A stretch of DNA of 64,000 bases, taken from NCBI GenBank assembly GCA_025056455.1, contig JANWVY010000004.1, positions 62,001-126,000 on the forward strand, written 5' to 3'. Shown in pieces: positions 1 through 64,000 of this stretch (position 1 is its first letter; the number at the start of each line of letters is the position of its first letter). This DNA is from Bryobacteraceae bacterium (GTDB lineage: Bacteria > Acidobacteriota > Terriglobia > Bryobacterales > Bryobacteraceae). The position numbers and the translations under genes were made by a program. The notes under the pieces were generated by a model. It was not told where the DNA came from and made no database searches. It saw only the letters and a list, made by a program, of their open reading frames with translations.

Positions 1-70
1 CCTCACCAACCCCTAGCGTCAGGACGAGTTGAAACCAGGAAAAGGGAGACAGGAAGTGGGAGAAAACTCA

Positions 71-1450
71 ATGATCGAAACCACTTGCATCGACGCCGGC
101 CGTATGGTTCACCGCTTGGCGGCAATCCTTGGCTTCATGGCCCTGGCGGCTGTGGCCCAAACCGCAGACGACATCCGCGTTTCGGTCGGAAAAAGCGTTG
201 TCATCGATTATCCAGAGGACATTGCGCGGATCTCGACCTCAAGCCCTGACGTTGTGGACGCAGTTCCGGCCACCACCCGCGAGATCCTACTTCATGGCAA
301 ATCGCTCGGCTCTTCTACCGTCATCGTGTGGTCCAAATCCGGCCAGCGCAACTTCTATAACGTCAACGTTGAGCCGAACCTGGAACCTTTGCGCAAGCTT
401 CTGAAAGAGACATTTCCGAGTGATGACATTCAGGTGCAGGCAGCGCGCGATTCGCTCTCGTTGACTGGGCGCGTTTCAAGCCAAGCCGTCGCCGATCGGG
501 CGCTTGCTCTTGCTACACCCTACGCCAAAAGTGTTGTGAACAACCTGACCCTGGCGGCGCCTCCCGTCGAAAAGCAAATCGTGCTGCGGGTGAAATTCGC
601 CGAGCTCAACCGCAGTGCGGTCTCAGCCTTTGGGGTGAATTTGCTGTCCACCGGCGCCTTGAATACAGTCGGCCGCACGACGACACAACAGTTCCAAGCG
701 CCGGCGGGAAACAACATTCGCTCAAGCATCCCTGGCAGGAACGAGGGTTTTGCTTCCGAGTTCACCATCTCTGACGCGTTGAACGTGTTCATGTTCCGGC
801 CGGATTTGAACCTCGGTGCGTTCATCAAGGCTCTGCAATCGATTGGGCTGCTACAAATCCTTGCCGAGCCGAACTTGGTGACCACCAACGGCAAAGACGC
901 CAGCTTCCATGTGGGCGGCGAATTTCCTGTGCCAGTGTTGCAAGGGGGCGCGAACGCGGGAGCCGTAACCATTCAGTTTCGAGAATTCGGCATCCGTCTG
1001 AACTTCAATCCGCAGATCACGCCCAACCGCACAATTAAGATGCATGTTCGGCCCGAAGTCTCCACGATTGATTTAGCCAATGCTGTTACCTTCAGTGGAT
1101 TCACAATCCCGGCTCTAGCCACGCGCAAAATCGAAACCGATATTGAACTGGGCGAAGGGCAAAGCTTTGTCATTGGCGGACTGCTTGATGATCGTGTCAC
1201 GGAATCCTTCAGCAAGATACCTGGCCTAGCGAATATTCCGATCTTAGGCGCGCTGTTTCGAAGCCGGGAAGAGCGAAAAACGAAAACCGAGCTCGTGGTT
1301 TTGGTGACGCCCGAAATCACCATGCCGCTGAATGCGACCGATCCCAAGCCGTTGCCCTCTTTCCCCAGCGAGTTTTTGCCCAACACGACGCCAAACGCGC
1401 CAACGCCCGCTCGGGTGCCGTATGCGAGTCCTAGGAAATCTTCGAAGTAG
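71..1450 (+). CDS. cpaC: Tad pilus secretin, CpaC/RcpA family
   Basis: Outer-membrane secretin through which a Tad (Flp) pilus would leave the cell. After a hydrophobic export signal (AAILGFMALAAVAQ) comes the pilus-assembly N-terminal domain (VGKSVVIDYPEDIARIST), a BON-like stretch, then the type II/III secretin domain with LAEPNLVTTNGKDASFHVGG and the late IGGLLDDR...IPGLANIPILGALFRS pattern typical of CpaC. A TTG at 29 would extend the frame by 14 residues; ATG 71 is preferred because it follows a purine-rich GGAAGTGGGAG and leads into a normal signal peptide, and ATG 104 is also possible. First gene of a same-strand run with cpaE, cpaF, tadB and tadC. The family call is firm, the exact start less so. 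Confidence 0.9.
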   Translation: MIETTCIDAGRMVHRLAAILGFMALAAVAQTADDIRVSVGKSVVIDYPEDIARISTSSPDVVDAVPATTREILLHGKSLGSSTVIVWSKSGQRNFYNVNVEPNLEPLRKLLKETFPSDDIQVQAARDSLSLTGRVSSQAVADRALALATPYAKSVVNNLTLAAPPVEKQIVLRVKFAELNRSAVSAFGVNLLSTGALNTVGRTTTQQFQAPAGNNIRSSIPGRNEGFASEFTISDALNVFMFRPDLNLGAFIKALQSIGLLQILAEPNLVTTNGKDASFHVGGEFPVPVLQGGANAGAVTIQFREFGIRLNFNPQITPNRTIKMHVRPEVSTIDLANAVTFSGFTIPALATRKIETDIELGEGQSFVIGGLLDDRVTESFSKIPGLANIPILGALFRSREERKTKTELVVLVTPEITMPLNATDPKPLPSFPSEFLPNTTPNAPTPARVPYASPRKSSK

Positions 1451-1508
1451 TGAGAGGCAAGGTCTACTGCGAATGGAAGAGGACGGAGTCTAGACCAAGG
1501 AAAACGCC

Positions 1509-2711
1509 ATGGCCTTCCGCACACCGCGCGATCTCGAGCTGACGGCTCTTTTAATCTCGCCCAATCGCGAGCTGGCGGATGCCTTCTTGGCTACCGTACC
1601 CGTGGTAAGAGGCTTTCAGATTCTGGCGGATCTGCGCACCTACCCGCACCTGCAAACACTGGAAATCAGGCTCCGTCAACTGCGTCCCGAAGTGGCTTTC
1701 GTGGATCTGACCTCCAACCTCGAGCAAGCGGGTGAAATTATTCGTTACTTGTCCTCGCTCAAGCCCCCGGTCTTCGCCATCGGGTTGCACTCCCACAACG
1801 ACTCCGAGGCGATTCTGCATTCCGTGCGCCAGGGCGCGAGCGAGTTTCTTTATGCTCCCTTTGACGTGGAAGTGCAGCAAGAAGCGCTGGCGCGACTTCG
1901 CCGACTACGCCAGCCCGAAGCAGGCGAAGAAGAGCAACAAGGCCGCATTCTGGCTTTTTCAAGCAGCAAACCCGGCTCCGGAGCTTCCACGCTGGCTACG
2001 CAAATGGCTTTCGCCTTACGCCGCACGACGGGGAAACGTGTTTTGCTGGTTGACCTTGATCCGACGGGTGGAGCAATTGGCTTTTATCTGAAGTTGACGC
2101 ACCAGCCCTCGGTGCTCGATCTTCTTCAGGCGTCGCAGTTTGGGAACGTCAACTGGGCGGATTATACGGTGAGCTGCGGCGGGGTAGATGTCCTGCCGGG
2201 TCCCGATGCGCCCCGGCTTGAGCCCTTCGATCCGGTCCGCTATCAGGAATTCTTTCACCAGGCGCGGATGTTCTATGACTGGGTGGTTGCTGATCTCCCC
2301 TCGGTCTTTCACCGCATTAGTTTGCTGGCTTTCGCGGAAACCGAAAGAAGTTATCTCGTCTCGACAACCGAATTGCCGAGCCTGCATTTGACCAAAAAAG
2401 CGCTTGGTTTTCTCAGTCAGCTTGGCTTCGGCAAGGACCGGATCCATCTGGTACTCAACCGCGTAAATCCCAAAGACGGTATTGCAGGCCAAGACTTAAG
2501 CAAACTGTTTGACTGCACCGTACAGGCCAGTTTTCCGAATGACTACTTTTCGCTGCACCGAGTGATCACGCTCGGGCGGCCGCTTTCAAGTGACTGTGAA
2601 CTGGGCCGCTCAATTGAGGTGCTGGCGGCAAAAATCGCCGGCTCCGAGGCTGGAGAGAAGAAGCGGGCTGGGCATGTGCTACACGCCAAAGCGACTCTTG
2701 CGGAGACCTAG
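1509..2711 (+). CDS. cpaE: CpaE/TadZ-like ATPase of the Tad pilus
   Basis: MinD/ParA-superfamily protein thought to place the Tad machine at the cell membrane or pole. Residues about 1-125 resemble a receiver-like domain without an obvious phosphorylation site. From about residue 148 a MinD-like domain follows, with the deviant P-loop KPGSGAST and the segment RVLLVDLDPTGG. The P-loop keeps the first 'signature' lysine but has Ala where the second lysine is expected, so nucleotide hydrolysis may be weak or absent; several TadZ/CpaE relatives are likewise atypical. ATG 1509 has AAGGAAA upstream. It lies between the secretin and motor genes, which supports the role. The hydrolysis comment is inference. 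Confidence 0.88.
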   Translation: MAFRTPRDLELTALLISPNRELADAFLATVPVVRGFQILADLRTYPHLQTLEIRLRQLRPEVAFVDLTSNLEQAGEIIRYLSSLKPPVFAIGLHSHNDSEAILHSVRQGASEFLYAPFDVEVQQEALARLRRLRQPEAGEEEQQGRILAFSSSKPGSGASTLATQMAFALRRTTGKRVLLVDLDPTGGAIGFYLKLTHQPSVLDLLQASQFGNVNWADYTVSCGGVDVLPGPDAPRLEPFDPVRYQEFFHQARMFYDWVVADLPSVFHRISLLAFAETERSYLVSTTELPSLHLTKKALGFLSQLGFGKDRIHLVLNRVNPKDGIAGQDLSKLFDCTVQASFPNDYFSLHRVITLGRPLSSDCELGRSIEVLAAKIAGSEAGEKKRAGHVLHAKATLAET

Positions 2712-2753
2712 CCAAGGAGTTTCAAAAGAGAACACTGACGAAGGTCCATTACG

Positions 2754-4112
2754 ATGCTTCCAACAACCGAAAATCGAACCCCTCAGCTCACCTGGGAACA
2801 GCGTTTGCTGAAGAATGCGGGCCGGCCAAAAGCGACCCTCAAGCCGGAATACCAGGAGCTTAAATTCACCCTTCACCGCAAGCTGCTTGACAAGATCAAC
2901 CTAGAAGCGTTAGCGACCATCGACAACCAACGAATCCGGGGAGAAGTGCGCCAGGCGCTATTTTCCCTGATCGATAACGAGCCTACGCTTCTTAGCTCGC
3001 TCGAGAAGCAGCAGATTTGTGAAGAGGTTCTGGACGAAGTTTTCGGATTGGGCCCGCTCGAGCCGCTGCTCCAGGATCCCACCATTAGCGACATTCTCGT
3101 GAACACGCACAAGCAGGTTTATGTCGAGCGCCGCGGCGTGCTCGAACTCACAAGCGTCACCTTCCGTGACGACGCACATTTGTTGCGAATCATCGACAAG
3201 ATCGTCTCCCAAGTTGGCCGCAGAATCGACGAGTCGACGCCGATGGTGGATGCGCGCCTGGCCGATGGCTCTCGTGTCAATGCCGTGATTCCACCTCTGG
3301 CTGTGGACGGGCCGCTCATGTCGATTCGACGCTTTTCGCAAGACAAGTTGATGCCTGTGGATTTGGTGGAGCGGCGAGCGTTAACCCCGGGAATGATGGA
3401 GCTGCTCGAAGCCGCGGTCAAAGCGAGATTGAACATCATCATCGCCGGTGGGACCGGCGCGGGCAAGACGACGCTGCTCAACGCCCTCAGTTTCTTCATC
3501 AGTCCCAAAGAGCGAATCGTCACGATTGAAGACGCGGCGGAATTGCAACTCAAACAGCCGCACGTGGCACGGCTTGAAACACGTCCTCCGAATTTGGAAG
3601 GCCAGGGGGCGGTTCGGCAGCGTGAGCTTCTGGTCAATAGTCTCCGCATGCGCCCAGACCGGATTGTCGTAGGCGAGGTGCGTGGCAGCGAGGCGCTCGA
3701 CATGCTTCAAGCGATGAACACAGGTCACGACGGCTCTCTGACGACCATTCACGCCAATTCTCCGCGCGACGCCATTTCGCGCCTGGAAGTGATGGTGTCG
3801 ATGGCAAACGCCAATATGCAACTGATTTCGATTCGCCAGCAGATTGCCAGTGCTGTGCAGGTGCTGGTTCAAGCTGCCCGCTTCTCCGATGGTTCGCGCC
3901 GGGTGACCAACATAACCGAGGTTACCGGCATGGAAGGAGACATTGTCACGCTGCAAGACATTTTCGTCTTTGAGAAGCGCGGGCTTTCGCCGGAAGGAAA
4001 AGTCATGGGGCGGTTTGCCGCCACGGGCATACGGCCCAAGTTTTACGAAAAGCTTTTGGCTGCCGGCATCCGCCTGCGCCCCGATTTGTTTGACGAAGTG
4101 GCGGAGGTCTGA
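2754..4112 (+). CDS. cpaF: CpaF/TadA pilus assembly ATPase
   Basis: Hexameric secretion ATPase of the GspE/VirB11 superfamily that powers Tad pilus extension at the inner membrane. The N-terminal domain includes [20 protein letters not shown], typical of CpaF. The Walker A motif [11 protein letters not shown] lies near residue 231, followed by the acidic [10 protein letters not shown] box, the [12 protein letters not shown] Walker B region and the histidine box ([13 protein letters not shown]). At 452 residues it is normal length. It sits 43 bp after cpaE and 2 bp before tadB, so translation is probably coupled to the membrane platform genes. Confidence 0.95.
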
Positions 4113-4114
4113 AC

Positions 4115-5092
4115 ATGACGTTTCTTCTGACCGTTGTTCTCGCCTGGTTCGGTTTTGTTGTGGTTTGGTATCTGGTGCGCGGCGTGTTGAGCAAAGCGGA
4201 CGCCGACAAGATCAAGCAGCGGTTGCAGGGCGCGCCGAAGCAGTCCGCGGAAAAGAAAAAGGAGACCGGCGCCGTTTCCAAGCCGCTGATTCAGACCGAG
4301 GACAAAAGCGTCGGCCAGGTGACTCTGCAATTGCTTCGCCGGTTCCAGCTTCATGACCGTCTGCGGGAGTTGCTAGAACAGTCCGGCCTACGGTGGAATG
4401 TGGCGCGGCTGATGCATGCCTGTTTGGCCTGTTTCATTGCGGGCTACTTGGTTGTATGGATGTTGACGGACTTGCGCTCGCTCGCTTTGTTGATCGCTGC
4501 CGGATGCGCCTTTCTGCCCATCGGCTACGTGCTCAAGAAACGCGCGGCCAGACTGCGGAAATTTGAGGAGCTGTTTCCTGAGAGCTTAGAATTTGTCGCT
4601 CGGTCGATGCGCGCCGGACACGCCTTTTCGGTGTCTCTGGAAATGATTCACCGCGAATTTCAAGAGCCGCTGGCGGGCGAGTTCCGGCGCACGTTTGAGG
4701 AGCATAACCTCGGGCTTCCGCTGGATGCCGCGCTGCAAAAGCTCGCCAAGCGCGTCCCCTTGTTGGACGTACAGTTCTTTGTCTCGGCCGTACTGTTGCA
4801 AAAGCGCACGGGCGGAAACCTGGCGGAAATTCTCGACAAACTAGCCTATGTCATCCGCGAACGGTTCAAACTTCGGGGCCGCATCCGCGCGGTGAGCGCT
4901 CACGGCAGAATGACGGGCACGGCCTTGTCGCTTATCCCGGTTGTGGTGGGGATCATTCTCATCTACGTGAACTCCTATTACGCGGAGTTTTTCTTCCGTG
5001 ACGAGATCGGCCATTACATGTTAGGCGGAGCCGTGGCTTTGCAGTTAATTGGCTACGCAATTATCAAAAAGATCGTAACCATTGAGGTCTAA
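4115..5092 (+). CDS. tadB: TadB, type II secretion F-family membrane platform protein
   Basis: Inner-membrane platform subunit that couples the CpaF motor to pilin assembly. It has an N-terminal membrane segment (FLLTVVLAWFGFVVVWYLV), a pair of helices around residues 105-135, then the cytoplasmic T2SSF domain (ESLEFVARSMRAGHAFSVSLEM; LLQKRTGGNLAEILDKLAYV) and two C-terminal membrane helices. The length (325) matches TadB. Its start lies 2 bp after the cpaF stop. It is one of the two F-type paralogues always found in tad loci; tadC follows at once. Confidence 0.92.
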   Translation: MTFLLTVVLAWFGFVVVWYLVRGVLSKADADKIKQRLQGAPKQSAEKKKETGAVSKPLIQTEDKSVGQVTLQLLRRFQLHDRLRELLEQSGLRWNVARLMHACLACFIAGYLVVWMLTDLRSLALLIAAGCAFLPIGYVLKKRAARLRKFEELFPESLEFVARSMRAGHAFSVSLEMIHREFQEPLAGEFRRTFEEHNLGLPLDAALQKLAKRVPLLDVQFFVSAVLLQKRTGGNLAEILDKLAYVIRERFKLRGRIRAVSAHGRMTGTALSLIPVVVGIILIYVNSYYAEFFFRDEIGHYMLGGAVALQLIGYAIIKKIVTIEV

Positions 5093-5096
5093 TGCC

Positions 5097-6020
5097 ATGG
5101 TGATGGTTGGCGCCATATTCTTACTTTCGCTTGCCGTGATGGTCGGGATCGGCACTCTCGGTCTACGCTTTTGGGTACGCCCGCGGGAAGCCATGGAGCG
5201 AGTGGCGGGACTGGGAATGGCGGGTCCAGAAGCTCCGCCGCCGCACCCCAGTCTGGCTTTCCGTGACATCCTTCTGAAGCTCGGCAAGTATGTTCCCCAA
5301 TCGCCCAAAGACGTGAGCGTGATGCAGCGCCGGCTCATCCGGGCAGGCTACCGCAAGCCGAACGCGCTGATGATCTTCTACGGGGCGAAGCTGTTCTGCG
5401 CCCTTGTGTTTCCGCTCATTACCTCGTACTTCATCTTGAGCGCCGACACCGATTCCAGCAATAAGGTCTTGGGCCTTGCTGCCTCCGTGGGTTTGGGATT
5501 TTTTGGTCCCAACGAGTTTGTCAATTTTCAGGCGCGGCGGCGCCAGAAGCAGATTCGGCGAGGCTTGCCCAATGCGCTTGACCTGATGGTGGTGTGCGTC
5601 GAGTCGGGGCTCGGTCTCGATCAAGCGATCTTGCAGGTGGCCAAAGAGCTCGAGCATGCCCACCCAGAGATCAGCGAAGAATTTGCGCTGGTGAACTACG
5701 AGCTTAAGGCGGGCAAGCGCCGCGCCGAGGCGCTGCGCAATATGGCCGAACGCACAGCGGTAGACGATCTCAAGAAACTAGTCGCGGTGCTGATTCAAGC
5801 CGACCGGTTCGGTACTGGCATTGCGCAGTCGCTCCGCGCGCATGCCGATTATATGCGCGTACAGGCCCGGCAAATTGCTGAGGAAAAGGCCGCCAAGCTG
5901 GGCGTCAAGCTGGTCTTTCCGATCTTTTTCTGTATTTTGCCGACGCTGTTTGTGGTGACGGTTGGGCCGGTCGTGGTGAAGATCATCAGGGAGCTGATCC
6001 CCATGATGAATAACATTTAG
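5097..6020 (+). CDS. tadC: TadC, type II secretion F-family membrane platform protein
   Basis: Second inner-membrane platform subunit of the Tad machine, predicted to pair with TadB. The T2SSF domain is visible as ALDLMVVCVESGLGLDQAIL through LIQADRFGTGIAQSLRAHAD, with a closing hydrophobic helix (FPIFFCILPTLFVVTVGPVVV). A TTG frame from 5082 overlaps tadB; ATG 5097, 4 bp after the tadB stop, is the better start. About 308 residues, normal for TadC. It is the last recognisable tad gene on the right. No Flp pilin, TadV peptidase, CpaB or TadD/G gene is in the window. Confidence 0.92.
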   Translation: MVMVGAIFLLSLAVMVGIGTLGLRFWVRPREAMERVAGLGMAGPEAPPPHPSLAFRDILLKLGKYVPQSPKDVSVMQRRLIRAGYRKPNALMIFYGAKLFCALVFPLITSYFILSADTDSSNKVLGLAASVGLGFFGPNEFVNFQARRRQKQIRRGLPNALDLMVVCVESGLGLDQAILQVAKELEHAHPEISEEFALVNYELKAGKRRAEALRNMAERTAVDDLKKLVAVLIQADRFGTGIAQSLRAHADYMRVQARQIAEEKAAKLGVKLVFPIFFCILPTLFVVTVGPVVVKIIRELIPMMNNI

Positions 6021-6126
6021 CGACAAGTTCGCAAGCGTCTTTGCAAGTTGTAGAAGACGCAAGCGTACTCCCAGGGCCGATTCCGTGGCGCTGGGAAACG
6101 CAAACCCGTGGGAAAGGAGAATGGCG

Positions 6127-6219
6127 ATGGACAGTTCGATGATCCGGATTGTGTGCGCAATCTTGGCGGCACTGTTTTTAGGGCTGATCGTGATGCGCCG
6201 CAAAAAGAATGCCGAGTGA
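6127..6219 (+). CDS. Small single-pass membrane peptide (30 aa)
   Basis: Short reading frame with a strong Shine-Dalgarno (GGAAAGGAGA, 6111-6120) placed 6 nt before ATG 6127; an in-frame ATG at 6121 would abut the Shine-Dalgarno and is unlikely. The product is one hydrophobic helix (IRIVCAILAALFLGLIVM) followed by the basic tail RRKKNAE, the normal inside-positive layout. It is too short for a Flp pilin and lacks the pilin processing site. It starts 107 bp after tadC and may be a small accessory protein of the Tad operon, but nothing in the sequence proves a link. Real translation is likely from the ribosome site; function unknown. Confidence 0.5.
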   Translation: MDSSMIRIVCAILAALFLGLIVMRRKKNAE

Positions 6220-6455
6220 CGGCGAAAGTCTTCGGCGCTTTGGGAGGTGATGGCCAAGCGGGCGGAGGAGCCGCATAGCAAATACAGCGGCTCCTTCCAC
6301 TGCGCTTGGTGCGAATGGCACTGGGCCAGTACGTCGGAAAGGCTCCTTGCGAAGTGCAGTTCGCAAAGCAGGTGTTGCGGCCACGGTCCCAAGCTTAAAC
6401 GCGGTTGGCTTGGGCGGCCGAAAAAAAGATGGAGATCGATTTTGGAGCAGATGGT

Positions 6456-9400
6456 ATGAAGGACAAAACATTCCGGTGGTGGAAACTCAGCGCATGCCGG
6501 CATCTGACGATTGCTGTGATGGGAATCGCCCTCTTGGCGAGCGCTACGCAAGGCCTCGCCGGAACGGTTGGCAAGGTGGTGCCGATTGGAGGCCATGCCT
6601 CTGACCTGGCCCTTGATGAAGCCCGTGGCGTACTCTATGTGGCCAACTACACAGCCAATCGTGTTGAGGTCATCTCGCTTGCCGATGGCTCCATTCGGAC
6701 CTCCATGAATGTTCCGGCGCAGCCATCCGCCGTGGCGCTGAGTGCCGACGGCAGATACCTCGTGGTGGCGCATTTTGGCGCTTTCCAGCAAGGGGCAAAC
6801 AACAACGGCTTAACCGTCATCGATTTGACTACCAACAGCAGGCAAATGTATGCGCTTGGAAGTGCTCCCTTGGGCGTGGCCTTTGGCGTGGACAACCTAG
6901 CTTTGGTGGTCACATCCAGCGAGTTCATGGTTTTTGATCCGGTTTCAGGAATGACGCAGCTGCTTGGTACGGTGAGCGGCGTCACAACGAAATCCCTGCC
7001 CCAACCAGTTGGCCAGTATCCGTCCAACATCGTTGGCGCGACGATGGCGGTTAGCGGCGATGGGCTCTGGATTTTTGGCTCCGCGGCGGTGGGTACAGGG
7101 ACTGGTGGCGGAGGGGGCACAGCCAACACGACGCTGGAGTTTTCCTATGAAGTGACAACGAAACGGGTGGACGCGGCGCTATGGACCTGGTCCCCACCAC
7201 CCGGGCCGCGCGCCGTCAGCGTAAACTTCGACGGCTCGATGTACCTATCCGGTTGGAGCATGTTCGACCGCCGGCGCGATGTGAACTTTTCTCAGCTTCC
7301 CAACGTAATCGGTGCTTTTGACGTAGGTTCGCATGCCTGGGACTCCGTCCGGGGGCGAATTTATGCCCAGTTCATTGAAGATACGGGAGCCGGTGGAGCG
7401 CAACAAAACATCCGCTCGCGCCTGCCCGTTCTGCAAGTTCTCGATGCGGACAACTTGGCGGTTCGGGAACGCTTTCAGCTGCCCGAACACCTGAGTGGCA
7501 AAAGCATTTTGAACTCGGATTCTTCGATGATGTACGCCATCTCAGACAGCGGAATTACGATGATTCCGATTGGCAGTCTAGAACGCTTGCCCCGGGTGGT
7601 GGCCGACAAAGAGAGCATCATTGTACGCGGGAATTTCTGCGACCGCCGGGTGAGCTCGCAGGAGCTCATTTTGGTAGACCCAAGTGGCGGCAACACGGAT
7701 TTCTCCTTATCCGTGAACGCACCCGGCGTGACAGTTACTCCCTCGAGCGGGGTGACGCCTGCCACCATTCGCGTGAACATTGATCCCAATGCCTTTCAAA
7801 ACCAGCGAGGAACGGTGCAGGTAGCCATCGAGATCAGGTCTGCGCGCGGCGTGAACCTGCCCAATCCGATTCCGGTGCTCATTAACAACCGCGAACCGGA
7901 TCAGAGGGGTACGGTGGTGAACGTGGCGGGCCGGTTGGTGGATGTGCTGGCTGATCCGGTACGGGATCGCTTCTACATCCTGCGGCAAGACACCAACCAG
8001 GTGTTGGTCTACGACGGCAGCACCCAGACACAAATTGCAACCCTGCGCACGGCGAACACGCCAACGCAAATGGCCATTAGCTTTGACCGGCGTTATCTCA
8101 TGGTCGGTCACGATAATGCGCAGATCATCCGCGTGTTCGATTTAGAGACTCTGACTGAGACGCAGCCCATCCGGATGCCGGGCGGTTTTTATCCCCGGAG
8201 CATCGCGGCGAGCGGCAAAGCCATTCTTGTGGCGAGCCGGGCAGCGGGTCCGGTACACAAAATTGCGCGGGTCGACTTTGCCTCTCGGAGCGCAACGATT
8301 TTACCGACGCTTGGTGTCTTTGAGAATGACATTCACGTCAACACGGTGCTGGTAGCCACGCCGAACGGCAGCGCCATTCTAGCGGCGATGGCGGATGGAC
8401 GCCTGATGCTCTATAACGCCAACACGGACACCTTTACCGTTGCACGGAAGGATTTTACCGAGCTTTCCGGCTCTTACGCCGCCTCGAGCTTTGACCAGTA
8501 TGTTGTCGGCAACCACCTGCTCAACGCTTCCCTGGTTGCGATTCGAAACTTCGATTCGACGGGTGTGCGGAGTTCCGGCTTCTTCTTCTTGGATCAGGGC
8601 GGATTCCGGACGGTAGCTGCCAGTAGTTCCGCAGCGGGCGTGATTCAGCGTTTTGACGCGGTGTCAGGCCAGCTAGCGCGAGCCACGCGGATGGCGGAAG
8701 CACCGCTTCTTCCGGAGGTTGGGTCAACCACATCAACTCCCACGACGCCTGGGTCTCCCAGCACACCCGCGGCGCCAGCAACCCCGGGGCGGCAGTCGTG
8801 GATGCAGGTATTCACGCGGACCATTGCGCCGCTTGCAAATCGCACCGCTATTGTGAACCTGACGACATCGGGCTTCACGGTCTTGCCCTGGAGTTATGAT
8901 GCGGCGGTCGCGGCGCCCCGAATTGAAAGGGTGGTCAACGCGGCCGACCAAGGCGGCGCAATCGCCCCAGGCGCGCTCATTTCCATCTTTGGGCGCGATT
9001 TAAGTCCCATCAACCAAGCTTCGCAGCAGATGCCATTGCCGACCGCCCTTGGCGAAAGCTGCCTGACCGTTAACGGAGTGCCAGTTCCCGTGATTTTCGT
9101 ATCGCCGAACCAGATCAATGGTCAGATTCCGTTCCAGATGGAAGGAAACGTGCAGCTGGTTTTGCGCACTCCAGGCGGCGTCAGTGACAACTTCAATCTC
9201 ACTATTCTGCCGACAGCGCCAGGTATTTTCCGCAACGGTGTGGCAGGAGCTGCCACGGATCTTCCTGCCGTGTTTCGCCACACCAACGGCCTGCTGGTTA
9301 CACCTACGAATCCAGTGCGCCGGGGCGACACAATTTCGATTTACCTCACGGGTCTTGGCCGAACGTCACCGGCGGTGGAGTCGGGTGTGCCAGCGCCGAG

Positions 9401-9611
9401 TGATCCGCTAGCGTCAGTCATCATACCGCCTGTGGTTTCGATCGGAGGTGTAGAGATCCCGGTCCTATTTGCTGGTTTGGTACCTGGTTCAGTTGGCGTC
9501 TACCAGATTAACGCCCGGGTCACCCACCTCGTGCCGACGGGGCTAGAACAAATTCTCACCGTGCGCCAGGGAAGTGGGGCTACCTCAATCCCGGTTCGCG
9601 TGGTTGACTGA
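6456..9611 (+). CDS. Secreted two-propeller protein with TIGR03437 C-terminal domain
   Basis: About 1051 residues. An export signal (HLTIAVMGIALLASATQGLAG) is followed by a YVTN-type beta-propeller (about residues 30-370; repeats such as LALDEARGVLYVANYTANRV and PSAVALSADGRYLVVAH), a BACON-like beta-sandwich (about 380-480), a second propeller (about 485-750), a Pro/Thr/Ser linker (about 750-780) and the TIGR03437 domain (from about 820; IERVVNAADQGGAIAPGALI, then FGRDLSP). That domain is characteristic of Solibacter-like acidobacteria. The start at ATG 6456 has GGAGCAG 5 nt upstream; upstream in-frame ATGs at 6405 and 6429 add no sensible signal. The role is unknown; extracellular or cell-surface binding is an inference from the domains. 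Confidence 0.85.
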   Translation: MKDKTFRWWKLSACRHLTIAVMGIALLASATQGLAGTVGKVVPIGGHASDLALDEARGVLYVANYTANRVEVISLADGSIRTSMNVPAQPSAVALSADGRYLVVAHFGAFQQGANNNGLTVIDLTTNSRQMYALGSAPLGVAFGVDNLALVVTSSEFMVFDPVSGMTQLLGTVSGVTTKSLPQPVGQYPSNIVGATMAVSGDGLWIFGSAAVGTGTGGGGGTANTTLEFSYEVTTKRVDAALWTWSPPPGPRAVSVNFDGSMYLSGWSMFDRRRDVNFSQLPNVIGAFDVGSHAWDSVRGRIYAQFIEDTGAGGAQQNIRSRLPVLQVLDADNLAVRERFQLPEHLSGKSILNSDSSMMYAISDSGITMIPIGSLERLPRVVADKESIIVRGNFCDRRVSSQELILVDPSGGNTDFSLSVNAPGVTVTPSSGVTPATIRVNIDPNAFQNQRGTVQVAIEIRSARGVNLPNPIPVLINNREPDQRGTVVNVAGRLVDVLADPVRDRFYILRQDTNQVLVYDGSTQTQIATLRTANTPTQMAISFDRRYLMVGHDNAQIIRVFDLETLTETQPIRMPGGFYPRSIAASGKAILVASRAAGPVHKIARVDFASRSATILPTLGVFENDIHVNTVLVATPNGSAILAAMADGRLMLYNANTDTFTVARKDFTELSGSYAASSFDQYVVGNHLLNASLVAIRNFDSTGVRSSGFFFLDQGGFRTVAASSSAAGVIQRFDAVSGQLARATRMAEAPLLPEVGSTTSTPTTPGSPSTPAAPATPGRQSWMQVFTRTIAPLANRTAIVNLTTSGFTVLPWSYDAAVAAPRIERVVNAADQGGAIAPGALISIFGRDLSPINQASQQMPLPTALGESCLTVNGVPVPVIFVSPNQINGQIPFQMEGNVQLVLRTPGGVSDNFNLTILPTAPGIFRNGVAGAATDLPAVFRHTNGLLVTPTNPVRRGDTISIYLTGLGRTSPAVESGVPAPSDPLASVIIPPVVSIGGVEIPVLFAGLVPGSVGVYQINARVTHLVPTGLEQILTVRQGSGATSIPVRVVD

Positions 9612-9673
9612 AGTATCCGCACCATCAAGGGGAGCCTCGCCCCCTAAAGGCGAGCGTTGAAAGGACCGAAACG

Positions 9674-10312
9674 ATGAATGCTATGAGGATCAGTGTGCTT
9701 TGCGCCGCTTGCTTGCCGCTCGGTTTGCTGGCGCAAAGCTGGGAGATTGGTGGCGTTGGCGGTGGAGGGTTTTATACCACTCAACAAGTGGTCCGCGGCA
9801 GTGCCAAGGCCGACGCTGGTTTCGCTCCAGGCTATGCAGCTGGCTTCGTGCTAGGGCAACAGATGGGGCGCAGCTGGGGAGGCGAGATCCGGTATACCTT
9901 CCAAAGCAATGAAGCGGAACTAAAGGCGGGAGGCGCGAAGGCGAGGTTTGGCGCCCAGTCGCATACGGTCCACTACGATTTTCTCCTCCACTTCAGCCCA
10001 TCCGGTTCGAGAGTGAGACCGTATCTCTCATTTGGAGCTGGCATCAAGCACTACCGCGGCACGGGAACCGAGACGGTGACGCAAAACCTGTCGGAATTCG
10101 CGTTGCTAACCAAAACCCGGGACACGACGCCGGTGGCGGTGTTCGGGGTCGGCGTCAAAGTAAAAGTGGGAGAAAAATCGAGCCTGCGGATCGAAGTGAA
10201 GGATTTTGTGAGTCCTGTGCCAACGAAGATCATTACCCCCAACCGGGGCGCGAGTCTTTCGGGCTGGCTGCACAATTTCGTCCCCATGTTTGGCGTTTCC
10301 TACGTCTTCTGA
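9674..10312 (+). CDS. Outer-membrane beta-barrel protein
   Basis: 212 residues with a cleavable signal (ISVLCAACLPLGLLAQ) and alternating hydrophobic/polar strands consistent with an 8-stranded barrel of the OmpW/OmpA-N type (e.g. WGGEIRYTFQSNEAELKAGG; RVRPYLSFGAGIKHYRG). The chain ends in Phe (FGVSYVF), the usual recognition signal for barrel insertion. It lies 59 bp before the decahaem cytochrome gene on the same strand and may share its transcript, but its size makes it an unlikely cytochrome sheath. Probably structural or a small-molecule channel; the specific function cannot be read. Confidence 0.75.
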   Translation: MNAMRISVLCAACLPLGLLAQSWEIGGVGGGGFYTTQQVVRGSAKADAGFAPGYAAGFVLGQQMGRSWGGEIRYTFQSNEAELKAGGAKARFGAQSHTVHYDFLLHFSPSGSRVRPYLSFGAGIKHYRGTGTETVTQNLSEFALLTKTRDTTPVAVFGVGVKVKVGEKSSLRIEVKDFVSPVPTKIITPNRGASLSGWLHNFVPMFGVSYVF

Positions 10313-10371
10313 TCTTGCGGTTCGTTTTTTCGCCCAGCCACGCATATACTGTGTAACAGTGGGAGTGGGTT

Positions 10372-11340
10372 TTGGGATTCCGCATTCTTGCCTTTCTGAT
10401 GAGCGGGCTCTGTCCTTTGCTGGGGCAGAGCCCGCAGCCGTCTTTGCCGAAATCTCTCGCTGAAGCCGTCGCAGCCGCTAGCCCCACAGGCTTTGTCGGC
10501 AGTTCGGTTTGCCGCATCTGCCATCCCGACGTTTGGCAAAGTTTCTTCCGAAATCCGCACTATAAGAGCCTAGCCTCTGGCAAGTCTGAGCCCGAGAATA
10601 CGGGCTGCGAGAGTTGCCACGGGCCGGCCAAAGGCCATGTAGAAGCGCAAGGCGGAAAGACGACCATTCCGGTTGCCTTTTCCCTGCTGAGTCCCGCAAA
10701 AACGCTCGATACCTGTCTTCGCTGTCACGGAAAGGATCTCAGCCGCATTGACATTCGCCGCTCCTCTCACTCGCAAGCAGAAGTGGCTTGCGCCCACTGC
10801 CACTCGATTCACAAATCGACCACACAAAAGTTTCTCCTTGCCAGAGATCAACGTGATCTTTGTTATGGCTGTCACGGCAATGTGCGGGTGCAGTTTGCGA
10901 TGCCGTTCAAACACCGTGTCAACGAAGGTTTTATGAATTGCACAGACTGCCATAACCCGCATGGGGCGCCGGCGGCAACCTGGCGTATGGGTGTTCGGCC
11001 CAGGATGGTGGCGCAGGCTCTGGCAAACGAGGAGCCGTGTTTGAAGTGTCACACTGACAAACGCGGCCCGTTTGCCTTTGAGCATCCTGCTGTGCGCGTC
11101 GATGGTTGCGAGAGTTGTCACCATCCGCACGGATCCACCAACGCCAAGCTTCTCCGGCGACCTGCTGTCTTTACGACTTGTCTCGAGTGCCATACGGGCG
11201 GGGGAACCTTTGGACGGCAAGCGGATGGAATCGCTCAACAGTCGCCGACCCACGACATGCGAAACCCGCGGTACCAAAACTGCACGGCCTGTCACGTTCG
11301 GATTCACGGTTCTAACGCCGACCGGCTGTTTCTGAGGTGA
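10372..11340 (+). CDS. Periplasmic decahaem c-type cytochrome, MtrA/DmsE type
   Basis: Electron-carrying subunit of an outer-membrane conduit. Ten CxxCH haem-binding motifs are visible in order: CRICH, CESCH, CLRCH, CAHCH, CYGCH, CTDCH, CLKCH, CESCH, CLECH and CTACH. The family (MtrA, PioA, DmsE) has exactly this count and size (about 320 residues). The start is TTG 10372, preceded by GGGAG at a spacing of 6 nt and giving the signal FRILAFLMSGLCPLLGQS; the next in-frame ATG (10399) would cut the signal. Four bases separate it from the barrel gene that follows. In characterised systems the cytochrome threads into the barrel and passes electrons to or from extracellular oxidants or reductants; direction and partner here are unknown. 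Confidence 0.92.
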   Translation: MGFRILAFLMSGLCPLLGQSPQPSLPKSLAEAVAAASPTGFVGSSVCRICHPDVWQSFFRNPHYKSLASGKSEPENTGCESCHGPAKGHVEAQGGKTTIPVAFSLLSPAKTLDTCLRCHGKDLSRIDIRRSSHSQAEVACAHCHSIHKSTTQKFLLARDQRDLCYGCHGNVRVQFAMPFKHRVNEGFMNCTDCHNPHGAPAATWRMGVRPRMVAQALANEEPCLKCHTDKRGPFAFEHPAVRVDGCESCHHPHGSTNAKLLRRPAVFTTCLECHTGGGTFGRQADGIAQQSPTHDMRNPRYQNCTACHVRIHGSNADRLFLR

Positions 11341-11344
11341 GCTC

Positions 11345-13342
11345 ATGCGAAAGGGAGTTCTGTTTCTACTTCTTCCGCTCCTAGCTCCCGGACAGCCCAC
11401 CGTTGCTCCGACTGACGCGGCGGCTGGTTCCGTGCGAGGAGAAAACGTAGGCGGTTACAACGTTGTCAATCACTTTGAATTGGGCTACCGCTTCCGATCG
11501 GTTGAGGGTAACTTGGGGAAGTACCGCAGTGATGTCAATTTTGGGAACGGGATTCGTCTGTTAGGCAGTGAATTCCGGGCAAACTCTCGGGAGGGCCAGG
11601 GAAAATTTTTCGATGAGTTCACGCTCAATACGCAGGGCTTGGGAAACGACCCTTATCAATCCTCTGTTTTGCGCCTCGAAAAAAACCGCATCTACCGTTA
11701 TGATCTGCACTGGCGATTAAACGAATATTTCAACCCGGCACTTACCATCGCCAACGGGCTTCACCGGATGGATACGAGCCGGCGTTTCCAGGACCATGAT
11801 TTCTTCCTCTTTCCGCAATCCCGGTTCAAGCTGATTGCTGGCCATACACGCTACTGGCAAAGTGGTCCGGCGCTGTCGACGTTTCAAGCCTTTGACTCGC
11901 GCGGAGACGAATTCCCGCTTTTGGCTGATATCCGTCGCGGAAGAAAAGAATACCGCTTGGGCGGAGAAGCCGCCTTGGCCGGTTTTACCTTCCATGTTCT
12001 GCGAGGCTGGGACCACTTTCGAGAAGACACCCCGTTCAACGTCGACCAGTTGGAGCCAGGAGCCAACCCGGCTGACAACACCACGCTGAGACGCTTCCGG
12101 CGGACCGAACCATATCAAGGAGACAGTCCCTACTGGCGGCTTGCTCTGGTTCGAAACTCCAAAGTTTTTTCGATGAATGCACGGTACACGGCGGTGGCCG
12201 GGCGACGGGATTTCGCCTTGGATGAGACGGCCGTCGGAACGGATCGTCTCGGCGCAGCGCGAAACCGCCAGATTCTCGTGACCGGAACAGGAAGCCGCCC
12301 GGTGACTTCGGGGAATCTAAATCTGGTCTGGACACCGCTTGCTCGGCTCACCCTATCCAACCACAGCGCCTACCACAACACGCGGATGAATGGCCAGGCA
12401 AGCCTTCAAGAACTTGAAAACAGCCAGTCGAGTTTTGCAATCCTGAATTTCCAATTCCTCGGTATCCGAGCCATTTCGAACTTAACTGATGCGACCGTGG
12501 CGCTCACTAAGAAGGTCAACCTCTATGCGGGCTACCACTTTTCAGACCGCCGGATTCGGTCGCGGGAGGGCGAGCAGGTGGGCTCTTTCAGCGACGTATT
12601 CTCATCTGAGCAAAGCAACCGGTTACATGCTGGTCTGGGCGGCGTGCGCTTGCGCCCGGTCAAGCCGTTGTTCCTTCAGTTTGACGTGGAGCTGGGCAGG
12701 GCCAACCAACCCTTTACGCCCATCTCAGAGAAAAACTACCACTCCTTCAACGCTCGAGTGCAATGGAGGGCCCGGACGGTTCAGCTTTCTGCGCTCACCC
12801 GGACGTTGTACAACGTCAACTCAACGAACTTCGTTTTCTTCAGCTCGCGCTCTCGCCACTATGCGTATGACGGGGTGTGGAATCTGAATAATCGCTTCTC
12901 TGTCGAGGCGGGTTACTCCAAGCTGCACCTCGACACGCAGGGCGCCCTGGCCTACTTTGCCGCTTCGCGCCGGATTGAGGACCAAAACTCTCTTTACGTG
13001 AGTAATCTTCATACCGGGCATCTGGCGGCCAGACTCGTCCTGGCGAAACGCTTCGACCTGTCTTTGGGCTACTCGATTGTTCGAGACACCGGCGACGGAC
13101 GGCCCGCTCCCTCTTTACCGTTGACCTCGATCCGCAACGACGCGCGCGAAGCGTTCGCCCTGGTACAAGTCTTTCCACTCCGTTATCAATCGCCGCTGGC
13201 GCGGCTGTCGGTGAAAATCCGGTCCAACCTAGGCTGGAATTTTGGATACCAATACTACGGCTACCGGGAGGACTTTTTGCAACTGACCGGTCAAAACTAC
13301 CGGGCGCACACCGGGTTTTCGAGCCTACTATGGTCTTTCTAG
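11345..13342 (+). CDS. Large outer-membrane barrel, MtrB/PioB-like sheath for the decahaem cytochrome
   Basis: 665 residues with a short signal (VLFLLLPLLAPGQP), then a long run of amphipathic strands full of Tyr, Arg and Asn, ending in Phe (SSLLWSF) as barrel proteins do. Its size and its position right after a decahaem cytochrome match the MtrA-MtrB arrangement. I found no cysteine in the whole chain; Shewanella MtrB carries an N-terminal CxxC, so this is a PioB-like or divergent member. A GAGGTGAG ribosome site precedes ATG 11345. The alternative is an unrelated large porin, but the 4-bp spacing to the cytochrome argues for a joint complex. No MtrC/OmcA-like surface cytochrome is encoded here. 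Confidence 0.75.
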   Translation: MRKGVLFLLLPLLAPGQPTVAPTDAAAGSVRGENVGGYNVVNHFELGYRFRSVEGNLGKYRSDVNFGNGIRLLGSEFRANSREGQGKFFDEFTLNTQGLGNDPYQSSVLRLEKNRIYRYDLHWRLNEYFNPALTIANGLHRMDTSRRFQDHDFFLFPQSRFKLIAGHTRYWQSGPALSTFQAFDSRGDEFPLLADIRRGRKEYRLGGEAALAGFTFHVLRGWDHFREDTPFNVDQLEPGANPADNTTLRRFRRTEPYQGDSPYWRLALVRNSKVFSMNARYTAVAGRRDFALDETAVGTDRLGAARNRQILVTGTGSRPVTSGNLNLVWTPLARLTLSNHSAYHNTRMNGQASLQELENSQSSFAILNFQFLGIRAISNLTDATVALTKKVNLYAGYHFSDRRIRSREGEQVGSFSDVFSSEQSNRLHAGLGGVRLRPVKPLFLQFDVELGRANQPFTPISEKNYHSFNARVQWRARTVQLSALTRTLYNVNSTNFVFFSSRSRHYAYDGVWNLNNRFSVEAGYSKLHLDTQGALAYFAASRRIEDQNSLYVSNLHTGHLAARLVLAKRFDLSLGYSIVRDTGDGRPAPSLPLTSIRNDAREAFALVQVFPLRYQSPLARLSVKIRSNLGWNFGYQYYGYREDFLQLTGQNYRAHTGFSSLLWSF

Positions 13343-13362
13343 CGAACTAACGTGAGGGTCTC

Positions 13363-13671
13363 ATGATCCAGCCAAGCACGTTCAACATCACAACGCTTTG
13401 TATGCTTGGTTTGACCGCGTGGATTTTCTGGATGCGACACCGCACGCCGCTTGAGAACAACTGGCCCCTCTTCTATTACGTCGCCCTGGTGGTTTATTCC
13501 AAGAAATTTGAGGATGCCATCGATCCGACCGTGCTGTTGCTCACAGTTGTGATGGCGCTGCTACTGCGATTTGAGTTTCTTGGCCCACGCGCCTTAGCGG
13601 TCATCAAGGTCTTCGAATCTTTGGGGCTCATTTATGTTATGGTGCGCTGCTTTAGCCTCGTGTACGGCTAA
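13363..13671 (+). CDS. Small membrane protein downstream of the cytochrome-barrel pair
   Basis: 102 residues with about three hydrophobic segments (TLCMLGLTAWIFWM; WPLFYYVALVVYS; TVLLLTVVMALLLRF) and no recognised motif or cysteine-rich site. It starts 20 bp after the barrel gene with a GAGGG ribosome site and is the last gene of that run, ending 2 bp before the convergent rhodanese stop. Co-transcription suggests an accessory role to the conduit, for instance in the inner membrane, but this is inference from position only. Confidence 0.7.
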   Translation: MIQPSTFNITTLCMLGLTAWIFWMRHRTPLENNWPLFYYVALVVYSKKFEDAIDPTVLLLTVVMALLLRFEFLGPRALAVIKVFESLGLIYVMVRCFSLVYG

Positions 13672-13673
13672 AT

Positions 13674-14036
13674 TCAAGGTTTCGCAACTGGCATTCCCGC
13701 TTCGGTCCAAGCGCGCCAACCTCCCGCTAGGGAAAAAACATTCGTGTAACCCATTTTTTGCAGGTTGTCAGCGGCAAGAGCGGAGCGAAACCCCCCGCCG
13801 CAGTAGAGAACCAGTAGGGCCTGTTTGTCGGGGACGGTTTTCTCGATATCCCGTTCGATAATGCCTTTCGACAGATGAATGGCCCCTGCGGCATGCCCGT
13901 CGGCCCATTCCCGGTCTTCGCGGACATCAACGAGAATCGCCTCGCCCGAGAGTTTGCGATAGCCCTCGATGTCAATTTCGCGGATGCGCGTTTTCGCATC
14001 GTTCACAAGGGCCAAAAACGCTTCGTCGTGTTTCAT
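13674..14036 (-). CDS. Single-domain rhodanese-like sulfurtransferase
   Basis: 120 residues forming one rhodanese domain: AILVDVREDREWADGHAAGA, then the active loop CGGGFRS with Cys about residue 79, and a closing GYTNVFSLAGGWRAW. Such proteins (GlpE/PspE-like) move sulfane sulfur to thiols or proteins; it has no signal peptide, so it acts in the cytoplasm. It lies 57 bp downstream of murA on the same strand and may be transcribed with it. The physiological acceptor cannot be inferred. Confidence 0.9.
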   Translation of the reverse strand: MKHDEAFLALVNDAKTRIREIDIEGYRKLSGEAILVDVREDREWADGHAAGAIHLSKGIIERDIEKTVPDKQALLVLYCGGGFRSALAADNLQKMGYTNVFSLAGGWRAWTEAGMPVAKP

Positions 14037-14093
14037 GATTTTCCTTTCGGAGCGGTTGAAGAATTTCAGAGGGTTTGCCAGCCGAGGCGCCGG

Positions 14094-15344
14094 TCACACT
14101 CTCTGGATGCGTGCGCCCAACGCGGCTAGCTTTTTTTCAATTTTCTCGTAGCCACGGTCTAGGTGGTAGATGCGGTCAACCACAGTTCTACCTCGCGCCA
14201 CTAAGCCAGCGAGAACCAGAGAGGCGCTCGCGCGCAGGTCGGAGGACATTACTTCTGCTCCGCTTAACTGGCGCGGACCGGCCACAATAGCCTGCCGGCC
14301 TTCCAGGCGGATATTGGCGCCCATGCGCATGAGTTCCGGGGCATGCATAAAGCGATTCTCGAAAATGGTTTCGGTGATAATGGAAATCCCCTCGGCTTGA
14401 GTCATCAGGGCCATGTACTGCGCTTGGAGATCGGTGGGGAAGCCAGGATGCTCTTCGGTGGTGACATCGGCCGAACGGAGGTTGGCGCCGCGGACGCGAA
14501 GTGTATTCTCCTCCGGGCGGTCAACCATCACGCCAACTTGAGACAGTTTTGCCAGCAGGGCTTCCAAGTGCGATGGCTCACAGCCTTTTACGCGGACGTC
14601 CCCACCCGTGATTGCTGCAGCCAAAAGGAATGTTCCCGCCTCGATCCGATCCGGAATAATTGTGTGCTCGGCGCCACGGAGAGTCTGGACGCCCTCGATT
14701 CGGATGGTGGAGGTCCCGGCGCCTTCAATACGAGCTCCCATTTTCACCAAGAGCTCAGCCAAATCTTTTACCTCTGGTTCCCGGGCGGCGTTGTTGAGAA
14801 TGGTGGTGCCCCGGGCCAGCACGGCGGCCATCATCAAGTCTTCCGTGCCCGTTACGGTGATTCGGTCGAAATGAATCGATTTTCCGGCTAAGCCGTCGGG
14901 AGCCACAGCTTCAATATATCCGTGGCTTTGTGTAATCCGAGCGCCAAGCTGCTCGAGGCCCGAGACATGCAAATTAATAGGGCGTGCGCCAATGGCGCAG
15001 CCACCGGGCAGAGAAACGCGGGCCCGACCGCACCGCGCTACCAAGGGGCCCAAGACGAGGCTCGAGGCGCGCATGGTCTTGACCAAATCATAGGGCGCCT
15101 CGGGAACGAGAATTTGCTGCGCCTGCACCCGCACGGCGCCTTGCTCCACTTCCACGGTCGCACCGATTGAGCGCAACAGCTGGACCATGGTTTGAATGTC
15201 CTTGACGGCGGGAATACGGTGAAGAATCACCGGTTCTTCGGTTAGCAGGGCCGCAGCGAGGGTCGGCAAGGCAGAGTTCTTCGCTCCGCTAATCCAAACC
15301 TCTCCATGAAGTTCTTCCCCTCCCTGGATGATGAAGCGTTGCAT
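14094..15344 (-). CDS. murA: UDP-N-acetylglucosamine 1-carboxyvinyltransferase MurA
   Basis: First committed step of peptidoglycan synthesis: transfers enolpyruvate from PEP to UDP-GlcNAc. Length 416 and the full EPSP-synthase-like repeat fold are present. The catalytic cysteine lies in the loop [12 protein letters not shown] (Cys about 116), so it should be of the fosfomycin-sensitive Cys type rather than the Asp type. The N-terminal [12 protein letters not shown] binds substrate. The start is 3 bp after the murQ stop, so recycling and synthesis of muramic acid are linked in one operon (murQ-murA-rhodanese). Confidence 0.97.
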
Positions 15345-15347
15345 GGC

Positions 15348-16274
15348 CTACCGGTTTCCCCCTGTGTCCGAGGTGGTTGAGTCATCCGGAGGAATCAAGC
15401 GAGCTAGCACGTTGCCGCAAGCAGCAAGGCGTTGTTCTGCTTCCGCCCGGCTCACGCCAAGCCTTGCCATCACGATGGCGACCCGTACGTTCCTGCCCGC
15501 TTGCTCGAGTAGTTCGGCAGCCTGGTGACGGTTGACGCCGCCAGCCTCCATCACAATTCGTTGAGCCCGGTCGAGCAGCTTGGAATTTTTCGGCTGGACG
15601 TTGACCATGAGATTGCCGAACGTGTAGCCGAGGCGGATCATGACGCCTGTGGAAAGCATATTCAAAACCAGCTTCGTAGCCGTTCCAGCCTTCATCCGGG
15701 TGGATCCAGTAATGACCTCGGGACCGGTGAGAGGCGTGATGGCAATGGAGACCAGCTCGGAAAGAGCGGAAGCCGGCACACAGCTAATCCCGATGGTAAG
15801 GCAACGCATCTGCTGTGCCTCTGTAATGGCGCCAAGCACATACGGGGTGCGGCCACTGGCGGCAATCCCGCACAGGACATCGCCGTGCCGGAAGCCGGCC
15901 GCAAGCAGGTCCCGGACACCGGTTTGCGGATCATCCTCGCTCGCTTCCGAGGCTTTCGCCAGCGCCGCGGGGCCCCCGGCAAGAACCGCCTGCACTAAGT
16001 CAGGAGGACAACCGTAGGTGGGCGGACATTCTGCCGCATCCAGCACGCCCAGCCGCCCGCTTGTTCCCGCACCCAAATAGAATAATCGGCCGCCCGCGCG
16101 AAGCGCCGATGCGGTGCGTTCGACCGCCTCAGCCACTGCGGGCAAGACCTGCGCCACCGCTACCGCTACCGTTTGATCCTCCCGGTTGATGAGGCGAAGC
16201 ATCTCCAGTGTGGGCAACCGGTCGATCTGCTGGGTGAGAGGGTTTCGCTGTTCTGTGAGCAGGTGATCTAACAT
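15348..16274 (-). CDS. murQ: N-acetylmuramic acid 6-phosphate etherase MurQ
   Basis: Cleaves the D-lactyl ether of MurNAc-6-phosphate to give GlcNAc-6-phosphate, a step of cell-wall recycling. The SIS-domain phosphosugar signature is clear (YLGAGTSGRLGVLDAAECPP, about residues 66-85; later GSTRMKAGTATKLVLNML). 308 residues is normal. CAGGAGC sits 6 nt before the ATG. First gene of a minus-strand unit with murA. Neither an AmgK/MurU bypass nor a MurP transporter is nearby, so the source of MurNAc-6-P is not shown here. Confidence 0.96.
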   Translation of the reverse strand: MLDHLLTEQRNPLTQQIDRLPTLEMLRLINREDQTVAVAVAQVLPAVAEAVERTASALRAGGRLFYLGAGTSGRLGVLDAAECPPTYGCPPDLVQAVLAGGPAALAKASEASEDDPQTGVRDLLAAGFRHGDVLCGIAASGRTPYVLGAITEAQQMRCLTIGISCVPASALSELVSIAITPLTGPEVITGSTRMKAGTATKLVLNMLSTGVMIRLGYTFGNLMVNVQPKNSKLLDRAQRIVMEAGGVNRHQAAELLEQAGRNVRVAIVMARLGVSRAEAEQRLAACGNVLARLIPPDDSTTSDTGGNR

Positions 16275-16459
16275 GGGAAGCTCCTGAGCATCGCGGATGA
16301 GCGGTGTGCGGCTCTGGCCCTATTCTCGCAAGTTGGCGCCCAGGATGTCCTCCTTTTGCGGGGCAGAACCCACCCACAAGTGGACTTGCGAGGTTCAGTA
16401 CTTCCCCGACTGGCATTACTAAGGTATTCCCCCTCCTACAAATGAAATCATAAAAGTAC

Positions 16460-16489
16460 TTGACTCAACGTACCGGACGTCCTTAGACT
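16460..16489 (+). promoter_or_regulatory. Promoter for the PEP-CTERM gene
   Basis: TTGACT (16460-16465) and TAGACT (16484-16489) are separated by 18 bp, matching a housekeeping sigma promoter. Transcription would begin near 16496, directly before a strong hairpin, leaving a leader of about 60 nt up to ATG 16556. Confidence 0.5.
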
Positions 16490-16497
16490 AGGGAAGA

Positions 16498-16528
16498 GCA
16501 GAGACGCGGGAAACCTGTGTCGCTCTGC
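16498..16528 (+). promoter_or_regulatory. 5' leader hairpin upstream of the PEP-CTERM gene
   Basis: GCAGAG then ACGCGGG, an AAA loop, CCTGTGT, a two-base bulge and CTCTGC form a stem of 13 pairs (two or three G-U). It would occupy almost the first nucleotides of the transcript and leaves the GGAGG ribosome site (16546-16550) free. A 5'-end stabiliser is one reading; no known riboswitch was recognised. Confidence 0.4.
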
Positions 16529-16555
16529 GTCGTTGATTGCGTCTCGGAGGTTCGG

Positions 16556-17206
16556 ATGAAACTTTTCTTTTTGACTGCCTTGACGAGCCTTGGCTTGCAG
16601 GCAGCCACGATTACATTTGGTCCAATATCCCAAGCGGGCGGATATAACCCGGGCGAGCAGACTTCCTTCTCGCTAACGATCTCGCTGCCTCAGTTTAACC
16701 CCACCCTGGGTTTCCTCACTTCGGTCCAAATCTTGGTGGAAACCCAGATGAACCGCAGCGGCGACATGGTAAACAACGGGTCCAACGCCGCGCCGATGAG
16801 TTATTCCTACACTCTGGCTAGCATTAGCGTGACGGGCCTGGGAGTGAGCCATGTCCAAAACGGAAGTGTTGCGTTTACTTCAGGTGAGGTTTTTCCGTCG
16901 GTGCCAGGTAATGGTGGAACCCAGAACATCACCCCGCTCCAAGAATTTTCGAGCGGGACCTACATCCCTGCTCCGATTCTTTTCATTGGCTTCGGTAACG
17001 TGAATTACACAGTTGCAGGTTCTGCAATCCTGAATACCGGTTGTGGAAGTGGAAACTGCCAGACGAACATCGCCACCCTGATGGGCGCCCGAATGACGGT
17101 TACCTACACTTATGACCCAGCGGGTGGGGAAATCCCCGAGCCGACCACATTTGCTTTATTTGGACTTGGCTTGGCGGGATTGGGCCTTCTCAGGCGGCGG
17201 AGCTAA
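16556..17206 (+). CDS. PEP-CTERM sorting-domain protein
   Basis: Secreted protein of about 216 residues. The N-terminus is a signal peptide (LFFLTALTSLGLQA) and the C-terminus has the exosortase-type anchor: PEPTTFALFGLG, a hydrophobic helix and the basic end RRRS. The body is beta-rich and low in charge, with a possible disulfide pair in TGCGSGNCQT. The start is ATG 16556 because GGAGG lies 5 nt upstream; a longer frame to 16517 begins inside the leader hairpin. PEP-CTERM proteins are processed by exosortase in species making exopolysaccharide; the exosortase gene is not in this window. The function of the body is unknown. Confidence 0.88.
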   Translation: MKLFFLTALTSLGLQAATITFGPISQAGGYNPGEQTSFSLTISLPQFNPTLGFLTSVQILVETQMNRSGDMVNNGSNAAPMSYSYTLASISVTGLGVSHVQNGSVAFTSGEVFPSVPGNGGTQNITPLQEFSSGTYIPAPILFIGFGNVNYTVAGSAILNTGCGSGNCQTNIATLMGARMTVTYTYDPAGGEIPEPTTFALFGLGLAGLGLLRRRS

Positions 17207-17258
17207 CTCCATCTTTGTAAGGAGTATTTAACGCGGCTTCAAGCGGTTTTTGTGAAAT

Positions 17259-17300
17259 AAAACGACCGATGAGAGAGCTTCTCATCGGTCGTTTTTGTTT
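17259..17300 (+). terminator. Rho-independent terminator after the PEP-CTERM gene
   Basis: AAAACGACCGATGAG (17259-17273) pairs perfectly with CTCATCGGTCGTTTT (17281-17295), with a loop of about 7 nt and a T-rich tail. The A-rich 5' arm could let it work for the minus strand as well. Confidence 0.88.
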
Positions 17301-17411
17301 CGTTCATCGTGCTCGGTCTCGGGGCTCCCCTTCGCTCCAAGCCGCAGGTGGCAGGTCCGCAACCCGAACGGGCTTTCGAACGAAGGGGAGATTTTTAAGG
17401 ACGTGGTCGTC

Positions 17412-17735
17412 CTAGGCGCTGAACGAACTACCGCAGCCGCAAGTGGACTTGACGTTTGGGTTGTTAAACTTAAAGCCTGACCCTTCTAGGGTTTCGACGT
17501 AGTCAACCTCCGCTCCATCGAGATACAGCAAGCTGGCCTGGTCGACAAACACCTTCAAGCCGTTATAGTTGTACGTTTTGTCCAACAGGGAAGGGTTATT
17601 CTCAAAAGCCATGGAATAGCTGAAACCCGAGCAGCCTCCACCCACCACGGCGATCCTCAGCCCCGTCGGTTTGGGATCTTGAGCTTCCAGAATTTCCTTT
17701 ACCTTCTCCACGGCACGATCTGTGAGTTGAATCAT
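17412..17735 (-). CDS. A-type Fe-S cluster carrier, ErpA/IscA family
   Basis: 107-residue carrier that delivers Fe-S clusters to apo-proteins. The three invariant cysteines are present: Cys35 in GGGCSGFSY, and Cys99 and Cys101 in the C-terminal STCGCGSSF. The start is taken at the second ATG (17735), which begins the usual MIQLTDRAVEKVKEIL; the longer frame from 17762 would start upstream of or at the likely transcription start. A GAGGAG site lies 12-13 nt ahead. It stands alone, divergent from the ECF sigma gene. ErpA, IscA and SufA cannot be separated by eye. Confidence 0.9.
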   Translation of the reverse strand: MIQLTDRAVEKVKEILEAQDPKPTGLRIAVVGGGCSGFSYSMAFENNPSLLDKTYNYNGLKVFVDQASLLYLDGAEVDYVETLEGSGFKFNNPNVKSTCGCGSSFSA

Positions 17736-17762
17736 TGCAGTTGTTAAACTCCTCTCAATCAA

Positions 17763-17771
17763 ACTATATCA
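17763..17771 (-). promoter_or_regulatory. Extended -10 promoter for the Fe-S carrier gene
   Basis: On the minus strand TGATATAGT fits the extended -10 form TGnTATAnT, with no clear -35 box. Transcription would begin near 17756, about 20 nt before ATG 17735, leaving just room for the GAGGAG ribosome site. Confidence 0.42.
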
Positions 17772-17953
17772 AAAAGGCATGATTTGGAGAAGCAATCTAC
17801 AGGGAGGCCCTGCCTCGGCCCATTGTTCGGCGCTCGATCAGCTCGGTCTGCTCGAGTAAATCTTCTTTCCGGCATCCCTTGTCACCCTGTAGCTCGCTGC
17901 CCCCTTTGCAGGGCGTCCAGGACTTAGTGCAAAGGTCGCAAAGAGCGAATCTG

Positions 17954-17962
17954 TGATATCAT
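17954..17962 (+). promoter_or_regulatory. Extended -10 promoter for the ECF sigma gene
   Basis: TGATATCAT fits TGnTATnnT. A start near 17969 would give a leader of about 60 nt to ATG 18028 and rules out the GTG at 17953 as initiator. Confidence 0.38.
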
Positions 17963-18027
17963 ATGAGGCCGGTCGGTGTCCGCTGGCAGCGCCTGGGCGA
18001 AACCGGATCGCCACGGAATGCGTCGGT

Positions 18028-18699
18028 ATGGGCATGAGTGGGCTGACAAACGTTCTTCCGTTCCCTGCTACGGTCGCAAAACCCCGCGCGAAGACAAAAG
18101 TGGAGAACCGATATACAGATGAAGCGCTTCTTGTGAAGCGGGTTCAGGCGCGCGACGAACTGGCGTTTCGGGAAATCGTTGAGCGTTATCAGGCCAAGGT
18201 CTACTCGATTATTTACGGAATCCTCCGGAACCGGAACGACGCGGAAGACATCGCCCAGCAGGTGTTCTCCAAGGTTTATTTCTCCATTGGCAGCTTCGAT
18301 TCGCGCAGTTCCCTACTTACCTGGATCTACAAGATTACGGTCAACGAGTGCTACGACTACCTGCGCAAGAAGCGAGTTCGGAAGCTGGTGTACGAGAGCG
18401 ACTTTTCTGAAGAGGACACTCGTCGGATGGAGAACTCCGAGGCCGTCACTGCCACAGAAGCGGCTGTCGATGATACCCTAGCCCGGCGAGACTTGGCCAT
18501 CAAGTTACTGGAAAAGTTGTCCGAGGAGGACCGTCAGTTGATCTTGCTCAAGGAAGTAGACGGGCACTCGGTTGAGGAACTGGCGCAAATGACCGGCATG
18601 AATGAGAATACAATTAAAGTAAAATTATTCCGAGCCCGGCAGAAGCTCTTTAAAGCGTCTCAACGCCTGTTCCGAGGGGGAAGGCCGGCTACCGTTTGA
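18028..18699 (+). CDS. ECF (extracytoplasmic function) RNA polymerase sigma factor
   Basis: Sigma-70 family protein of about 223 residues. Region 2 is visible as ELAFREIVERYQAKVYSIIY through NDAEDIAQQVFSKVY and LLTWIYKITVNECYDYLRKK. Region 4 is the HTH LSEEDRQLILLKEVDGHSVE, then MNENTIKVKLFRARQKL. A spacer rich in Glu/Asp/Thr joins them. ATG 18028 is preferred over the GTG 17953 frame because an extended -10 sits at 17954-17962. The next two genes are an anti-sigma factor and an LTPEQ periplasmic protein, so it probably serves an envelope-stress regulon. RpoE-like in layout; target promoters unknown. Confidence 0.92.
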   Translation: MGMSGLTNVLPFPATVAKPRAKTKVENRYTDEALLVKRVQARDELAFREIVERYQAKVYSIIYGILRNRNDAEDIAQQVFSKVYFSIGSFDSRSSLLTWIYKITVNECYDYLRKKRVRKLVYESDFSEEDTRRMENSEAVTATEAAVDDTLARRDLAIKLLEKLSEEDRQLILLKEVDGHSVEELAQMTGMNENTIKVKLFRARQKLFKASQRLFRGGRPATV

Positions 18700-18865
18700 C
18701 GCCCCGTTCCACGAGGCGTCCGGAGCGTTTTCTAGGAGTGATTGGGATGGTCGCTCACAACAAATGGAATCAAAAACACAATCAGGCGGCCAGTCACAGG
18801 AAAGCACATCACGGGCGGAGACAACTCCGCCGTTTTGGTTGGACAGACTGAGAAGGGAAGAGCAT

Positions 18866-19321
18866 ATGTGCCCGATTACCCGGGATGGACTTGAAGGATA
18901 CCTGGCAGGCAAGCCCGATCCCCGGCTTCAACAACACCTTGCTCAATGCCGAGAGTGCAGAGAAACCGCGACGCAATTCCTTGCCGTCGCGGAGATGGTT
19001 CGGTCCTTGCGGCCGGCCGAACTGTTAGAACCTGCCCCAGGCTTCTATGGCCGCGTTATGGACCGGATTGAGTCCCAAAGAAGCAGCTCGATTTGGAGCG
19101 TGTTTCTTGAACCGCTGTTTGCGAAACGTCTGGTTTACGCTTCCGTGATTTTAACGCTTTTCCTGGGAATCATGCTGTTTACGAGCCCGAAGGACGAAGC
19201 GGTGCATCTGTCTAGTACCCCGGAGCATATCCTTGTCGAGGAGCAGCCTCCGGTGAGTCTAGTGAACGTGGATCAGGATCGGAATACGGTTTTCGTGCAA
19301 TTAACCACTTACCAGGAGTAG
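18866..19321 (+). CDS. Membrane-anchored zinc-finger anti-sigma factor
   Basis: About 151 residues. The cytoplasmic N-terminus has the zf-HC2 pattern: an early Cys (MCPITRDGLEGYLAGK) and then HLAQCREC, giving C...HxxxCxxC. One membrane helix follows (LVYASVILTLFLGIMLFTS), then a short periplasmic tail. ATG 18866 is chosen because AAGGGAAG lies 5 nt upstream and the domain begins at once; the frame can extend to ATG 18764, which lacks a ribosome site and would add 34 polar residues. It would hold the ECF factor encoded just upstream inactive until an envelope signal triggers release. Confidence 0.8.
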   Translation: MCPITRDGLEGYLAGKPDPRLQQHLAQCRECRETATQFLAVAEMVRSLRPAELLEPAPGFYGRVMDRIESQRSSSIWSVFLEPLFAKRLVYASVILTLFLGIMLFTSPKDEAVHLSSTPEHILVEEQPPVSLVNVDQDRNTVFVQLTTYQE

Positions 19322-19347
19322 CGAAACATCACCAGGAGAAACGAAAC

Positions 19348-19725
19348 ATGGCAGACCACCGGATGACGTGGCAAAACCCACGGATCCTGTGTATCCTTCT
19401 GCTTGTTTTTCTTTGCGGCGCGACGGCTGGGGCGCTGGCCATGCGGTTTGGCTCGTCTTCAAGCCCCCGCCGCGTTTCGAGCTACTGGCAAGAGGGCGGG
19501 AAAGAGATCTCCATCGAACGCTTCCGGCGAGAACTGAATCTGACTCCGGAACAGGCCCAGCAGATGGAAACGATTCTCAACGACTTCATGATGTATTACC
19601 AGCAGGTGAAAGATCAGCTGGACAACGTTCGGGCCGACGGCAAAGCCAAGATTCTTCAGATTCTCAGCGACGAGCAAAAACAAAAATTCGTCCGCATGCT
19701 GCAGGAAACGAAACAGAACCGCTAA
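19348..19725 (+). CDS. Periplasmic LTPEQ (Spy/CpxP/CnrX-like) protein
   Basis: 125 residues with one N-terminal membrane or signal helix (ILCILLLVFLCGATAGALAM) and a helical periplasmic body containing RRELNLTPEQAQQMETILND and QILSDEQKQKFVRMLQE, the hallmark of the Spy/CpxP and CnrX/ZraP groups. Such proteins act as periplasmic chaperones or metal sensors for the linked sigma/anti-sigma pair. AGGAG lies 11 nt before ATG 19348. It is the third gene of the sigma cluster. Whether it binds metal is not evident. Confidence 0.78.
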   Translation: MADHRMTWQNPRILCILLLVFLCGATAGALAMRFGSSSSPRRVSSYWQEGGKEISIERFRRELNLTPEQAQQMETILNDFMMYYQQVKDQLDNVRADGKAKILQILSDEQKQKFVRMLQETKQNR

Positions 19726-19761
19726 CGGCTGCCAGGGCTCGGGCAGACCCAAAAAAGATCA

Positions 19762-19790
19762 TTGAACGCCGCAGAACGCGGTGATATTCT
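19762..19790 (+). promoter_or_regulatory. Promoter of the candidate non-coding RNA
   Basis: TTGAAC (19762-19767) and TATTCT (19785-19790) are spaced by exactly 17 bp, and TG one base before the -10 makes it an extended type. It is the best-formed promoter I found in the window. Transcription should start near 19797. Confidence 0.65.
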
Positions 19791-19796
19791 AGGCTT

Positions 19797-20002
19797 GCGT
19801 GGATTGATTTAGATTGCCTCAACCGTCCGCGCTCTCCAGGGTGGGATCCCTCAATGTGAGGCAACAAGTTCCCTCCCCGGACACGTGCGCTGGCGGCCAG
19901 AGGCAGTTGGCTACTTGCAACCACGTTAAAAAAAGTGCTAAAGGCGGGCCAGATCAGAAGCGATAACCCCTGAGGGCCCTCCGATTGGAGGGCTTTTTCT
20001 TT
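19797..20002 (+). ncRNA. Candidate structured non-coding RNA (6S-like rod), about 205 nt
   Basis: A complete transcription unit with no convincing reading frame: promoter (19762-19790), structured body, terminator. The body folds as one long interrupted hairpin. CGTGG (19798-19802) pairs CCACG (19921-19925); an asymmetric internal loop follows; TTGCCTC pairs GAGGCAG; CCG-CC-GCGC pairs GCGC-GG-CGG; GGGTGGGA pairs TCCCTCCC with one mismatch; and CCTCA-ATG-TGAGG caps it. A rod with internal loops resembles 6S RNA, the RNA-polymerase decoy, but I do not recognise its conserved core and the length of the closed rod (about 130 nt) is short. SRP RNA, tmRNA and RNase P motifs are absent. It could also be a lineage-specific sRNA linked to the sigma module upstream. 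Confidence 0.5.
19976..20002 (+). terminator. Rho-independent terminator of the candidate non-coding RNA
   Basis: GCCCTCC (19976-19982), loop GATT, GGAGGGC (19987-19993), then TTTTTCTTT. A textbook intrinsic terminator. Confidence 0.85.
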
Positions 20003-20040
20003 GCTCACTGGCCACGCTGGACGCAGCAGGAGAATGAACG

Positions 20041-20358
20041 ATGAGCGTCTGGCAGACCCCATCCACCTTTCCCGTCCTCCAAGGAGTTGAGGGTGACTTA
20101 CTGTCGTTGCGAGTCACCGTCGAAGCCCATCTCTTAGAAGAGCTTTTGGAGACACTTGCGGAGGCGCCCTTTCCCATTAACCCAGAAATCGAACATCATG
20201 CCGAGCTGGTTGAGAACGGTAAGTCTACCGCAGCCGTTCATGTCGAGTTTCCCGTGTGGCGCTTGCGTGTGCCTGAGTTGCGGGCAGCGCTTGAAGCCCG
20301 GGGCTTCCGTCACATCCGTGTCCGGAGCATGTTCGAAGAGATCACACAGGAGGGCTAG
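20041..20358 (+). CDS. Conserved-looking small cytoplasmic protein, unknown function
   Basis: 105 residues without signal peptide or membrane segment, mixed alpha/beta in appearance (LRVTVEAHLLEELLETLAEA; STAAVHVEFPVWRLRVPELR). AGGAGAATGA places a ribosome site close to ATG 20041. It starts 38 bp after the non-coding RNA terminator and ends 56 bp before the addB-like gene, so it may be first in the nuclease operon. I do not recognise a family. Confidence 0.6.
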   Translation: MSVWQTPSTFPVLQGVEGDLLSLRVTVEAHLLEELLETLAEAPFPINPEIEHHAELVENGKSTAAVHVEFPVWRLRVPELRAALEARGFRHIRVRSMFEEITQEG

Positions 20359-20414
20359 CCCTGCAGCCCCACAAGAGGGGCAGGGGGGCGGCGGTTTTGC
20401 CATACTAAGCCTCA

Positions 20415-23051
20415 GTGATCCTTTTTCGCTCTGCCGAGGCGCTGGTCGACGATCCTCTGGAGCTGTATTCCCGTGAGCCGAACTGCTGCCTGCTGACGCC
20501 CACGGCCACTCTGGCCGAGCATCTCCGGCACGCCATCGCGCGCCAAGGTGTGGTCGTACGGCCGGACAGCATCGTTACGCTCTCGCGGTTTGTTGAACCC
20601 TGGGTCGCAGATCTTTATCCCGCCTCGAAGTCTACTCTGCGGTGGTTGATCCGCGAGGAGCTCCGCAGAGAACCGCCCGCCGAGTTTCGCGCTCTCGCTG
20701 ACTCCCCAGGTCTTGAAACACTACTAGCTTCCCTGCTTGAGGAGCTCTCGGGAGCGGACTGCACCCCCGAGCTGATTGAAGGTCTCGCCCCAGCGAGCGT
20801 GCAAGGCATCTATGCCCGGCTCTCCAGCCGACTGGACGAGCAAGGATGGTATCTCCGCTCTAGGCGCCTGCATCTGGCTGCCCAACGCATGCGAAACGCC
20901 GAGCCCCGTTTTCGGGCCTTCGCGGTGACCGGATTCTACTCGTTCACGCCTTCCGAATGTGACGTCTTGGAAACATTTCTAGGGCGTCCCGTAGCAATTC
21001 GTTTGGAGGAATCCTCCTTTTCGGTGGAAACAGAGGGAAAACTTGCCGGACTCGGGCTCCTTGCCCGCCGCCAAGAAGAGGATCGCGCCCAGGAAGCGAG
21101 TTCTGTTCTGGTCGCTGCTCCCAACATGGCGTTGGAGGCGGATGAAATCGCGCGCCGAATTCTGAAGGAGGTTGCCAGCGGAAGACGCTACCGCGAATTG
21201 GGTGTGGTTTTGCGGAGAGAACGACCCTACGCACCTCTCCTTACCACGACCTTCCGCCGCTACCAGATCCCCGCACGGTTTTATTTCCAGCAGAAGCTCC
21301 GGGATCACGCCGTGACGCGTTACTTGCTGTCAATCCTGGAAGCCGCCGAGCAGGGCTGGAACTACGAGGCGCTCCGCCGCGTGCTTGGGAGCAGGTATTC
21401 GGGTTTTGGCGCCAGCGCCAGGGGCGATGAACTTTCGAATTGGTTGCTCCGCCACGCTCCGGCGTCTGGCCTGCCAGAGGCCCTTAGGCGGCTAGAGCGC
21501 TTCACGTCTTGGCTCCACGACGTACGTACTCCGGAGCAGTGGAATGAAGCGCTGCTTTCCTTGCTGGATGAACTGGTTCTTCCCGCGACAGAAGACCGTG
21601 TGAGCCACGAGCAGGCTCTTGAGTGGAGGAACCTCGCAGCTGCTATCAGGGGATGGGAACAGGCACTCGAAGAGACAGCGCGGTTGCTGTCCTGTTTCGG
21701 GTCCAAAGACCGTGTGTCTTTGGCCGAATTCCGGTCCTGTTTGGAAGTTGTGCTTGCGGAAGCGTCCCTTCCAGCTTCAGACCAGCGTCGGGATGTCGTT
21801 CATGTAATCGATGCCTACGAGGCGAGGCAATGGCGGCTCCCAGTGATTTTTATCTGTGGGCTTACCGAGCGTCATTTTCCTCAGTACCATGCAGAGCATC
21901 CCTTGCTTGGCGACCAAGCGCGATTCGAACTTCGAAAAACGGGACATACCCTGCGCACATCTCAAGAACGCCAGCAGGAAGAAAGCTTCCTTTTTCAAAC
22001 CGCTTGCCGGGCGGCGACCGAAAAGCTCATTCTCTCTTATCCGGAAGCCAATGAACGGGGCGAGGAACTGTTGCGCTCGCTCTTCCTGAACCGGCTACTT
22101 GTTCGCAGCGCCGAACGCGCAGTGGCTGTGCGTCCCCGAGTGTTTTGGCCGGCGCCCCCTAGCCCTCCGTCGGGCAGATTGTGCCGAGAGAGCCTACCGC
22201 TGATCCGTTCTGCCCGCACGTCCCTTTCGCCGACCTCCATTGAGGTTTTTCTGCAATGCCCGTTTCAGTTTTTTGCATCGCGGCTGCTTCGTCTCGAAGG
22301 CCCTCCGCCAAGGCCAGAAGAGCGCCTTGACCATCTCCTTCAGGGTGAGATCATCCACCGTGCGCTTGCTGAGTTTGAAAGAAGTCCCATTTTTGCCGAA
22401 GAGCTCCTCACCAGACTCCTCGAAGAGACTTTCGAGCAACATCACATTCCTGCCACTTGTGACACGGAACAAGTCCGGCTCGCGCTGACCGCAAATCTGA
22501 AGCGTTTTCTCCAGAGCGCTCCGCTTCAAGGCGGTCGTACTCTAGCCGTGGAAAGACCTTTTGCCTTCAAATTCGGAGCCTTTCGCCTGCAGGGCAAGAT
22601 CGACCATGTCCTGGAAGTGCCCCAGCGCGGCATTGTCGTAATCGATTACAAGTATTCGTCTCGCCAGAAAATTCGAGACCGCATCCGCGCCACCGAACGG
22701 GGGGAATTGGTGCAAGGGGGGCTCTATTTGTGGGCGGCTCAGAAGTTACTTCAGAAACGGCCAGCCGGTATTCTCTATTGCGGACTGAAGGGGGAGATTT
22801 CCTGGCAGGGATGGCACATTCCGATTCTGGGCTGGCAAGATGTAGGGGAAACACTCGAGGCGAGTTCCCTCGGCGAGCGGATCCAGGATGCCGTACAAAC
22901 CGCGCAGGCTGTGGCCGAGCGAATTCTCGCAGGAGAATTTGCCCCGGATCCCGCCGATCGCCGCAAATGCGGGCTATGCGACTTCCGAGATGTCTGTCGT
23001 GTGGAAACGCTCGCCGCTTCCCGCACACTTGCCGCAAACGCAAGCTTGTGA
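20415..23051 (+). CDS. AddB-like helicase-nuclease subunit with Fe-S PD-(D/E)XK nuclease
   Basis: 878 residues. The long N-terminal part is a degenerate helicase-like region (PTATLAEHLRHAI; VVHVIDAYEARQWRLPVIFICG). The C-terminus is a RecB-type nuclease: GEIIHRALAEF, LQGKIDHV...VVIDYKYS (about residue 722) and QGGLYLWAA. Four cysteines frame it as in AddB: LQCPFQFFASRLL (about 614) and CGLCDFRDVC (CX2CX5C, about 852), the 4Fe-4S signature. The start is GTG 20415. The partner helicase begins 15 bp downstream. Together they should resect double-strand ends for RecA-dependent repair. It is shorter than B. subtilis AddB. Confidence 0.85.
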   Translation: MILFRSAEALVDDPLELYSREPNCCLLTPTATLAEHLRHAIARQGVVVRPDSIVTLSRFVEPWVADLYPASKSTLRWLIREELRREPPAEFRALADSPGLETLLASLLEELSGADCTPELIEGLAPASVQGIYARLSSRLDEQGWYLRSRRLHLAAQRMRNAEPRFRAFAVTGFYSFTPSECDVLETFLGRPVAIRLEESSFSVETEGKLAGLGLLARRQEEDRAQEASSVLVAAPNMALEADEIARRILKEVASGRRYRELGVVLRRERPYAPLLTTTFRRYQIPARFYFQQKLRDHAVTRYLLSILEAAEQGWNYEALRRVLGSRYSGFGASARGDELSNWLLRHAPASGLPEALRRLERFTSWLHDVRTPEQWNEALLSLLDELVLPATEDRVSHEQALEWRNLAAAIRGWEQALEETARLLSCFGSKDRVSLAEFRSCLEVVLAEASLPASDQRRDVVHVIDAYEARQWRLPVIFICGLTERHFPQYHAEHPLLGDQARFELRKTGHTLRTSQERQQEESFLFQTACRAATEKLILSYPEANERGEELLRSLFLNRLLVRSAERAVAVRPRVFWPAPPSPPSGRLCRESLPLIRSARTSLSPTSIEVFLQCPFQFFASRLLRLEGPPPRPEERLDHLLQGEIIHRALAEFERSPIFAEELLTRLLEETFEQHHIPATCDTEQVRLALTANLKRFLQSAPLQGGRTLAVERPFAFKFGAFRLQGKIDHVLEVPQRGIVVIDYKYSSRQKIRDRIRATERGELVQGGLYLWAAQKLLQKRPAGILYCGLKGEISWQGWHIPILGWQDVGETLEASSLGERIQDAVQTAQAVAERILAGEFAPDPADRRKCGLCDFRDVCRVETLAASRTLAANASL

Positions 23052-23066
23052 ACCCCTTCGATTCGC

Positions 23067-26000
23067 ATGTTGAGCCCTTCACAACGCGCCGCAGTTGAAC
23101 GTTGGGGCCAGGATGTTTGCGTGGTTGCCGGTCCGGGTTCGGGCAAAACCCGCGTCTTGATTGAGCGCTATCGCTGGCTCATGGAACAGCGCCAGATCGC
23201 ACCTCACCGTATCCTAGCCGTTACGTTCACTGAGAAAGCAGCAACCGAAATTAAGAAGCGGTTGATGGACGCTTTCTCCGACTCGCAAACCATCCGGGAA
23301 GACCTTGAGCGGGCCTGGATTTCCACCATCCACGGCTTCTGCACCCGTCTGTTAAGAGAGCACGCCATGGCTGCGGGCATCGACCCTGACTTTCGTGTGC
23401 TTGATGAGGCGGAAGCTCGAAACCTGCTTCGCCAGTGCGCCCAGCAAGCCTTAGACCATCAACTCCAGCAGCAGCCAGCTCGGATGCGCCAATTCCTCCA
23501 AGAATTCCATGGCGGCGGCGTCGACCTCGCGACGGCTGTCATCGCGGTGTACGAGGAGGCCCGAAGTGCTGGCGTGCCGGTGGAGTCGATTCAATCGCCC
23601 CGTCCCTCGGATCTGAATCCTTGGGAAAAACTCCTGGCGCAGGTTCACATCATCCTGGCGGATCCACCAACAGGCACGCTCAAGCAGCGCGAGGCACATC
23701 TGAAGATGCAGGACTGGGCCCGCGCTGTCCTCCATCTATCCTCAGACTGCGACTGGTTGCGCCAAATCGACCTGCTCCTTCAATTGCCCCGACCAAGCGC
23801 CCTCAAGATGGGCGTCCGCGCTCGCAGCGCAGCGCAGCAACTGCGCGACAGCGTGCTGGCAGAAGTGGTGGGAGAGATCGTCCTCCGCAAGCACCTCAAC
23901 CTGTATCCGGTCTTGCTGGAAGTAATCTCTGGAATGCACCGCGAGTACGCTGCCCGGAAACGACAGAAAGCGGTGCTCGACTTTGAAGATCTGCAAGAAA
24001 TCGCTATCCGCCTTCTCGAATCGCAATCCGCTATCCGGGCTAAGGTGCGCGACAGTTTTGACCATGTGCTGATGGATGAGTTGCAGGACACCAATTATCT
24101 GCAATGGCGGCTCATCGAGCTCGTCCGCAAGCCAGATTGTCTTTTCATGGTCGGCGATGTTAATCAATCGATTTACTCCTTCCGCCACGCCGGGCCCGCC
24201 GTCTTTCAGAAGTACCGAGACGAACTGATCGCTTCTGGCAGAATTGTGGACGAACTTCGGGAAAACTACCGCAGCCGCCCGGATGTGATCGACGTGATCA
24301 ACACCGTCAGCCCCTATCTCATCGCAGGAGTCGAACCCCACCGGCTCCTCGCGCAGAGCGCCTATGATCGAAAAGACTCCCCCTGTGTCGAATTTCTTCA
24401 CACCTATGCGGCGCGGGAAGAGGATGATCCGGTCCGCACGGAAGCCCGTTGGATTGCACGGCGAATTCGCGAGATTGAAGGACGCGAGCAGATTGGAAGA
24501 CAGGGCGAACGGCGGCCGGCGCGATTCTCCGACATCGCTGTTCTTACCCGGACCATCGCTGGGCTAGCCCCCATTCAAGCAGCGCTCGACGAGTTTGGGA
24601 TTCCCTGCTTGGTGAGCGGTGGAAGATCGTTTTATGAAACACGCGAAGTTCGCGACCTTGTGGCCTATCTCGCGGTACTGGCCAATCCGCTAGACGAAAT
24701 CAGCCTGGCTGTTGTGCTTCGATCTCCCCTCGTTTCCATTTCCGATGACACCCTACTTTGGCTTAAATTTCAGTCTTCTCCGGACTCAACGCCGAATCTC
24801 GCTCGAGCGATTGAACAAGGCCTAGCCCAAAATACGGTCCCGTCCCCAGATCGAGAGCGGCTTGGATGGTTCTGGCGTCTGGTGAAAGCCCACCGTTCGC
24901 ATCTGGATTCGCTAACGCCCGATACCTTTCTGGCTCAAATCGTGGATGAATCGGGTTACCAGACGGGCTTATCGGCCCGCGCGCGGGCCAACATCGCCAA
25001 GCTCTATGCCATGGTCCGAGAATGGGCGCTTGAAAAACGTTATCCACTTTTCGAGCTTGTGGACGAACTCAAACAGCGGCGGCTTGCGCAATCCGAACCG
25101 GAAGCAGCGGTGACGGAATCGGCGAATTGCGTTCACTTAATGTCTGTACATGCGGCGAAGGGCCTGGAGTTTCCCATTGTCTTTGTTGCGGCCCTGCGAA
25201 GTACTGGCCAAAACCGAAGGCCGCCGGTTTGTCTGGATGAACAGCATGCGATTGGGGTGGCGTGGCGACATCCCCTCTCACAAGAGGCCCTTTCTGATTC
25301 CGTACATCTCCGGGTCAGCAACCAGCGCCGGCAGCAGGAGAAAGCGGAAGAAGACCGGTTGCTCTATGTGGCGATGACCCGCGCGGCGGACCGGCTCATT
25401 TTTACGGCCTCGCCGGTTGGTCTAGGTGACTGGGCCAAGCAGGTCGCAGAGGCACTTCAGCTGCCTGCGACCATCCCCCGGGAAGAATCGCAACACATCA
25501 CCTATACGCCGGGCGGAACCGCTGTCAAGGTCATTTTCACAAGCGAGGCAGCAGAGGAAGCAATCCGTTGGCCCGGCCTTCCGCTGGCCCCACGCCAAGA
25601 AGCCCAGCAACTTGATCGCATTCCTTCTGCTGAACAGTACGACGCTACCGTCGCCGTCACCGCGGTTGCGCAGTTTGCTCTTTGCCCGCGACAGTACTAC
25701 TTGGCCCGTTACTTGCGCTGGCCTGCCCGAAACGCGGCCAGTCAACAACGCTTTGTTATGAATCCCCCAAGATGGGATCTCGAAGAGCAACCAGATACGG
25801 ATCTGGCGGCGGATGAACTTGGGGTCCTGGTTCACGATTTGCTCGCGGGCAAACCACGACCAGACGCTACCGAGCAGGCGAGGGCCTTGGCCCGGGGATT
25901 TCAAACGAGCGCCCTGGGGCGTCGATTGCGGCGAGCTCTTCGCCAGGAACATGAATTCGATTTCATGATGGAGGTCGAGGGTATGATTCTTCGCGGGCAA

Positions 26001-26390
26001 ATCGACCTTTGGTTTGAAGAGGGCGGCGAACTGTTGTTAGTCGACTTCAAAAGCGATGATGTCGAAAAAGGTCAACAGTGGTGGCACGCACAGCGTTACC
26101 ACACGCAAATCCAGCTTTATTCCTTGGCGCTCGAGCGACTATTGGGTCGGTACCCCAACCAGGCGATTCTTTGGTATTTACGGACGCAGGAAGCGGTTCC
26201 GGTTTCGCTCGATGCTGTTCAGATCGATAAGGCCCGCCGCCAGGTTCGCGCTCTCCGAGAGGCTCAGAATCTGGTGCAGTTTCCACTGCGGGAGGGCCCG
26301 CACTGTCTTCGCTGTCGTTATTATCGGGGAGCATGCCCGTCCCTCTATGTTGCCTGTAATGCGGACCTCGTCGAGCCGGTTCAAGCCTGA
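23067..26390 (+). CDS. AddA-like UvrD/Rep helicase with Fe-S PD-(D/E)XK nuclease
   Basis: 1107 residues. UvrD-type helicase motifs run from Walker A (VVAGPGSGKTRVLIERY, about residue 21) through TFTEKAATEIKKR, DHVLMDELQDTNYLQ (motif II), VGDVNQSIYSFRHA and LMSVHAAKGLEFPIVFV to YVAMTRAADRLIF. The C-terminal nuclease has GVLVHDLLAG, LRGQIDLW...LLLVDFKSDD (about 991) and QIQLYSLAL. Cysteines at FALCPRQYYLARYL (about 871) and CLRCRYYRGAC (CX2CX6C, about 1078) give the Fe-S nuclease pattern normally described for AddB, not AddA. It starts at ATG 23067, 15 bp after the AddB-like gene. This is the engine of end resection; the Chi-like site cannot be predicted. Confidence 0.9.
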   Translation: MLSPSQRAAVERWGQDVCVVAGPGSGKTRVLIERYRWLMEQRQIAPHRILAVTFTEKAATEIKKRLMDAFSDSQTIREDLERAWISTIHGFCTRLLREHAMAAGIDPDFRVLDEAEARNLLRQCAQQALDHQLQQQPARMRQFLQEFHGGGVDLATAVIAVYEEARSAGVPVESIQSPRPSDLNPWEKLLAQVHIILADPPTGTLKQREAHLKMQDWARAVLHLSSDCDWLRQIDLLLQLPRPSALKMGVRARSAAQQLRDSVLAEVVGEIVLRKHLNLYPVLLEVISGMHREYAARKRQKAVLDFEDLQEIAIRLLESQSAIRAKVRDSFDHVLMDELQDTNYLQWRLIELVRKPDCLFMVGDVNQSIYSFRHAGPAVFQKYRDELIASGRIVDELRENYRSRPDVIDVINTVSPYLIAGVEPHRLLAQSAYDRKDSPCVEFLHTYAAREEDDPVRTEARWIARRIREIEGREQIGRQGERRPARFSDIAVLTRTIAGLAPIQAALDEFGIPCLVSGGRSFYETREVRDLVAYLAVLANPLDEISLAVVLRSPLVSISDDTLLWLKFQSSPDSTPNLARAIEQGLAQNTVPSPDRERLGWFWRLVKAHRSHLDSLTPDTFLAQIVDESGYQTGLSARARANIAKLYAMVREWALEKRYPLFELVDELKQRRLAQSEPEAAVTESANCVHLMSVHAAKGLEFPIVFVAALRSTGQNRRPPVCLDEQHAIGVAWRHPLSQEALSDSVHLRVSNQRRQQEKAEEDRLLYVAMTRAADRLIFTASPVGLGDWAKQVAEALQLPATIPREESQHITYTPGGTAVKVIFTSEAAEEAIRWPGLPLAPRQEAQQLDRIPSAEQYDATVAVTAVAQFALCPRQYYLARYLRWPARNAASQQRFVMNPPRWDLEEQPDTDLAADELGVLVHDLLAGKPRPDATEQARALARGFQTSALGRRLRRALRQEHEFDFMMEVEGMILRGQIDLWFEEGGELLLVDFKSDDVEKGQQWWHAQRYHTQIQLYSLALERLLGRYPNQAILWYLRTQEAVPVSLDAVQIDKARRQVRALREAQNLVQFPLREGPHCLRCRYYRGACPSLYVACNADLVEPVQA

Positions 26391-26814
26391 GAAAAAAGAA
26401 GTAGCCGTCTCACCGCTGAGACGCGGATCAGCCCGGGGGCGGCTCACAAAGAGCAGAAGCGGCTGAATTTTATTCAGCGCCGCCTTGTGGCAGTGAAGTT
26501 GCTAGTTTGCCGCGGGGATTGTCTTGAAGGTGACTGTTCGTTCCACGGATATCGAATCGATGGCCAGTTTTGGCCGCTTTCTTTTCCGCTTTTTCGCCAC
26601 GGCAGCCGCGATTGCCTTGTTCGCAGGGCTCTTGGCCGCCTTGCTGGTCGCGCTGCTTCTGCGCTAAGGCGGTCACTCACTTGCCGTGCCAATCCTGGTG
26701 CGGGTAATTCTTACCGTCCTGAATCTGTGGCAGGCCGGTAAAAAGGCGCCGCAGCGCAGGTTCGCCCGGGAAGAGAGTTGCGAACCGGCAAGCGCCAGTC
26801 TCCGATTTCCCTTG
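26391..26814. other. Spacer between addA-like gene and the minus-strand membrane gene
   Basis: 424 bp without a long gene. It holds two hairpins just after the helicase stop: GTCTCA-CCGC-TGAGAC (26407-26422) and GCTGAA-TTTTA-TTCAGC (26462-26478). Neither has a T-run, so they are not clear intrinsic terminators. A possible 45-codon membrane peptide gene follows and is listed separately. Confidence 0.5.
26530..26667 (+). CDS. Possible small membrane peptide (45 aa)
   Basis: Frame from GTG 26530 (or ATG 26560) to TAA 26665-26667. The product has a basic/aromatic front (FGRFLFRFF) and a hydrophobic Ala/Leu helix (ALFAGLLAALLVALLLR). There is no good Shine-Dalgarno, and the opposite strand is also open, so this may be chance in a G+C-rich spacer. 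Confidence 0.25.
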   Translation: MTVRSTDIESMASFGRFLFRFFATAAAIALFAGLLAALLVALLLR

Positions 26815-27096
26815 TTAACTGCTGGGGTGACCACCCGTTCCCGCGGAGGGGCTGTCCGGCGGATTGGTGTCTGGGGGTGTGGCGCGCGGTCTTCTTTTAT
26901 AGAAGATCTCCTGCTTAAACCTTTTGTGGCGGATCACTAAGATGAAAAGCACGCCCATCGACACCATGGTCGAAGTTCCCCCCATCACGAAATAATCGAC
27001 TTCTTTTCTCGGGTGAGGTATCAACAACCACATTAACCCGAGCACCGAGAGGAAGGTGACGACGACCAATCCAGCGATTAGCCCGAGCTTTGGCAT
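26815..27096 (-). CDS. Small two-helix membrane protein
   Basis: 93 residues: helix 1 LIAGLVVVTFLSVLGLMWLLI, helix 2 STMVSMGVLFILVIRH, then a basic, proline-rich cytoplasmic tail. Its ATG overlaps the last base of the flavin reductase stop, so the two are translationally coupled. It could be a membrane anchor or partner for that reductase; no named family recognised. Confidence 0.65.
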   Translation of the reverse strand: MPKLGLIAGLVVVTFLSVLGLMWLLIPHPRKEVDYFVMGGTSTMVSMGVLFILVIRHKRFKQEIFYKRRPRATPPDTNPPDSPSAGTGGHPSS

Positions 27097-27809
27097 TAAT
27101 CGTAGCGTTCGTAAACAACCTGTTTTTTATCGAACCCGAGTTCTTTGATGCAGCGGTCGCGGACGTCGTTGACCATTTCCTTGAGGCCACAAATATAAAC
27201 ATCAAAATCGCGACGAGCCCCTATGTGGTCAAACACGTACTGCTGCACCCGGCCAACGTTTCCTCGCCACTCGGGGCTAGGGCGAGTCACCGTGGGAATG
27301 AATTTGAAATTGGGATACTGCCGTTCCATCTCTTCGAATTCCCGCTTAAACATGAAGCTATGGTCGTAACGGACGCCGAAGACCAGTACAAACTCGTGTT
27401 CACGGTCTCGAGGTAAAACGTATTGGAGCATGGGACGGAAGGGAGCAATCCCGGTGCCTGTTGCAACAAAGATGGAGTGGTTGACCGGCTTGCGCAAGAC
27501 AAACATTCCGTGCGGGCCCTTCATTTCTAACTGGTCACCAGGTTTGAGCGAGAACAGGTAGGGGGAAAAAATGCCTTCGTGGACAAGATTGAGCACGATT
27601 TCGAAGGTGTTTGCTTTGGGTAAGGAGCAGATGGAATAGGCCCGGGTGACCTTCTTGCCGTTTAGCGTTTGCGACAGGGAAACAAACTGGCCAGGAATAA
27701 ACTCGAAGGTTTCAAGATCCGGTATATCAAACCAGAAATGGCGGATTTCTGGAGCGATCTCTTTGACGTCCAGCAGTCTAGCCTGGTGAGGAATCTGGTG
27801 AGCTAGCAT
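27096..27809 (-). CDS. FAD-dependent ferredoxin/flavodoxin-NADP reductase-like oxidoreductase
   Basis: 237 residues of the FNR superfamily. The FAD-binding RAYSICS motif (RxYS) lies near residue 76, the NAD(P)-binding ATGTGIAPFRPML follows at about 116, and the C-terminal ICGLKEMVNDVRD contacts the nucleotide. No 2Fe-2S domain is attached, so an external electron partner such as ferredoxin is needed. It overlaps the CbiX-like gene by 7 bp and the small membrane gene by 1 bp. A role feeding or drawing electrons from the ferredoxin pool used by the nearby 2-oxoacid oxidoreductase is possible but unproven. Confidence 0.85.
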   Translation of the reverse strand: MLAHQIPHQARLLDVKEIAPEIRHFWFDIPDLETFEFIPGQFVSLSQTLNGKKVTRAYSICSLPKANTFEIVLNLVHEGIFSPYLFSLKPGDQLEMKGPHGMFVLRKPVNHSIFVATGTGIAPFRPMLQYVLPRDREHEFVLVFGVRYDHSFMFKREFEEMERQYPNFKFIPTVTRPSPEWRGNVGRVQQYVFDHIGARRDFDVYICGLKEMVNDVRDRCIKELGFDKKQVVYERYD

Positions 27810-28177
27810 GGATTCAGGGCTTTCTGAGCACGTTCCAAAACGATTTGTCGCAGCGCGGGATGACCTTCGAGCGGGTCGGTGACATCAATTTTTAGAGTTG
27901 GGTATTTCTGCTGACACTCGAGGACCATGCGGGGAAGATCACGCTGCAAGTGAATACCGAGGGTCAAGAAAAACGGAACCACGACAACCCGCTTCGCGCC
28001 AGCTCGGGCCACACTATCAACGGCTTCCGCAAGATCAGGCCGGGCCAGTTCGAGGAAGGCTGTTTCGACGAGGGAGAAGCCGCCCATGCGGGCCACCTCG
28101 GTCGTCACCGCGCGTACCGCCTGATTGGCCGATTCGACGCTTGACCCATGTGCGAACACAATGATTGCAGTCTGCAC
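27803..28177 (-). CDS. CbiX/SirB-like sirohydrochlorin chelatase domain protein
   Basis: 124 residues, the size of the small single-domain CbiX that inserts cobalt or iron into sirohydrochlorin. Both typical histidine sites are present: IIVFAHGSSVESAN near the start and VVVPFFLTLGIHLQRDLP in the middle (His about 75-76). Its 3' end overlaps the flavin reductase gene by 7 bp. No other tetrapyrrole gene is adjacent, so the metal (Fe for sirohaem or Co for B12) cannot be set from context. Confidence 0.82.
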   Translation of the reverse strand: MQTAIIVFAHGSSVESANQAVRAVTTEVARMGGFSLVETAFLELARPDLAEAVDSVARAGAKRVVVVPFFLTLGIHLQRDLPRMVLECQQKYPTLKIDVTDPLEGHPALRQIVLERAQKALNPC

Positions 28178-28263
28178 GAAAGACTCCCTTCATCCTAGTA
28201 CAAATGAAGAAGGTCCGTTGAAGAGGGGGGCACTCAGCCGGAGCAAAGCCTGGACCTACTGCT

Positions 28264-29448
28264 TCATCTTACCGCGGCGAGCATTTTTTTCATCATCGAC
28301 TCGAACGAAGCTCTGGGGATCGCAATCTGCTTGCGGATGTGAGCCGCTTTCCATTCCGATCTGGCTTTCGCAGGCAGCAAGCGCACCACGCGCTCCATGG
28401 CGCCGCCAAGCGTGCCGGACATACCGGCTAAGGCGCGGTAGTAGCCGCGCTGGCCCGAGATCGTGCGGCATCCCTCGATGAGCGCAGCGAGTACCTCCGC
28501 GCGTTCCTCCTGCGACAGTAAGGGGTGGGTGGCCATGGTGGCGCCCCAGTCGTCGAAAAACGGGCCGAGCGGGAGAAGAAAATCAGGAGAACGACGTAGC
28601 GCTTTCACCGCCCGCAGCGGGTAATGGCGATGCCCCTCAACCGCTAAGGCCTTGCGATAGATGCGCGCAGCCCGTTGAAAGGCTCCTCCATAGCGGGTCC
28701 CATCCTCGTGCGCGAGACGCGCAAAACGCGACCTCCACAAGCGGTGCCTCTCGCTTTTCGGCCAGAAGCGAATGCCTTGATCGAGGTCTCCGGCGTTGTG
28801 TGTGAGCGACGCCGCGATTCGAAGAGCATCCAGCTCACAGCCCTTGGTGGCCAGGACGAGATCGAATGCGGCGACCTGGCGGGTTAGTTCCTGGTGAATC
28901 GCTTCCCCAGCGAGCTCAGCATGGGTGTTATCTTGGAGGTGAACAAACGCCCCCAGTGCGCCAGCAAGTACGCTCAGCAGCTCGCCATTGTGACCGCTAA
29001 CGGGTCCAAGTCCTGCCAGGTAGATGGCTCGCGCACTGATGCCTTCGAGGGACCACTTTGTGGCGCGCAGCGTGAAGTGAAACATGCGTCGAAGGGTGTC
29101 ACGGTCCCGGCTGAGCTGCCAGAGCCGGCCCCGGATTTTGCTGTCGACATCTGTTGGGACGAAGGTCGCCACAGTTGCGTGATGGCAAGCTAAGCAAAAG
29201 GCGAAATAATCTTCGAGATAAGCCTCGTGGTTGACGTGCTGGGAATGTAAACGTGCTAAGCTCTCGGCTCCTTGCAAGATTTGCAGAAAGCCGAACGGAT
29301 GGTCCCCCAGTTCAATGAGACGCGCACCCAGAGGCAAGGGGTGAGCGGACATTTTCGGGCCGAGAAACGGGGCAGTATTTCGCACCAGAGCGAAGAGAGC
29401 TGCGGGGGAGATGAATTTTAGTTGTACTCCGGTCTCCCCGACGGCCAT
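28264..29448 (-). CDS. Unrecognised 394-residue helical protein
   Basis: I do not recognise a family. The chain is mostly helical, with no signal peptide or membrane helix. It is rich in Ala, Leu, Arg and His, with a cluster FAFCLACHHATVATFVP near residue 85-101 that contains CxxCH; a single such motif in a protein without a signal peptide is unlikely to bind haem c. Near the C-terminus is SMMKKMLAAVR. The ATG at 29448 lies 31 bp inside the aldo/keto reductase gene; a later start (e.g. at MSAHPLP, residue 32) would remove most or all of that overlap. Same strand as, and probably co-transcribed with, korAB and the reductase. Confidence 0.65.
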   Translation of the reverse strand: MAVGETGVQLKFISPAALFALVRNTAPFLGPKMSAHPLPLGARLIELGDHPFGFLQILQGAESLARLHSQHVNHEAYLEDYFAFCLACHHATVATFVPTDVDSKIRGRLWQLSRDRDTLRRMFHFTLRATKWSLEGISARAIYLAGLGPVSGHNGELLSVLAGALGAFVHLQDNTHAELAGEAIHQELTRQVAAFDLVLATKGCELDALRIAASLTHNAGDLDQGIRFWPKSERHRLWRSRFARLAHEDGTRYGGAFQRAARIYRKALAVEGHRHYPLRAVKALRRSPDFLLPLGPFFDDWGATMATHPLLSQEERAEVLAALIEGCRTISGQRGYYRALAGMSGTLGGAMERVVRLLPAKARSEWKAAHIRKQIAIPRASFESMMKKMLAAVR

Positions 29449-30347
29449 GTACGATCTTTCACCGGACGAAGGATTTCTTGAACCGCCGCCACCAAATCGG
29501 GGTCTGGTGGCTGATCTACAGCACGCGCGTTCCGCTCCACTTCCTCAGGCTGAATGGCTCCGCTGAGCGTGCTGTGAATCCCTGGCTGGGCGTACGCAAA
29601 CTGCATTCCAAGCTGGGCAAGATCTACGCCTTTTGAGGCACACCACTCGGCTGCCTTCCGGCAGACGGCTTTGATTTCCTCGGATGCGAGATGCCACGGG
29701 GGTGGGCCTGCCGGCGTCAGCAATCCGAGACCGAGCGGTGACGCGTTGATGACGCCCAGATTGTGCTGTTCGAACAACGGCAACAGGGAGAGCAGTGAGG
29801 TGTTTTGCAGGGTGTAATGTGCATAGGAGATGACGACGTCCAGTTCGGCGACTGCCAGAATGGCGGGAAAAATTTTAAGAGGTAAACCGGAGGCTCCGAC
29901 GAAACGAACTTTGCCCTCCTGGCGGGCATCGATCAAAGCGCGCAGCCCTTCCTCGACAACCTGGTCAAGGGGGCAGAATTCAATGTCGTGAAGAATGGCC
30001 AGATCGAGATAACCGCAGCCAAGTCGCGCCAGGCTTTCCTCCAGCCCTTGTTTGACCCGGCGGTAGGAAAAGTCAGAATCTTGAAAGCTGTAGCGCCCCA
30101 CTTTGGAAGAGAGATAATAACGGTCTCGCGGTATCCCGCGAAGTGCCTTGCCGACAACCGTTTCTGACCTTGTAAAACCGTAGAGGGGGGCGGTGTCAAG
30201 GAAGTTGATGCCGAGATCGAAGGCGGTATGGATGGCGCGGATCGCTTGTTGTTCAGAGATGTCCCCGTACACGCCGCCAAAGCCAGCGCAACCAAGTCCC
30301 ATGACCGAAACGTGTAGGCCGGTCTTGCCGAGCTTGCGGTAGCGCAT
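29418..30347 (-). CDS. Aldo/keto reductase
   Basis: 309-residue NAD(P)H-dependent oxidoreductase with the complete tetrad: Asp and Tyr in FLDTAPLYGFTRSE, Lys in YYLSSKVGRYSF and His in LAILHDIEF. The N-terminal MRYRKLGKTGLHVSVMGLG is the standard family opening. The C-terminus IHSTLSGAIQPEEVERN binds the cofactor. It begins 10 bp after korB, so it belongs to the same operon. The substrate is unknown; L-galactose/fucose dehydrogenase-like members look similar. Confidence 0.9.
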   Translation of the reverse strand: MRYRKLGKTGLHVSVMGLGCAGFGGVYGDISEQQAIRAIHTAFDLGINFLDTAPLYGFTRSETVVGKALRGIPRDRYYLSSKVGRYSFQDSDFSYRRVKQGLEESLARLGCGYLDLAILHDIEFCPLDQVVEEGLRALIDARQEGKVRFVGASGLPLKIFPAILAVAELDVVISYAHYTLQNTSLLSLLPLFEQHNLGVINASPLGLGLLTPAGPPPWHLASEEIKAVCRKAAEWCASKGVDLAQLGMQFAYAQPGIHSTLSGAIQPEEVERNARAVDQPPDPDLVAAVQEILRPVKDRTWPSGRPEYN

Positions 30348-30357
30348 GGCAGGAGCC

Positions 30358-31407
30358 CTAGCGCAACTCCTCCATGATCATTTCGAGAGCTTCGCGGCTC
30401 GGGCGTAACCGGTCTTCCCCGAGAGAAGCCAGAGGTTCGTCGCATAAGCCGAGCATGTCAATCAGGGTATCGCGGCCCTGCTCCAGGTAGAGGATACCAG
30501 TAAGAACCTCTTGGGCCTTCTCGGCTTGGTGAAGGGCTTGAATGGCGGCCAACTTGTCAGTGGGGTCGTACTCCCGGCCGAGCTTCTTTAACCGCAGAAG
30601 AGAACCGTCGTGTAGGGTGACCTCGCGCGCTTCCCCTTCTTCGAGTTCCACGTGGATCTCCTCGTAGTAGGGCACATAGCTCAGGTCTTGCAGCGGGACT
30701 TCGTGTTCCTTGACATAGGTATAGCTTTTGGTTGATCCAACGTGGTCGTTAAAGGTTACGCAAGGTGAAATGACGTCCACGACACAAAGCCCTCTGTGGG
30801 AGAGACAGGTCTTCAAGATGGTGCTTAGCTGCTTTTTGTCGCCAGAGAAGGACCGGGCCACAAGCGTTGCGCCCAGCTCGATTCCAAGCAAGCAACAATC
30901 GATGGGAGTCAGCTGGTTCACAACCCCGGACTTTTGCGTTGAGCCGACGTCGGCGGTGGCCGAGAACTGTCCCTTGGTTAGACCATAAACGCCGTTGTTT
31001 TCGATGATGTAGATGAGTGGGACGTTCCGGCGCAGCATGTGGATAAACTGGCCGATACCGATGGAAGCCGTGTCGCCATCGCCCGTCACAACAATTCCAA
31101 TCAGATCTTTGTTGGCCAGCAAAGCACCTGTACTGACTGCTGGCGCCCGGCCGTGCACGGAGTTGAAGCCATGCGCTTGACTGAGAAAATAAGCAGGGGT
31201 TTTTGACGAGCAGCCGATACCTGACATCTTGGCTACTTTCCAAGGCTCGATGCCGAGTTCGTAAAAAACCTCCACGATACGCTCGGAAATCGAATTGTGG
31301 CCGCAGCCAGCGCAAAGCGTAGTTTTCGAGCCTTTGTAGGGCAAGACGTCAAGACCAATCCGGTTGACCTTCTTGGGCGGCGGTGGCGCGGGAATCGTGG
31401 CGCTCAT
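30358..31407 (-). CDS. korB: 2-oxoacid:ferredoxin oxidoreductase, beta (TPP-binding) subunit
   Basis: 349 residues. Binds thiamine diphosphate and a 4Fe-4S cluster and, with the alpha subunit, oxidises a 2-oxoacid to its acyl-CoA while reducing ferredoxin. The TPP motif is GDGDTASIGIGQFIHML...NNGVYGLTKGQ. Cluster cysteines fit CAGCGH, GIGCSS and SPCVTFND. The layout favours 2-oxoglutarate (Kor) over pyruvate, but substrate choice is not proven. It starts with a 4-bp overlap with korA. A long C-terminal segment (about residues 250-349) follows the core. Confidence 0.9.
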   Translation of the reverse strand: MSATIPAPPPPKKVNRIGLDVLPYKGSKTTLCAGCGHNSISERIVEVFYELGIEPWKVAKMSGIGCSSKTPAYFLSQAHGFNSVHGRAPAVSTGALLANKDLIGIVVTGDGDTASIGIGQFIHMLRRNVPLIYIIENNGVYGLTKGQFSATADVGSTQKSGVVNQLTPIDCCLLGIELGATLVARSFSGDKKQLSTILKTCLSHRGLCVVDVISPCVTFNDHVGSTKSYTYVKEHEVPLQDLSYVPYYEEIHVELEEGEAREVTLHDGSLLRLKKLGREYDPTDKLAAIQALHQAEKAQEVLTGILYLEQGRDTLIDMLGLCDEPLASLGEDRLRPSREALEMIMEELR

Positions 31408-33251
31408 AATCCCTCCTTCGCAACAAGCTCATCGGTGACTGTGCGCGCATCGAGGGGCATACCGCCGTAATAACGAATGCTCCTTAGCTTCGCGATGCGC
31501 TCTGGCGAGCACTCTAATCTCATCAAGCACAACAACTGTGCATCTCGATTCTGCTCGACGACGTAAACGCGATCGTGCTGGTCAATGAACTGAGATAATT
31601 CCTCAGTGAAGGGAAAAGCTTTCAGGCGAAGGTAACTCGTTTCTATCCCATATTCGCGCAGAAGCTGATCCCGGCTTTCCTCACAAGCCCAGCGTGAAGT
31701 GCCACAACAGATGATGCCAATTCGCGCCTTGGGGTTGATGTCGACTTCGGGCTTGGGCACGTATCGCCGCATGGTTTCGAACTTCCGCGCCAAGCGGTCT
31801 ACGTTATTCACGTAGTCATCTTCGCGCTCGCTGTAAGCGGCTTTCTCGTTGTGGCCTGAGCCGCGAGTGAAGTAGGCGGCGGCTGGGTGCGGGGTTCCGG
31901 GAAGGGTGCGGTAGGCAACGCCATCGCCGTCGACGTCCTTGTAGCGACTGAAGCCACCCAGCCGGTCCAAATCCTCCTTGCTCAAAACTTTGCCACGGTC
32001 GAAGGGCTTGGTAGGGTATTCAAACGGGTCCGCCATCCAGTTGTTCATGCCGAGATCGAGGTCTGTGTTGACGAACACGGGCGTCTGAAAGCGCTCGGCG
32101 AAATCAAACGCGTCCTGCGCCATTTGGAAACACTCCGCAGGCGAGGATGGGAAAAAGAGCGGATGCTTGGTATCGCCATGTGACAGGAAGGCGTTGGAAA
32201 GGATATCGCCTTGCATCGTGCGAGTGGGCAATCCGGTTGAAGGGCCGACCCGCTGCACATCAAAAATCACAGCAGGAACCTCCGCATAGTAGCCAAGGCC
32301 CACAAACTCCGCCATCAACGAAATGCCCGGACCTGAGGTAGAGGTCATTGCCCGTGCACCCGCCCAGCTAGCGCCAATTACCATGCCGATGGCTGCGAGT
32401 TCGTCCTCGGCTTGCACTACAGCGTAGGTCGCCTTGCCAGTCTTCTTGTCATGACGGAGACGTTTGAGATAACCGATCATCGTCTCCACCAAGGACGAGG
32501 AAGGCGTAATCGGATACCACGTCACCACCGTGCAGCCAGCAAAGATGCAACCCAGGGCAGCGGCAGAGTTGCCGTCAATGATGATTTTGCCCGCCGTCTT
32601 ATCCATCCGCTCGATCACAAAGGGATCGGTTTTGCGCAGGTGGTCCATGGCAAACTGCCGCCCGGCCAGCACGGCGTTCCAATTCAATTCCGCCGCCTTC
32701 ACCTTCTTGGGTCCAAACTGCTTAAACAGAGCCTTGCGCATCTCTTCCAAATCGATCGAAAGCAGATGCGCCACCACGCCGTCGTAAATCATGTTGCGGA
32801 CCAGTTTGCGAAGCTTGGGCTCCGGACAAACCGGCGCAACCAGCTTGTCAAAAGGGACCGGGTAAAAGTGTAGATCCCCGCGCAACTCGTTTAACTTGAG
32901 CGGCTCATCATAGACGACGGCAGAGCCCTCTTCGAGCTTCATCACGTCCTCCCGGGCCGTCTCCGGATTCATGGCCACCAAAAAGTCAATCTCTTTTTTG
33001 CGCGCAATCCAGCCATGTCTGTTGGCGCGAATCGTGAACCACGTTGGCAACCCCGCAATGTTCGAAGGAAACAGATTCTTTCCCGACACCGGAACGCCCA
33101 TCTGAAAGATGGACCTCATGAGTACGTTGTTCGCCGTTTGGCTGCCGGAACCGTTTACTGTCGCGACTTGGATAGAAAAATCGTTTACGATGCGATAAGC
33201 CGATTCGCCACCGACTTGGGATGCAACTGGGCTGACGTCAATAGTGGACAT
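31404..33251 (-). CDS. korA: 2-oxoacid:ferredoxin oxidoreductase, fused gamma-alpha subunit
   Basis: 615 residues. Residues about 20-200 form the gamma domain (VNGSGSQTANNVLMRSIFQM) and the rest the pyrimidine-binding alpha domain with CTVVTWYPITPSSSLVETM, QAEDELAAIGMVIGASWAG and STSGPGISLMAE. This gamma-alpha fusion with a separate beta subunit is the two-subunit Kor type. First gene of a minus-strand unit (korA-korB-aldo/keto reductase-unknown). It could serve a reductive TCA branch or normal oxidation; no other TCA gene is near. Confidence 0.92.
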   Translation of the reverse strand: MSTIDVSPVASQVGGESAYRIVNDFSIQVATVNGSGSQTANNVLMRSIFQMGVPVSGKNLFPSNIAGLPTWFTIRANRHGWIARKKEIDFLVAMNPETAREDVMKLEEGSAVVYDEPLKLNELRGDLHFYPVPFDKLVAPVCPEPKLRKLVRNMIYDGVVAHLLSIDLEEMRKALFKQFGPKKVKAAELNWNAVLAGRQFAMDHLRKTDPFVIERMDKTAGKIIIDGNSAAALGCIFAGCTVVTWYPITPSSSLVETMIGYLKRLRHDKKTGKATYAVVQAEDELAAIGMVIGASWAGARAMTSTSGPGISLMAEFVGLGYYAEVPAVIFDVQRVGPSTGLPTRTMQGDILSNAFLSHGDTKHPLFFPSSPAECFQMAQDAFDFAERFQTPVFVNTDLDLGMNNWMADPFEYPTKPFDRGKVLSKEDLDRLGGFSRYKDVDGDGVAYRTLPGTPHPAAAYFTRGSGHNEKAAYSEREDDYVNNVDRLARKFETMRRYVPKPEVDINPKARIGIICCGTSRWACEESRDQLLREYGIETSYLRLKAFPFTEELSQFIDQHDRVYVVEQNRDAQLLCLMRLECSPERIAKLRSIRYYGGMPLDARTVTDELVAKEGL

Positions 33252-33555
33252 AAAAGTATGGCGCTCTCTTCAGAATACCCAGATGAGTACGGGAGGGGCA
33301 AGTCGATCTGTACAATGTCTATCGATATTGTGGAGATTAGCCCCGCCTTGACATCCAAATTCAAATTATATGTCCTTGTATCACGGTCTGCTCTTGGGAT
33401 TTCAATTTTCGGTTACCACCTGTTGCGAAGCGTGCTGAATTTCAGCTGACTGGCGAGGTGTATGAGTGGGCAGCGGTGGCTGCGGAAATAAGCTCGCAGG
33501 CACGCGAGGATCTCGAAGCAAGTATCGAAGTGTGTTGTTCGCTTGAGGTTTTGGA
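33252..33555. other. Divergent spacer between korA and the coiled-coil gene
   Basis: 304 bp without a gene. It is A+T-richer than its surroundings in the middle (33340-33420). On the minus strand there is a consensus-like TATAAT (within 33365-33380), which could be the korA -10, but no matching -35. On the plus strand TTGACA near 33348 has no well-placed -10. Nothing else recognised. Confidence 0.4.
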
Positions 33556-34470
33556 ATGGCTGGGATTTTGAATGGACTCGGTGTTGCCCTGATGTTGCTG
33601 GCGGGCTTCCTGCTGGGTTGGTGGTTGCGAGACAGGAAGGCAGTGGCACGGCTGCGACAGCAAGAGGCAGATCAACGGGCGGCGATGAAAGACTTGCAGT
33701 CCCGTTTTGAAGAGCTGCGCAGTTTGTTAACGGCCGCTCGAGCCGGGCGAGAGGAAATCGAACGTCAACTGGAGACCCAGCTCGCCCAGAGGTCTGAGCT
33801 GGAGAGGCGGCTGGAAGCCGCGAACCAAGAGTTAGAAGAGGCCCTGCGCGTTGCCAAGGAGCAAGCGGTTGCAAAGCAGGCGCTAGAACAGCAGATGGGC
33901 GAGTTATCGGCAGACTTGGAAGCGGAGCGAGCTCGAAGCAGCCGCCTTGACACACTTGGCATGGAAGTAGAACGGGCTGAAGCTCAGCTTCGCTCTCAAG
34001 CGTTACTCTTGGCTGAAAAGCAGCGCGAGTTCGAAGAAATCCGAGCCGGAAAGGAGGCTGAAATGGCCCGTCTCGAGCAAAGGATCTCCCAGTTGTCGGG
34101 CGAACTGGAAGCGAGCCGAAAACTTCAAGCAATCGAAAAAGCGGAGTTCGAGGAAAAGCTACAGTCCTGTGAACGGCGCTTGGAGGCTTTGCAAGCGAGT
34201 GTCGCGCAAAAGGACGCAGAGGTCGCCAAGTTGGAGGCTCTGGTGGTCCGTTTGACCCCTCTTCAGGTTCAACTTGCAGACCGCAAGGCAGAACTCGAGG
34301 CGAAGGAAAAAGAGCTGGGCCTGCTGCGACGCCAGAACGCTGAGCTCAAGGCCAAGTTGGTAGGCTTCATGCCGCCAGAGCTCTTGGTTTCGGAAGAGGC
34401 AAAAACGCGTGGCGCGGCTGAGCTTCCAGCCAACGAGCCTCGGTCTCGGTTCAAGGAGCCGGCTGACTGA
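33556..34470 (+). CDS. Membrane-anchored coiled-coil protein
   Basis: 304 residues. One N-terminal helix (GLGVALMLLAGFLLGWWL) is followed by about 260 residues of heptad-rich coiled coil full of Glu, Arg, Leu and Ala (ERQLETQLAQRSELERRLEA and so on). The last 35 residues are less ordered. No enzymatic motif. It stands alone between divergent korA and convergent sigma-54 regulator. Structural or scaffolding roles at the inner membrane are typical for such proteins; function unknown. Confidence 0.7.
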   Translation: MAGILNGLGVALMLLAGFLLGWWLRDRKAVARLRQQEADQRAAMKDLQSRFEELRSLLTAARAGREEIERQLETQLAQRSELERRLEAANQELEEALRVAKEQAVAKQALEQQMGELSADLEAERARSSRLDTLGMEVERAEAQLRSQALLLAEKQREFEEIRAGKEAEMARLEQRISQLSGELEASRKLQAIEKAEFEEKLQSCERRLEALQASVAQKDAEVAKLEALVVRLTPLQVQLADRKAELEAKEKELGLLRRQNAELKAKLVGFMPPELLVSEEAKTRGAAELPANEPRSRFKEPAD

Positions 34471-34545
34471 GCGCGATTTTGCGTGTTTTTTTACTCGCAC
34501 CGGAGGGAACTTTTTTGTAACGGAATACCAAGCCTCTAGGATCAA

Positions 34546-34614
34546 CTCGCTCCTCACTGCCCCTCCCGCTCGCTCCTCACTGCCCCTCCCGCTCCCTCTT
34601 CACCGCCCTCCTCG
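34546..34614 (+). repeat. 23-bp tandem repeat, three copies
   Basis: Units of 23 bp start at 34546, 34569 and 34592. The first two are identical (CTCGCTCCTCACTGCCCCTC then CCG); the third has six substitutions. The repeat lies in the gap between two convergent genes and is pyrimidine-rich on the plus strand. It may mark a recent duplication or slippage. Confidence 0.8.
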
Positions 34615-34644
34615 CGCCAGGTACAGAGCTTTGCAGTTCTTGGA

Positions 34645-35733
34645 TTAGGCGGTGGCACAACCTGCTCGAGGCTGGGAATTTGAGCCTTTTTCAGCAGTTC
34701 GACTTTCGAAGCTGCGGAGTTTCGCGGAGAGAGTAGTGCGTTTGAGTCGTAGCAGGCCGGCGGCCTGAGTCTTATTCCCTCTGGTGCGCCTTAAGGCTTG
34801 TTCCAAAATTTGCCATTCGATCCGGCCGAGGGTGGCTTCGAAATCGAGGCCCTCTTCCGGGAGCGGAATGAGGGGTGGCTCAGGTGAGCCGGGCGGTTCA
34901 GGTGCGGATCGTGTTTCTAGACGTGGCAAGACGAAATCGGAAGGGAGTAAGATTTGGCGTTCGCCGCTGAGAGCGATTGCCATTTCGAGGCAGTTTTCCA
35001 GCTGGCGCACATTCCCTGGCCAGGAGTAGCTTCGCAGCAGATCGAGGGCCTGGTCTGAGATGTGCCGCAGCGGCAGACCTTCCTGATCACAGATTTTTTT
35101 TAGGAAGTGCTCGGTGAGGAGAGGAATGTCTTGACGGCGTTCGCGTAAGGGGGGCAAGGTTAGAGGGACGACATTGAGGCGGTAGTAGAGGTCTTCGCGA
35201 AACTTGCCGGCGGCGATTCGCTCTTCGAGATTGGCGTTGGTGGCCGCGATCACGCGCACATCGACGCGAATGGTTTCCGAGCTTCCAATGCGCTGAAATT
35301 CTTTCTCTTGGAGTACGCGAAGAAGCTTCGCTTGCGTTTCTAGAGGCATGTCGCCAATTTCGTCGAGAAAGATGGTGCTGCCGTGGGCTTGCTCAAACCG
35401 TCCAATGCGCCTTTGAACTGCGCCCGTGAAAGCACCCTTGACGTGGCCGAACAGTTCGGCCTCGAGGAGTGATTCGGGCAGGGCGGTGCAGTTCACGGTG
35501 ACCATGGGGAGAGCGGCCCGCGGGCTGGCGGCGTGGATGGCGCGCGCCGTTACCTCTTTGCCAGTTCCCGTTTCGCCTGTGATGAGGATGGTTGCGCGCT
35601 TTGGTCCAATCAGCCGAATTTTATCGGCTAAGCGCTCCATGGCCGGGCTGCGGCCGATGAGGAAATTACGCCAAGCGTCGTCACTCGCTTGGTCTGTGCG
35701 CTGGTGGAAAGTCTCGCTACGCTGCATAGGCAT
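34645..35733 (-). CDS. Sigma-54-dependent activator without a sensor domain
   Basis: 362 residues. After about 25 residues the AAA+ domain begins: FLIGRSPAMERLADKIRLIG, Walker A GETGTGKEVTARAI, the sigma-54 contact loop GAFTGA, Walker B STIFLDEIGDMP and the sensor motif SWPGNVRQLENCLE. A Fis-type HTH follows at the C-terminus (RTRGNKTQAAGLLRLKRTTL). The usual receiver, GAF or PAS domain is missing, as in PspF-like activators, so activity must be set by another protein or by expression. No obvious target is adjacent; it faces hpt divergently. Confidence 0.92.
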   Translation of the reverse strand: MPMQRSETFHQRTDQASDDAWRNFLIGRSPAMERLADKIRLIGPKRATILITGETGTGKEVTARAIHAASPRAALPMVTVNCTALPESLLEAELFGHVKGAFTGAVQRRIGRFEQAHGSTIFLDEIGDMPLETQAKLLRVLQEKEFQRIGSSETIRVDVRVIAATNANLEERIAAGKFREDLYYRLNVVPLTLPPLRERRQDIPLLTEHFLKKICDQEGLPLRHISDQALDLLRSYSWPGNVRQLENCLEMAIALSGERQILLPSDFVLPRLETRSAPEPPGSPEPPLIPLPEEGLDFEATLGRIEWQILEQALRRTRGNKTQAAGLLRLKRTTLSAKLRSFESRTAEKGSNSQPRAGCATA

Positions 35734-36052
35734 TTGACTCGTTGTCCTCCTCCCCCCCTCTGGCAGTATCGGAGGGAGGGGAGAGAGGGGCTATCGAAAA
35801 AATCGCTGAGCGAGGCGCAAGAGAAGGAGAGAAGGAGAAGCACGGGCTCGGTAGATTTCTGAGCTGTATGACGAAGCATTCGCAAACGTGTGGCGCCAGG
35901 GGACCACAAATCCCCCGTGAAGTGATGTGGTGCTGGTAAACGTGTTGAAATCGTAAACGCGCCGGGGACTTTAGGCCGGGGGGCCGGGCCGGGCTAGCTT
36001 TTTTGACTTAACCCTCTGCAAGCGCCTATGGCTAGAGTTACTCTGTTCAGTT
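35734..36052. other. Divergent spacer between the sigma-54 activator and hpt
   Basis: 319 bp without a gene. Contains purine/pyrimidine-biased runs near 35745-35790, a very G+C-rich run of GGCC-type repeats (35972-35996) followed by seven T, and a possible hpt promoter: TTGACT (36003-36008), 18 bp, TATGGC (36027-36032). The last would give a very short leader before ATG 36053. No sigma-54 type -24/-12 site was found. Confidence 0.35.
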
Positions 36053-36592
36053 ATGGCCGAATCCAAGCTCCGGGTGTTGATCAGCCACAACCAGCTCCAG
36101 GCGCGCATCCAGCAACTTGCTGGCGAGATTGACCGCGACTACGCCGGTCGCGGTCCGATCTACCTGCTATGCGTGCTGAAGGGCGCGGTCCTGTTTTTTT
36201 CTGATCTGGCTCGGGCCATTTCCCATCCCGTGCGGATGGATTTCATTGGAATCTCGAGCTATGGAAAAGGGAAAACCTCCTCCGGCGAGGTGAAGCTGAC
36301 GAAAGATCTGGATACGTCGATTGAGGGCTACGATATTTTGGTCGTTGAGGATATTCTCGACAGCGGGCTTACGTTGAACTACCTGGTCCATGTCCTCGAG
36401 CAACGCCACCCGAAAAGTATCCGAATCGCTACCTTGTTGGACAAGCCCGAGCGCCGAGTCCGGCCAGTGCGAGTCGACTATGTGGGCTTTCAGATCCCGG
36501 ATGAGTTTGTTGTTGGCTATGGGCTTGATTACGCGGAGGACTACCGCCAGCTGCGCGATATTTGCGTACTCGAGCCCGAAGGGAGTGGCTGA
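36053..36592 (+). CDS. hpt: Hypoxanthine phosphoribosyltransferase
   Basis: 179-residue purine salvage enzyme that joins hypoxanthine (and often guanine) to PRPP. The PRPP-binding motif ILVVEDILDSGLTL is at about residues 95-108 and the substrate loop SSYGKGKTSSGEV near 69-80. C-terminal DYVGFQIPDEFVVGYGLDY is typical of bacterial Hpt. Length is normal. No clear ribosome site precedes ATG 36053, and the predicted promoter is only about 20 bp upstream, so a near-leaderless message is possible. Confidence 0.94.
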   Translation: MAESKLRVLISHNQLQARIQQLAGEIDRDYAGRGPIYLLCVLKGAVLFFSDLARAISHPVRMDFIGISSYGKGKTSSGEVKLTKDLDTSIEGYDILVVEDILDSGLTLNYLVHVLEQRHPKSIRIATLLDKPERRVRPVRVDYVGFQIPDEFVVGYGLDYAEDYRQLRDICVLEPEGSG

Positions 36593-36770
36593 CTGAGCCA
36601 ACCCGTAAAACCTTCTCTGTGTTCCCTTAGGGAGACTTTTGCCGCGTTGCAGTCTGCGCTTTCTTGCCGGGATTGCCGAAGCTTCTCGCCTGTAGACCAC
36701 CGAAAGCCCAAGCGCAGGCCCAACTGGGCTGAACTGGCGTGCTACGCTAAAAGTTTCTGGGGTTTCATTC

Positions 36771-37481
36771 GTGGACAGAATCACTCGAGAAAAGCTCAAG
36801 CATGATCGCTTGCAGCAAGAGTTCGCGCATACGGTGCAATACCTAAGCGAGCACCGCGAAAAGGTTCGGAAGTACGGTCTGGTGGCAGCTGGGGTCCTTG
36901 TGGTGGTGCTTACCCTCTGGGGATTCTTGAGCTATCGGCGGAACGTTCGGCAAGAAGATCTGCGGAAAGCGACTCTGGTCTTGGACGGTTTTGTCGGCGA
37001 CCCTGCCCAAAACCCTACGGGTGGTCTGAGCTTTAAGACTCAAGCAGAGAAGGATGCCGCCGCGGAAAAAGCTTTCTTGGAGGTGGCCAACAAATATCCA
37101 AAAACGCGCGAAGGTTTGATTGCACGGTTTCAAGCGGCTACGCTCGCCTGCGATCAGGGAAAACTTGCCGATTGCGAAGCTCGTTTTCAAGAAGTCGCCA
37201 AGAGTTCTGACGCTGAGATGGCTTCCTTAGCAAAGCTTTCGCTCGCTACCCTCTACCAGGCCCAGGGCAGAATTCCCGAAGCGGAAACCCTGCTCCGTCA
37301 ACTGGTGGCAAGTCCTACTCCGCTCGTTTCCAAAGAGCAGGCGCAGATTGCCCTGGCGAAGGCTTTGGTGCGCACAAAGCCGCAAGAAGCCCGCTCGATC
37401 GTGGAGTCGCTCAAGGATATTGACCGGCCCCCGGTGAGCCGGGCAGCGGTGGGCGTGCTCGGCGAACTGTCCCAGCGCTAA
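36771..37481 (+). CDS. Membrane-anchored TPR protein (YfgM/TPR_21-like)
   Basis: 236 residues starting at GTG 36771. A basic cytoplasmic segment, one membrane helix (YGLVAAGVLVVVLTLWGFL) and then helical tetratricopeptide-like repeats (ATLYQAQGRIPEAETLLRQL; AQIALAKALVRTKPQEARSI). This is the layout of YfgM, a periplasmic-facing partner of the Sec translocon and chaperones. It stands 21 bp before dgt. YfgM function in this lineage is inferred from layout only. Confidence 0.75.
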   Translation: MDRITREKLKHDRLQQEFAHTVQYLSEHREKVRKYGLVAAGVLVVVLTLWGFLSYRRNVRQEDLRKATLVLDGFVGDPAQNPTGGLSFKTQAEKDAAAEKAFLEVANKYPKTREGLIARFQAATLACDQGKLADCEARFQEVAKSSDAEMASLAKLSLATLYQAQGRIPEAETLLRQLVASPTPLVSKEQAQIALAKALVRTKPQEARSIVESLKDIDRPPVSRAAVGVLGELSQR

Positions 37482-37502
37482 AAGCCCCAGGTAGCGAACT
37501 CT

Positions 37503-38624
37503 GTGGATGTTGAGGCGCTTGCCAAGCTCCGGTTCCCGGTAGAACACAGTCGGGGACGGCGCTATCCTGAGCCATCGCATCCCTATCGGAATGACTTTCA
37601 GCGGGATCGCGACCGGGTGATCCACTCGCGAGCCTTCCGGCGCCTGGAGAACAAGACCCAGGTATTCGCTCAAAGCTACTCGGATCACTTCCGGAACCGC
37701 CTCACCCACACCCTGGAAGTCACGCAAATCGCTCGGACAGTTGCGGTCGCCCTGAAAGTCAACGAGGATTTAACGGAAACACTTGCCCTCGTTCATGATA
37801 TCGGGCATCCTCCTTTCGCCCACGCCGGAGAGGCAGAGCTGAACCGTCAAATGAATCGTTTTGGCGATCAGTTCGACCATAACCTGCACGCTTTACGAAT
37901 CGTTGAGCGGTTTGAGCAGCGTTATGCGCGGTTTCCGGGCTTGAATCTCACCTTCGAAGTGCGCGAGGGAATCATCAAGCACTCCCGTGACCTCACTCCA
38001 GGTGAGGACCTTGGGCTCGAGGAGTATCTGCCCGGTCTGAAGCCGCCCTTGGAGGCGCAGATTATCGACCTGGCGGATGAAATTGCTTACAACACGGCCG
38101 ATCTGGATGACGCTCAATCGGCCGGCTTGATTCAGGCCCAGGAACTGGCTGAAGCGGTACCCGCAGTGGGAGCGCTACTCGAGGAATTGGAATTCCAGTA
38201 TCCTGCCGTGCCGGAGCGCATCCGTTTTCTAGAATGTGTGCGAAGACTGATCGATATTTTGACTTCTTCGTTAATCGAGGGGACCTACATGGCTGCTCGG
38301 AGCATGGAAAGTATCGAAGAAATTCGATTGCAGCCACGTCGGCTTGCTTGTTTTACGCCTGAGGGGGAGCAACTAAGTGCGGCACTCAAAGCCTTTTTGC
38401 ACCAGAAGGTGTACCAAGCCGAGGAACTAGCCCGAGAACGGCTTCGCTCCACACAGGCGCTGGCCAGCATGTTCCAGTTCTATCTCGAACATCCCGAAAA
38501 ACTTCCGGAAAACTATTTTGAGAAAGGCCAAGGCGAAGCCTGCCACCGTGTCATTTGCGACTACATTGCGGGAATGACGGACGGATACTTCTGGAAGACG
38601 TGGAAAAGCTTGGTCGAGTCGTGA
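37503..38624 (+). CDS. dgt: Deoxyguanosinetriphosphate triphosphohydrolase-like protein
   Basis: 373 residues, GTG start. Metal-dependent HD-domain dNTPase that splits dNTPs to nucleoside and triphosphate. The key segments are YRNDFQRDRDRVIHSRAFRR, then NRLTHTLEVTQIARTVA (first His), LVHDIGHPPFAHAGE (HD pair) and LADEIAYNTADLDDA (last Asp). The length fits the shorter, SAMHD1-like bacterial Dgt. Probable operon with the TPR gene 21 bp upstream. Confidence 0.92.
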   Translation: MDVEALAKLRFPVEHSRGRRYPEPSHPYRNDFQRDRDRVIHSRAFRRLENKTQVFAQSYSDHFRNRLTHTLEVTQIARTVAVALKVNEDLTETLALVHDIGHPPFAHAGEAELNRQMNRFGDQFDHNLHALRIVERFEQRYARFPGLNLTFEVREGIIKHSRDLTPGEDLGLEEYLPGLKPPLEAQIIDLADEIAYNTADLDDAQSAGLIQAQELAEAVPAVGALLEELEFQYPAVPERIRFLECVRRLIDILTSSLIEGTYMAARSMESIEEIRLQPRRLACFTPEGEQLSAALKAFLHQKVYQAEELARERLRSTQALASMFQFYLEHPEKLPENYFEKGQGEACHRVICDYIAGMTDGYFWKTWKSLVES

Positions 38625-38736
38625 GGGGGCCTCTCGGGAGACGACGCGGCCAAAACCCGGAGACAAAACACGCCTATCGATCAGAAAAATACGCACTGCC
38701 AAAACAGAGAGCAGGCGCCAGATTGCCTGCTCCCGA

Positions 38737-38949
38737 TCACGAAGCTGCTGACTTAGATTGAGCGTTGGAGCTGGACTTGGACCGGCTCGATCCATTCGCC
38801 CGAGCTTCCTTCCGCATTTCCGAGAGCCAAGCTGGCGGTCGCCCGCGACGGCGACCGCGCCCGCGGGCCAAGCGCTCCAGACTGAGAATTGCTTCCTCAA
38901 TCTGTTCTTTTTCAGCCCTTAATTCCTGCAACATTTTGTTGACATCCAT
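38737..38949 (-). CDS. Small coiled-coil protein with basic tail (family member A)
   Basis: 70 residues. Residues 1-27 form one amphipathic coiled-coil helix (MDVNKMLQELRAEKEQIEEA...LERL), then a strongly basic stretch GRGRRRGRPPAWL and a Ser/Lys tail. The first 27 residues match the protein at 62361-62543 at 13 positions, so the two are paralogues. The RGRRRGRPP segment resembles an AT-hook and could bind DNA minor groove. Two palindromic 16-bp sites lie just upstream. Convergent with dgt. Function unknown. Confidence 0.65.
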   Translation of the reverse strand: MDVNKMLQELRAEKEQIEEAILSLERLARGRGRRRGRPPAWLSEMRKEARANGSSRSKSSSNAQSKSAAS

Positions 38950-38979
38950 CGACCATCACCCCGTTGGCAAGTTTCGTCC

Positions 38980-38995
38980 GTTCTGAAAACGGAAC
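38980..38995. promoter_or_regulatory. Operator-like inverted repeat, copy 1
   Basis: GTTCTGAAAACGGAAC: half-sites GTTC/GAAC with 8 bp between, 5 of 6 positions symmetrical. It starts 31 bp upstream of the small coiled-coil gene (minus strand), within the expected promoter area. Confidence 0.45.
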
Positions 38996-39062
38996 GTATA
39001 CGGGCAACTGTGGTGTTGCTCCAGTAGTTTAAACAATTAACTGGGGTAAAAGCAAGAGTGGT

Positions 39063-39078
39063 GTTCTGAAAACAGAAC
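39063..39078. promoter_or_regulatory. Operator-like inverted repeat, copy 2
   Basis: GTTCTGAAAACAGAAC is a perfect palindrome around AAAA (6-bp arms) and differs from copy 1 by one base. Centre-to-centre distance is 83 bp, close to eight helical turns, so both sites face the same side of the DNA, as for a looping regulator. Confidence 0.5.
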
Positions 39079-39162
39079 AAAAATTGCAACCGGGAAAACG
39101 GAGTGCAGCCGAATCGGAGAAATTCAGACTCGCAATAACGGAATCATCCCGGTCTAATTATA

Positions 39163-40560
39163 CTAAACCTTTCGGCTCCAATAGAAATAAAACGGCAAAC
39201 CACTCAGAATTATCCCGATACCCAACAGAGATTCCCTCGGAGAATTCTGAAGGGTGGATCCCAGCAGCGCGAAAGCTACCAGGACGAAAAGGATTGGAAC
39301 TACCGGATAGCCCAGCGTTCGGTAGGGTCGCGCCAGGTGAGGCTGTTTGCGCCGGAGCACAATGACGCTTGCAGTAGCCATGCCATACAAAATCCAGCTG
39401 GCGAAGATGACATAGGTGAATAGTTGCTCATAGCGGCCACTCAAAACAAGCAAAGCCGCCCAAGCGCTGAGGGCCAGGATGGAATTTGCAGGTGTAAACC
39501 AGCGGGGATGCACTCGGCCAAGGGAAGGGAAAAAGAGACCATCGCGCGCCATCGCGTAAGGTACACGCGCGCCGGTGAGGATGGAGCCATTGAGCGCTGC
39601 GAATATCGAAATCATGGCCGCCAGGCTGACTAAACCGGCTCCAAAATTTCCCCAAACGCGACGCATCATTTCTGCGGCGACGCGGTCTGTTGCGGCCACT
39701 TCAGCCGAAGTCAAGACGAGAAAATAAGCAGCATTGGCCAGGAGATAAATTGCAATCACGCAAAGCGTGCCGAGAATCAAGGCTCGAGGTAGATTTCGTT
39801 GGGGTTCTTTGATTTCAGAAGAAACCATGGCCACATTATTCCAACCATCGTATGCCCAGAGCGCAGCCACGAGCGCGGCGAAGAAGCCCGCCAGCCCTCC
39901 CACCGGAGAGGGAGCGGAAGTGGTGAGATTCTCGGGGGACGCTTGAGGAGCCGTAAACCCTAGTAGGATGACGCCGCCGATAGACAGCACCTTGATGATG
40001 GTTACAGCAACCTGGATATCCCCTCCAAAGCGAACGCCGAAGTAGTTCACTCCCGCTAGCAGGAGAATGATCGCCATAGCCAGGAGTTGACCAGACCGGA
40101 TTTCGAGCGGGGCTCCCCCAGAACCTAAAGGTAGCGGAAGGATGGCAATGGTTTTCTCCAGCTGAGGATAAAAATTGGCCAGGTAATAAAAAAATGCCGT
40201 CGCTAGGGTCGCAATCGAGCCGCTTTTCGCTACCCACATCTGCGTCCAGCCATAGATGAAAGCCCAGAATCGACCATAAGCAGCGCGCAAATAAACGTAC
40301 TCGCCGCCAGCCTCGGGCAGCGCCGCCGCTAGCTCGGCGTAGGTCAGGGCGCCAGCGAGTGACAGCAATCCCCCAAAGATCCACACGGCAAAAACCATCC
40401 CGGGCGATCCAACATTGGCCACCATGGTTTTCGGCACAAGAAAAATTCCGCTGCCAATCACCGTTCCCACCACAATGGAGACGGCGGCCCAGACGCCGAG
40501 CTCCCGGCGCAGCGAAGGCGCTCCCTGCTGACCGATTTGTTTCGCTCCGGATTCAGCCAT
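39163..40560 (-). CDS. APC-family amino acid permease
   Basis: About 465 residues with roughly 12-13 membrane helices. The family signature is GVWAAVSIVVGTVIGSGIFLVP in helix 1, with YAELAAALPEAGGEYVYLRAAYG and later AYDGWNNVAMVSSEIKEPQRNLP. Likely an amino acid transporter of the LAT/basic-neutral type; substrate not readable. ATG 40560 (MAESGAK) has GAAGGG 9 nt upstream and is preferred over ATG 40581, which lies deeper in the previous gene. Overlaps the symporter stop by 8 bp, so the two transporters are co-translated. Confidence 0.9.
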   Translation of the reverse strand: MAESGAKQIGQQGAPSLRRELGVWAAVSIVVGTVIGSGIFLVPKTMVANVGSPGMVFAVWIFGGLLSLAGALTYAELAAALPEAGGEYVYLRAAYGRFWAFIYGWTQMWVAKSGSIATLATAFFYYLANFYPQLEKTIAILPLPLGSGGAPLEIRSGQLLAMAIILLLAGVNYFGVRFGGDIQVAVTIIKVLSIGGVILLGFTAPQASPENLTTSAPSPVGGLAGFFAALVAALWAYDGWNNVAMVSSEIKEPQRNLPRALILGTLCVIAIYLLANAAYFLVLTSAEVAATDRVAAEMMRRVWGNFGAGLVSLAAMISIFAALNGSILTGARVPYAMARDGLFFPSLGRVHPRWFTPANSILALSAWAALLVLSGRYEQLFTYVIFASWILYGMATASVIVLRRKQPHLARPYRTLGYPVVPILFVLVAFALLGSTLQNSPRESLLGIGIILSGLPFYFYWSRKV

Positions 40561-42019
40561 TTGAGGTTTCCCTTCGACCATCCCAGAAAAGACTTGTCAC
40601 GAATCCGACTACAAAGGTAATGCTTGTGCCAATGACCACATACCAAGTGAATGCAATGTTCGTTGCAAACTTCACGTACAACATGGCCGCAAGCCCGGCT
40701 GTCATGCCGCACATGGCTGCTGTTTCCCTCACCCGCCGGGTTAGCAAACCGAGCAGAAACACCCCAAGCAAGGACCCGTACACGATGGATGCAATTCCCA
40801 AGCCTGCCTCAAGCACGCTACCCCACTGCTTAGCGAGAACGCCAATCCCCATGAGCACGGCGCCCCAGAACAAAGTGACAACCCGAGCCACCGTAAGAAA
40901 GTGGGATTCCTGGCGTTGAGATTCGCGGGCCACCACCAAGGGCTTATAAAAATCCATCACCGTTGTCGATGCGAGGGAATTCAGGGCGGCGCTCAGGTTC
41001 GACATCGCGGCGGCCAGGATCGCCGCCATAATCAAGCCTGCGATGCCCGTGGGAAGCTTTTCCCAAATGAAGAGCGGGTAGATCCGGTCGGTGAGTGCAG
41101 GCGGGGGCAAACCGTGGTCCTGATAATAGACAAACAGCATAATGCCAATCAGCAAAAACAAGGTGAATTGCAAAAAGATCACTACCCAGCTGCCGAACAA
41201 GGCAGCGCGGCTTTCCCCCTCGGTCTTGGCGGCAAGCAGGCGTTGCACCATTAACTGCTCCGTGCCATGGCTCGCCGTGGTTAAGAACATCCCCCCGATG
41301 ACTCCCGCCCAGAAGCTGTAGCTCCGCGTGAAAAATGAGGGGTCGAGCGAAAAACGAAAATCAAAGATTTGAAACTTGCCAGCCGCCGAAGCGACCTGTA
41401 CGACATGTCCCCAACCGCCCTCGATTGATTGCAGGATAACGAAGAAACTCACCAGGGCTCCGGCTAAATACAGAAACATCTGGACGACGTCTGTCCAAAT
41501 CACTGCCGTCATCCCGCCTTCGAACGTGTAAAAGAGCGTCAGCAACACGATGATCAAGATGGACCACAGATCCCCGGTGCCTAGAATGATCGAGACAACA
41601 ATCGAAATCGCGAATACTCGCACCCCTTCGGCCAAGGCTCGCAACAGGAGGAAGCTGCCCGCTGTCAGCTTTCGGATGCGGTCGCCGAAACGCCTCTTCA
41701 TGAGCTCGTAGGCCGTATACATCTCGCCGCGAAAGTAATGTGGCAGGAAGAGAACCGAGATCAGGATGCGCGCCAAGAGGTAGCCCAGCACGACCTGCAG
41801 AAATCCTAGATTCCCCTGGAAGGCAAGAGCGGGCGTTCCAATGATGGTGAGCGTGCTCGTTTCCGCCGAGACAATCGAGAAGCCAATGGCCCACCAGGGC
41901 GCGATTCGACCGCCCAAGAAATAATCTTTTAGGCTTTTCTGCGTTCGCCGAAATCTCGCCCCGAACCAAGTGATTCCGATCAGATAACAAACAATGACGG
42001 CTAGATCGATCACGCGCAT
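40553..42019 (-). CDS. Sodium:solute symporter (SSS) family transporter
   Basis: 488 residues and about 13 membrane helices. SSS features include LKDYFLGGRIAPWWAIGFSI near the N-terminus, SAETSTLTIIGTPALAFQGN and GLIMAAILAAAMSNLSAALNSLASTTVMDFYK, which carries the sodium-site serines. Related members carry sugars, amino acids, sialic acid or pantothenate; none can be chosen from sequence. It is the first gene of a two-transporter minus-strand unit and is divergent from the secreted protein at 42228. Confidence 0.92.
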   Translation of the reverse strand: MRVIDLAVIVCYLIGITWFGARFRRTQKSLKDYFLGGRIAPWWAIGFSIVSAETSTLTIIGTPALAFQGNLGFLQVVLGYLLARILISVLFLPHYFRGEMYTAYELMKRRFGDRIRKLTAGSFLLLRALAEGVRVFAISIVVSIILGTGDLWSILIIVLLTLFYTFEGGMTAVIWTDVVQMFLYLAGALVSFFVILQSIEGGWGHVVQVASAAGKFQIFDFRFSLDPSFFTRSYSFWAGVIGGMFLTTASHGTEQLMVQRLLAAKTEGESRAALFGSWVVIFLQFTLFLLIGIMLFVYYQDHGLPPPALTDRIYPLFIWEKLPTGIAGLIMAAILAAAMSNLSAALNSLASTTVMDFYKPLVVARESQRQESHFLTVARVVTLFWGAVLMGIGVLAKQWGSVLEAGLGIASIVYGSLLGVFLLGLLTRRVRETAAMCGMTAGLAAMLYVKFATNIAFTWYVVIGTSITFVVGFVTSLFWDGRRETSNG

Positions 42020-42227
42020 GAAATGATGGCGATTCTAGCATATTGATCTCTAAGCCCAGCGCGGTGAGCTTGCCGGGCAAGCGCCAGAATGAAGGGGCGT
42101 TTGCGCCGCAGCAGGTGGTCAACGGCCGCGCGGTGAGCCAAGGCCTGCACGTCGGTATAGCTTTTGAAGACAAGATTTTAATGAAACAGTTGAAGCGCGT
42201 TTAACCGGCGGCGCATCCTGTTTTACG

Positions 42228-42872
42228 ATGAAGGTGAATCGCCTGATGTTCCTGTTTAAACTTTGTCCGCTCTTGTTCTTTTCCTGTTTCGTCCTCTTCG
42301 CCGAGTGGAAAGTAGAGCCGGTTTCGGCGGCGCCGGCCGCTCTTCCCGCCAGTCTGACGGAAGTTCTTCAGAAAGAAGGCTTCAAAGTGGTGGGGGAGAA
42401 CGGAAACGTATTCTGCGAGGTCTGGTTGCGCGCCACGCCCCTGCCAAGCGCCCCGCTGGAAGACAGTGCTACCCTGGCCGTACCCCACGGAACTTTCATG
42501 GGTGTGATCCATTTTCCAAACAAAGGGGCAGACCGGCGGGGGCAGCCCATTCAACCCGGGCTCTACACCATGCGGCTCAGCTTCTTCCCCCAGAATGGAG
42601 ATCACCAAGGCGTGGCGCCCCAACGCGATTTCCTCGTACTTACTCCTCTCGAAGCCGATGCAGATCCCAATGCCACCCCCGGCTTCGAGCAGCTCACCAA
42701 CCTCAGCAAAAAGGTTTCTGGCACACCGCACCCGGCCGTCTTCAGCATGTGGAAAGTGGACAGCGAATTTAAGCCCGGCTTTGAAAAAATGGGCGAGAGC
42801 GATTGGGTGCTGCAAGCCAAAATCGGAGATACGCCTGTGGCTATTATTTTAATTGGGCGGGCAGAAGCCTGA
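42228..42872 (+). CDS. Secreted protein of unknown function
   Basis: 214 residues. A signal peptide (LFKLCPLLFFSCFVLFAE) leads into a beta-rich body containing GVIHFPNKGADRRGQPIQPG, then YTMRLSFFPQNGDHQG and a C-terminal MGESDWVLQAKIGDTPVAIILIG. One cysteine remains after the signal region. AAGGTGA lies before ATG 42246, so the true start may be there rather than ATG 42228. It stands 78 bp before iolB on the same strand. I do not recognise the family. Confidence 0.7.
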   Translation: MKVNRLMFLFKLCPLLFFSCFVLFAEWKVEPVSAAPAALPASLTEVLQKEGFKVVGENGNVFCEVWLRATPLPSAPLEDSATLAVPHGTFMGVIHFPNKGADRRGQPIQPGLYTMRLSFFPQNGDHQGVAPQRDFLVLTPLEADADPNATPGFEQLTNLSKKVSGTPHPAVFSMWKVDSEFKPGFEKMGESDWVLQAKIGDTPVAIILIGRAEA

Positions 42873-42950
42873 GTACGGTTCCGACCTGCCAATCGAGCGC
42901 TTCCCCAACTAGAAACTTGTTGTGATCTGGTTCAGTGTTAGCTTGAAAAT

Positions 42951-43751
42951 ATGAACCTCCTGATCAAATCTCCTGGAGCTCAGCCCGGTGTCTACCCCCT
43001 GGTCCAACGCGGCAAACAGCTCAAATATCTCTCCTTCCAAGTGATCGAACTGGGCCAGGGACTTCAGGTGCACAGCTTTGAGACAGGACCCGAAGAAGTA
43101 GCGCTAAATTTTTATACCGGTCCCGTGCGGGTTGAAGTGGATGGATGGCAGGCGGAAATCCCGCCCCGCGCTTCGATCCGCGAGCCACACCCCATGGTTT
43201 ATGTGCCAGCTGGAGTCCAAGTGAAACTCCAAGCCTTAAACGGGAGCGCTCGGATTACGGTAGGCGGAGCTGAAGGCAAGCCCGGGGGCGCCCCCGTGCT
43301 GGTTGGGGGAGATGCGATTGTGGCGCGCTCTGTGGGCAAGGATCATTTTCGCCGCACCGTCTTCACCCATATCGCCGACAACGTTCCAGCGGCGCATCTC
43401 ATCTGTGGGGAAACTTTGAACACTCCCGGTTGCTGGTCTAGCTGCCCGCCTCACAAACACGACGTGTTCAACGCGCCGCACGAAGTTCCCATGGAGGAGA
43501 TCTACTACTTCCAGGTGGAGCCCAACCAGGGTTTCGGCTTTATCCGTGTTTATACCCAGCCTGATGATCCCAACCCCTTTGACCTCGCTTACGCGGTTGA
43601 GCATGGGGATACGGTCCTGATTCCTCGCGGCTATCACCCAGTGGTCGCCTGTCCGGGCTACTCTCTCAGCTACACCTGGATTCTCGCCGGCGAGGGCCGT
43701 ACCTACGGTGCTTGGGCGGAAGATCCGCGTCATTCCTGGATTAAAAACTGA
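42951..43751 (+). CDS. iolB: 5-deoxy-glucuronate isomerase IolB
   Basis: 266-residue double-cupin enzyme of inositol breakdown; converts 5-deoxy-D-glucuronate to 5-dehydro-2-deoxy-D-gluconate. The metal-binding cupin segment SCPPHKHD...MEEIYYFQ is present at about residues 163-184, followed by LIPRGYHPVVACPGYSLSYTW. Length matches IolB. No other iol gene is within the window, which is unusual, since iolB is normally clustered with iolC, D, E and G; remaining steps must be encoded elsewhere or the enzyme serves another 5-deoxyuronate. Confidence 0.9.
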   Translation: MNLLIKSPGAQPGVYPLVQRGKQLKYLSFQVIELGQGLQVHSFETGPEEVALNFYTGPVRVEVDGWQAEIPPRASIREPHPMVYVPAGVQVKLQALNGSARITVGGAEGKPGGAPVLVGGDAIVARSVGKDHFRRTVFTHIADNVPAAHLICGETLNTPGCWSSCPPHKHDVFNAPHEVPMEEIYYFQVEPNQGFGFIRVYTQPDDPNPFDLAYAVEHGDTVLIPRGYHPVVACPGYSLSYTWILAGEGRTYGAWAEDPRHSWIKN

Positions 43752-43773
43752 TCTGGACTTCTCCGATCGCAAC

Positions 43774-43799
43774 AGGGAAGGGGTTACACCCCCTTCCCT
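43774..43799. terminator. Hairpin between convergent iolB and P-ATPase genes
   Basis: AGGGAAGGGG (43774-43783) pairs CCCCTTCCCT (43790-43799) over 10 bp with a 6-nt loop. There is no T-run on either side, so it is only a possible bidirectional terminator. Confidence 0.4.
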
Positions 43800-43811
43800 C
43801 CAGCAAACGAA

Positions 43812-46166
43812 TCAAAGCGTTAAACGGCGTAACCGGAGCGCGTTTGAAATGACCGAAACCGAGCTGAAGGTCATGGCAGCAGCAGCAATGACCGGACTGA
43901 GGAGGATTCCGAACACGGGATAAAATACACCAGCGGCGAGGGGAACGCCAAGAAAGTTGTATAGGAAGGCAAAGAACAGGTTTTGGCGAATATTTTTCAA
44001 AACTGCCTGACTGAGCCGCCGGGCCTTCACGATACCGTGTAAGTCCCCTTTCACCAAGGTGACAGCCGCACTCTCCATGGCGACGTCAGTGCCGTTTCCC
44101 ATGGCGATGCCGACGTTGGCTTTTGCCAGCGCTGGCGCATCGTTGATGCCGTCACCCGCCATCGCTACGATCCGTCCCTGCTGCTGGAGCCGCGACACGA
44201 GCTCCAGCTTATGCGCTGGCAGCACTTCTGCTTCGACGTGCTCAATGCCTAATTTCTGCGCTACCATGCGGGCGGCTTCTTCTTGATCGCCGCTTGCCAT
44301 GATGATGGTGACTCCGTCTTGGCGCAGAGCCTGAAGCGCCGCCGGCGTCGTAGGCTTAATGGGGTCATCCATGAGGAAGAATCCGGCGGCTTTTTGATCC
44401 AAGGCCATGAAGACGACGGTGCGCCCGGCTTGCGACAGGCGGTCGAGCCTGTCCGCCAGGGTGTGCAGATCCACCTGGAGCTGATTCATCAGGCGCCTGG
44501 TTCCCAGGGCTACTCGTTTTCCATCCACCTCGCCCTGGACGCCAAGACCTGGCAGAGTCTGCGGAACACCAGGCTTCGAAAGCGCAAGGCCACGCAGGCG
44601 AGCCGCACCCAGAATGGCCGCCGCCAGCGGGTGCTCACTAGCCTGTTCGAGCGATGCAGCGAGTCGTAAAAGCTCTTCCTCGTTGAAGCCATCCCCTGCC
44701 TCGACGCGGGTAAGTTGAGGGCGTCCCTCGGTGAGGGTACCCGTCTTATCGACGATCAAAGTATCCACCCGGGCAAGTGTTTCGAGGGCCTCTGCGTCGC
44801 GCACCAAAATTCCGGACCGTGCGCCGGCGCCCATTCCAACCATAATCGACATGGGTGTGGCCAGTCCGAGCGCGCAGGGGCAGGCAATAATGAGGACCGC
44901 CACGGCGTTCACGAGGGCGTGAGCCAGACGCGGCTCAGGTCCCCAACCGGCCCAGGCCAAGAAGGTGAGAACGGAGACCAGCACCACAGCGGGAACAAAC
45001 CAGGCCGACACTCGGTCTGCTAGCCGTTGAATCGGGGCCCGGCTGCGCTGCGCCTCGGCCACCATCTGCACAATCCTCGAAAGAAGGGTCTCGGCGCCCA
45101 CGCGCTCAGCCTTCATGACAAAGCTGCCAGCTCCGTTGAGGGTGCCGGCGGTCACCTTCGAGCCAGGAAGTTTTTCCACCGGCATCGGTTCGCCGGTTAC
45201 CATGGATTCGTCTACGGCGCTGGTCCCCTCCACAACCACTCCATCAACAGCAATGCGCTCACCGGGGCGGACGCGGAGCAGATCCCCAGGATGCACGCTC
45301 TCGACTGGAACATCCATTTCTACTCCCGGCGCCATCACCATGCGAGCCATCTTCGGCGCTAACTCAACCAGCGATCGAATTGCGCGCGAAGTCGCTGCAC
45401 GGGCCTTGAGCTCCAGCACTTGACCGAGCAGGACAAGCGTAATGATCATGGCCGCGGCTTCAAAATAGACAGCGGGTTGTCCATGGTGTTCGCGCATCGA
45501 AGGGGGAATGAGGCTGGGAGCCAGAGCCGCTACCAGACTATAGCCAAATGCCGCGCCTGTGCCGAGCGAGATCAGAGTAAACATGTTCGGACTTCGCCGC
45601 GCGATGGACTTCCAGCCTCGCTCAAAAAAGGGATAACCACACCAGAGAACAACGGGCGCTGCGAGTGCCGCTTGTACCAATACCTGCCACCGTTCACCCG
45701 GTGAATCCGAAGACATGCTGCTCATGGCCAGAACCATCAGCGGCAGCGTGAGTAAGGCCGCGACATACAGCCGCCGGCGCATGAGATTTAGTTCTGGATT
45801 CTCGCCGTCGTCGAGCGTCATCATTTTCGGCTCTAAGGCCATGCCGCACTTGGGACAAGCACCCGGTCCGAGGTTTGTGACACCAGGACACATGGGGCAA
45901 ATGTACTCGCGCTGGCGATCGGCTTCACTGGGGGGCTGAGGAGGAGCTAAATAGCGCTCGGGGTTGGCTTTGAACTTTGCCACACACGCTGCCGAGCAGA
46001 AATAATAGGAAACCCCCTTGTGCTCGTAGGATCCGGCGGCGTTCGGAGGGTAGACATCCATCTTGCAGACGGGGTCTTTCACCAAGGCCGCGTCGGGAGG
46101 GACAGGTCTCGGATTCGACAGAATTTGAAACGGATTTGGCTTCGATCCTCCGGGTGAGCTCATCAT
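43812..46166 (-). CDS. Copper-type heavy-metal P1B-ATPase with YHS and metal-binding domains
   Basis: 784 residues. N-terminal YHS domain (about 30-73: [12 protein letters not shown]...[12 protein letters not shown]), then a zinc-ribbon-like heavy-metal-binding domain (about 88-113: CPMC...[10 protein letters not shown]), then eight membrane helices and the P-ATPase core: TGEPMP, the metal-path CPC in [12 protein letters not shown], the phosphorylated Asp in DKTGTLTEG and [16 protein letters not shown] points to Cu(I) (or Ag) efflux. The classical GMTCxxC domain is replaced by YHS plus HMBD. No regulator or chaperone is adjacent. Confidence 0.93.
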
Positions 46167-46277
46167 GTCGCGTTCCTAAGCGTTTACGGGCACTCGCCTA
46201 GCGCGCCATTGGCGCATTCTCCGCCAATTCGAAAACACGCCAAGCGCGAGAGGGTTCAAGCAAATCCAACAGCAGCA

Positions 46278-46694
46278 TTAGATACGAGCTGATTGATGAG
46301 CCAAGAGCTGCCACGAGGAGCCGCGTTTAATGAAGACATGCAAGAAGCAAACCTTGACTTCCCCCAGGTTTCCCCGCGTGGTCACCTTGAGCTTCCCGGT
46401 CACATTCACAATTGCGGTGTTGCCCACCACCTTTACGGACATCTTGTCGTAAACGATGTCGTGATATTTGCGGACATTATTTTTGAGATTATCGATAAAC
46501 ACTTGTTTGGAATCGGCCTCACCGTTGGAGTGCGTGTAGACCAGTTCTGGAGCGAGCAGTTTTTCGAGTGTGGCATAATCATTCGTTGTTGTCGCCTTGG
46601 CCCAAGCCTTTTCCGCTGCCTCGACTTGGGCCTCCGGCGAATCTGCACGAAGCGTGAAAAGGGACACCGCCGCAACCACGAAAAGTGTTTTCAT
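46278..46694 (-). CDS. Exported SnoaL/NTF2-like (DUF4440-type) protein
   Basis: 138 residues: a short signal peptide (LFVVAAVSLFTLRA) and an NTF2-like fold (QVEAAEKAWAKATTTNDYAT, LEKLLAPELVYTHSNGEADS, GSSWQLLAHQSARI). The family includes small-molecule binders and isomerases; catalytic residues cannot be judged. Alone on the minus strand 111 bp upstream of the P-ATPase gene. Confidence 0.82.
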   Translation of the reverse strand: MKTLFVVAAVSLFTLRADSPEAQVEAAEKAWAKATTTNDYATLEKLLAPELVYTHSNGEADSKQVFIDNLKNNVRKYHDIVYDKMSVKVVGNTAIVNVTGKLKVTTRGNLGEVKVCFLHVFIKRGSSWQLLAHQSARI

Positions 46695-46790
46695 CGTTTC
46701 TCACCTCAAAAAAATCAAAGCCAGCGCGCGAAGTTAAGCCGTCGCGCGCCGGCTTTCTTGAACCAGAGTATCTCGAAACCGTCTCTCAGC

Positions 46791-47219
46791 CTAGTGGCTG
46801 TATTTCCCCTGCTCTAAGGCGAGATTCACTTCTGCTCGCGCTTGATCGAGAACCCATCGCACTTCGCGAGCGTCGTACGGTTTGGCTAGCACATTAAATC
46901 CGCCCTGATTCAGCACTTCTGCCCAAAGCTGGTCATCGGCGCTTGCCGAGGCAACGATCAGCTTAGGACTGGGCGGTTGAAGACGGGAGGAGACGTATCC
47001 GAGCATGGTTTTCCACATGAGGCCAGTGGCACCGGCTTCCGTAATGATGATCGGATAAGAATGATGTCGCAGCATTTCGCGCGCTTCTGCCACGGAGAAG
47101 GCGCTGTAGAGGTTCCAGTCCGAAGAAGGAAGAATCGCTCTTAATTCCTCAAGATCTTCGGGGTCCGTCGTTACCACAAGGACCGCAGTCCGTGCGGTGG
47201 GAGTGGTTGCAGCCTTCAT
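46791..47219 (-). CDS. Degenerate receiver-domain protein
   Basis: 142 residues with a CheY-like fold and no output domain (AVLVVTTDPEDLEELRAILP; YPIIITEAGATG; PKLIVASASADD; FNVLAKPYDAREV). The phosphorylatable Asp after strand 3 is replaced by Glu (IIITEAG) while the conserved Lys is kept (AKPYD). A Glu can mimic the phosphorylated state, so it may be a constitutive or phosphate-independent module. No histidine kinase is nearby. Confidence 0.75.
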   Translation of the reverse strand: MKAATTPTARTAVLVVTTDPEDLEELRAILPSSDWNLYSAFSVAEAREMLRHHSYPIIITEAGATGLMWKTMLGYVSSRLQPPSPKLIVASASADDQLWAEVLNQGGFNVLAKPYDAREVRWVLDQARAEVNLALEQGKYSH

Positions 47220-47408
47220 CAGGCTTCTCTCCTTTCTCCGTCCGCTAACTTTATTTTAAGCGAGAGGATCGCAAAGAGAGCCTAGAATTTTAAGATAATC
47301 CTTTTGTCAAGTTTTAAGGAACGGATTCGCCAGCAAAATCGCTCTATACAAACCGAAAAGCGGCAATGGCGAGCGCATCAGTTGCTGGCAAGAGGCGGGT
47401 CCGCTCGA

Positions 47409-48284
47409 TTAAGCTTCCGCCACCACGGGATTGGTGAGCTCGCCAAGTCCTTCGACAGCCACGGTCACTTCGTCGCCCGGCCTTAAAAACCGGGGTGGCT
47501 TTCGAGCAAATCCCACACCACCCGGTGTACCGGTTGTGATGACATCACCGGGCTCTAAGGTGCAGACACTGGACAAATATTCAACCAGATAAGGCAGCTT
47601 AAAAATCAGGTTTCTGGTGTTGGAATCCTGCAAGACTTCCTCGGTTCCCACTTCCTGATTGCGAATGATGAGTTTAATGGAGAGCTGATGGGGATCGGGA
47701 ATTTCATCCGCCGTCACCAGATACGGCCCCATCGGGGCAAAGGTATCAAAAGTTTTTCCCATGAGCCACTGCGAGGTGGCCAGCTGAATGTCGCGCGCGC
47801 TGACGTCGTTAAGGTTCATGTAGCCAAAGACGTGCTTTTGCCAGTCCTGTTGCGGGATGTGTTTTCCGCCTGGGCCGATGACGAAGGCAAATTCCGCCTC
47901 ATAGTCTGGCTTACTGGAAATTTTCGGCAGCACGATCGGATCGCCAGGTCCAATGACCGTATTGGCGAACTTGGAAAAGATGGTGGGCCGGTCGGGAATC
48001 GGCATGTTGGATTCCTCAGCATGATCCCGGTAATTTAAACCCACGCAGAAAATTTTGGGAGGGCGGGGCACTGGCGCCATCAGCTTGACGCTGGCAGCTT
48101 GATAGATGCTTGAGGCTGGCGGCGAAGCGATCCACCTTTGGATCACCTGCAAGCAGTCGGCGCCTTGCGCGAGAATTTCTAACATCGACGCAAAGCCTGC
48201 TTCTTTCAATCCGATAATCTGTTCGCCCGTGGCGACGCCCGGCTCTGGCGTGCCTTGCGAGTTCCGAAAGGTTACGAGTCGCAT
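47409..48284 (-). CDS. Fumarylacetoacetate hydrolase family protein
   Basis: 291 residues. The FAH catalytic core is clear: KIFCVGLNYRDHAEESN, the metal-binding YEAEFAFVIGPGG, GYMNLNDVSARDIQ and the late TGTPGGVGFARKPP. Related enzymes hydrolyse acylpyruvates or handle 2-keto-3-deoxy sugars and homoprotocatechuate products. The start MRLVTFRN (48284) is preferred over an upstream ATG (48344) that lies inside the DUF1501 stop region and adds 20 unlike residues. It is next to the DUF1501/DUF1553 pair, but a functional link is not shown. Confidence 0.9.
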   Translation of the reverse strand: MRLVTFRNSQGTPEPGVATGEQIIGLKEAGFASMLEILAQGADCLQVIQRWIASPPASSIYQAASVKLMAPVPRPPKIFCVGLNYRDHAEESNMPIPDRPTIFSKFANTVIGPGDPIVLPKISSKPDYEAEFAFVIGPGGKHIPQQDWQKHVFGYMNLNDVSARDIQLATSQWLMGKTFDTFAPMGPYLVTADEIPDPHQLSIKLIIRNQEVGTEEVLQDSNTRNLIFKLPYLVEYLSSVCTLEPGDVITTGTPGGVGFARKPPRFLRPGDEVTVAVEGLGELTNPVVAEA

Positions 48285-48336
48285 GAACCCGTTAGTGTAG
48301 CACCCCCGGTGAGTGGTCTCGTGAACACGTTGCACT

Positions 48337-49755
48337 TCAGGCAAGCAGCTCGCGGACGACGCTCCCGTGCACGTCCGTTAGACGGAAATACCGGCCCTGA
48401 AATTTGTAGGTAAGCCGGGTATGATCAATGCCCAGCAGATGGAGGATCGTGGCGTGAAGATCATGCACGTGCACGGGATTCTCCACGATGTTGTAGGAGT
48501 AGTCGTCGGTGGTGCCGTAAGTCAAGCCAGGCTTCAAGCCTCCTCCCGCCATCCAGATTGTGAAGCAACGGGGATGATGATCGCGGCCGTAATCCTCGGG
48601 AGTGAGTTTGCCTTGGCAGTAGACGGTGCGGCCGAACTCGCCGCCCCAAACCACCAAGGTGTCCTTGAGCAAGCCTCGCTGGTCGAGATCCTGCACCAGC
48701 GCCGCAGCGGGTTGATCAGTTTCCTTACAGACCTTCACAATCTTTTCGGGCAAATTGTTGTGATGATCCCAACCGCGGTGAAAGAGCTGGATGAAGCGCA
48801 CCCCCCGCTCGGCAAGCCGCCTGGCCAGCAGGCAGTTAGCGGCGAAAGTGCCGGGTTTTCGGGAGTCTGGACCATACAACTCGAACGTGCTCTCCGGCTC
48901 CCGCGACAGGTCGGTTAACTCTGGCACCGAGCTTTGCATGCGGTAGGCCATTTCGTATTGCGCAATCCGCGTTTGAATTTCGGGGTCGCCGACTTCCTCA
49001 AATTGCATTTGATTGAGTTTTCCCAGATCATCCAAGAAACGCCGACGGACTTTAGCTGTCATTCCCTCGGGATTTGACAGATACAGAACCGGATCTCCGC
49101 TCGAGCGAAATTTGACGCCCTGATAGCGCGTGGGCAGAAACCCGCTGCCCCACAAGCGGTCATAAAGCGGTTGATCGCCGCCATCGGTGGCCGAGATCAT
49201 CACGACAAAAGCTGGCAAGTCTTGGTTCTCACTGCCCAGTCCGTAGGCGAGCCAGGATCCGATGCTTGGCCTGCCAGCCAGTTGGAAGCCAGTTTGAAAG
49301 AACGTTACAGCAGGGTCGTGATTAATGGCTTCGGTGTGCATCGAGCGAATGAAGGTGAGTTTGTCCACCACTTTGGCGGTATAGGGGGCGAGCTCGCTCA
49401 CCCAAGCGCCCGATTGGCCATGTTGTTGGAAGCGGAAAAGCGACTGCACCACCGGGAACTTGGTCTGCGTCGCCGTCATTCCGGTAAGGCGCTGGCCCAT
49501 CCGCACGGAGTCCGGAAGATCGGTCCCGCGCCATTCCGCTAACTTTGGTTTGTAGTCGAAGAGCTCGATTTGGGAGGGCCCGCCAGACATGAAAAGATAA
49601 ATGACGCGTTTGGCGCGGGGGGCAAAGTGCGGCAACCCCGGCTGCCCCGGCCCCTGGTCCGCGCTCAGAAGGTTCGCCAAGGCGGCCACGCCCAGTCCCG
49701 AGGCTACGTCGCGCAGCAGCCGCCGGCGCGAAATTTCCACAATTCTCTCGGTCAC
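48337..49755 (-). CDS. DUF1501 protein with twin-arginine signal
   Basis: 472 residues. The Tat signal [21 protein letters not shown] lies at the N-terminus. The body has the DUF1501 (sulfatase-like fold) pattern: [50 protein letters not shown] and [21 protein letters not shown]. It overlaps the upstream DUF1553 gene by 4 bp. The pair is abundant in Planctomycetes and Solibacter-like bacteria, where exact activity remains unsettled; metal-dependent hydrolysis of sulfated or phosphated polymers is a common guess. Likely exported folded, using Tat genes such as those at the right edge. Confidence 0.92.
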
Positions 49756-52700
49756 GGCTTCGTCACCACTTCATCGAGATTCAGAATCATGCTGGCAACA
49801 GCGGCGTACGCCGCCAGTTCACTCGCCTCTAAACTTGCCGGGCGTGGAGCATCACCCTGCTCGAGCAGCTTCCCTGCTGCCTCCACATGTGTTTGATAAT
49901 GGTCTAGGTAGAAGCGCAGGCTGTCTTTTAGGACCTCGAGTTCCCTCGCCCGCGGCAAGCGCGCCAGCACCAAGCGGAAACCATGCTGCAGTCGAGATTC
50001 CGCCGAGGCGCCTCCTTCTCGGATCATCCGCTCGGCGAGCTTTCGCGCTGCTTCTAGGTAGGTGACGTCATTCATCAGATTGAGCGCTTGCAGCGGCGTG
50101 TTGGTACGAGTTTCGCGCACCACACAAGTTTCTCGGGAGGAGGCGTCAAAGTTCACCATCATGGGCGGGGGAGCTGTGCGCTTCCAGAACGTGTACAGAC
50201 TCCGGCGGTACAGGCCCTCTCCGCGGTCTTGCTGATAGTCATTACCGCCCGCCAGTTCACGCCATAGTCCAGCCGGCTGGTACGGTTTTACCGAAGGCCC
50301 GCCAATCCGCTCTACCAGCAAGCCAGCAGCAGCGAGGGCTTGATCCCGAACTGTCTCGGCGGGCAATCGAACTCGCGGACCTCGCGCCAGCAGGCGGTTT
50401 TCTGGGTCGCGCTCCAGCAGGGCTCGGCTCGCCTTTGCGCTCTGCCGGTAGGTGGCGCTCATGACGATCAGCTTTTGCATCGCTTTTACGTTCCAGCCCG
50501 ACTCGATAAACTCCCGGGCGAGCCAGTCGAGCAACTCCGGATGGCTGGGCCATTCGCCCTGTGATCCAAAATCCTCCACGGTCTTCACGATGCCCGTTCC
50601 AAAGTAAGATTGCCAGAAGCGGTTCACGATAACCCGGGCAGTGAGCGGATTGTCCGGGCTCACGATCCATTGGGCAAGCCCCAGGCGATTTTTCGGGGCG
50701 CCTGCAGGCCAAGGGTGAAGCGACGTGGGAACTCCCCGCTCAACCCGCTCTCCAGGTCGGTCGTAGGCCCCGCGGTGCAAGAAATAGGCGGGACGCGGCG
50801 GCGTCATCTCCTCCATCACCATGACGGTGGGAAAACTAGCGACTAACTGGTCTCGCTGCTGCCGTGCCTCCACCAGCTGCCGCCAGGCTTGCCGGATCTC
50901 CTCCGGACCGTAGGTCTCGAGAAATGCAAACTGCAAGAACTCACGCTGCGCCAAGCTGCGCTCTTCTTCCCGAACCCGGGCAACTTGCTCGAGCGTCTGA
51001 TCGAGAGCAAGGACTTCGATTTCCAGCGCCGGCAGATTCCGGTCATAAATCCGCACCTCGTCGATCCAGCCCTGAAAACGCAAGCCGTTGCCTCCACCGA
51101 CGCGCCACGGCTCGGGAGCGCGGAAGTCCTGGTTTAATTCATCCAGAAGCACTTTCACGGGTTGTGGCTTTCCGTTCACATACAAGCGCACTCCGTCGGC
51201 CACTCTTGTGCCGTCGTAGGTGGCGGCGACATGGGTCCACTCTTGGAGCGGAATGGCGCTTTCGGTCTCCACACGGATGGCGTCGTCCAGCCATCGCTGC
51301 ACCAGGTTCAACTGCAGCTTGCCGTCTTTAAGATAAAGCCCGAGGCCCGTCTCTTCACTTATATCTTTGGCCCTAGTGAGAATAGCGCCATCAGCGGCAG
51401 TTGGGCGGATCCATGCCGAAAGCGTGAAACGGCTATAGAAGCCGTACTCGCGGATCTTACCCGCTTCGAGAAAACCCTTCCCGTCAAAGTGTGCCGCCAG
51501 GCCAAAGCGCCCGGGCTGAAGACTGACGCCCTGGCCAGCTGCTTCCGGCTTCTCAAAGTCAAAATGACGGGCCAAACCTTGCTGGATCGTGTAGCGGGAT
51601 GGGGCGCCAGCCGCTAAGGTTTGCTCCCAGCTGCGGCGCAGGGTTTCTAGGCGTGGCTTAAGAGCGGCGAAGTTTGCTTCCGCTGCAGCTAGCTTCGCCT
51701 CAGCCTTCTTCTGCAGCTCTTGCTGCTCCCGCGTCGGCGCAAGGACAAGCGGCGGCGTGTTGCCGTACTTGAAATAACGCCCGCGTTCGTTAATGTTGTT
51801 GAAAAAGGCAAAAAGCTGATAATACTCTTTTTGCGAAATTGGGTCATACTTATGGCTGTGGCACCGGGCGCAACCAGCCGTTAATCCCAACCACGCCGTG
51901 GCCATGGTTTCGACACGATCGGCCACGTATTCCACGGCGTACTCTTCCGGAATGATTCCCCCTTCTCCGTTGCCGCGATGATTGCGATTAAATCCAGTGG
52001 CAATGCGTTGCTCGAGCGTCGGGTTGGGCAGAAGATCTCCTGCCAACTGCTCGATGGTGAACTGGTCAAACGGCATGTTGCGGTTAAAGGCGTCAATCAC
52101 CCAGTCGCGCCAGCGCCACATCACCCTCTCCGCATCGGTTTGATAGCCATTGGTGTCGGCATAGCGAGCTACATCCAGCCAGCGCGCCGCCATGCGCTCG
52201 CCGTAGCGGGGTGACGCCAGAAGGCGGTCAACCAGCTTTTCGTAGGCAGCGGGAGAGGGATCTTTCACGAATGCGTCCACTTCCTCCGGGGTAGGAGGCA
52301 CGCCGGTCAGATCAAGCGTCACGCGCCGGATGAGCGTGTAAGGGTCGGCTTGTGGTGAGGGGACCAATCCTTCCCGTTCCAGGCGGTGCAAAACGAAAAA
52401 GTCAATTGCGTTTCGAGGCCAGGCTGAGTTCTTGACGGGGGGTAGCAAGGGACGCTCGGGCCGGATCCAGGACCAGTGTGTTTGCCAGCGCGCGCCTTCT
52501 TTTACCCAGTTCTTCAACAGCTCAATTTCTTGAGGGCTCAAGCGCAAGCCGCTTGAGACGGGCGGCATGCGCCGAGCTTTGTTCTCCGTGGTGATGCGCT
52601 GAATGAGCTCGCTTTGTTCGAGCGAGCCTGGTGTGACCGCCCTTCGCCCTCCGAGATCCGCCGTCATTCCAGCCTCCGAGTCGAGCCGTAACTTAATGTT

Positions 52701-52835
52701 GCGGCTGGCCGCGTCTGGACCGTGACAGGAAAAGCAACGGTCCGACAGCAGGGGCCGGATATCCCGGTTGAAATCGACGGCGCCCTCGCTTGGAAGCTGT
52801 GCCGCGACCACTAACAAAGCGAAATACCGGAGCAT
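49752..52835 (-). CDS. Cytochrome-domain DUF1549/DUF1553 protein with LamG insert
   Basis: 1027 residues with a signal peptide. Domains: PSCyt1 with one haem site CFSCH (Cys34-His38), PSCyt2/DUF1549 (about 135-345; [39 protein letters not shown]), a coiled linker, a LamG/concanavalin-like domain (about 415-590; [16 protein letters not shown]) and PSD1/DUF1553 (about 690-960; [20 protein letters not shown]). The LamG domain suggests binding to a polysaccharide. Translationally coupled with the DUF1501 gene. A joint extracytoplasmic role on a carbohydrate or other polymer is inferred from family context. Confidence 0.92.
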
Positions 52836-52996
52836 ACCTCTCGCTGACCGACATCATATCGCAGTTAATTCTGGCTGCGGTGCAGCGGTAAGCCGTGTGG
52901 ACCACCTCCGCGTTTGCTCACCTGCGCCACTTGCGAAAGGCCGCTGCTGTCGCTTTTCTCAGACCCGGAAAAAACGGCATGTTACCCTGTTAAACA

Positions 52997-53785
52997 GTGT
53001 CGTCACCGTCGTTAAACTTCCGGCTCGAGCAATACGAGGGGCCGCTCGATCTGTTGCTCGATCTGATTCGCAAACAGCAGATCAATATTCATGACATTCC
53101 CATCGCCAAGATCACCCAGCAGTATTTGGAGTACTTAGAGCAAGCCGCGGCTCTCGACATTGAACTAGGCGCGGAATTCATCCTCATGGCCGCCACTTTG
53201 ATCCATATCAAAAGTAAGACTCTGCTGCCACGCGACCCCGAGCTCGAAAAGATTTCCCCGGAAGAGGATCCTCGGAAAGACCTGGTGCGACAACTTCTGG
53301 AGCACGAACGGTTCAAGAACGCGGCCGAAATGCTTCAGCAAAAGCGCTTGGTTGAAGAAGCCATCTGGTCCAATCCTCAGATCCAGAATTTTCATGATCC
53401 GGAGGACGATGCTGGGCTGTCGGTTTCGCTTTTTGACCTGGTGAAAGTGTTCCAGGACGTTTTGGAACGCGCCAAGAGCCGGCCGGTTTACGAAGTGGAA
53501 AAGGAAGACGTCACCGTGCCGGATATGATCCTTTACCTGAAACGGCTTCTTGAGGACAAGGCCCAAGGTGCGCGTCTGTCTGCGCGCCAGCTTTTCGAGC
53601 AGCAGAAAAGCCGCCGGGCGCTGGTCTGCTTGTTTCTCGCCCTGCTTGAGCTGGTCAAGCGGCAGGCGATTTCTCTGGAACAAAGTGAGCTGTTCGGTGA
53701 CATCGATATTGCCAAGCAGAAGCCGCTAGAAGAAGTTTTCCTTGGCGAGGACAACCTCGAGAGCTTAGAGCAAAATTACAAGTAG
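52997..53785 (+). CDS. scpA: Segregation and condensation protein A
   Basis: 262 residues, GTG start. Kleisin subunit of the SMC-ScpAB condensin. The N-terminal EGPLDLLLDLIRKQQINIHD and FILMAATLIHIKSKTLLPRD are diagnostic, and the C-terminal winged-helix piece ends the chain. scpB follows 25 bp later, the standard order. Binds SMC heads to organise and segregate the chromosome. Confidence 0.96.
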   Translation: MSSPSLNFRLEQYEGPLDLLLDLIRKQQINIHDIPIAKITQQYLEYLEQAAALDIELGAEFILMAATLIHIKSKTLLPRDPELEKISPEEDPRKDLVRQLLEHERFKNAAEMLQQKRLVEEAIWSNPQIQNFHDPEDDAGLSVSLFDLVKVFQDVLERAKSRPVYEVEKEDVTVPDMILYLKRLLEDKAQGARLSARQLFEQQKSRRALVCLFLALLELVKRQAISLEQSELFGDIDIAKQKPLEEVFLGEDNLESLEQNYK

Positions 53786-53810
53786 GATCAATCGTTAAGT
53801 CGAATTTCAA

Positions 53811-54740
53811 ATGACTGAAGGAATTCAAGCGGAACGCCCCGGTGTGGAGTGGGGCGGAGAAGACCCAAGCAAGCCGTCGGTTTCCGAAACGGAGAACAGT
53901 TTCTCAGAGCTTCACCCCGGGCCAGAGGCGACAGCTAGCGCAGATAGCGTTGTCGACGCGGCCCAATTGCTCGGCGAGCAAGCGTTGAGTCACGGTCCGG
54001 CCATCGATGAGCGGGTTTTGCAGAGGGCGATGGTGGAGGCAGCGGTCTACGTCACCGAAGAGCCCTTGACCGTAGAGCAACTTTCACAAGCGCTGGAGCT
54101 TCCCAGGGACCGAATCAAGGAGATTCTCGCCGAGCTCGTTGAAACCTATTCCTCGCCGTCCCACGGCATCACCGTCCGGGAAATCGCCGGCGGCTATAAA
54201 ATGGGCACGAAAGCGGAGCACCATGAGCGCATCCGCGCTTTTGTCAAGAAATTGAAGCCGCCCTTAAAGCTGTCCATGGCGGCGCTCGAAACGCTGGCCG
54301 TCATCGCGTATAAGCAGCCCATTACGGCCCCAGAGATCATGGAGATTCGTGGCGTTCAAGGCGCGGGCGTTCTCAAGACTCTGCTTGAACGCAAGCTAAT
54401 TGCTCCTGCTGGCCGTAAGCAAGTGGTGGGCAAACCCATCCTCTACAAGACCACGAAAGAATTTCTGGTTCAATTCGGTTTAAAGGATTTATCCGAGCTT
54501 CCCACGCTGAAGGAGTTTGAAGATTTACGCCGGCTGGCCTTCAGCGATGAGGATGGGACGGCTGGTTCGAGGTCCCAGCCCGGGCATGCACCGGTAGAGG
54601 AGCAAACTGGCAGCTCGGAGTCGCCGGATGGAACTCCCGTCGCCCTCTCCCACACCCCCGAGGCTTCCTCGCAACAAGGGGTGCAATCGAGCCTCGAGCC
54701 GGGAACCGAGGCAGCACAGTTTGACGAAAACCAAGCCTAG
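53811..54740 (+). CDS. scpB: Segregation and condensation protein B
   Basis: 309 residues. The tandem winged-helix core (about 65-245) has EAAVYVTEEPLTVEQLSQAL, the central ALETLAVIAYKQPITAPEI and GVLKTLLERKLIAPAGRKQV. A 60-residue acidic/polar N-terminal extension and a 65-residue Ser/Gly/Pro/Gln-rich tail flank it, making the protein longer than the usual 180-200. Dimerises on ScpA in condensin. Between scpA and the pseudouridine synthase gene. Confidence 0.95.
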   Translation: MTEGIQAERPGVEWGGEDPSKPSVSETENSFSELHPGPEATASADSVVDAAQLLGEQALSHGPAIDERVLQRAMVEAAVYVTEEPLTVEQLSQALELPRDRIKEILAELVETYSSPSHGITVREIAGGYKMGTKAEHHERIRAFVKKLKPPLKLSMAALETLAVIAYKQPITAPEIMEIRGVQGAGVLKTLLERKLIAPAGRKQVVGKPILYKTTKEFLVQFGLKDLSELPTLKEFEDLRRLAFSDEDGTAGSRSQPGHAPVEEQTGSSESPDGTPVALSHTPEASSQQGVQSSLEPGTEAAQFDENQA

Positions 54741-54752
54741 AATTCCCACAAC

Positions 54753-55550
54753 ATGGCGCTCGAGCGACTGCAAAAAATTCTCTCCCGGGCCGGCGTGGCA
54801 AGCCGGCGCCACGCCGAAGAGTTGATTCTAGCCGGCGCCGTCACGGTCAACGGAGCTGTGGTGACGGAGCTCGGATCCAAGGCGGATTTCGAGCGCGACC
54901 ACATCAAGGTGCAAGGCAAGCTCCTACGGCCCCCCAAACGGCTCCTTTACTTGGTGATGAACAAGCCGAAGGGTTGCGTCACCACGACTCACGATCCGCA
55001 GGGCCGAAAAACCGTCATGGACTTTCTCAAGGGCGTGAAGGGGCGAGTTTATCCAGTGGGTCGCCTGGATTACGATGCTGAGGGCTTGCTGTTGTTTACC
55101 AACGACGGGGATTTCGCCAACTCAATTACTCGCGCTGCGAATAAGATCCCCAAGTACTACTTGGTCAAAGTGAACGGTCAGTTAAACGCCGAGCAAGAAA
55201 CTGCCTTCCGTAGAGGAATTCCGCTCTACGGGAAAAAAACAGCTCCGGCAGGGCTTAAGCTAGTCCACCGCGCCGAAAATCCGTGGTATGAAGTCCAGCT
55301 GATTGAAGGCCGCCAAAATCAAATCAAATTGATGTTCCGGCATTTTGGCCTGCAGGTTGAAAAGCTCAAGCGGGTGCGAGTTGGCTTTCTCGAGTTGGGA
55401 AATCTGAAGAGCGGTGAATTTCGTGAGTTAACCCCGCAAGAAGTGGAGCAGTTCCGGCGCCTCTTCGAGCGCGCGGCAGGCAAACAGCTTCGCCGGCATG
55501 CTACCTCGCCAGGCAAGCGCAAGCAAGGAGAGGACCATGACGATCGCTGA
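54753..55550 (+). CDS. rluB: RluB/RsuA-family pseudouridine synthase
   Basis: 265 residues: an S4 RNA-binding domain (LQKILSRAGVASRRHAEELI) followed by the synthase domain with the catalytic-Asp motif GRLDYDAEGLLLFTNDGD. Similar proteins (RluB) modify 23S rRNA at position 2605; RsuA/RluE/RluF are alternatives. The scpA-scpB-rluB order is common in many bacteria. A basic Arg/Lys tail closes the chain. 12 bp after scpB. Confidence 0.92.
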   Translation: MALERLQKILSRAGVASRRHAEELILAGAVTVNGAVVTELGSKADFERDHIKVQGKLLRPPKRLLYLVMNKPKGCVTTTHDPQGRKTVMDFLKGVKGRVYPVGRLDYDAEGLLLFTNDGDFANSITRAANKIPKYYLVKVNGQLNAEQETAFRRGIPLYGKKTAPAGLKLVHRAENPWYEVQLIEGRQNQIKLMFRHFGLQVEKLKRVRVGFLELGNLKSGEFRELTPQEVEQFRRLFERAAGKQLRRHATSPGKRKQGEDHDDR

Positions 55551-55932
55551 CGTATTGAAGGCAACCAAAACCATCGCCGTTGTCGGTTTGTCGAACCGTA
55601 AATTCCGCGCCAGCCATGGCGTTGCCCGCTACTTGCAACAGCAGGGATATCGCATTATTCCTGTCAATCCCAACGAATCCACGGTGCTCGGCGAAAAATG
55701 CTACGCGTCACTAGTTGAAATTCCCGAACCAATCGATCTTGTCAATATTTTTCGCCGGCCGGAGTTCGTTCCCCCACTTGTCGAGGAGGCGATTCAAATT
55801 GGCGCTCGGGCGATCTGGATGCAGGAGGGCGTTATCCACGAAGAAGCAGCCGCGCGAGCCCGCCAGGCAGGACTTTTTGTGGTGATGGACAAATGCATTC
55901 TCAAAGAGCATCAAGCGCTCGTCTACGGCTAA
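55537..55932 (+). CDS. CoA-binding domain protein
   Basis: 131 residues of the Rossmann-type CoA_binding_2 family (YccU-like): TIAVVGLSNRKFRASHGVARY, YRIIPVNPNESTVLGEKCYA, IDLVNIFRRPEFVPPLVEEA and GARAIWMQEGVIHEEAAARA. The start ATG 55537 has AAGGAGAGG upstream and overlaps the rluB end by 14 bp. Related proteins bind CoA or acyl-CoA; the physiological role is unclear. Confidence 0.9.
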   Translation: MTIADVLKATKTIAVVGLSNRKFRASHGVARYLQQQGYRIIPVNPNESTVLGEKCYASLVEIPEPIDLVNIFRRPEFVPPLVEEAIQIGARAIWMQEGVIHEEAAARARQAGLFVVMDKCILKEHQALVYG

Positions 55933-55941
55933 TGGCTAGTG

Positions 55942-57255
55942 TCACTCCAACGGCTTCACAGGATCAATGAACGGCCAAATGACCGTGCCAGCGAGATATA
56001 CGCCCGCCATCAAGTAAAGAAACTGGTTCCAATCAGCCACTCCGGAGGACGCCTTCGAGGCGTCGAGGATAAAACCGCCAATGATGGGAGCCACAAAGCC
56101 CGCCATGTTCCCCATCATGTTCATCGAGCCCGCTAGTGTGCCTGCATACTTGCCGCCAATATCCATGCAGGCTGCCCAGGCGCCAGGCATGACCAGGTCA
56201 TTGAAGAAACTCGCGAAACCCATGAACAGCATGGCGTACAAGGGATGGCGGGTTTGAATGGAGAGGATTAATAACAAGCCCGCGCCAAGGAATCCTAGCG
56301 AGGCCATAAAACGACGAGTAAAGGAAATGCTTCCAGTCAGTTGCGCCACTTTTGGTGAGAGAAAACCGCAAAACAGCGAACCGAGGCCCCCTAAAAACAG
56401 CGGCAAGATTGCATACTGCGCGCTCTCCTCACGGCTCAAGTGGCGGTGTTCCTGAAGGTAGGTTGGAAGCCAGGTAATGTAGAAATACCAAGGGAAGGAA
56501 AGACAAAAGTACTGAAGCCAGAGCAACCAAACGCTACGATTGCGTACCAGCAAGCCCCAGGGGACATTTCCATGGCTTTCGGCGTTTTCCGAACAGGCTT
56601 TCAGTAGCTCGAGCTCCGCGGCGTTGACGCTAGGATGGTCTTTCGGATTGTCACGAAACCAGCGATAAAACAACACCGCCCAGATGACCCCAATGGCGCC
56701 GAACAGGACGAAGGCCATCCGCCAGTTCATGTAGCGAAGAGTGAAAATCACCAAGGGTGGCGTGAATGCGCCGCCCCAGCGCGCAAACGTCCACATGATT
56801 CCCTGGGCCCGTACGCGCTCGGCGGCAGGAAGCCACACGCTAAAGGCTTTCGTCAAATTCGGAAAGCAGCCTGCTTCGCCCGCGCCGAAGAGGAACCGTA
56901 CGATCCACATGGAGAGGAAATTCCAAGCGGCTCCGGTAAGAGCGGTAAAGGCGGACCACCAGATGACAATCCGCATCAGAACCTTCCGCGGACCCATCCA
57001 GTCGCCAAGCCAGCCTCCCGGGACCTCGAAAGCCGCATAAGCCAAGGCGAAGGCGGAAAAGATGGCGCCCATTTCTTTCTTGCTAAATTTGAGGTCTTCG
57101 GAAATGAGCGGGGCAGCTTGCGAAATGCAGACTCGATCGATGTAGGCCAAAATGGAGAGCGTCACGGCAAATACAATTACCCAGTGGCGAGCTCGAGTGG
57201 GTTTCTGTCCTACCGTGGCGGACCGATCAACCGGTTGGGTTTTGAATGTCGCCAT
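55942..57255 (-). CDS. MFS transporter, anion:cation symporter-like
   Basis: 437 residues and 12 predicted helices. The early motifs SILAYIDRVCISQAAPLISE and AYAAFEVPGGWLGDWMGPRKVL match the ACS group (hexuronate, glucarate, phthalate carriers). RFLFGAGEAGCFPNLTKAFS and ERVRAQGIMWTFARWGGAF are also typical. A carboxylate or sugar-acid substrate is likely but not certain. Convergent with the CoA-binding gene and divergent from rfaE2. Confidence 0.9.
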   Translation of the reverse strand: MATFKTQPVDRSATVGQKPTRARHWVIVFAVTLSILAYIDRVCISQAAPLISEDLKFSKKEMGAIFSAFALAYAAFEVPGGWLGDWMGPRKVLMRIVIWWSAFTALTGAAWNFLSMWIVRFLFGAGEAGCFPNLTKAFSVWLPAAERVRAQGIMWTFARWGGAFTPPLVIFTLRYMNWRMAFVLFGAIGVIWAVLFYRWFRDNPKDHPSVNAAELELLKACSENAESHGNVPWGLLVRNRSVWLLWLQYFCLSFPWYFYITWLPTYLQEHRHLSREESAQYAILPLFLGGLGSLFCGFLSPKVAQLTGSISFTRRFMASLGFLGAGLLLILSIQTRHPLYAMLFMGFASFFNDLVMPGAWAACMDIGGKYAGTLAGSMNMMGNMAGFVAPIIGGFILDASKASSGVADWNQFLYLMAGVYLAGTVIWPFIDPVKPLE

Positions 57256-57342
57256 ATGGATTTGGTTATCACATCATGAGGCGGCGGCCGCCTGCAACTG
57301 CCCGGCATGGCGCCTTGCAGGTGTGAAAACGCATCTTCGACA

Positions 57343-57822
57343 ATGAACACTATGGCGCCCGTCTACTCTCGCGAGCAATTGATCGCCGCCCGCGCAGAAT
57401 GGAAAGCTCAAGGCAAGAAAGTGGTGTTTACTAACGGCTGTTATGACGTCTTGCATCCGGGCCACATCCGGCTTCTTGAACGTGCGAAATCTCTGGGCGA
57501 TGTGTTAATTCTCGCTCTGAACACCGATTCGAGTGTGCGCCGGCTGAAGGGACCCAAGCGCCCTTTTTTGAACGAGCAACAAAGGGCCGAACTGGCAAGC
57601 CATCTTGAGGCTGTTGACGCGATCACTTTATTTGACGAGGACACTCCACGCGAGCTGATTGCCGCGGTGCTTCCGGACGTGCTGGTGAAAGGTGCGGACT
57701 GGGCCCACTTCATTGCCGGGCGCGAGGAAGTGGAGGCGGCCGGCGGCGTCGTCATGGCTCTGCCGCTGGAGCCCGGCTATTCAACCACCAACATCGTCGA
57801 GGAAATCGTCCGGCGAGGCTGA
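57343..57822 (+). CDS. rfaE2: D-glycero-beta-D-manno-heptose 1-phosphate adenylyltransferase
   Basis: 159 residues, the stand-alone nucleotidyltransferase half of HldE. Adenylylates heptose-1-phosphate to ADP-heptose for lipopolysaccharide core. The catalytic motif FTNGCYDVLHPGHIRLLERA and the family segment NTDSSVRRLKGPKRP are present, and VKGADWAHF follows. ATG 57343 gives the normal N-terminus; an upstream in-frame ATG (57307) has no support. The kinase partner is not here. Its stop overlaps the mfd start (TGATG). Confidence 0.93.
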   Translation: MNTMAPVYSREQLIAARAEWKAQGKKVVFTNGCYDVLHPGHIRLLERAKSLGDVLILALNTDSSVRRLKGPKRPFLNEQQRAELASHLEAVDAITLFDEDTPRELIAAVLPDVLVKGADWAHFIAGREEVEAAGGVVMALPLEPGYSTTNIVEEIVRRG

Positions 57823-60800
57823 TGGTACACCCAGCCATTCGCGATCTGTTCTCGAGCTTGGCCCGCGGACGAGCCTTCACCGAACTGGTACATGCTTTGC
57901 GAAGCCCGGGCGCCACGGTCCGTCTTTCCGGTCTCACGCCAACGGCCAAGGCCCTTTATCTCGTTCTGCTGTGGCAGGCGACGGAGCGGGCAATGTTGGT
58001 GATCACGGCGGACAATAAACAGGCGGAAGCACTGTCGGAGATGATTGAAACATTTTTTGAACTTCTTGTTTCCAGCAGGCACGCCGGCAGCCCCCAGTTC
58101 CTCCCAGCGCTCGACGTCATTCCCGGTCAAAAACTGTCTCCTCATAGCGACATCCTCGAGCGCCGCGCCGTCGGGTTATGGCGCATGGCGACTTCCAAGG
58201 CCCCAATCACCACCGTCCCCGCAGCCGCTGCGCTTTGGCGGGCGGAAGCGCCGGAATTCTACCGCCAGCTCGCTCTTTCGTTACGCGTCAACGAAGAGGC
58301 TCCGCTGGAGGACCTTATCGAGTATCTGGAAGCCAGCGGTTATGAGCGGCGAGAGCCTGTGGAAATGGTGGGAGATTTTTCGCGCCGCGGCGGCATTTTA
58401 GACGTGTTTCCCCCCGAGAGCACAAAACCCGTGCGCATCGAGTTTTTCGGCGACCTGATTGAGAGCATGCGCCGCTTCGAGGTCGAAACGCAGCGCTCTG
58501 TCCTCAAGATCAGTGACTGTACACTGCTCCCCTTGCGCGAGTTTCCCCGCACCCGCGAGATCATCAAGCTCCTCGGGGAACTGGCCTTGGAACCGGCCTG
58601 GGAATTTCACGTTGCGCAACACCGGCCCCGCAAGCAGACGCTGGCGAGCATCCTTTCCAACCCTCTCATTGTCTGGGATGAGACCGAGCAAATTGCGGAG
58701 TCGGCTGCCCGGTTCTGGAAGCGGCTTGAGCAATACGCCACACCCTCTTTGCCCCCAGCCTGGAATTACTTTACCTACGACGAGCTCGTCCAGAATTTGG
58801 GTGCCTACAGCTCTGTCCATCTCTCAGAGTTGGATCTGGAAACCAACCACGACATGCCGGGCTGGCACATACGCTCGCAACCCTCCATGTCGTTTCACGG
58901 CAACTGGAAAGCGGCGCTTGCCGAAAGTCGCACCCTCGTCGAGCAGGGGTATCGGGTCGTGTTCCTCGCGTCCTCTACCGGCGAAGTCGAGCGTTTGGCG
59001 GATGTGCTCCGCGAGTATTCGATTCCATTCCAGCTCAGCTTGGAGCTAGGCGAGGGCGCACCAGCCTACCTAGCCGAGCGCGCCTACGTGGCTGGTCCCG
59101 GAGTGAACACCTTCGTCATGAAAGGGAAAATCCCGCGCGGAACGGTGCTTCCGGAAGCCGGGGTTGTGCTGATTGGCTACGAGGATCTTTTCGATGCGTC
59201 CCAAGTGGTAGCGCGCCCGAGCGCTCCGGCAAAATCGGCTGTCTCAGCGTTTCAATTCGATCTAGCCGACTTGAAACCAGGCGACTTCGTTGTGCACGCA
59301 CAACATGGAGTCGGAAGATTTCTCGGAATTTGCGAACTCCGCCTGAGCGACACGCAAGGCGATTTCATGCTGATTGAATACGCCGAGAATTCAAAGTTGT
59401 ATGTTCCGTTAACGCGGGTTGATCTCGTTGAGAAGTACCGCGGCGTGGGAGAGGGACGGGCGCCAACGCTCGACCGCATGGGCGGCGTCACTTGGGCGAA
59501 AACCAAAAGCCGCGTTAAAGCCAAAATGCGCGACATGGCAGACGAGTTGTTGAAGCTCTATGCCGAGCGCAAAATGACCAGCGGCTTTGCGTTTTCCAGC
59601 GACAGCCCCTGGCAGCGTGAATTCGAAGACGCCTTCGAGTATGCCGAAACCAAAGACCAGCTCACTGCTGTGGCCGAGATCAAGCGCGATATGGAAAGTC
59701 CCTATCCCATGGACCGCTTGCTTTGTGGCGATGTCGGCTTTGGTAAGACCGAAGTTGCCATGCGGGCTGCCTTCAAAGCCTTGGGCGATGGCAAACAGGT
59801 CGCGGTGCTTGCGCCAACAACGGTGTTGAGCTACCAGCACTATGAAACCTTCAAACGCCGCTTTGCTCCCTTCCCGGTCCGCATCGAACTACTCAGCCGT
59901 TTTCGCTCGCCGAAAGAGATCAAACAGGTGCTCTCGGATCTGAGCCTTGGCAAAGTGGACATCCTCATTGGAACCCATCGCATTCTCTCCAAGGACGTTG
60001 AATTTCGTGACCTCGGGTTGCTGATCATTGACGAAGAGCAACGTTTTGGGGTGCGCCACAAAGAGCGCCTCAAGCAAATGCGCCGCAACGTAGACGTACT
60101 GACCATGTCGGCTACGCCAATCCCGCGGACCTTACACATGTCGCTGATTGGCCTGCGTGATATGTCGGTGATTGAAACGCCTCCAAGGGATCGCCTGGCG
60201 ATTCATACGGTTGTAGCCCACTTCGATTTCGAGTTGATTCGCGCGGCCATCGAACAGGAGCTTACGCGGGGCGGCCAGGTGTATTTTATTCACAACCGTG
60301 TGGAGTCGATCTATTCTCGCGCCGCGCAAATTCAAGAACTTGTGCCCCAGGCGAGGGTCGCCGTCGGCCACGGGCAAATGGAAGAAGATGAGCTTGAGAA
60401 AGTGCTCATGGGGTTCATGAAGCACGACTTTGACGTCTTTGTTTGCACCACGATTGCAGAGAACGGTTTGGACATTCCGCTTGCCAACACGATCATCATT
60501 GAAAATGCCGAACGCTATGGGCTTAGCGAGCTTTACCAGCTGCGCGGCCGCGTAGGCCGCTCCAACCGCCGCGCCTACGCCTATTTGCTGATTCCCCCAG
60601 ATAAAGCGCTCAGCGATACGGCTCGAAAACGGCTCGCCGCCCTGCGGGAGTTCAGCGACTTGGGCGCCGGATTTAAGATCGCTGCTCTGGACCTGGAGTT
60701 GCGTGGTGCAGGAAATTTGCTTGGCGGGGAACAGCACGGCCATATTGAGGCTGTCGGCTACGACACCTACGTCCGGCTTCTGGAGGAAACTGTCCGCGAA

Positions 60801-61304
60801 CTGAAAGGAGAGGAGATTCCTCTCGAAGTGAAAACGACGATCAGCCTAGGCCTCGACATTCGCATTCCCTCTGACTACATCGCCGATGAGCACCAGCGAC
60901 TGCGCGCCTATAAGAAAATCGCGGGCTTGACGAGCAAAGCAGCGGCCGAGGAAGTATTCAGCGAGCTAACCGATCGCTACGGCGAGCCGGGCCCGGCGGT
61001 GCGCAATCTCATCGCCTTTTCGCTGCTCAAAGCGAAGGCGGAAAAGCTAGGCGTGGAAACGATCGAGCGCCGCAGTGGCATGCTCAATCTGAAATTTCAC
61101 GAGCAAGCCCGCGTCGACCCGTTGAAATTGATGCAGCTGGTGGCCGCCACCCCGGGAGCGCAATTTACGCCCGCTGGCGTCTTGCGTTTGCCCCTCGCCG
61201 GCCGGGAGGATCCACATGACGTCATCCAGTTCGTCGATGACACACTCTCCCAGCTCGCCCTTGAGACGACGAACGCGAGTCAAGCGGAAATGAAGAAAGG
61301 CTGA
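57822..61304 (+). CDS. mfd: Transcription-repair coupling factor Mfd
   Basis: 1160 residues. Removes stalled RNA polymerase at lesions and recruits UvrA. The N-terminal UvrB-like domain (e.g. ALDVIPGQKLSPHSDILERR) is followed by the RNA-polymerase-interacting CarD-like domain (about 483-570; LKPGDFVVHAQHGVGRFLGI). The RecG-like translocase has Walker A GDVGFGKTEVAMRAA (about 634), DEEQ (about 735), the TRG segment HNRVESIYSRAAQIQELVPQ and TTIAENGLDIPLANT, and the TRCF C-terminal domain ends the chain. Normal length. Coupled to rfaE2 by a 1-base overlap. Confidence 0.97.
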   Translation: MVHPAIRDLFSSLARGRAFTELVHALRSPGATVRLSGLTPTAKALYLVLLWQATERAMLVITADNKQAEALSEMIETFFELLVSSRHAGSPQFLPALDVIPGQKLSPHSDILERRAVGLWRMATSKAPITTVPAAAALWRAEAPEFYRQLALSLRVNEEAPLEDLIEYLEASGYERREPVEMVGDFSRRGGILDVFPPESTKPVRIEFFGDLIESMRRFEVETQRSVLKISDCTLLPLREFPRTREIIKLLGELALEPAWEFHVAQHRPRKQTLASILSNPLIVWDETEQIAESAARFWKRLEQYATPSLPPAWNYFTYDELVQNLGAYSSVHLSELDLETNHDMPGWHIRSQPSMSFHGNWKAALAESRTLVEQGYRVVFLASSTGEVERLADVLREYSIPFQLSLELGEGAPAYLAERAYVAGPGVNTFVMKGKIPRGTVLPEAGVVLIGYEDLFDASQVVARPSAPAKSAVSAFQFDLADLKPGDFVVHAQHGVGRFLGICELRLSDTQGDFMLIEYAENSKLYVPLTRVDLVEKYRGVGEGRAPTLDRMGGVTWAKTKSRVKAKMRDMADELLKLYAERKMTSGFAFSSDSPWQREFEDAFEYAETKDQLTAVAEIKRDMESPYPMDRLLCGDVGFGKTEVAMRAAFKALGDGKQVAVLAPTTVLSYQHYETFKRRFAPFPVRIELLSRFRSPKEIKQVLSDLSLGKVDILIGTHRILSKDVEFRDLGLLIIDEEQRFGVRHKERLKQMRRNVDVLTMSATPIPRTLHMSLIGLRDMSVIETPPRDRLAIHTVVAHFDFELIRAAIEQELTRGGQVYFIHNRVESIYSRAAQIQELVPQARVAVGHGQMEEDELEKVLMGFMKHDFDVFVCTTIAENGLDIPLANTIIIENAERYGLSELYQLRGRVGRSNRRAYAYLLIPPDKALSDTARKRLAALREFSDLGAGFKIAALDLELRGAGNLLGGEQHGHIEAVGYDTYVRLLEETVRELKGEEIPLEVKTTISLGLDIRIPSDYIADEHQRLRAYKKIAGLTSKAAAEEVFSELTDRYGEPGPAVRNLIAFSLLKAKAEKLGVETIERRSGMLNLKFHEQARVDPLKLMQLVAATPGAQFTPAGVLRLPLAGREDPHDVIQFVDDTLSQLALETTNASQAEMKKG

Positions 61305-61424
61305 TTGAGCTTTTGTATTTGAGGAAGATTGCAGCAGAATTTTCGCGCTGTCGGATGTTCCCGGTTTTTTAGCGGGAAGCCGTGAACTTCCTGACCAGCC
61401 GGTGTTGACGGCCATTCTTCGGAG

Positions 61425-61500
61425 TGGTGGACGGCGTGGGGATCGAACCCACGACCTCAGCATTGCGAACGCTGCGCTCTCCCAACTGAGCTAGCCGCCC
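61425..61500 (-). tRNA. tRNA-Ala (anticodon CGC)
   Basis: Full cloverleaf on the minus strand: acceptor GGGCGGC/GCCGTCC, D arm GCTC-AGTTGGGA-GAGC, anticodon arm CAGCG-TTCGCAA-TGCTG (anticodon CGC, reads GCG), variable AGGTC, T arm GTGGG-TTCGATC-CCCAC, discriminator A. The 3' CCA is encoded (61425-61427). The G10-T40-type wobble at the bottom of the anticodon stem is acceptable. Confidence 0.96.
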
Positions 61501-61516
61501 ACAAAACCTATCCCTC

Positions 61517-61525
61517 AGTATATCA
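61517..61525 (-). promoter_or_regulatory. Extended -10 promoter for tRNA-Ala
   Basis: Minus-strand TGATATACT fits TGnTATAnT. Transcription would begin near 61510, about 10 nt before the mature tRNA 5' end. No clear -35. Confidence 0.5.
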
Positions 61526-61568
61526 TGCGATCTCGAGAGCTCATCTCGCTACAATAAGGGATCTGAGG

Positions 61569-62240
61569 ATGACCCTGGAAGAGCAACTCAAAAAAATGCA
61601 ACAGGACTGGGACGAGCGGGCCCGGCAAAACGCACGCTACTTTGTCAACACAGAGCGCGAGCACTGGACTGACGAAGAGTTCTTTCAGTCCGGCGAGCGC
61701 ACGGTAGCGGAAGAAATTCTGACTGACATGACCAACATCTGTCAGGGTAAGGATCCCAAGCAGATGAAGGTGCTCGAAATTGGCTGTGGCGCGGGAAGGG
61801 TCACACGCGCACTTTCCAATTTGTTTGGAAACGTTTGGGCAGTAGACGTGAGCGGGGAAATGCTCCGGCAGGCGGCAGCGGCTCTTGCTGACCGCAAGAA
61901 TGTGCACCTGCTGCAAACCAACGGCAAGGATCTAAGCGGCATTCGCGAAGATGGCACCTTCGATTTCGCCTTTTCGACGATTGTCTTCCAGCACATTCCC
62001 AGCCGCGAAATTATCGAGAGCTATGTGCGAGAGGTGCACCGCTTGCTGCGACCCGGAGCGCTGTTTAAGTTCCAGGTGCAAGGTGATTTTACGATTCAGA
62101 CTTCCCCCGACGACACCTGGTTAGGAGTGCCCTTCTCCGACGAAGACGCTGTGGCCATGGCTGAGCGCTGCGGTTTCGAGCCCCGGTATCGCCACGGAGC
62201 CGGCCAGCAGTATTTCTGGTTATGGTATTTCAAGAAATGA
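61569..62240 (+). CDS. Class I SAM-dependent methyltransferase
   Basis: 223 residues. The SAM-binding motif VLEIGCGAGRVTRALS is at about residue 66, followed by WAVDVSGEMLRQA, FDFAFSTIVFQHIPSREI and HRLLRPGALFKFQVQG. Substrate unknown; the fold is the broad Methyltransf_11/25 group found in lipid, sugar and small-molecule methylation. It stands alone between the tRNA gene and the convergent small coiled-coil gene. Confidence 0.9.
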   Translation: MTLEEQLKKMQQDWDERARQNARYFVNTEREHWTDEEFFQSGERTVAEEILTDMTNICQGKDPKQMKVLEIGCGAGRVTRALSNLFGNVWAVDVSGEMLRQAAAALADRKNVHLLQTNGKDLSGIREDGTFDFAFSTIVFQHIPSREIIESYVREVHRLLRPGALFKFQVQGDFTIQTSPDDTWLGVPFSDEDAVAMAERCGFEPRYRHGAGQQYFWLWYFKK

Positions 62241-62360
62241 GGAGTTCGGGCGGACAGGCTCCCCGATCGGTCGCGCGGAGCCTCTCGTGCGCTGCTCCCA
62301 CCTCTTCCGTGAGTCGTTTGTTCCGGCTCAGCGACAGCAACGATTTCCTTGCCTGAAGAT

Positions 62361-62543
62361 TCATCGTGTGCGCGCCCCCCGGGCTTTTGGTTTTGCCAAC
62401 TGATTTTCCGTTGTCGGCTTCCGCCTGCGCGGGGCCGATGGGTTTCGCGCATTCCCAGAAATCAGCTTCTCTAGATCCGCAATCGTGCGTTCGATCCGCC
62501 GCTGTTCTCTGCGCAGTTCTTCAATGGCCTTCCTCAAATCCAT
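62361..62543 (-). CDS. Small coiled-coil protein with basic tail (family member B)
   Basis: 60 residues starting at ATG 62543, where GGAGGGAG lies 9 nt upstream. Residues 1-27 form a coiled coil (MDLRKAIEELRREQRRIERT...LEKL) that matches the protein at 38737-38949 in 13 of 27 positions, followed by a basic Pro/Arg/Lys tail (PSAPRRRKPT...KPKARGARTR). A longer in-frame start at 62741 would run into tatC and is rejected. It lies 77 bp after the tatC stop and may be its last operon member. Function unknown. Confidence 0.65.
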   Translation of the reverse strand: MDLRKAIEELRREQRRIERTIADLEKLISGNARNPSAPRRRKPTTENQLAKPKARGARTR

Positions 62544-62620
62544 GCGCCGCCTCTCCCTCCTGTTGGACGCGGCAAGATGCCTCGAGCCTCGGATTCTGAA
62601 TCTCGGCGCTAGGGTGGAAT

Positions 62621-63769
62621 TTAGCGTGACAAAAATGGAAATTGCGGGACTAGCCGGTATCCATGCCGGGAAACCGCCACATAAACCGCGCCTGCCCCGA
62701 GAACCAAGAAGCCGGCGATGATGCCAAACAATAACTTCCAAGGAAATTTCTGGTTCTCGCGATGCAGCACCAGCAAATAACTCGCAAAAACTCCTACAAA
62801 GTACAAAAGCACCATGGGCACGGAAAAAATCATGAGGTTGAAAATGTCTGGCGTGGGAGTAATGATCGCTGCCAAAACGACGATGCCCAGGATGGCATAG
62901 CGGGAATTTTCAAGTAGCCAGCGCGGTGAGGCCAGGTGTAAGAGGGTAAGGAAGAAGATAATGACCGGCAGTTCGAAGACCAGCGCGACGCCCAGAATGA
63001 CATTGACAAATAGATCGAAATACTCAGTGATTGAAACGAGCACTTGGAGGTCAGAGTCACGCCCCAAACCCAGGAGGAACACTAAGCCAAAGCGGAAGGC
63101 GACGAAATATGCAAATAGTCCCCCGATCACAAACAGACCCGCCGAAATGATGATGAATGGCGCCGCCCATCGTCGCTCGCGCTTGTACAGACCGGGTGCG
63201 ATAAAGGCCCAAACCTGATAAAGCACCCAGGGAGAACCCAGAAACAGCGCCGTTAACAGCGGCAACTTCACCCAAATGATCGAGAAGGACTCAAGGGGAG
63301 TGTTCTGAACCAGCTTCGGGGGGTCAATGCCCAGCTGCACCAAAGCGTCTTTGGCCGGAGCGCGGACAAAATTCCACAGCTGGTTAGAGAAAGTGAGGCT
63401 CAAAAGAAACGCCAGCGCGAGTCCAATCAGGGCTTTGATAATTCGCGATCTCAGTTCCTCCAAATGTTCGAGGAACGACATCCGGAGCATCCCTTCCTCT
63501 TCGTCCTCTTCCTCGCTTTTGGTCTCGGGAGGAGGCGAGGGGGGAGGCGAGCTGGAGGAAGACTCAGGGGGCGTTGAGGGAGGCGGTCCGCTCGGCTCCT
63601 GCGTTAGGGCGACTGCATTGGTTTCATAAGCGTAAGGATCTTCGTAGGAACTGGTGGAATCGTCCTGGCGCGGACCCGTATCCGATGCGGCGCCACTCGC
63701 TGGAGCGGCAACGCTTTTCGCTTCCCACGTCTCAGAAGACGCACCCTGCTTGTCTGGTTCTTGCGCCAT
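62621..63769 (-). CDS. tatC: Sec-independent protein translocase TatC with long acidic N-terminal extension
   Basis: 382 residues. The core is normal TatC: it begins MSFLEHLEELRSRIIKALIG and has six membrane helices with FIAPGLYKRERRWAAPF and the late VLAAIITPTPDIFNLMIF. It receives twin-arginine signals and, with TatB, exports folded proteins. What is odd is the roughly 95-residue cytoplasmic N-terminal extension, rich in Ser, Pro and Glu (PPPSPPPETKSEEEDEEEG). The start ATG 63769 is 22 bp after the previous stop; a TTG at 63817 lies inside that gene. Confidence 0.93.
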   Translation of the reverse strand: MAQEPDKQGASSETWEAKSVAAPASGAASDTGPRQDDSTSSYEDPYAYETNAVALTQEPSGPPPSTPPESSSSSPPPSPPPETKSEEEDEEEGMLRMSFLEHLEELRSRIIKALIGLALAFLLSLTFSNQLWNFVRAPAKDALVQLGIDPPKLVQNTPLESFSIIWVKLPLLTALFLGSPWVLYQVWAFIAPGLYKRERRWAAPFIIISAGLFVIGGLFAYFVAFRFGLVFLLGLGRDSDLQVLVSITEYFDLFVNVILGVALVFELPVIIFFLTLLHLASPRWLLENSRYAILGIVVLAAIITPTPDIFNLMIFSVPMVLLYFVGVFASYLLVLHRENQKFPWKLLFGIIAGFLVLGAGAVYVAVSRHGYRLVPQFPFLSR

Positions 63770-63791
63770 TCGATGTCTGTGCTGCTTAAAG

Positions 63792-64000
63792 CTAGCTGCG
63801 CGCCACCGGCTTATCAACCGAAAGCGGTTCGACCGAATTCGGATCGTTCGCTGCTAGCTCCACCGGTGCGGTCGAAGGGACCGGCTGGCTTCCCGTTTCG
63901 GGTGTAACGCCGTTTGGTGTTCCTGCTTCAGCCGGCGCCGCGAGCGTCGCCGATTCAGCGCCCTGAGTTGCGGAAGCGCTTTCTGTGGATTCCTGCGAAG
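63792..64000 (-). CDS. C-terminal end of the gene upstream of tatC (TatA/TatB-like candidate), partial
   Basis: The frame runs off the right edge; 68 codons and a TAG stop (63792-63794) are visible. The peptide is low-complexity, rich in Ala, Ser, Thr, Pro and Glu, without hydrophobic segments, and ends KPVARS. TatB and TatA proteins commonly have such disordered acidic tails, and tatB directly before tatC is the common order. No TatB helix can be seen in the window, so the identity rests on position only. Confidence 0.5.
   Translation of the reverse strand, partial: SQESTESASATQGAESATLAAPAEAGTPNGVTPETGSQPVPSTAPVELAANDPNSVEPLSVDKPVARS

What the first reader, a model, noticed from the sequence alone, without database searches (positions are those of the whole stretch)
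19762..20002. Self-contained structured RNA gene beside an ECF sigma cluster
A near-ideal extended promoter (17-bp spacing), an interrupted long hairpin closed by CGTGG/CCACG and a textbook terminator, with no convincing coding frame. The rod with internal loops is 6S-like, but the conserved 6S core is not recognised. It could be a divergent 6S RNA or a new small RNA of an envelope-stress regulon.
Basis: partly seen in the sequence, partly recalled or inferred. Interest (0 to 1): 0.62.

Follow-up and report, generated by a model that had tools for sequence, protein, structure and literature searches.

The report
SAM-II riboswitch controlling PII-like gene
The structured RNA is not a free-standing small RNA but very probably a metabolite-sensing switch (S-adenosylmethionine, SAM-II class) with an extra hairpin, which in a group of Acidobacteria sits in front of a small, undescribed signalling-type protein instead of the usual methionine genes.

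Summary
In detail: promoter, interrupted hairpin closed by CGTGG/CCACG and terminator are there, and relatives keep them. It is the 5' leader of the ORF at 20041-20358: a SAM-II-class riboswitch with a hairpin inserted in loop L1, then an intrinsic terminator. The window's L1 segment is 102 nt; in 71 relatives 19-36 nt. Rfam's SAM-II model hits the orthologous RNA in 16 of 16 loci given (two at or above cut-off; the window's own copy stays below), and a model built without the window finds it at 62.9 bits. The nucleotides reported as SAM-II binding pocket are conserved. Of 72 loci encoding the downstream protein, 71 carry the RNA just upstream; in seven the aptamer runs into the ribosome-binding site. 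Other families of the phylum have short SAM-II RNAs before methionine genes. The controlled protein (mostly 90-150 aa, no Pfam family, PII-like predicted fold) was found in 24 of 37 genomes of the window's family and 0 of 24 others. Most likely mechanism: OFF by termination when SAM is high. SAM binding, direction of control and protein function are inferred, not shown.

The parts
19762..19790 (+). promoter: -35 TTGAAC, 17-nt spacer, extended -10 TGA-TATTCT
   Evidence: sequence; extended -10 motif in 54 of 72 leaders; not found by the strict scan
19795..19958 (+). SAM-II-class aptamer with enlarged L1 (whole RNA-model match, flanks included)
   Evidence: model R2, built without the window, 62.9 bits, the only match in 64 kb; RF01726 26.7 bits at 19894-19951
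19798..19802 (+). P1, 5' strand CGTGG
   Evidence: pairs with 19921-19925; GTGG/CCAC invariant in 70 distinct sequences
19806..19811 (+). GATTTA: third strand of the major-groove triplex (G8-A13 in metX SAM-II numbering)
   Evidence: U11, U12, A13 72 of 72; U10 71; G8 68
19812..19908 (+). hairpin inserted in L1, 97 nt here; the whole L1 segment is 19-36 nt in 71 relatives
   Evidence: fold z -3.12; lengths; covariation of the shorter hairpin in the alignment
19910..19918 (+). P2 pseudoknot 5' side: GCU (P2a, 19910-19912) and UUGC (U20 U21 G22 C23, 19915-19918)
19921..19925 (+). P1, 3' strand CCACG
19926..19934 (+). A-rich L3
   Evidence: sequence; A-rich in the aligned relatives
19937..19945 (+). 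P2 pseudoknot 3' side GCTAAA-GGC (G42 to A47, then GGC)
   Evidence: G42-A47 72 of 72
19943..19952 (+). outer stem 5' strand GGCGGGCCAG; overlaps the P2a strand; can also pair with the terminator's 5' arm (possible antiterminator)
   Evidence: outer stem: own pairs -17.17 against swapped -15.07 kcal/mol, 0 of 5000 permutations; antiterminator weak, 205 of 5000
19972..19997 (+). intrinsic terminator hairpin, T tract to about 20002
20008..20018 (+). outer stem 3' strand CTGGCCACGCT
20028..20032 (+). Shine-Dalgarno AGGAG
   Evidence: sequence
20041..20358 (+). controlled ORF, 105 aa, predicted PII-like (ferredoxin-like) protein

Best explanation
The element is the leader of the 105-aa gene at 20041-20358. 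Transcription starts near 19797, at the foot of P1. [quoted passage not shown] A hairpin is inserted at the short turn between the triplex strand and P2. When SAM is high it is bound, the pseudoknot closes, the stretch just 3' of GCUAAA is held in P2a, and the terminator at 19972-19997 forms; a leader of about 204 nt is released. When SAM is low that stretch is free to pair with the terminator's 5' arm or, after read-through, with 20008-20018, and the gene is expressed. Shown by computation: class membership by sequence and structure, conservation of the pocket, coupling to the gene, promoter motif, terminator, outer stem. Inferred: SAM as ligand, OFF direction, antiterminator, start and end of the transcript, function of the protein. 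The protein is probably a small PII-like regulator acting in SAM/methionine homeostasis.
For: RF01726 hits the motif in 16 of 16 relatives' loci given (of 23 held): 46.3 and 44.0 bits in two (cut-off 44), 36.9-43.1 in 13, 25.8 in one (L022, 3' part only); and in 23 of the 24 gene-bearing genomes (the window's own was missed, I think because of the long insert). R2 without the window: 62.9 bits, E 1.7e-15. Pocket nucleotides U11 U12 U20 U21 G22 G42 C43 U44 A45 A46 A47 in 72 of 72, U10 and C23 in 71, the list being that of PMC3764141 (passages). 71 of 72 loci with the gene have the RNA upstream. In seven of 71 the ATG stands right at the aptamer's 3' end, four of these with AAAGGAG as SD. Elsewhere in the phylum short SAM-II RNAs precede Met genes: 9 of 10 downstream proteins given matched homocysteine/methionine enzyme families at E 1e-20 or better. 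Promoter just before P1, terminator before the ORF and OFF logic are described for SAM-II (PMC1273637 section 11).
Against: The window's copy alone scores 26.7 bits, under Rfam's cut-off of 44, and the hit covers only the 3' half. P1 hardly varies, so it gives no covariation, and P2a is short with a U-G wobble and one changed-both-sides pair. The antiterminator has weak support: 205 of 5000 permutations; pairing probability 0.3 or more in 31 of 56 leaders whether or not P2 is locked, lowered by locking in 21 and raised in 7 (window 0.80 free, 0.63 locked). One relative (L025) lacks A46. The target is not a known methionine gene. No ligand-binding or expression data.
Confidence: 0.85

Rival explanations
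1. It is a stand-alone, trans-acting small RNA gene; the downstream ORF is incidental.
For: Own promoter motif and terminator; in Sinorhizobium terminated leaders of SAM-II riboswitches are found as sRNAs (RZ, RA1/RA2; PMC9373788 abstract), so the terminated leader could also act in trans.
Against: The RNA precedes the same gene in 71 of 72 loci and keeps it in different gene neighbourhoods; in seven loci there is no room for a terminator and it runs into the SD.
Confidence: 0.06
2. It is a SAM-II-like pocket that has changed ligand (SAH, or an adenylated SAM derivative).
For: The controlled gene is not a known methionine gene; PII-like folds bind adenyl nucleotides and, in phage SAM lyase and SAM-AMP lyase, SAM compounds (PMC7877911, PMC12255297 passages).
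Against: The uridines reported to face the sulfonium (U11, U21) and U44, A47, G22 are unchanged in 72 of 72.
Confidence: 0.08
3. It is a divergent 6S RNA.
For: A long rod with internal loops.
Against: No RF00013 match here up to E 10; a 6S candidate lies elsewhere in the genome; the rod is an insert absent from 71 relatives in a conserved pseudoknot.
Confidence: 0.01
4. It is a SAM-II riboswitch but an ON switch, or one acting mainly on translation or RNA stability.
For: The outer stem can form only after read-through and so cannot decide termination (inference); dual effects are reported for SAM-II in Sinorhizobium (PMC9373788 abstract).
Against: Terminators in 56 of 65 long leaders; in seven loci the P2a strand is or touches the SD, which predicts OFF by occlusion.
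Confidence: 0.1

Closest known systems
SAM-II riboswitch, Rfam RF01726 (SAM-II long loops) and RF00521 (SAM_alpha, metA element)
   Same: P1, GATTTA third strand, UUGC/GCUAA pseudoknot, A-rich L3, promoter just before P1, terminator before the ORF
   Different: hairpin inserted in L1 (97 nt in the window); GTGG/CCAC of P1 invariant; outer stem around the terminator; target a PII-like gene instead of a known Met gene
SAM-V riboswitch
   Same: core superposes on SAM-II (PMC6061858 section 12)
   Different: SAM-V carries its P3 stem-loop after the 3' strand of P1; here the extra hairpin is in L1 and only an A-rich stretch follows P1
PII / PII-like proteins (GlnK, CPII, SbtB, PstA, PotN, DUF3240)
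   Same: predicted beta-alpha-beta-beta-alpha-beta fold; Z 10.9 to 3ce8 (rmsd 4.3, 87 aligned), 10.7 to CPII 5d4n_B (rmsd 2.2, 83 aligned)
   Different: 8-20% identity in the rows shown; no Pfam, NCBIfam or PDB sequence match of note; short turn between strands 2 and 3 in the model; own invariant residues FPxNP and FP
Phage SAM lyase / SAM-AMP lyase
   Same: PII-like architecture and a SAM-type ligand there (papers)
   Different: no sequence match to a solved chain except one unrelated at E 0.16; the glutamate of strand 3 (E69 in the window) is D, R, T, Q or A in some relatives

Membership tests
SAM-II riboswitch | P1 stem and P2 pseudoknot in H-type order | tested here: met
   P2 with P2a 98.4% of cells paired, P1 88.6%, over 70 distinct sequences; P1 and the P2 core hardly vary, so they give no covariation
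SAM-II riboswitch | conserved pocket U10-U12, U20-C23, G42-A47 | tested here: met
   all present in the window; 71-72 of 72 at each; list from PMC3764141
SAM-II riboswitch | Rfam RF01726 score (a detection threshold rather than a defining trait) | tested here: inconclusive
   window copy 26.7 of 44 bits, not reached; orthologues L019 46.3 and L024 44.0 reach it, 14 of 16 given do not
SAM-II riboswitch | leader of a gene of methionine/SAM metabolism | tested here: inconclusive
   leader of a gene, yes; the protein's function is unknown
SAM-II riboswitch | binds SAM | not testable with these tools
   needs in-line probing or ITC
6S RNA (RF00013) | match to the 6S model | tested here: not met
   not among matches up to E 10
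SAM-V riboswitch | P3 stem-loop after the 3' strand of P1 | tested here: not met
   only an A-rich stretch there in the aligned sequences; feature from PMC6061858 section 12
PII-like protein superfamily (the ORF) | ferredoxin-like fold close to PII structures | tested here: met
   model pLDDT 85.4; best Z 10.9, most of the top rows PII or PII-like; a common fold, so kinship is not proved
PII-like protein superfamily (the ORF) | trimer with ligand at the subunit interface | not testable with these tools
   no complex prediction or assay available
SAM lyase family (the ORF) | sequence relation and catalytic glutamate | tested here: inconclusive
   no sequence match to a solved lyase; no invariant glutamate in strand 3

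The most novel reading that the evidence does not exclude
The controlled protein is itself a PII-like sensor or modifier of SAM (or of a SAM-derived adenylate), so that RNA and protein form a two-layer SAM homeostasis circuit particular to this group of Acidobacteria; and the window's 97-nt L1 hairpin tunes the switch or carries a second function in the released leader.
Probability: 0.25. Interest if true: 0.78.

Novelty: new variant of a known kind. Interest (0 to 1): 0.6.

Why it matters
SAM-II RNAs are described as controllers of methionine and SAM genes (PMC1273637). Here 24 of 37 sampled genomes of one bacterial family put their only recognised SAM-II RNA before an undescribed PII-like protein, while SAM-I was found in 1 of the 37, a genome without the gene. 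That makes a role for an orphan protein family directly testable (SAM metabolism), suggests that a small pseudoknot aptamer tolerates a long hairpin at its tightest turn, and offers natural pairs of terminator-type and SD-type platforms on the same gene.

Tried and rejected
6S RNA: rejected. Other sub-threshold Rfam matches in the stretch (AaHKsRNA20, ctRNA_p42d, Phe_leader) lie on or run into the terminator and were not pursued; RF00521 also matched weakly (16.8 bits, E 0.18). A second RF01726 match in the genome (C25:269931-269989, 19.2 bits, E 0.95) looks like chance and was not studied. ECF-sigma link: rejected as the main link, since RNA and ORF also occur in other neighbourhoods. AddAB link: related genes in 19 of 73 loci, same reason. 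My ORF calling is crude (greedy, GC-rich DNA) and gives lower bounds.

Antiterminator: tested by swapping partners between loci; weak (205 of 5000). These permutations do not remove relatedness between loci; the reversed-segment controls gave 3945 and 698 of 5000. The 'blocked' half had no effect (the constraint was not applied); repeated with hard constraints. Structure from the single sequence was poor (pLDDT 62.3), replaced by the alignment model. The viral fold library gave nothing specific. No SAM lyase stood in the 50 fold rows shown; that excludes nothing. Protein on plasmids: no match. Protein family in 396 genomes of the phylum: only the window's own (the listing shows three genomes of the window's family).

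Limits of the counts. In one search the number of pairs changed on both sides (6) is no higher than in shuffles (mean 6.0, 382 of 500); the support lies in cells changed on both sides (76 against 37.2, 0 of 500), pair types (24 against 19.7, 2 of 500) and the covariation score (0.231 against 0.135, 0 of 500), on an alignment fitted to the model. Of the 71 RNA-bearing loci at least 17 have the contig lengths of loci used to build model R1, so they are not independent of it. The collection scan needs one conserved peptide pattern and misses relatives without it. Alignment A2 used 13 of 23 relatives plus the window. Six of 72 protein loci (L078, L114, L128, L139, L142, L146) were left out of A4; the first five look close to kept ones by eye, L146 has no RNA. 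Nine of 65 long leaders had no terminator by my score and were left out.

Print: searches and 77 of the held library listed no paper that I recognised as reporting this RNA-gene pair or a hairpin-bearing L1 variant in Acidobacteria; most listed papers I saw only in the listing. Rfam's SAM-II long-loop family comes from PMC2864571 (passages only), whose supplements I did not read.

Full report
What is there. The strict promoter scan found none, but the extended -10 motif is kept in 54 of 72 leaders against 1.18 expected in shuffles, ending 5-7 nt before the aligned RNA start. At Rfam's gathering scores the element has no match; the window's only match is a tRNA at 61428-61500. At relaxed thresholds the best-scoring match is the SAM-II riboswitch (RF01726), 26.7 bits, E 0.0041, at 19894-19951, which covers only the 3' half.

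Relatives. A DNA search of 61 whole genomes gave matches in 51 at E up to 1. The 23 relatives with E 2.0e-4 or lower all match within query 141-194, that is window 19902-19955. Around each of these and in the window a pattern search finds GTGG, GATTTA (AATTTA in L022), a variable segment, TTGCAACC, an A run and GCTAAAGG (GCTACAGG in L025). Rfam's SAM-II model hits this motif in 16 of 16 loci given, of 23 held, two at or above its cut-off; in L022 only the 3' part. Over the same 61 genomes RF01726 finds 23 of the 24 (not the window's own) plus G058, a genome of another family. A covariance model from the 23 relatives without the window finds the window at 19795-19958 with 62.9 bits, the only match in 64 kb.

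Why the window's copy was hard to see. Between the triplex strand GATTTA and the base before TTGC the window has 102 nt, 71 relatives 19-36 (median 26). A 97-nt hairpin fills it; the stretch 19811-19913 folds with z -3.12. This is the 'rod' that looked like 6S. In SAM-V, whose core superposes on SAM-II, a 3-nt turn stands at this place (PMC6061858 section 12), so an insert there is sterically plausible (inference). In relatives the shorter hairpin is supported by covariation: 76 cells changed on both sides against 37.2 in shuffles and a covariation score of 0.231 against 0.135 (sd 0.010), 0 of 500 each, and lower in every slid version (all of the both-sides changes are in this helix). The bare number of pairs changed on both sides (6) does not exceed the shuffles (382 of 500), and the alignment was fitted to the model.

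Pocket. PMC3764141 (passages) lists U10-U12, U20-C23 and G42-A47 as fully conserved in SAM-II, with U11 and U21 facing the sulfonium, U44 the adenine and A47 the methionine part. In 72 aligned sequences (71 relatives plus window) U11, U12, U20, U21, G22, G42, C43, U44, A45, A46 and A47 are invariant, U10 and C23 in 71. L025, not among these 72, has C at A46. P2a is short: GCU with GGC; its outer pair is GC in 56, GU in 8, AU in 2 and unpaired in 6 of 72.

The controlled gene. In all 24 genomes the RNA is followed on the same strand by a homologue of the 105-aa ORF 20041-20358 (for L020 one search printed another frame, its homologue is). The protein profile finds exactly these 24 of 61 genomes: 24 of the 37 of the window's family, 0 of the 24 others. 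In a collection of 84,980 species a pattern scan found 72 loci that encode it, all with Acidobacteria-type titles, 29 of them naming Bryobacterales, Bryobacteraceae or Bryobacter. The RNA lies just upstream in 71 of them (53.2 bits or more); the exception, L146, has a broken-looking ORF start. At least 17 of the 71 are the same contigs, by length, as loci used to build the model. From this match the window is most likely from Bryobacterales (inference). In 396 genomes drawn from the phylum the protein was found only in the window's own (three of the family listed).

Two platforms. In 64 of 71 relatives the ATG is 60-130 nt after the RNA match (start codons chosen by my script). With the window, 56 of 65 such leaders have a terminator by my score. 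In seven (L108, L119, L123, L125, L133, L137, L138) the ATG follows the aptamer directly and the AAAGG of P2a is, or adjoins, the Shine-Dalgarno sequence. Both arrangements fit an OFF switch. The stretch just after GCUAAA also pairs with a segment between terminator and SD: own partners -17.17, swapped -15.07 kcal/mol, 0 of 5000 permutations over 56 leaders (reversed control 698 of 5000; relatedness of loci not removed). The antiterminator is only weakly supported (205 of 5000): pairing probability 0.3 or more in 31 of 56 leaders with P2 free or locked, 39 of 56 in a control block.

Methionine link. Searching 396 genomes of the phylum with the RNA model gave 23 with matches, one of them the window's own. 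Of 30 loci that I examined, 25 showed a short-loop SAM-II pattern near the match; L040, L042, L058, L061 and L148 did not, and L044 gave no ORF. Of 24 downstream ORFs I gave ten to NCBIfam: nine matched methionine synthase, homocysteine methyltransferase, homocysteine synthase, cystathionine gamma-synthase-type or MetX families at E 1e-20 or better, several below the curated cut-offs (most of the ORFs are cut by the locus end); one (L045) matched none. In the 37 genomes of the window's family SAM-I was found in one (G026), which lacks the gene.

The protein. No Pfam match over its cut-off and no NCBIfam match; scanning 67 members gave scattered weak matches, the most frequent in 7 of 67 with best E 4.4e-5 (Pro-kuma_activ); the only PDB sequence match is at E 0.16. 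The model (pLDDT 85.4, pTM 0.73) is beta-alpha-beta-beta-alpha-beta. Foldseek's best rows are PII and PII-like proteins, E 1.0e-3 at best; VIA-align gives Z 10.9 (3ce8, DUF3240) and 10.7 (CPII). PII-like folds include SAM lyase and SAM-AMP lyase (PMC7877911, PMC12255297, passages), which suggests a SAM compound as ligand, but no sequence or residue evidence shows it.

Mechanism and verdict. By analogy with the metA element, for which a promoter at P1, terminators and OFF logic are described (PMC1273637 section 11), the most likely working is termination at high SAM. The released leader of about 204 nt would look like a small RNA in RNA-seq; in Sinorhizobium such products are reported as sRNAs (PMC9373788 abstract). 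This is a variant of a known riboswitch class with an unusual target.

Noticed in passing
L001 (G000:C11:786028-786225, - strand): Candidate true 6S RNA of this genome, RF00013 35.6 bits, E 2.6e-5, below the 46.4-bit cut-off.
   Followed up: no
window 17953-19725: ECF sigma factor, a protein with weak zf-HC2/anti-sigma matches and a small protein with weak LTXXQ/Spy matches in a row; relatives of the sigma gene in 30 of 73 loci.
   Followed up: partly
window 20415-26390: AddB-like and AddA-like helicase-nuclease pair directly after the controlled ORF; related genes in 19 of 73 loci.
   Followed up: partly
window 16517-17206: ORF ending in a PEP-CTERM-like sorting signal (motif recalled, sequence).
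   Followed up: no
G000:C25:269931-269989 (L033): Second, very weak RF01726 match in the same genome, 19.2 bits, E 0.95, probably chance.
   Followed up: no
L146, around 6001-6336: The one locus of 72 with the gene but no RNA match; the ORF start looks broken, possibly a decaying copy.
   Followed up: no
L035-L063: Short-loop SAM-II RNAs before metH, homocysteine synthase, metX and related genes in other families of the phylum.
   Followed up: partly
L092:6629-8074; L124:7260-9191; L114:6651-8468: Other neighbours of the controlled gene: a Memo-AMMECR1 protein, a threonyl-tRNA synthetase-like protein, and a 422-aa protein without Pfam match followed by a methyltransferase-like protein.
   Followed up: no
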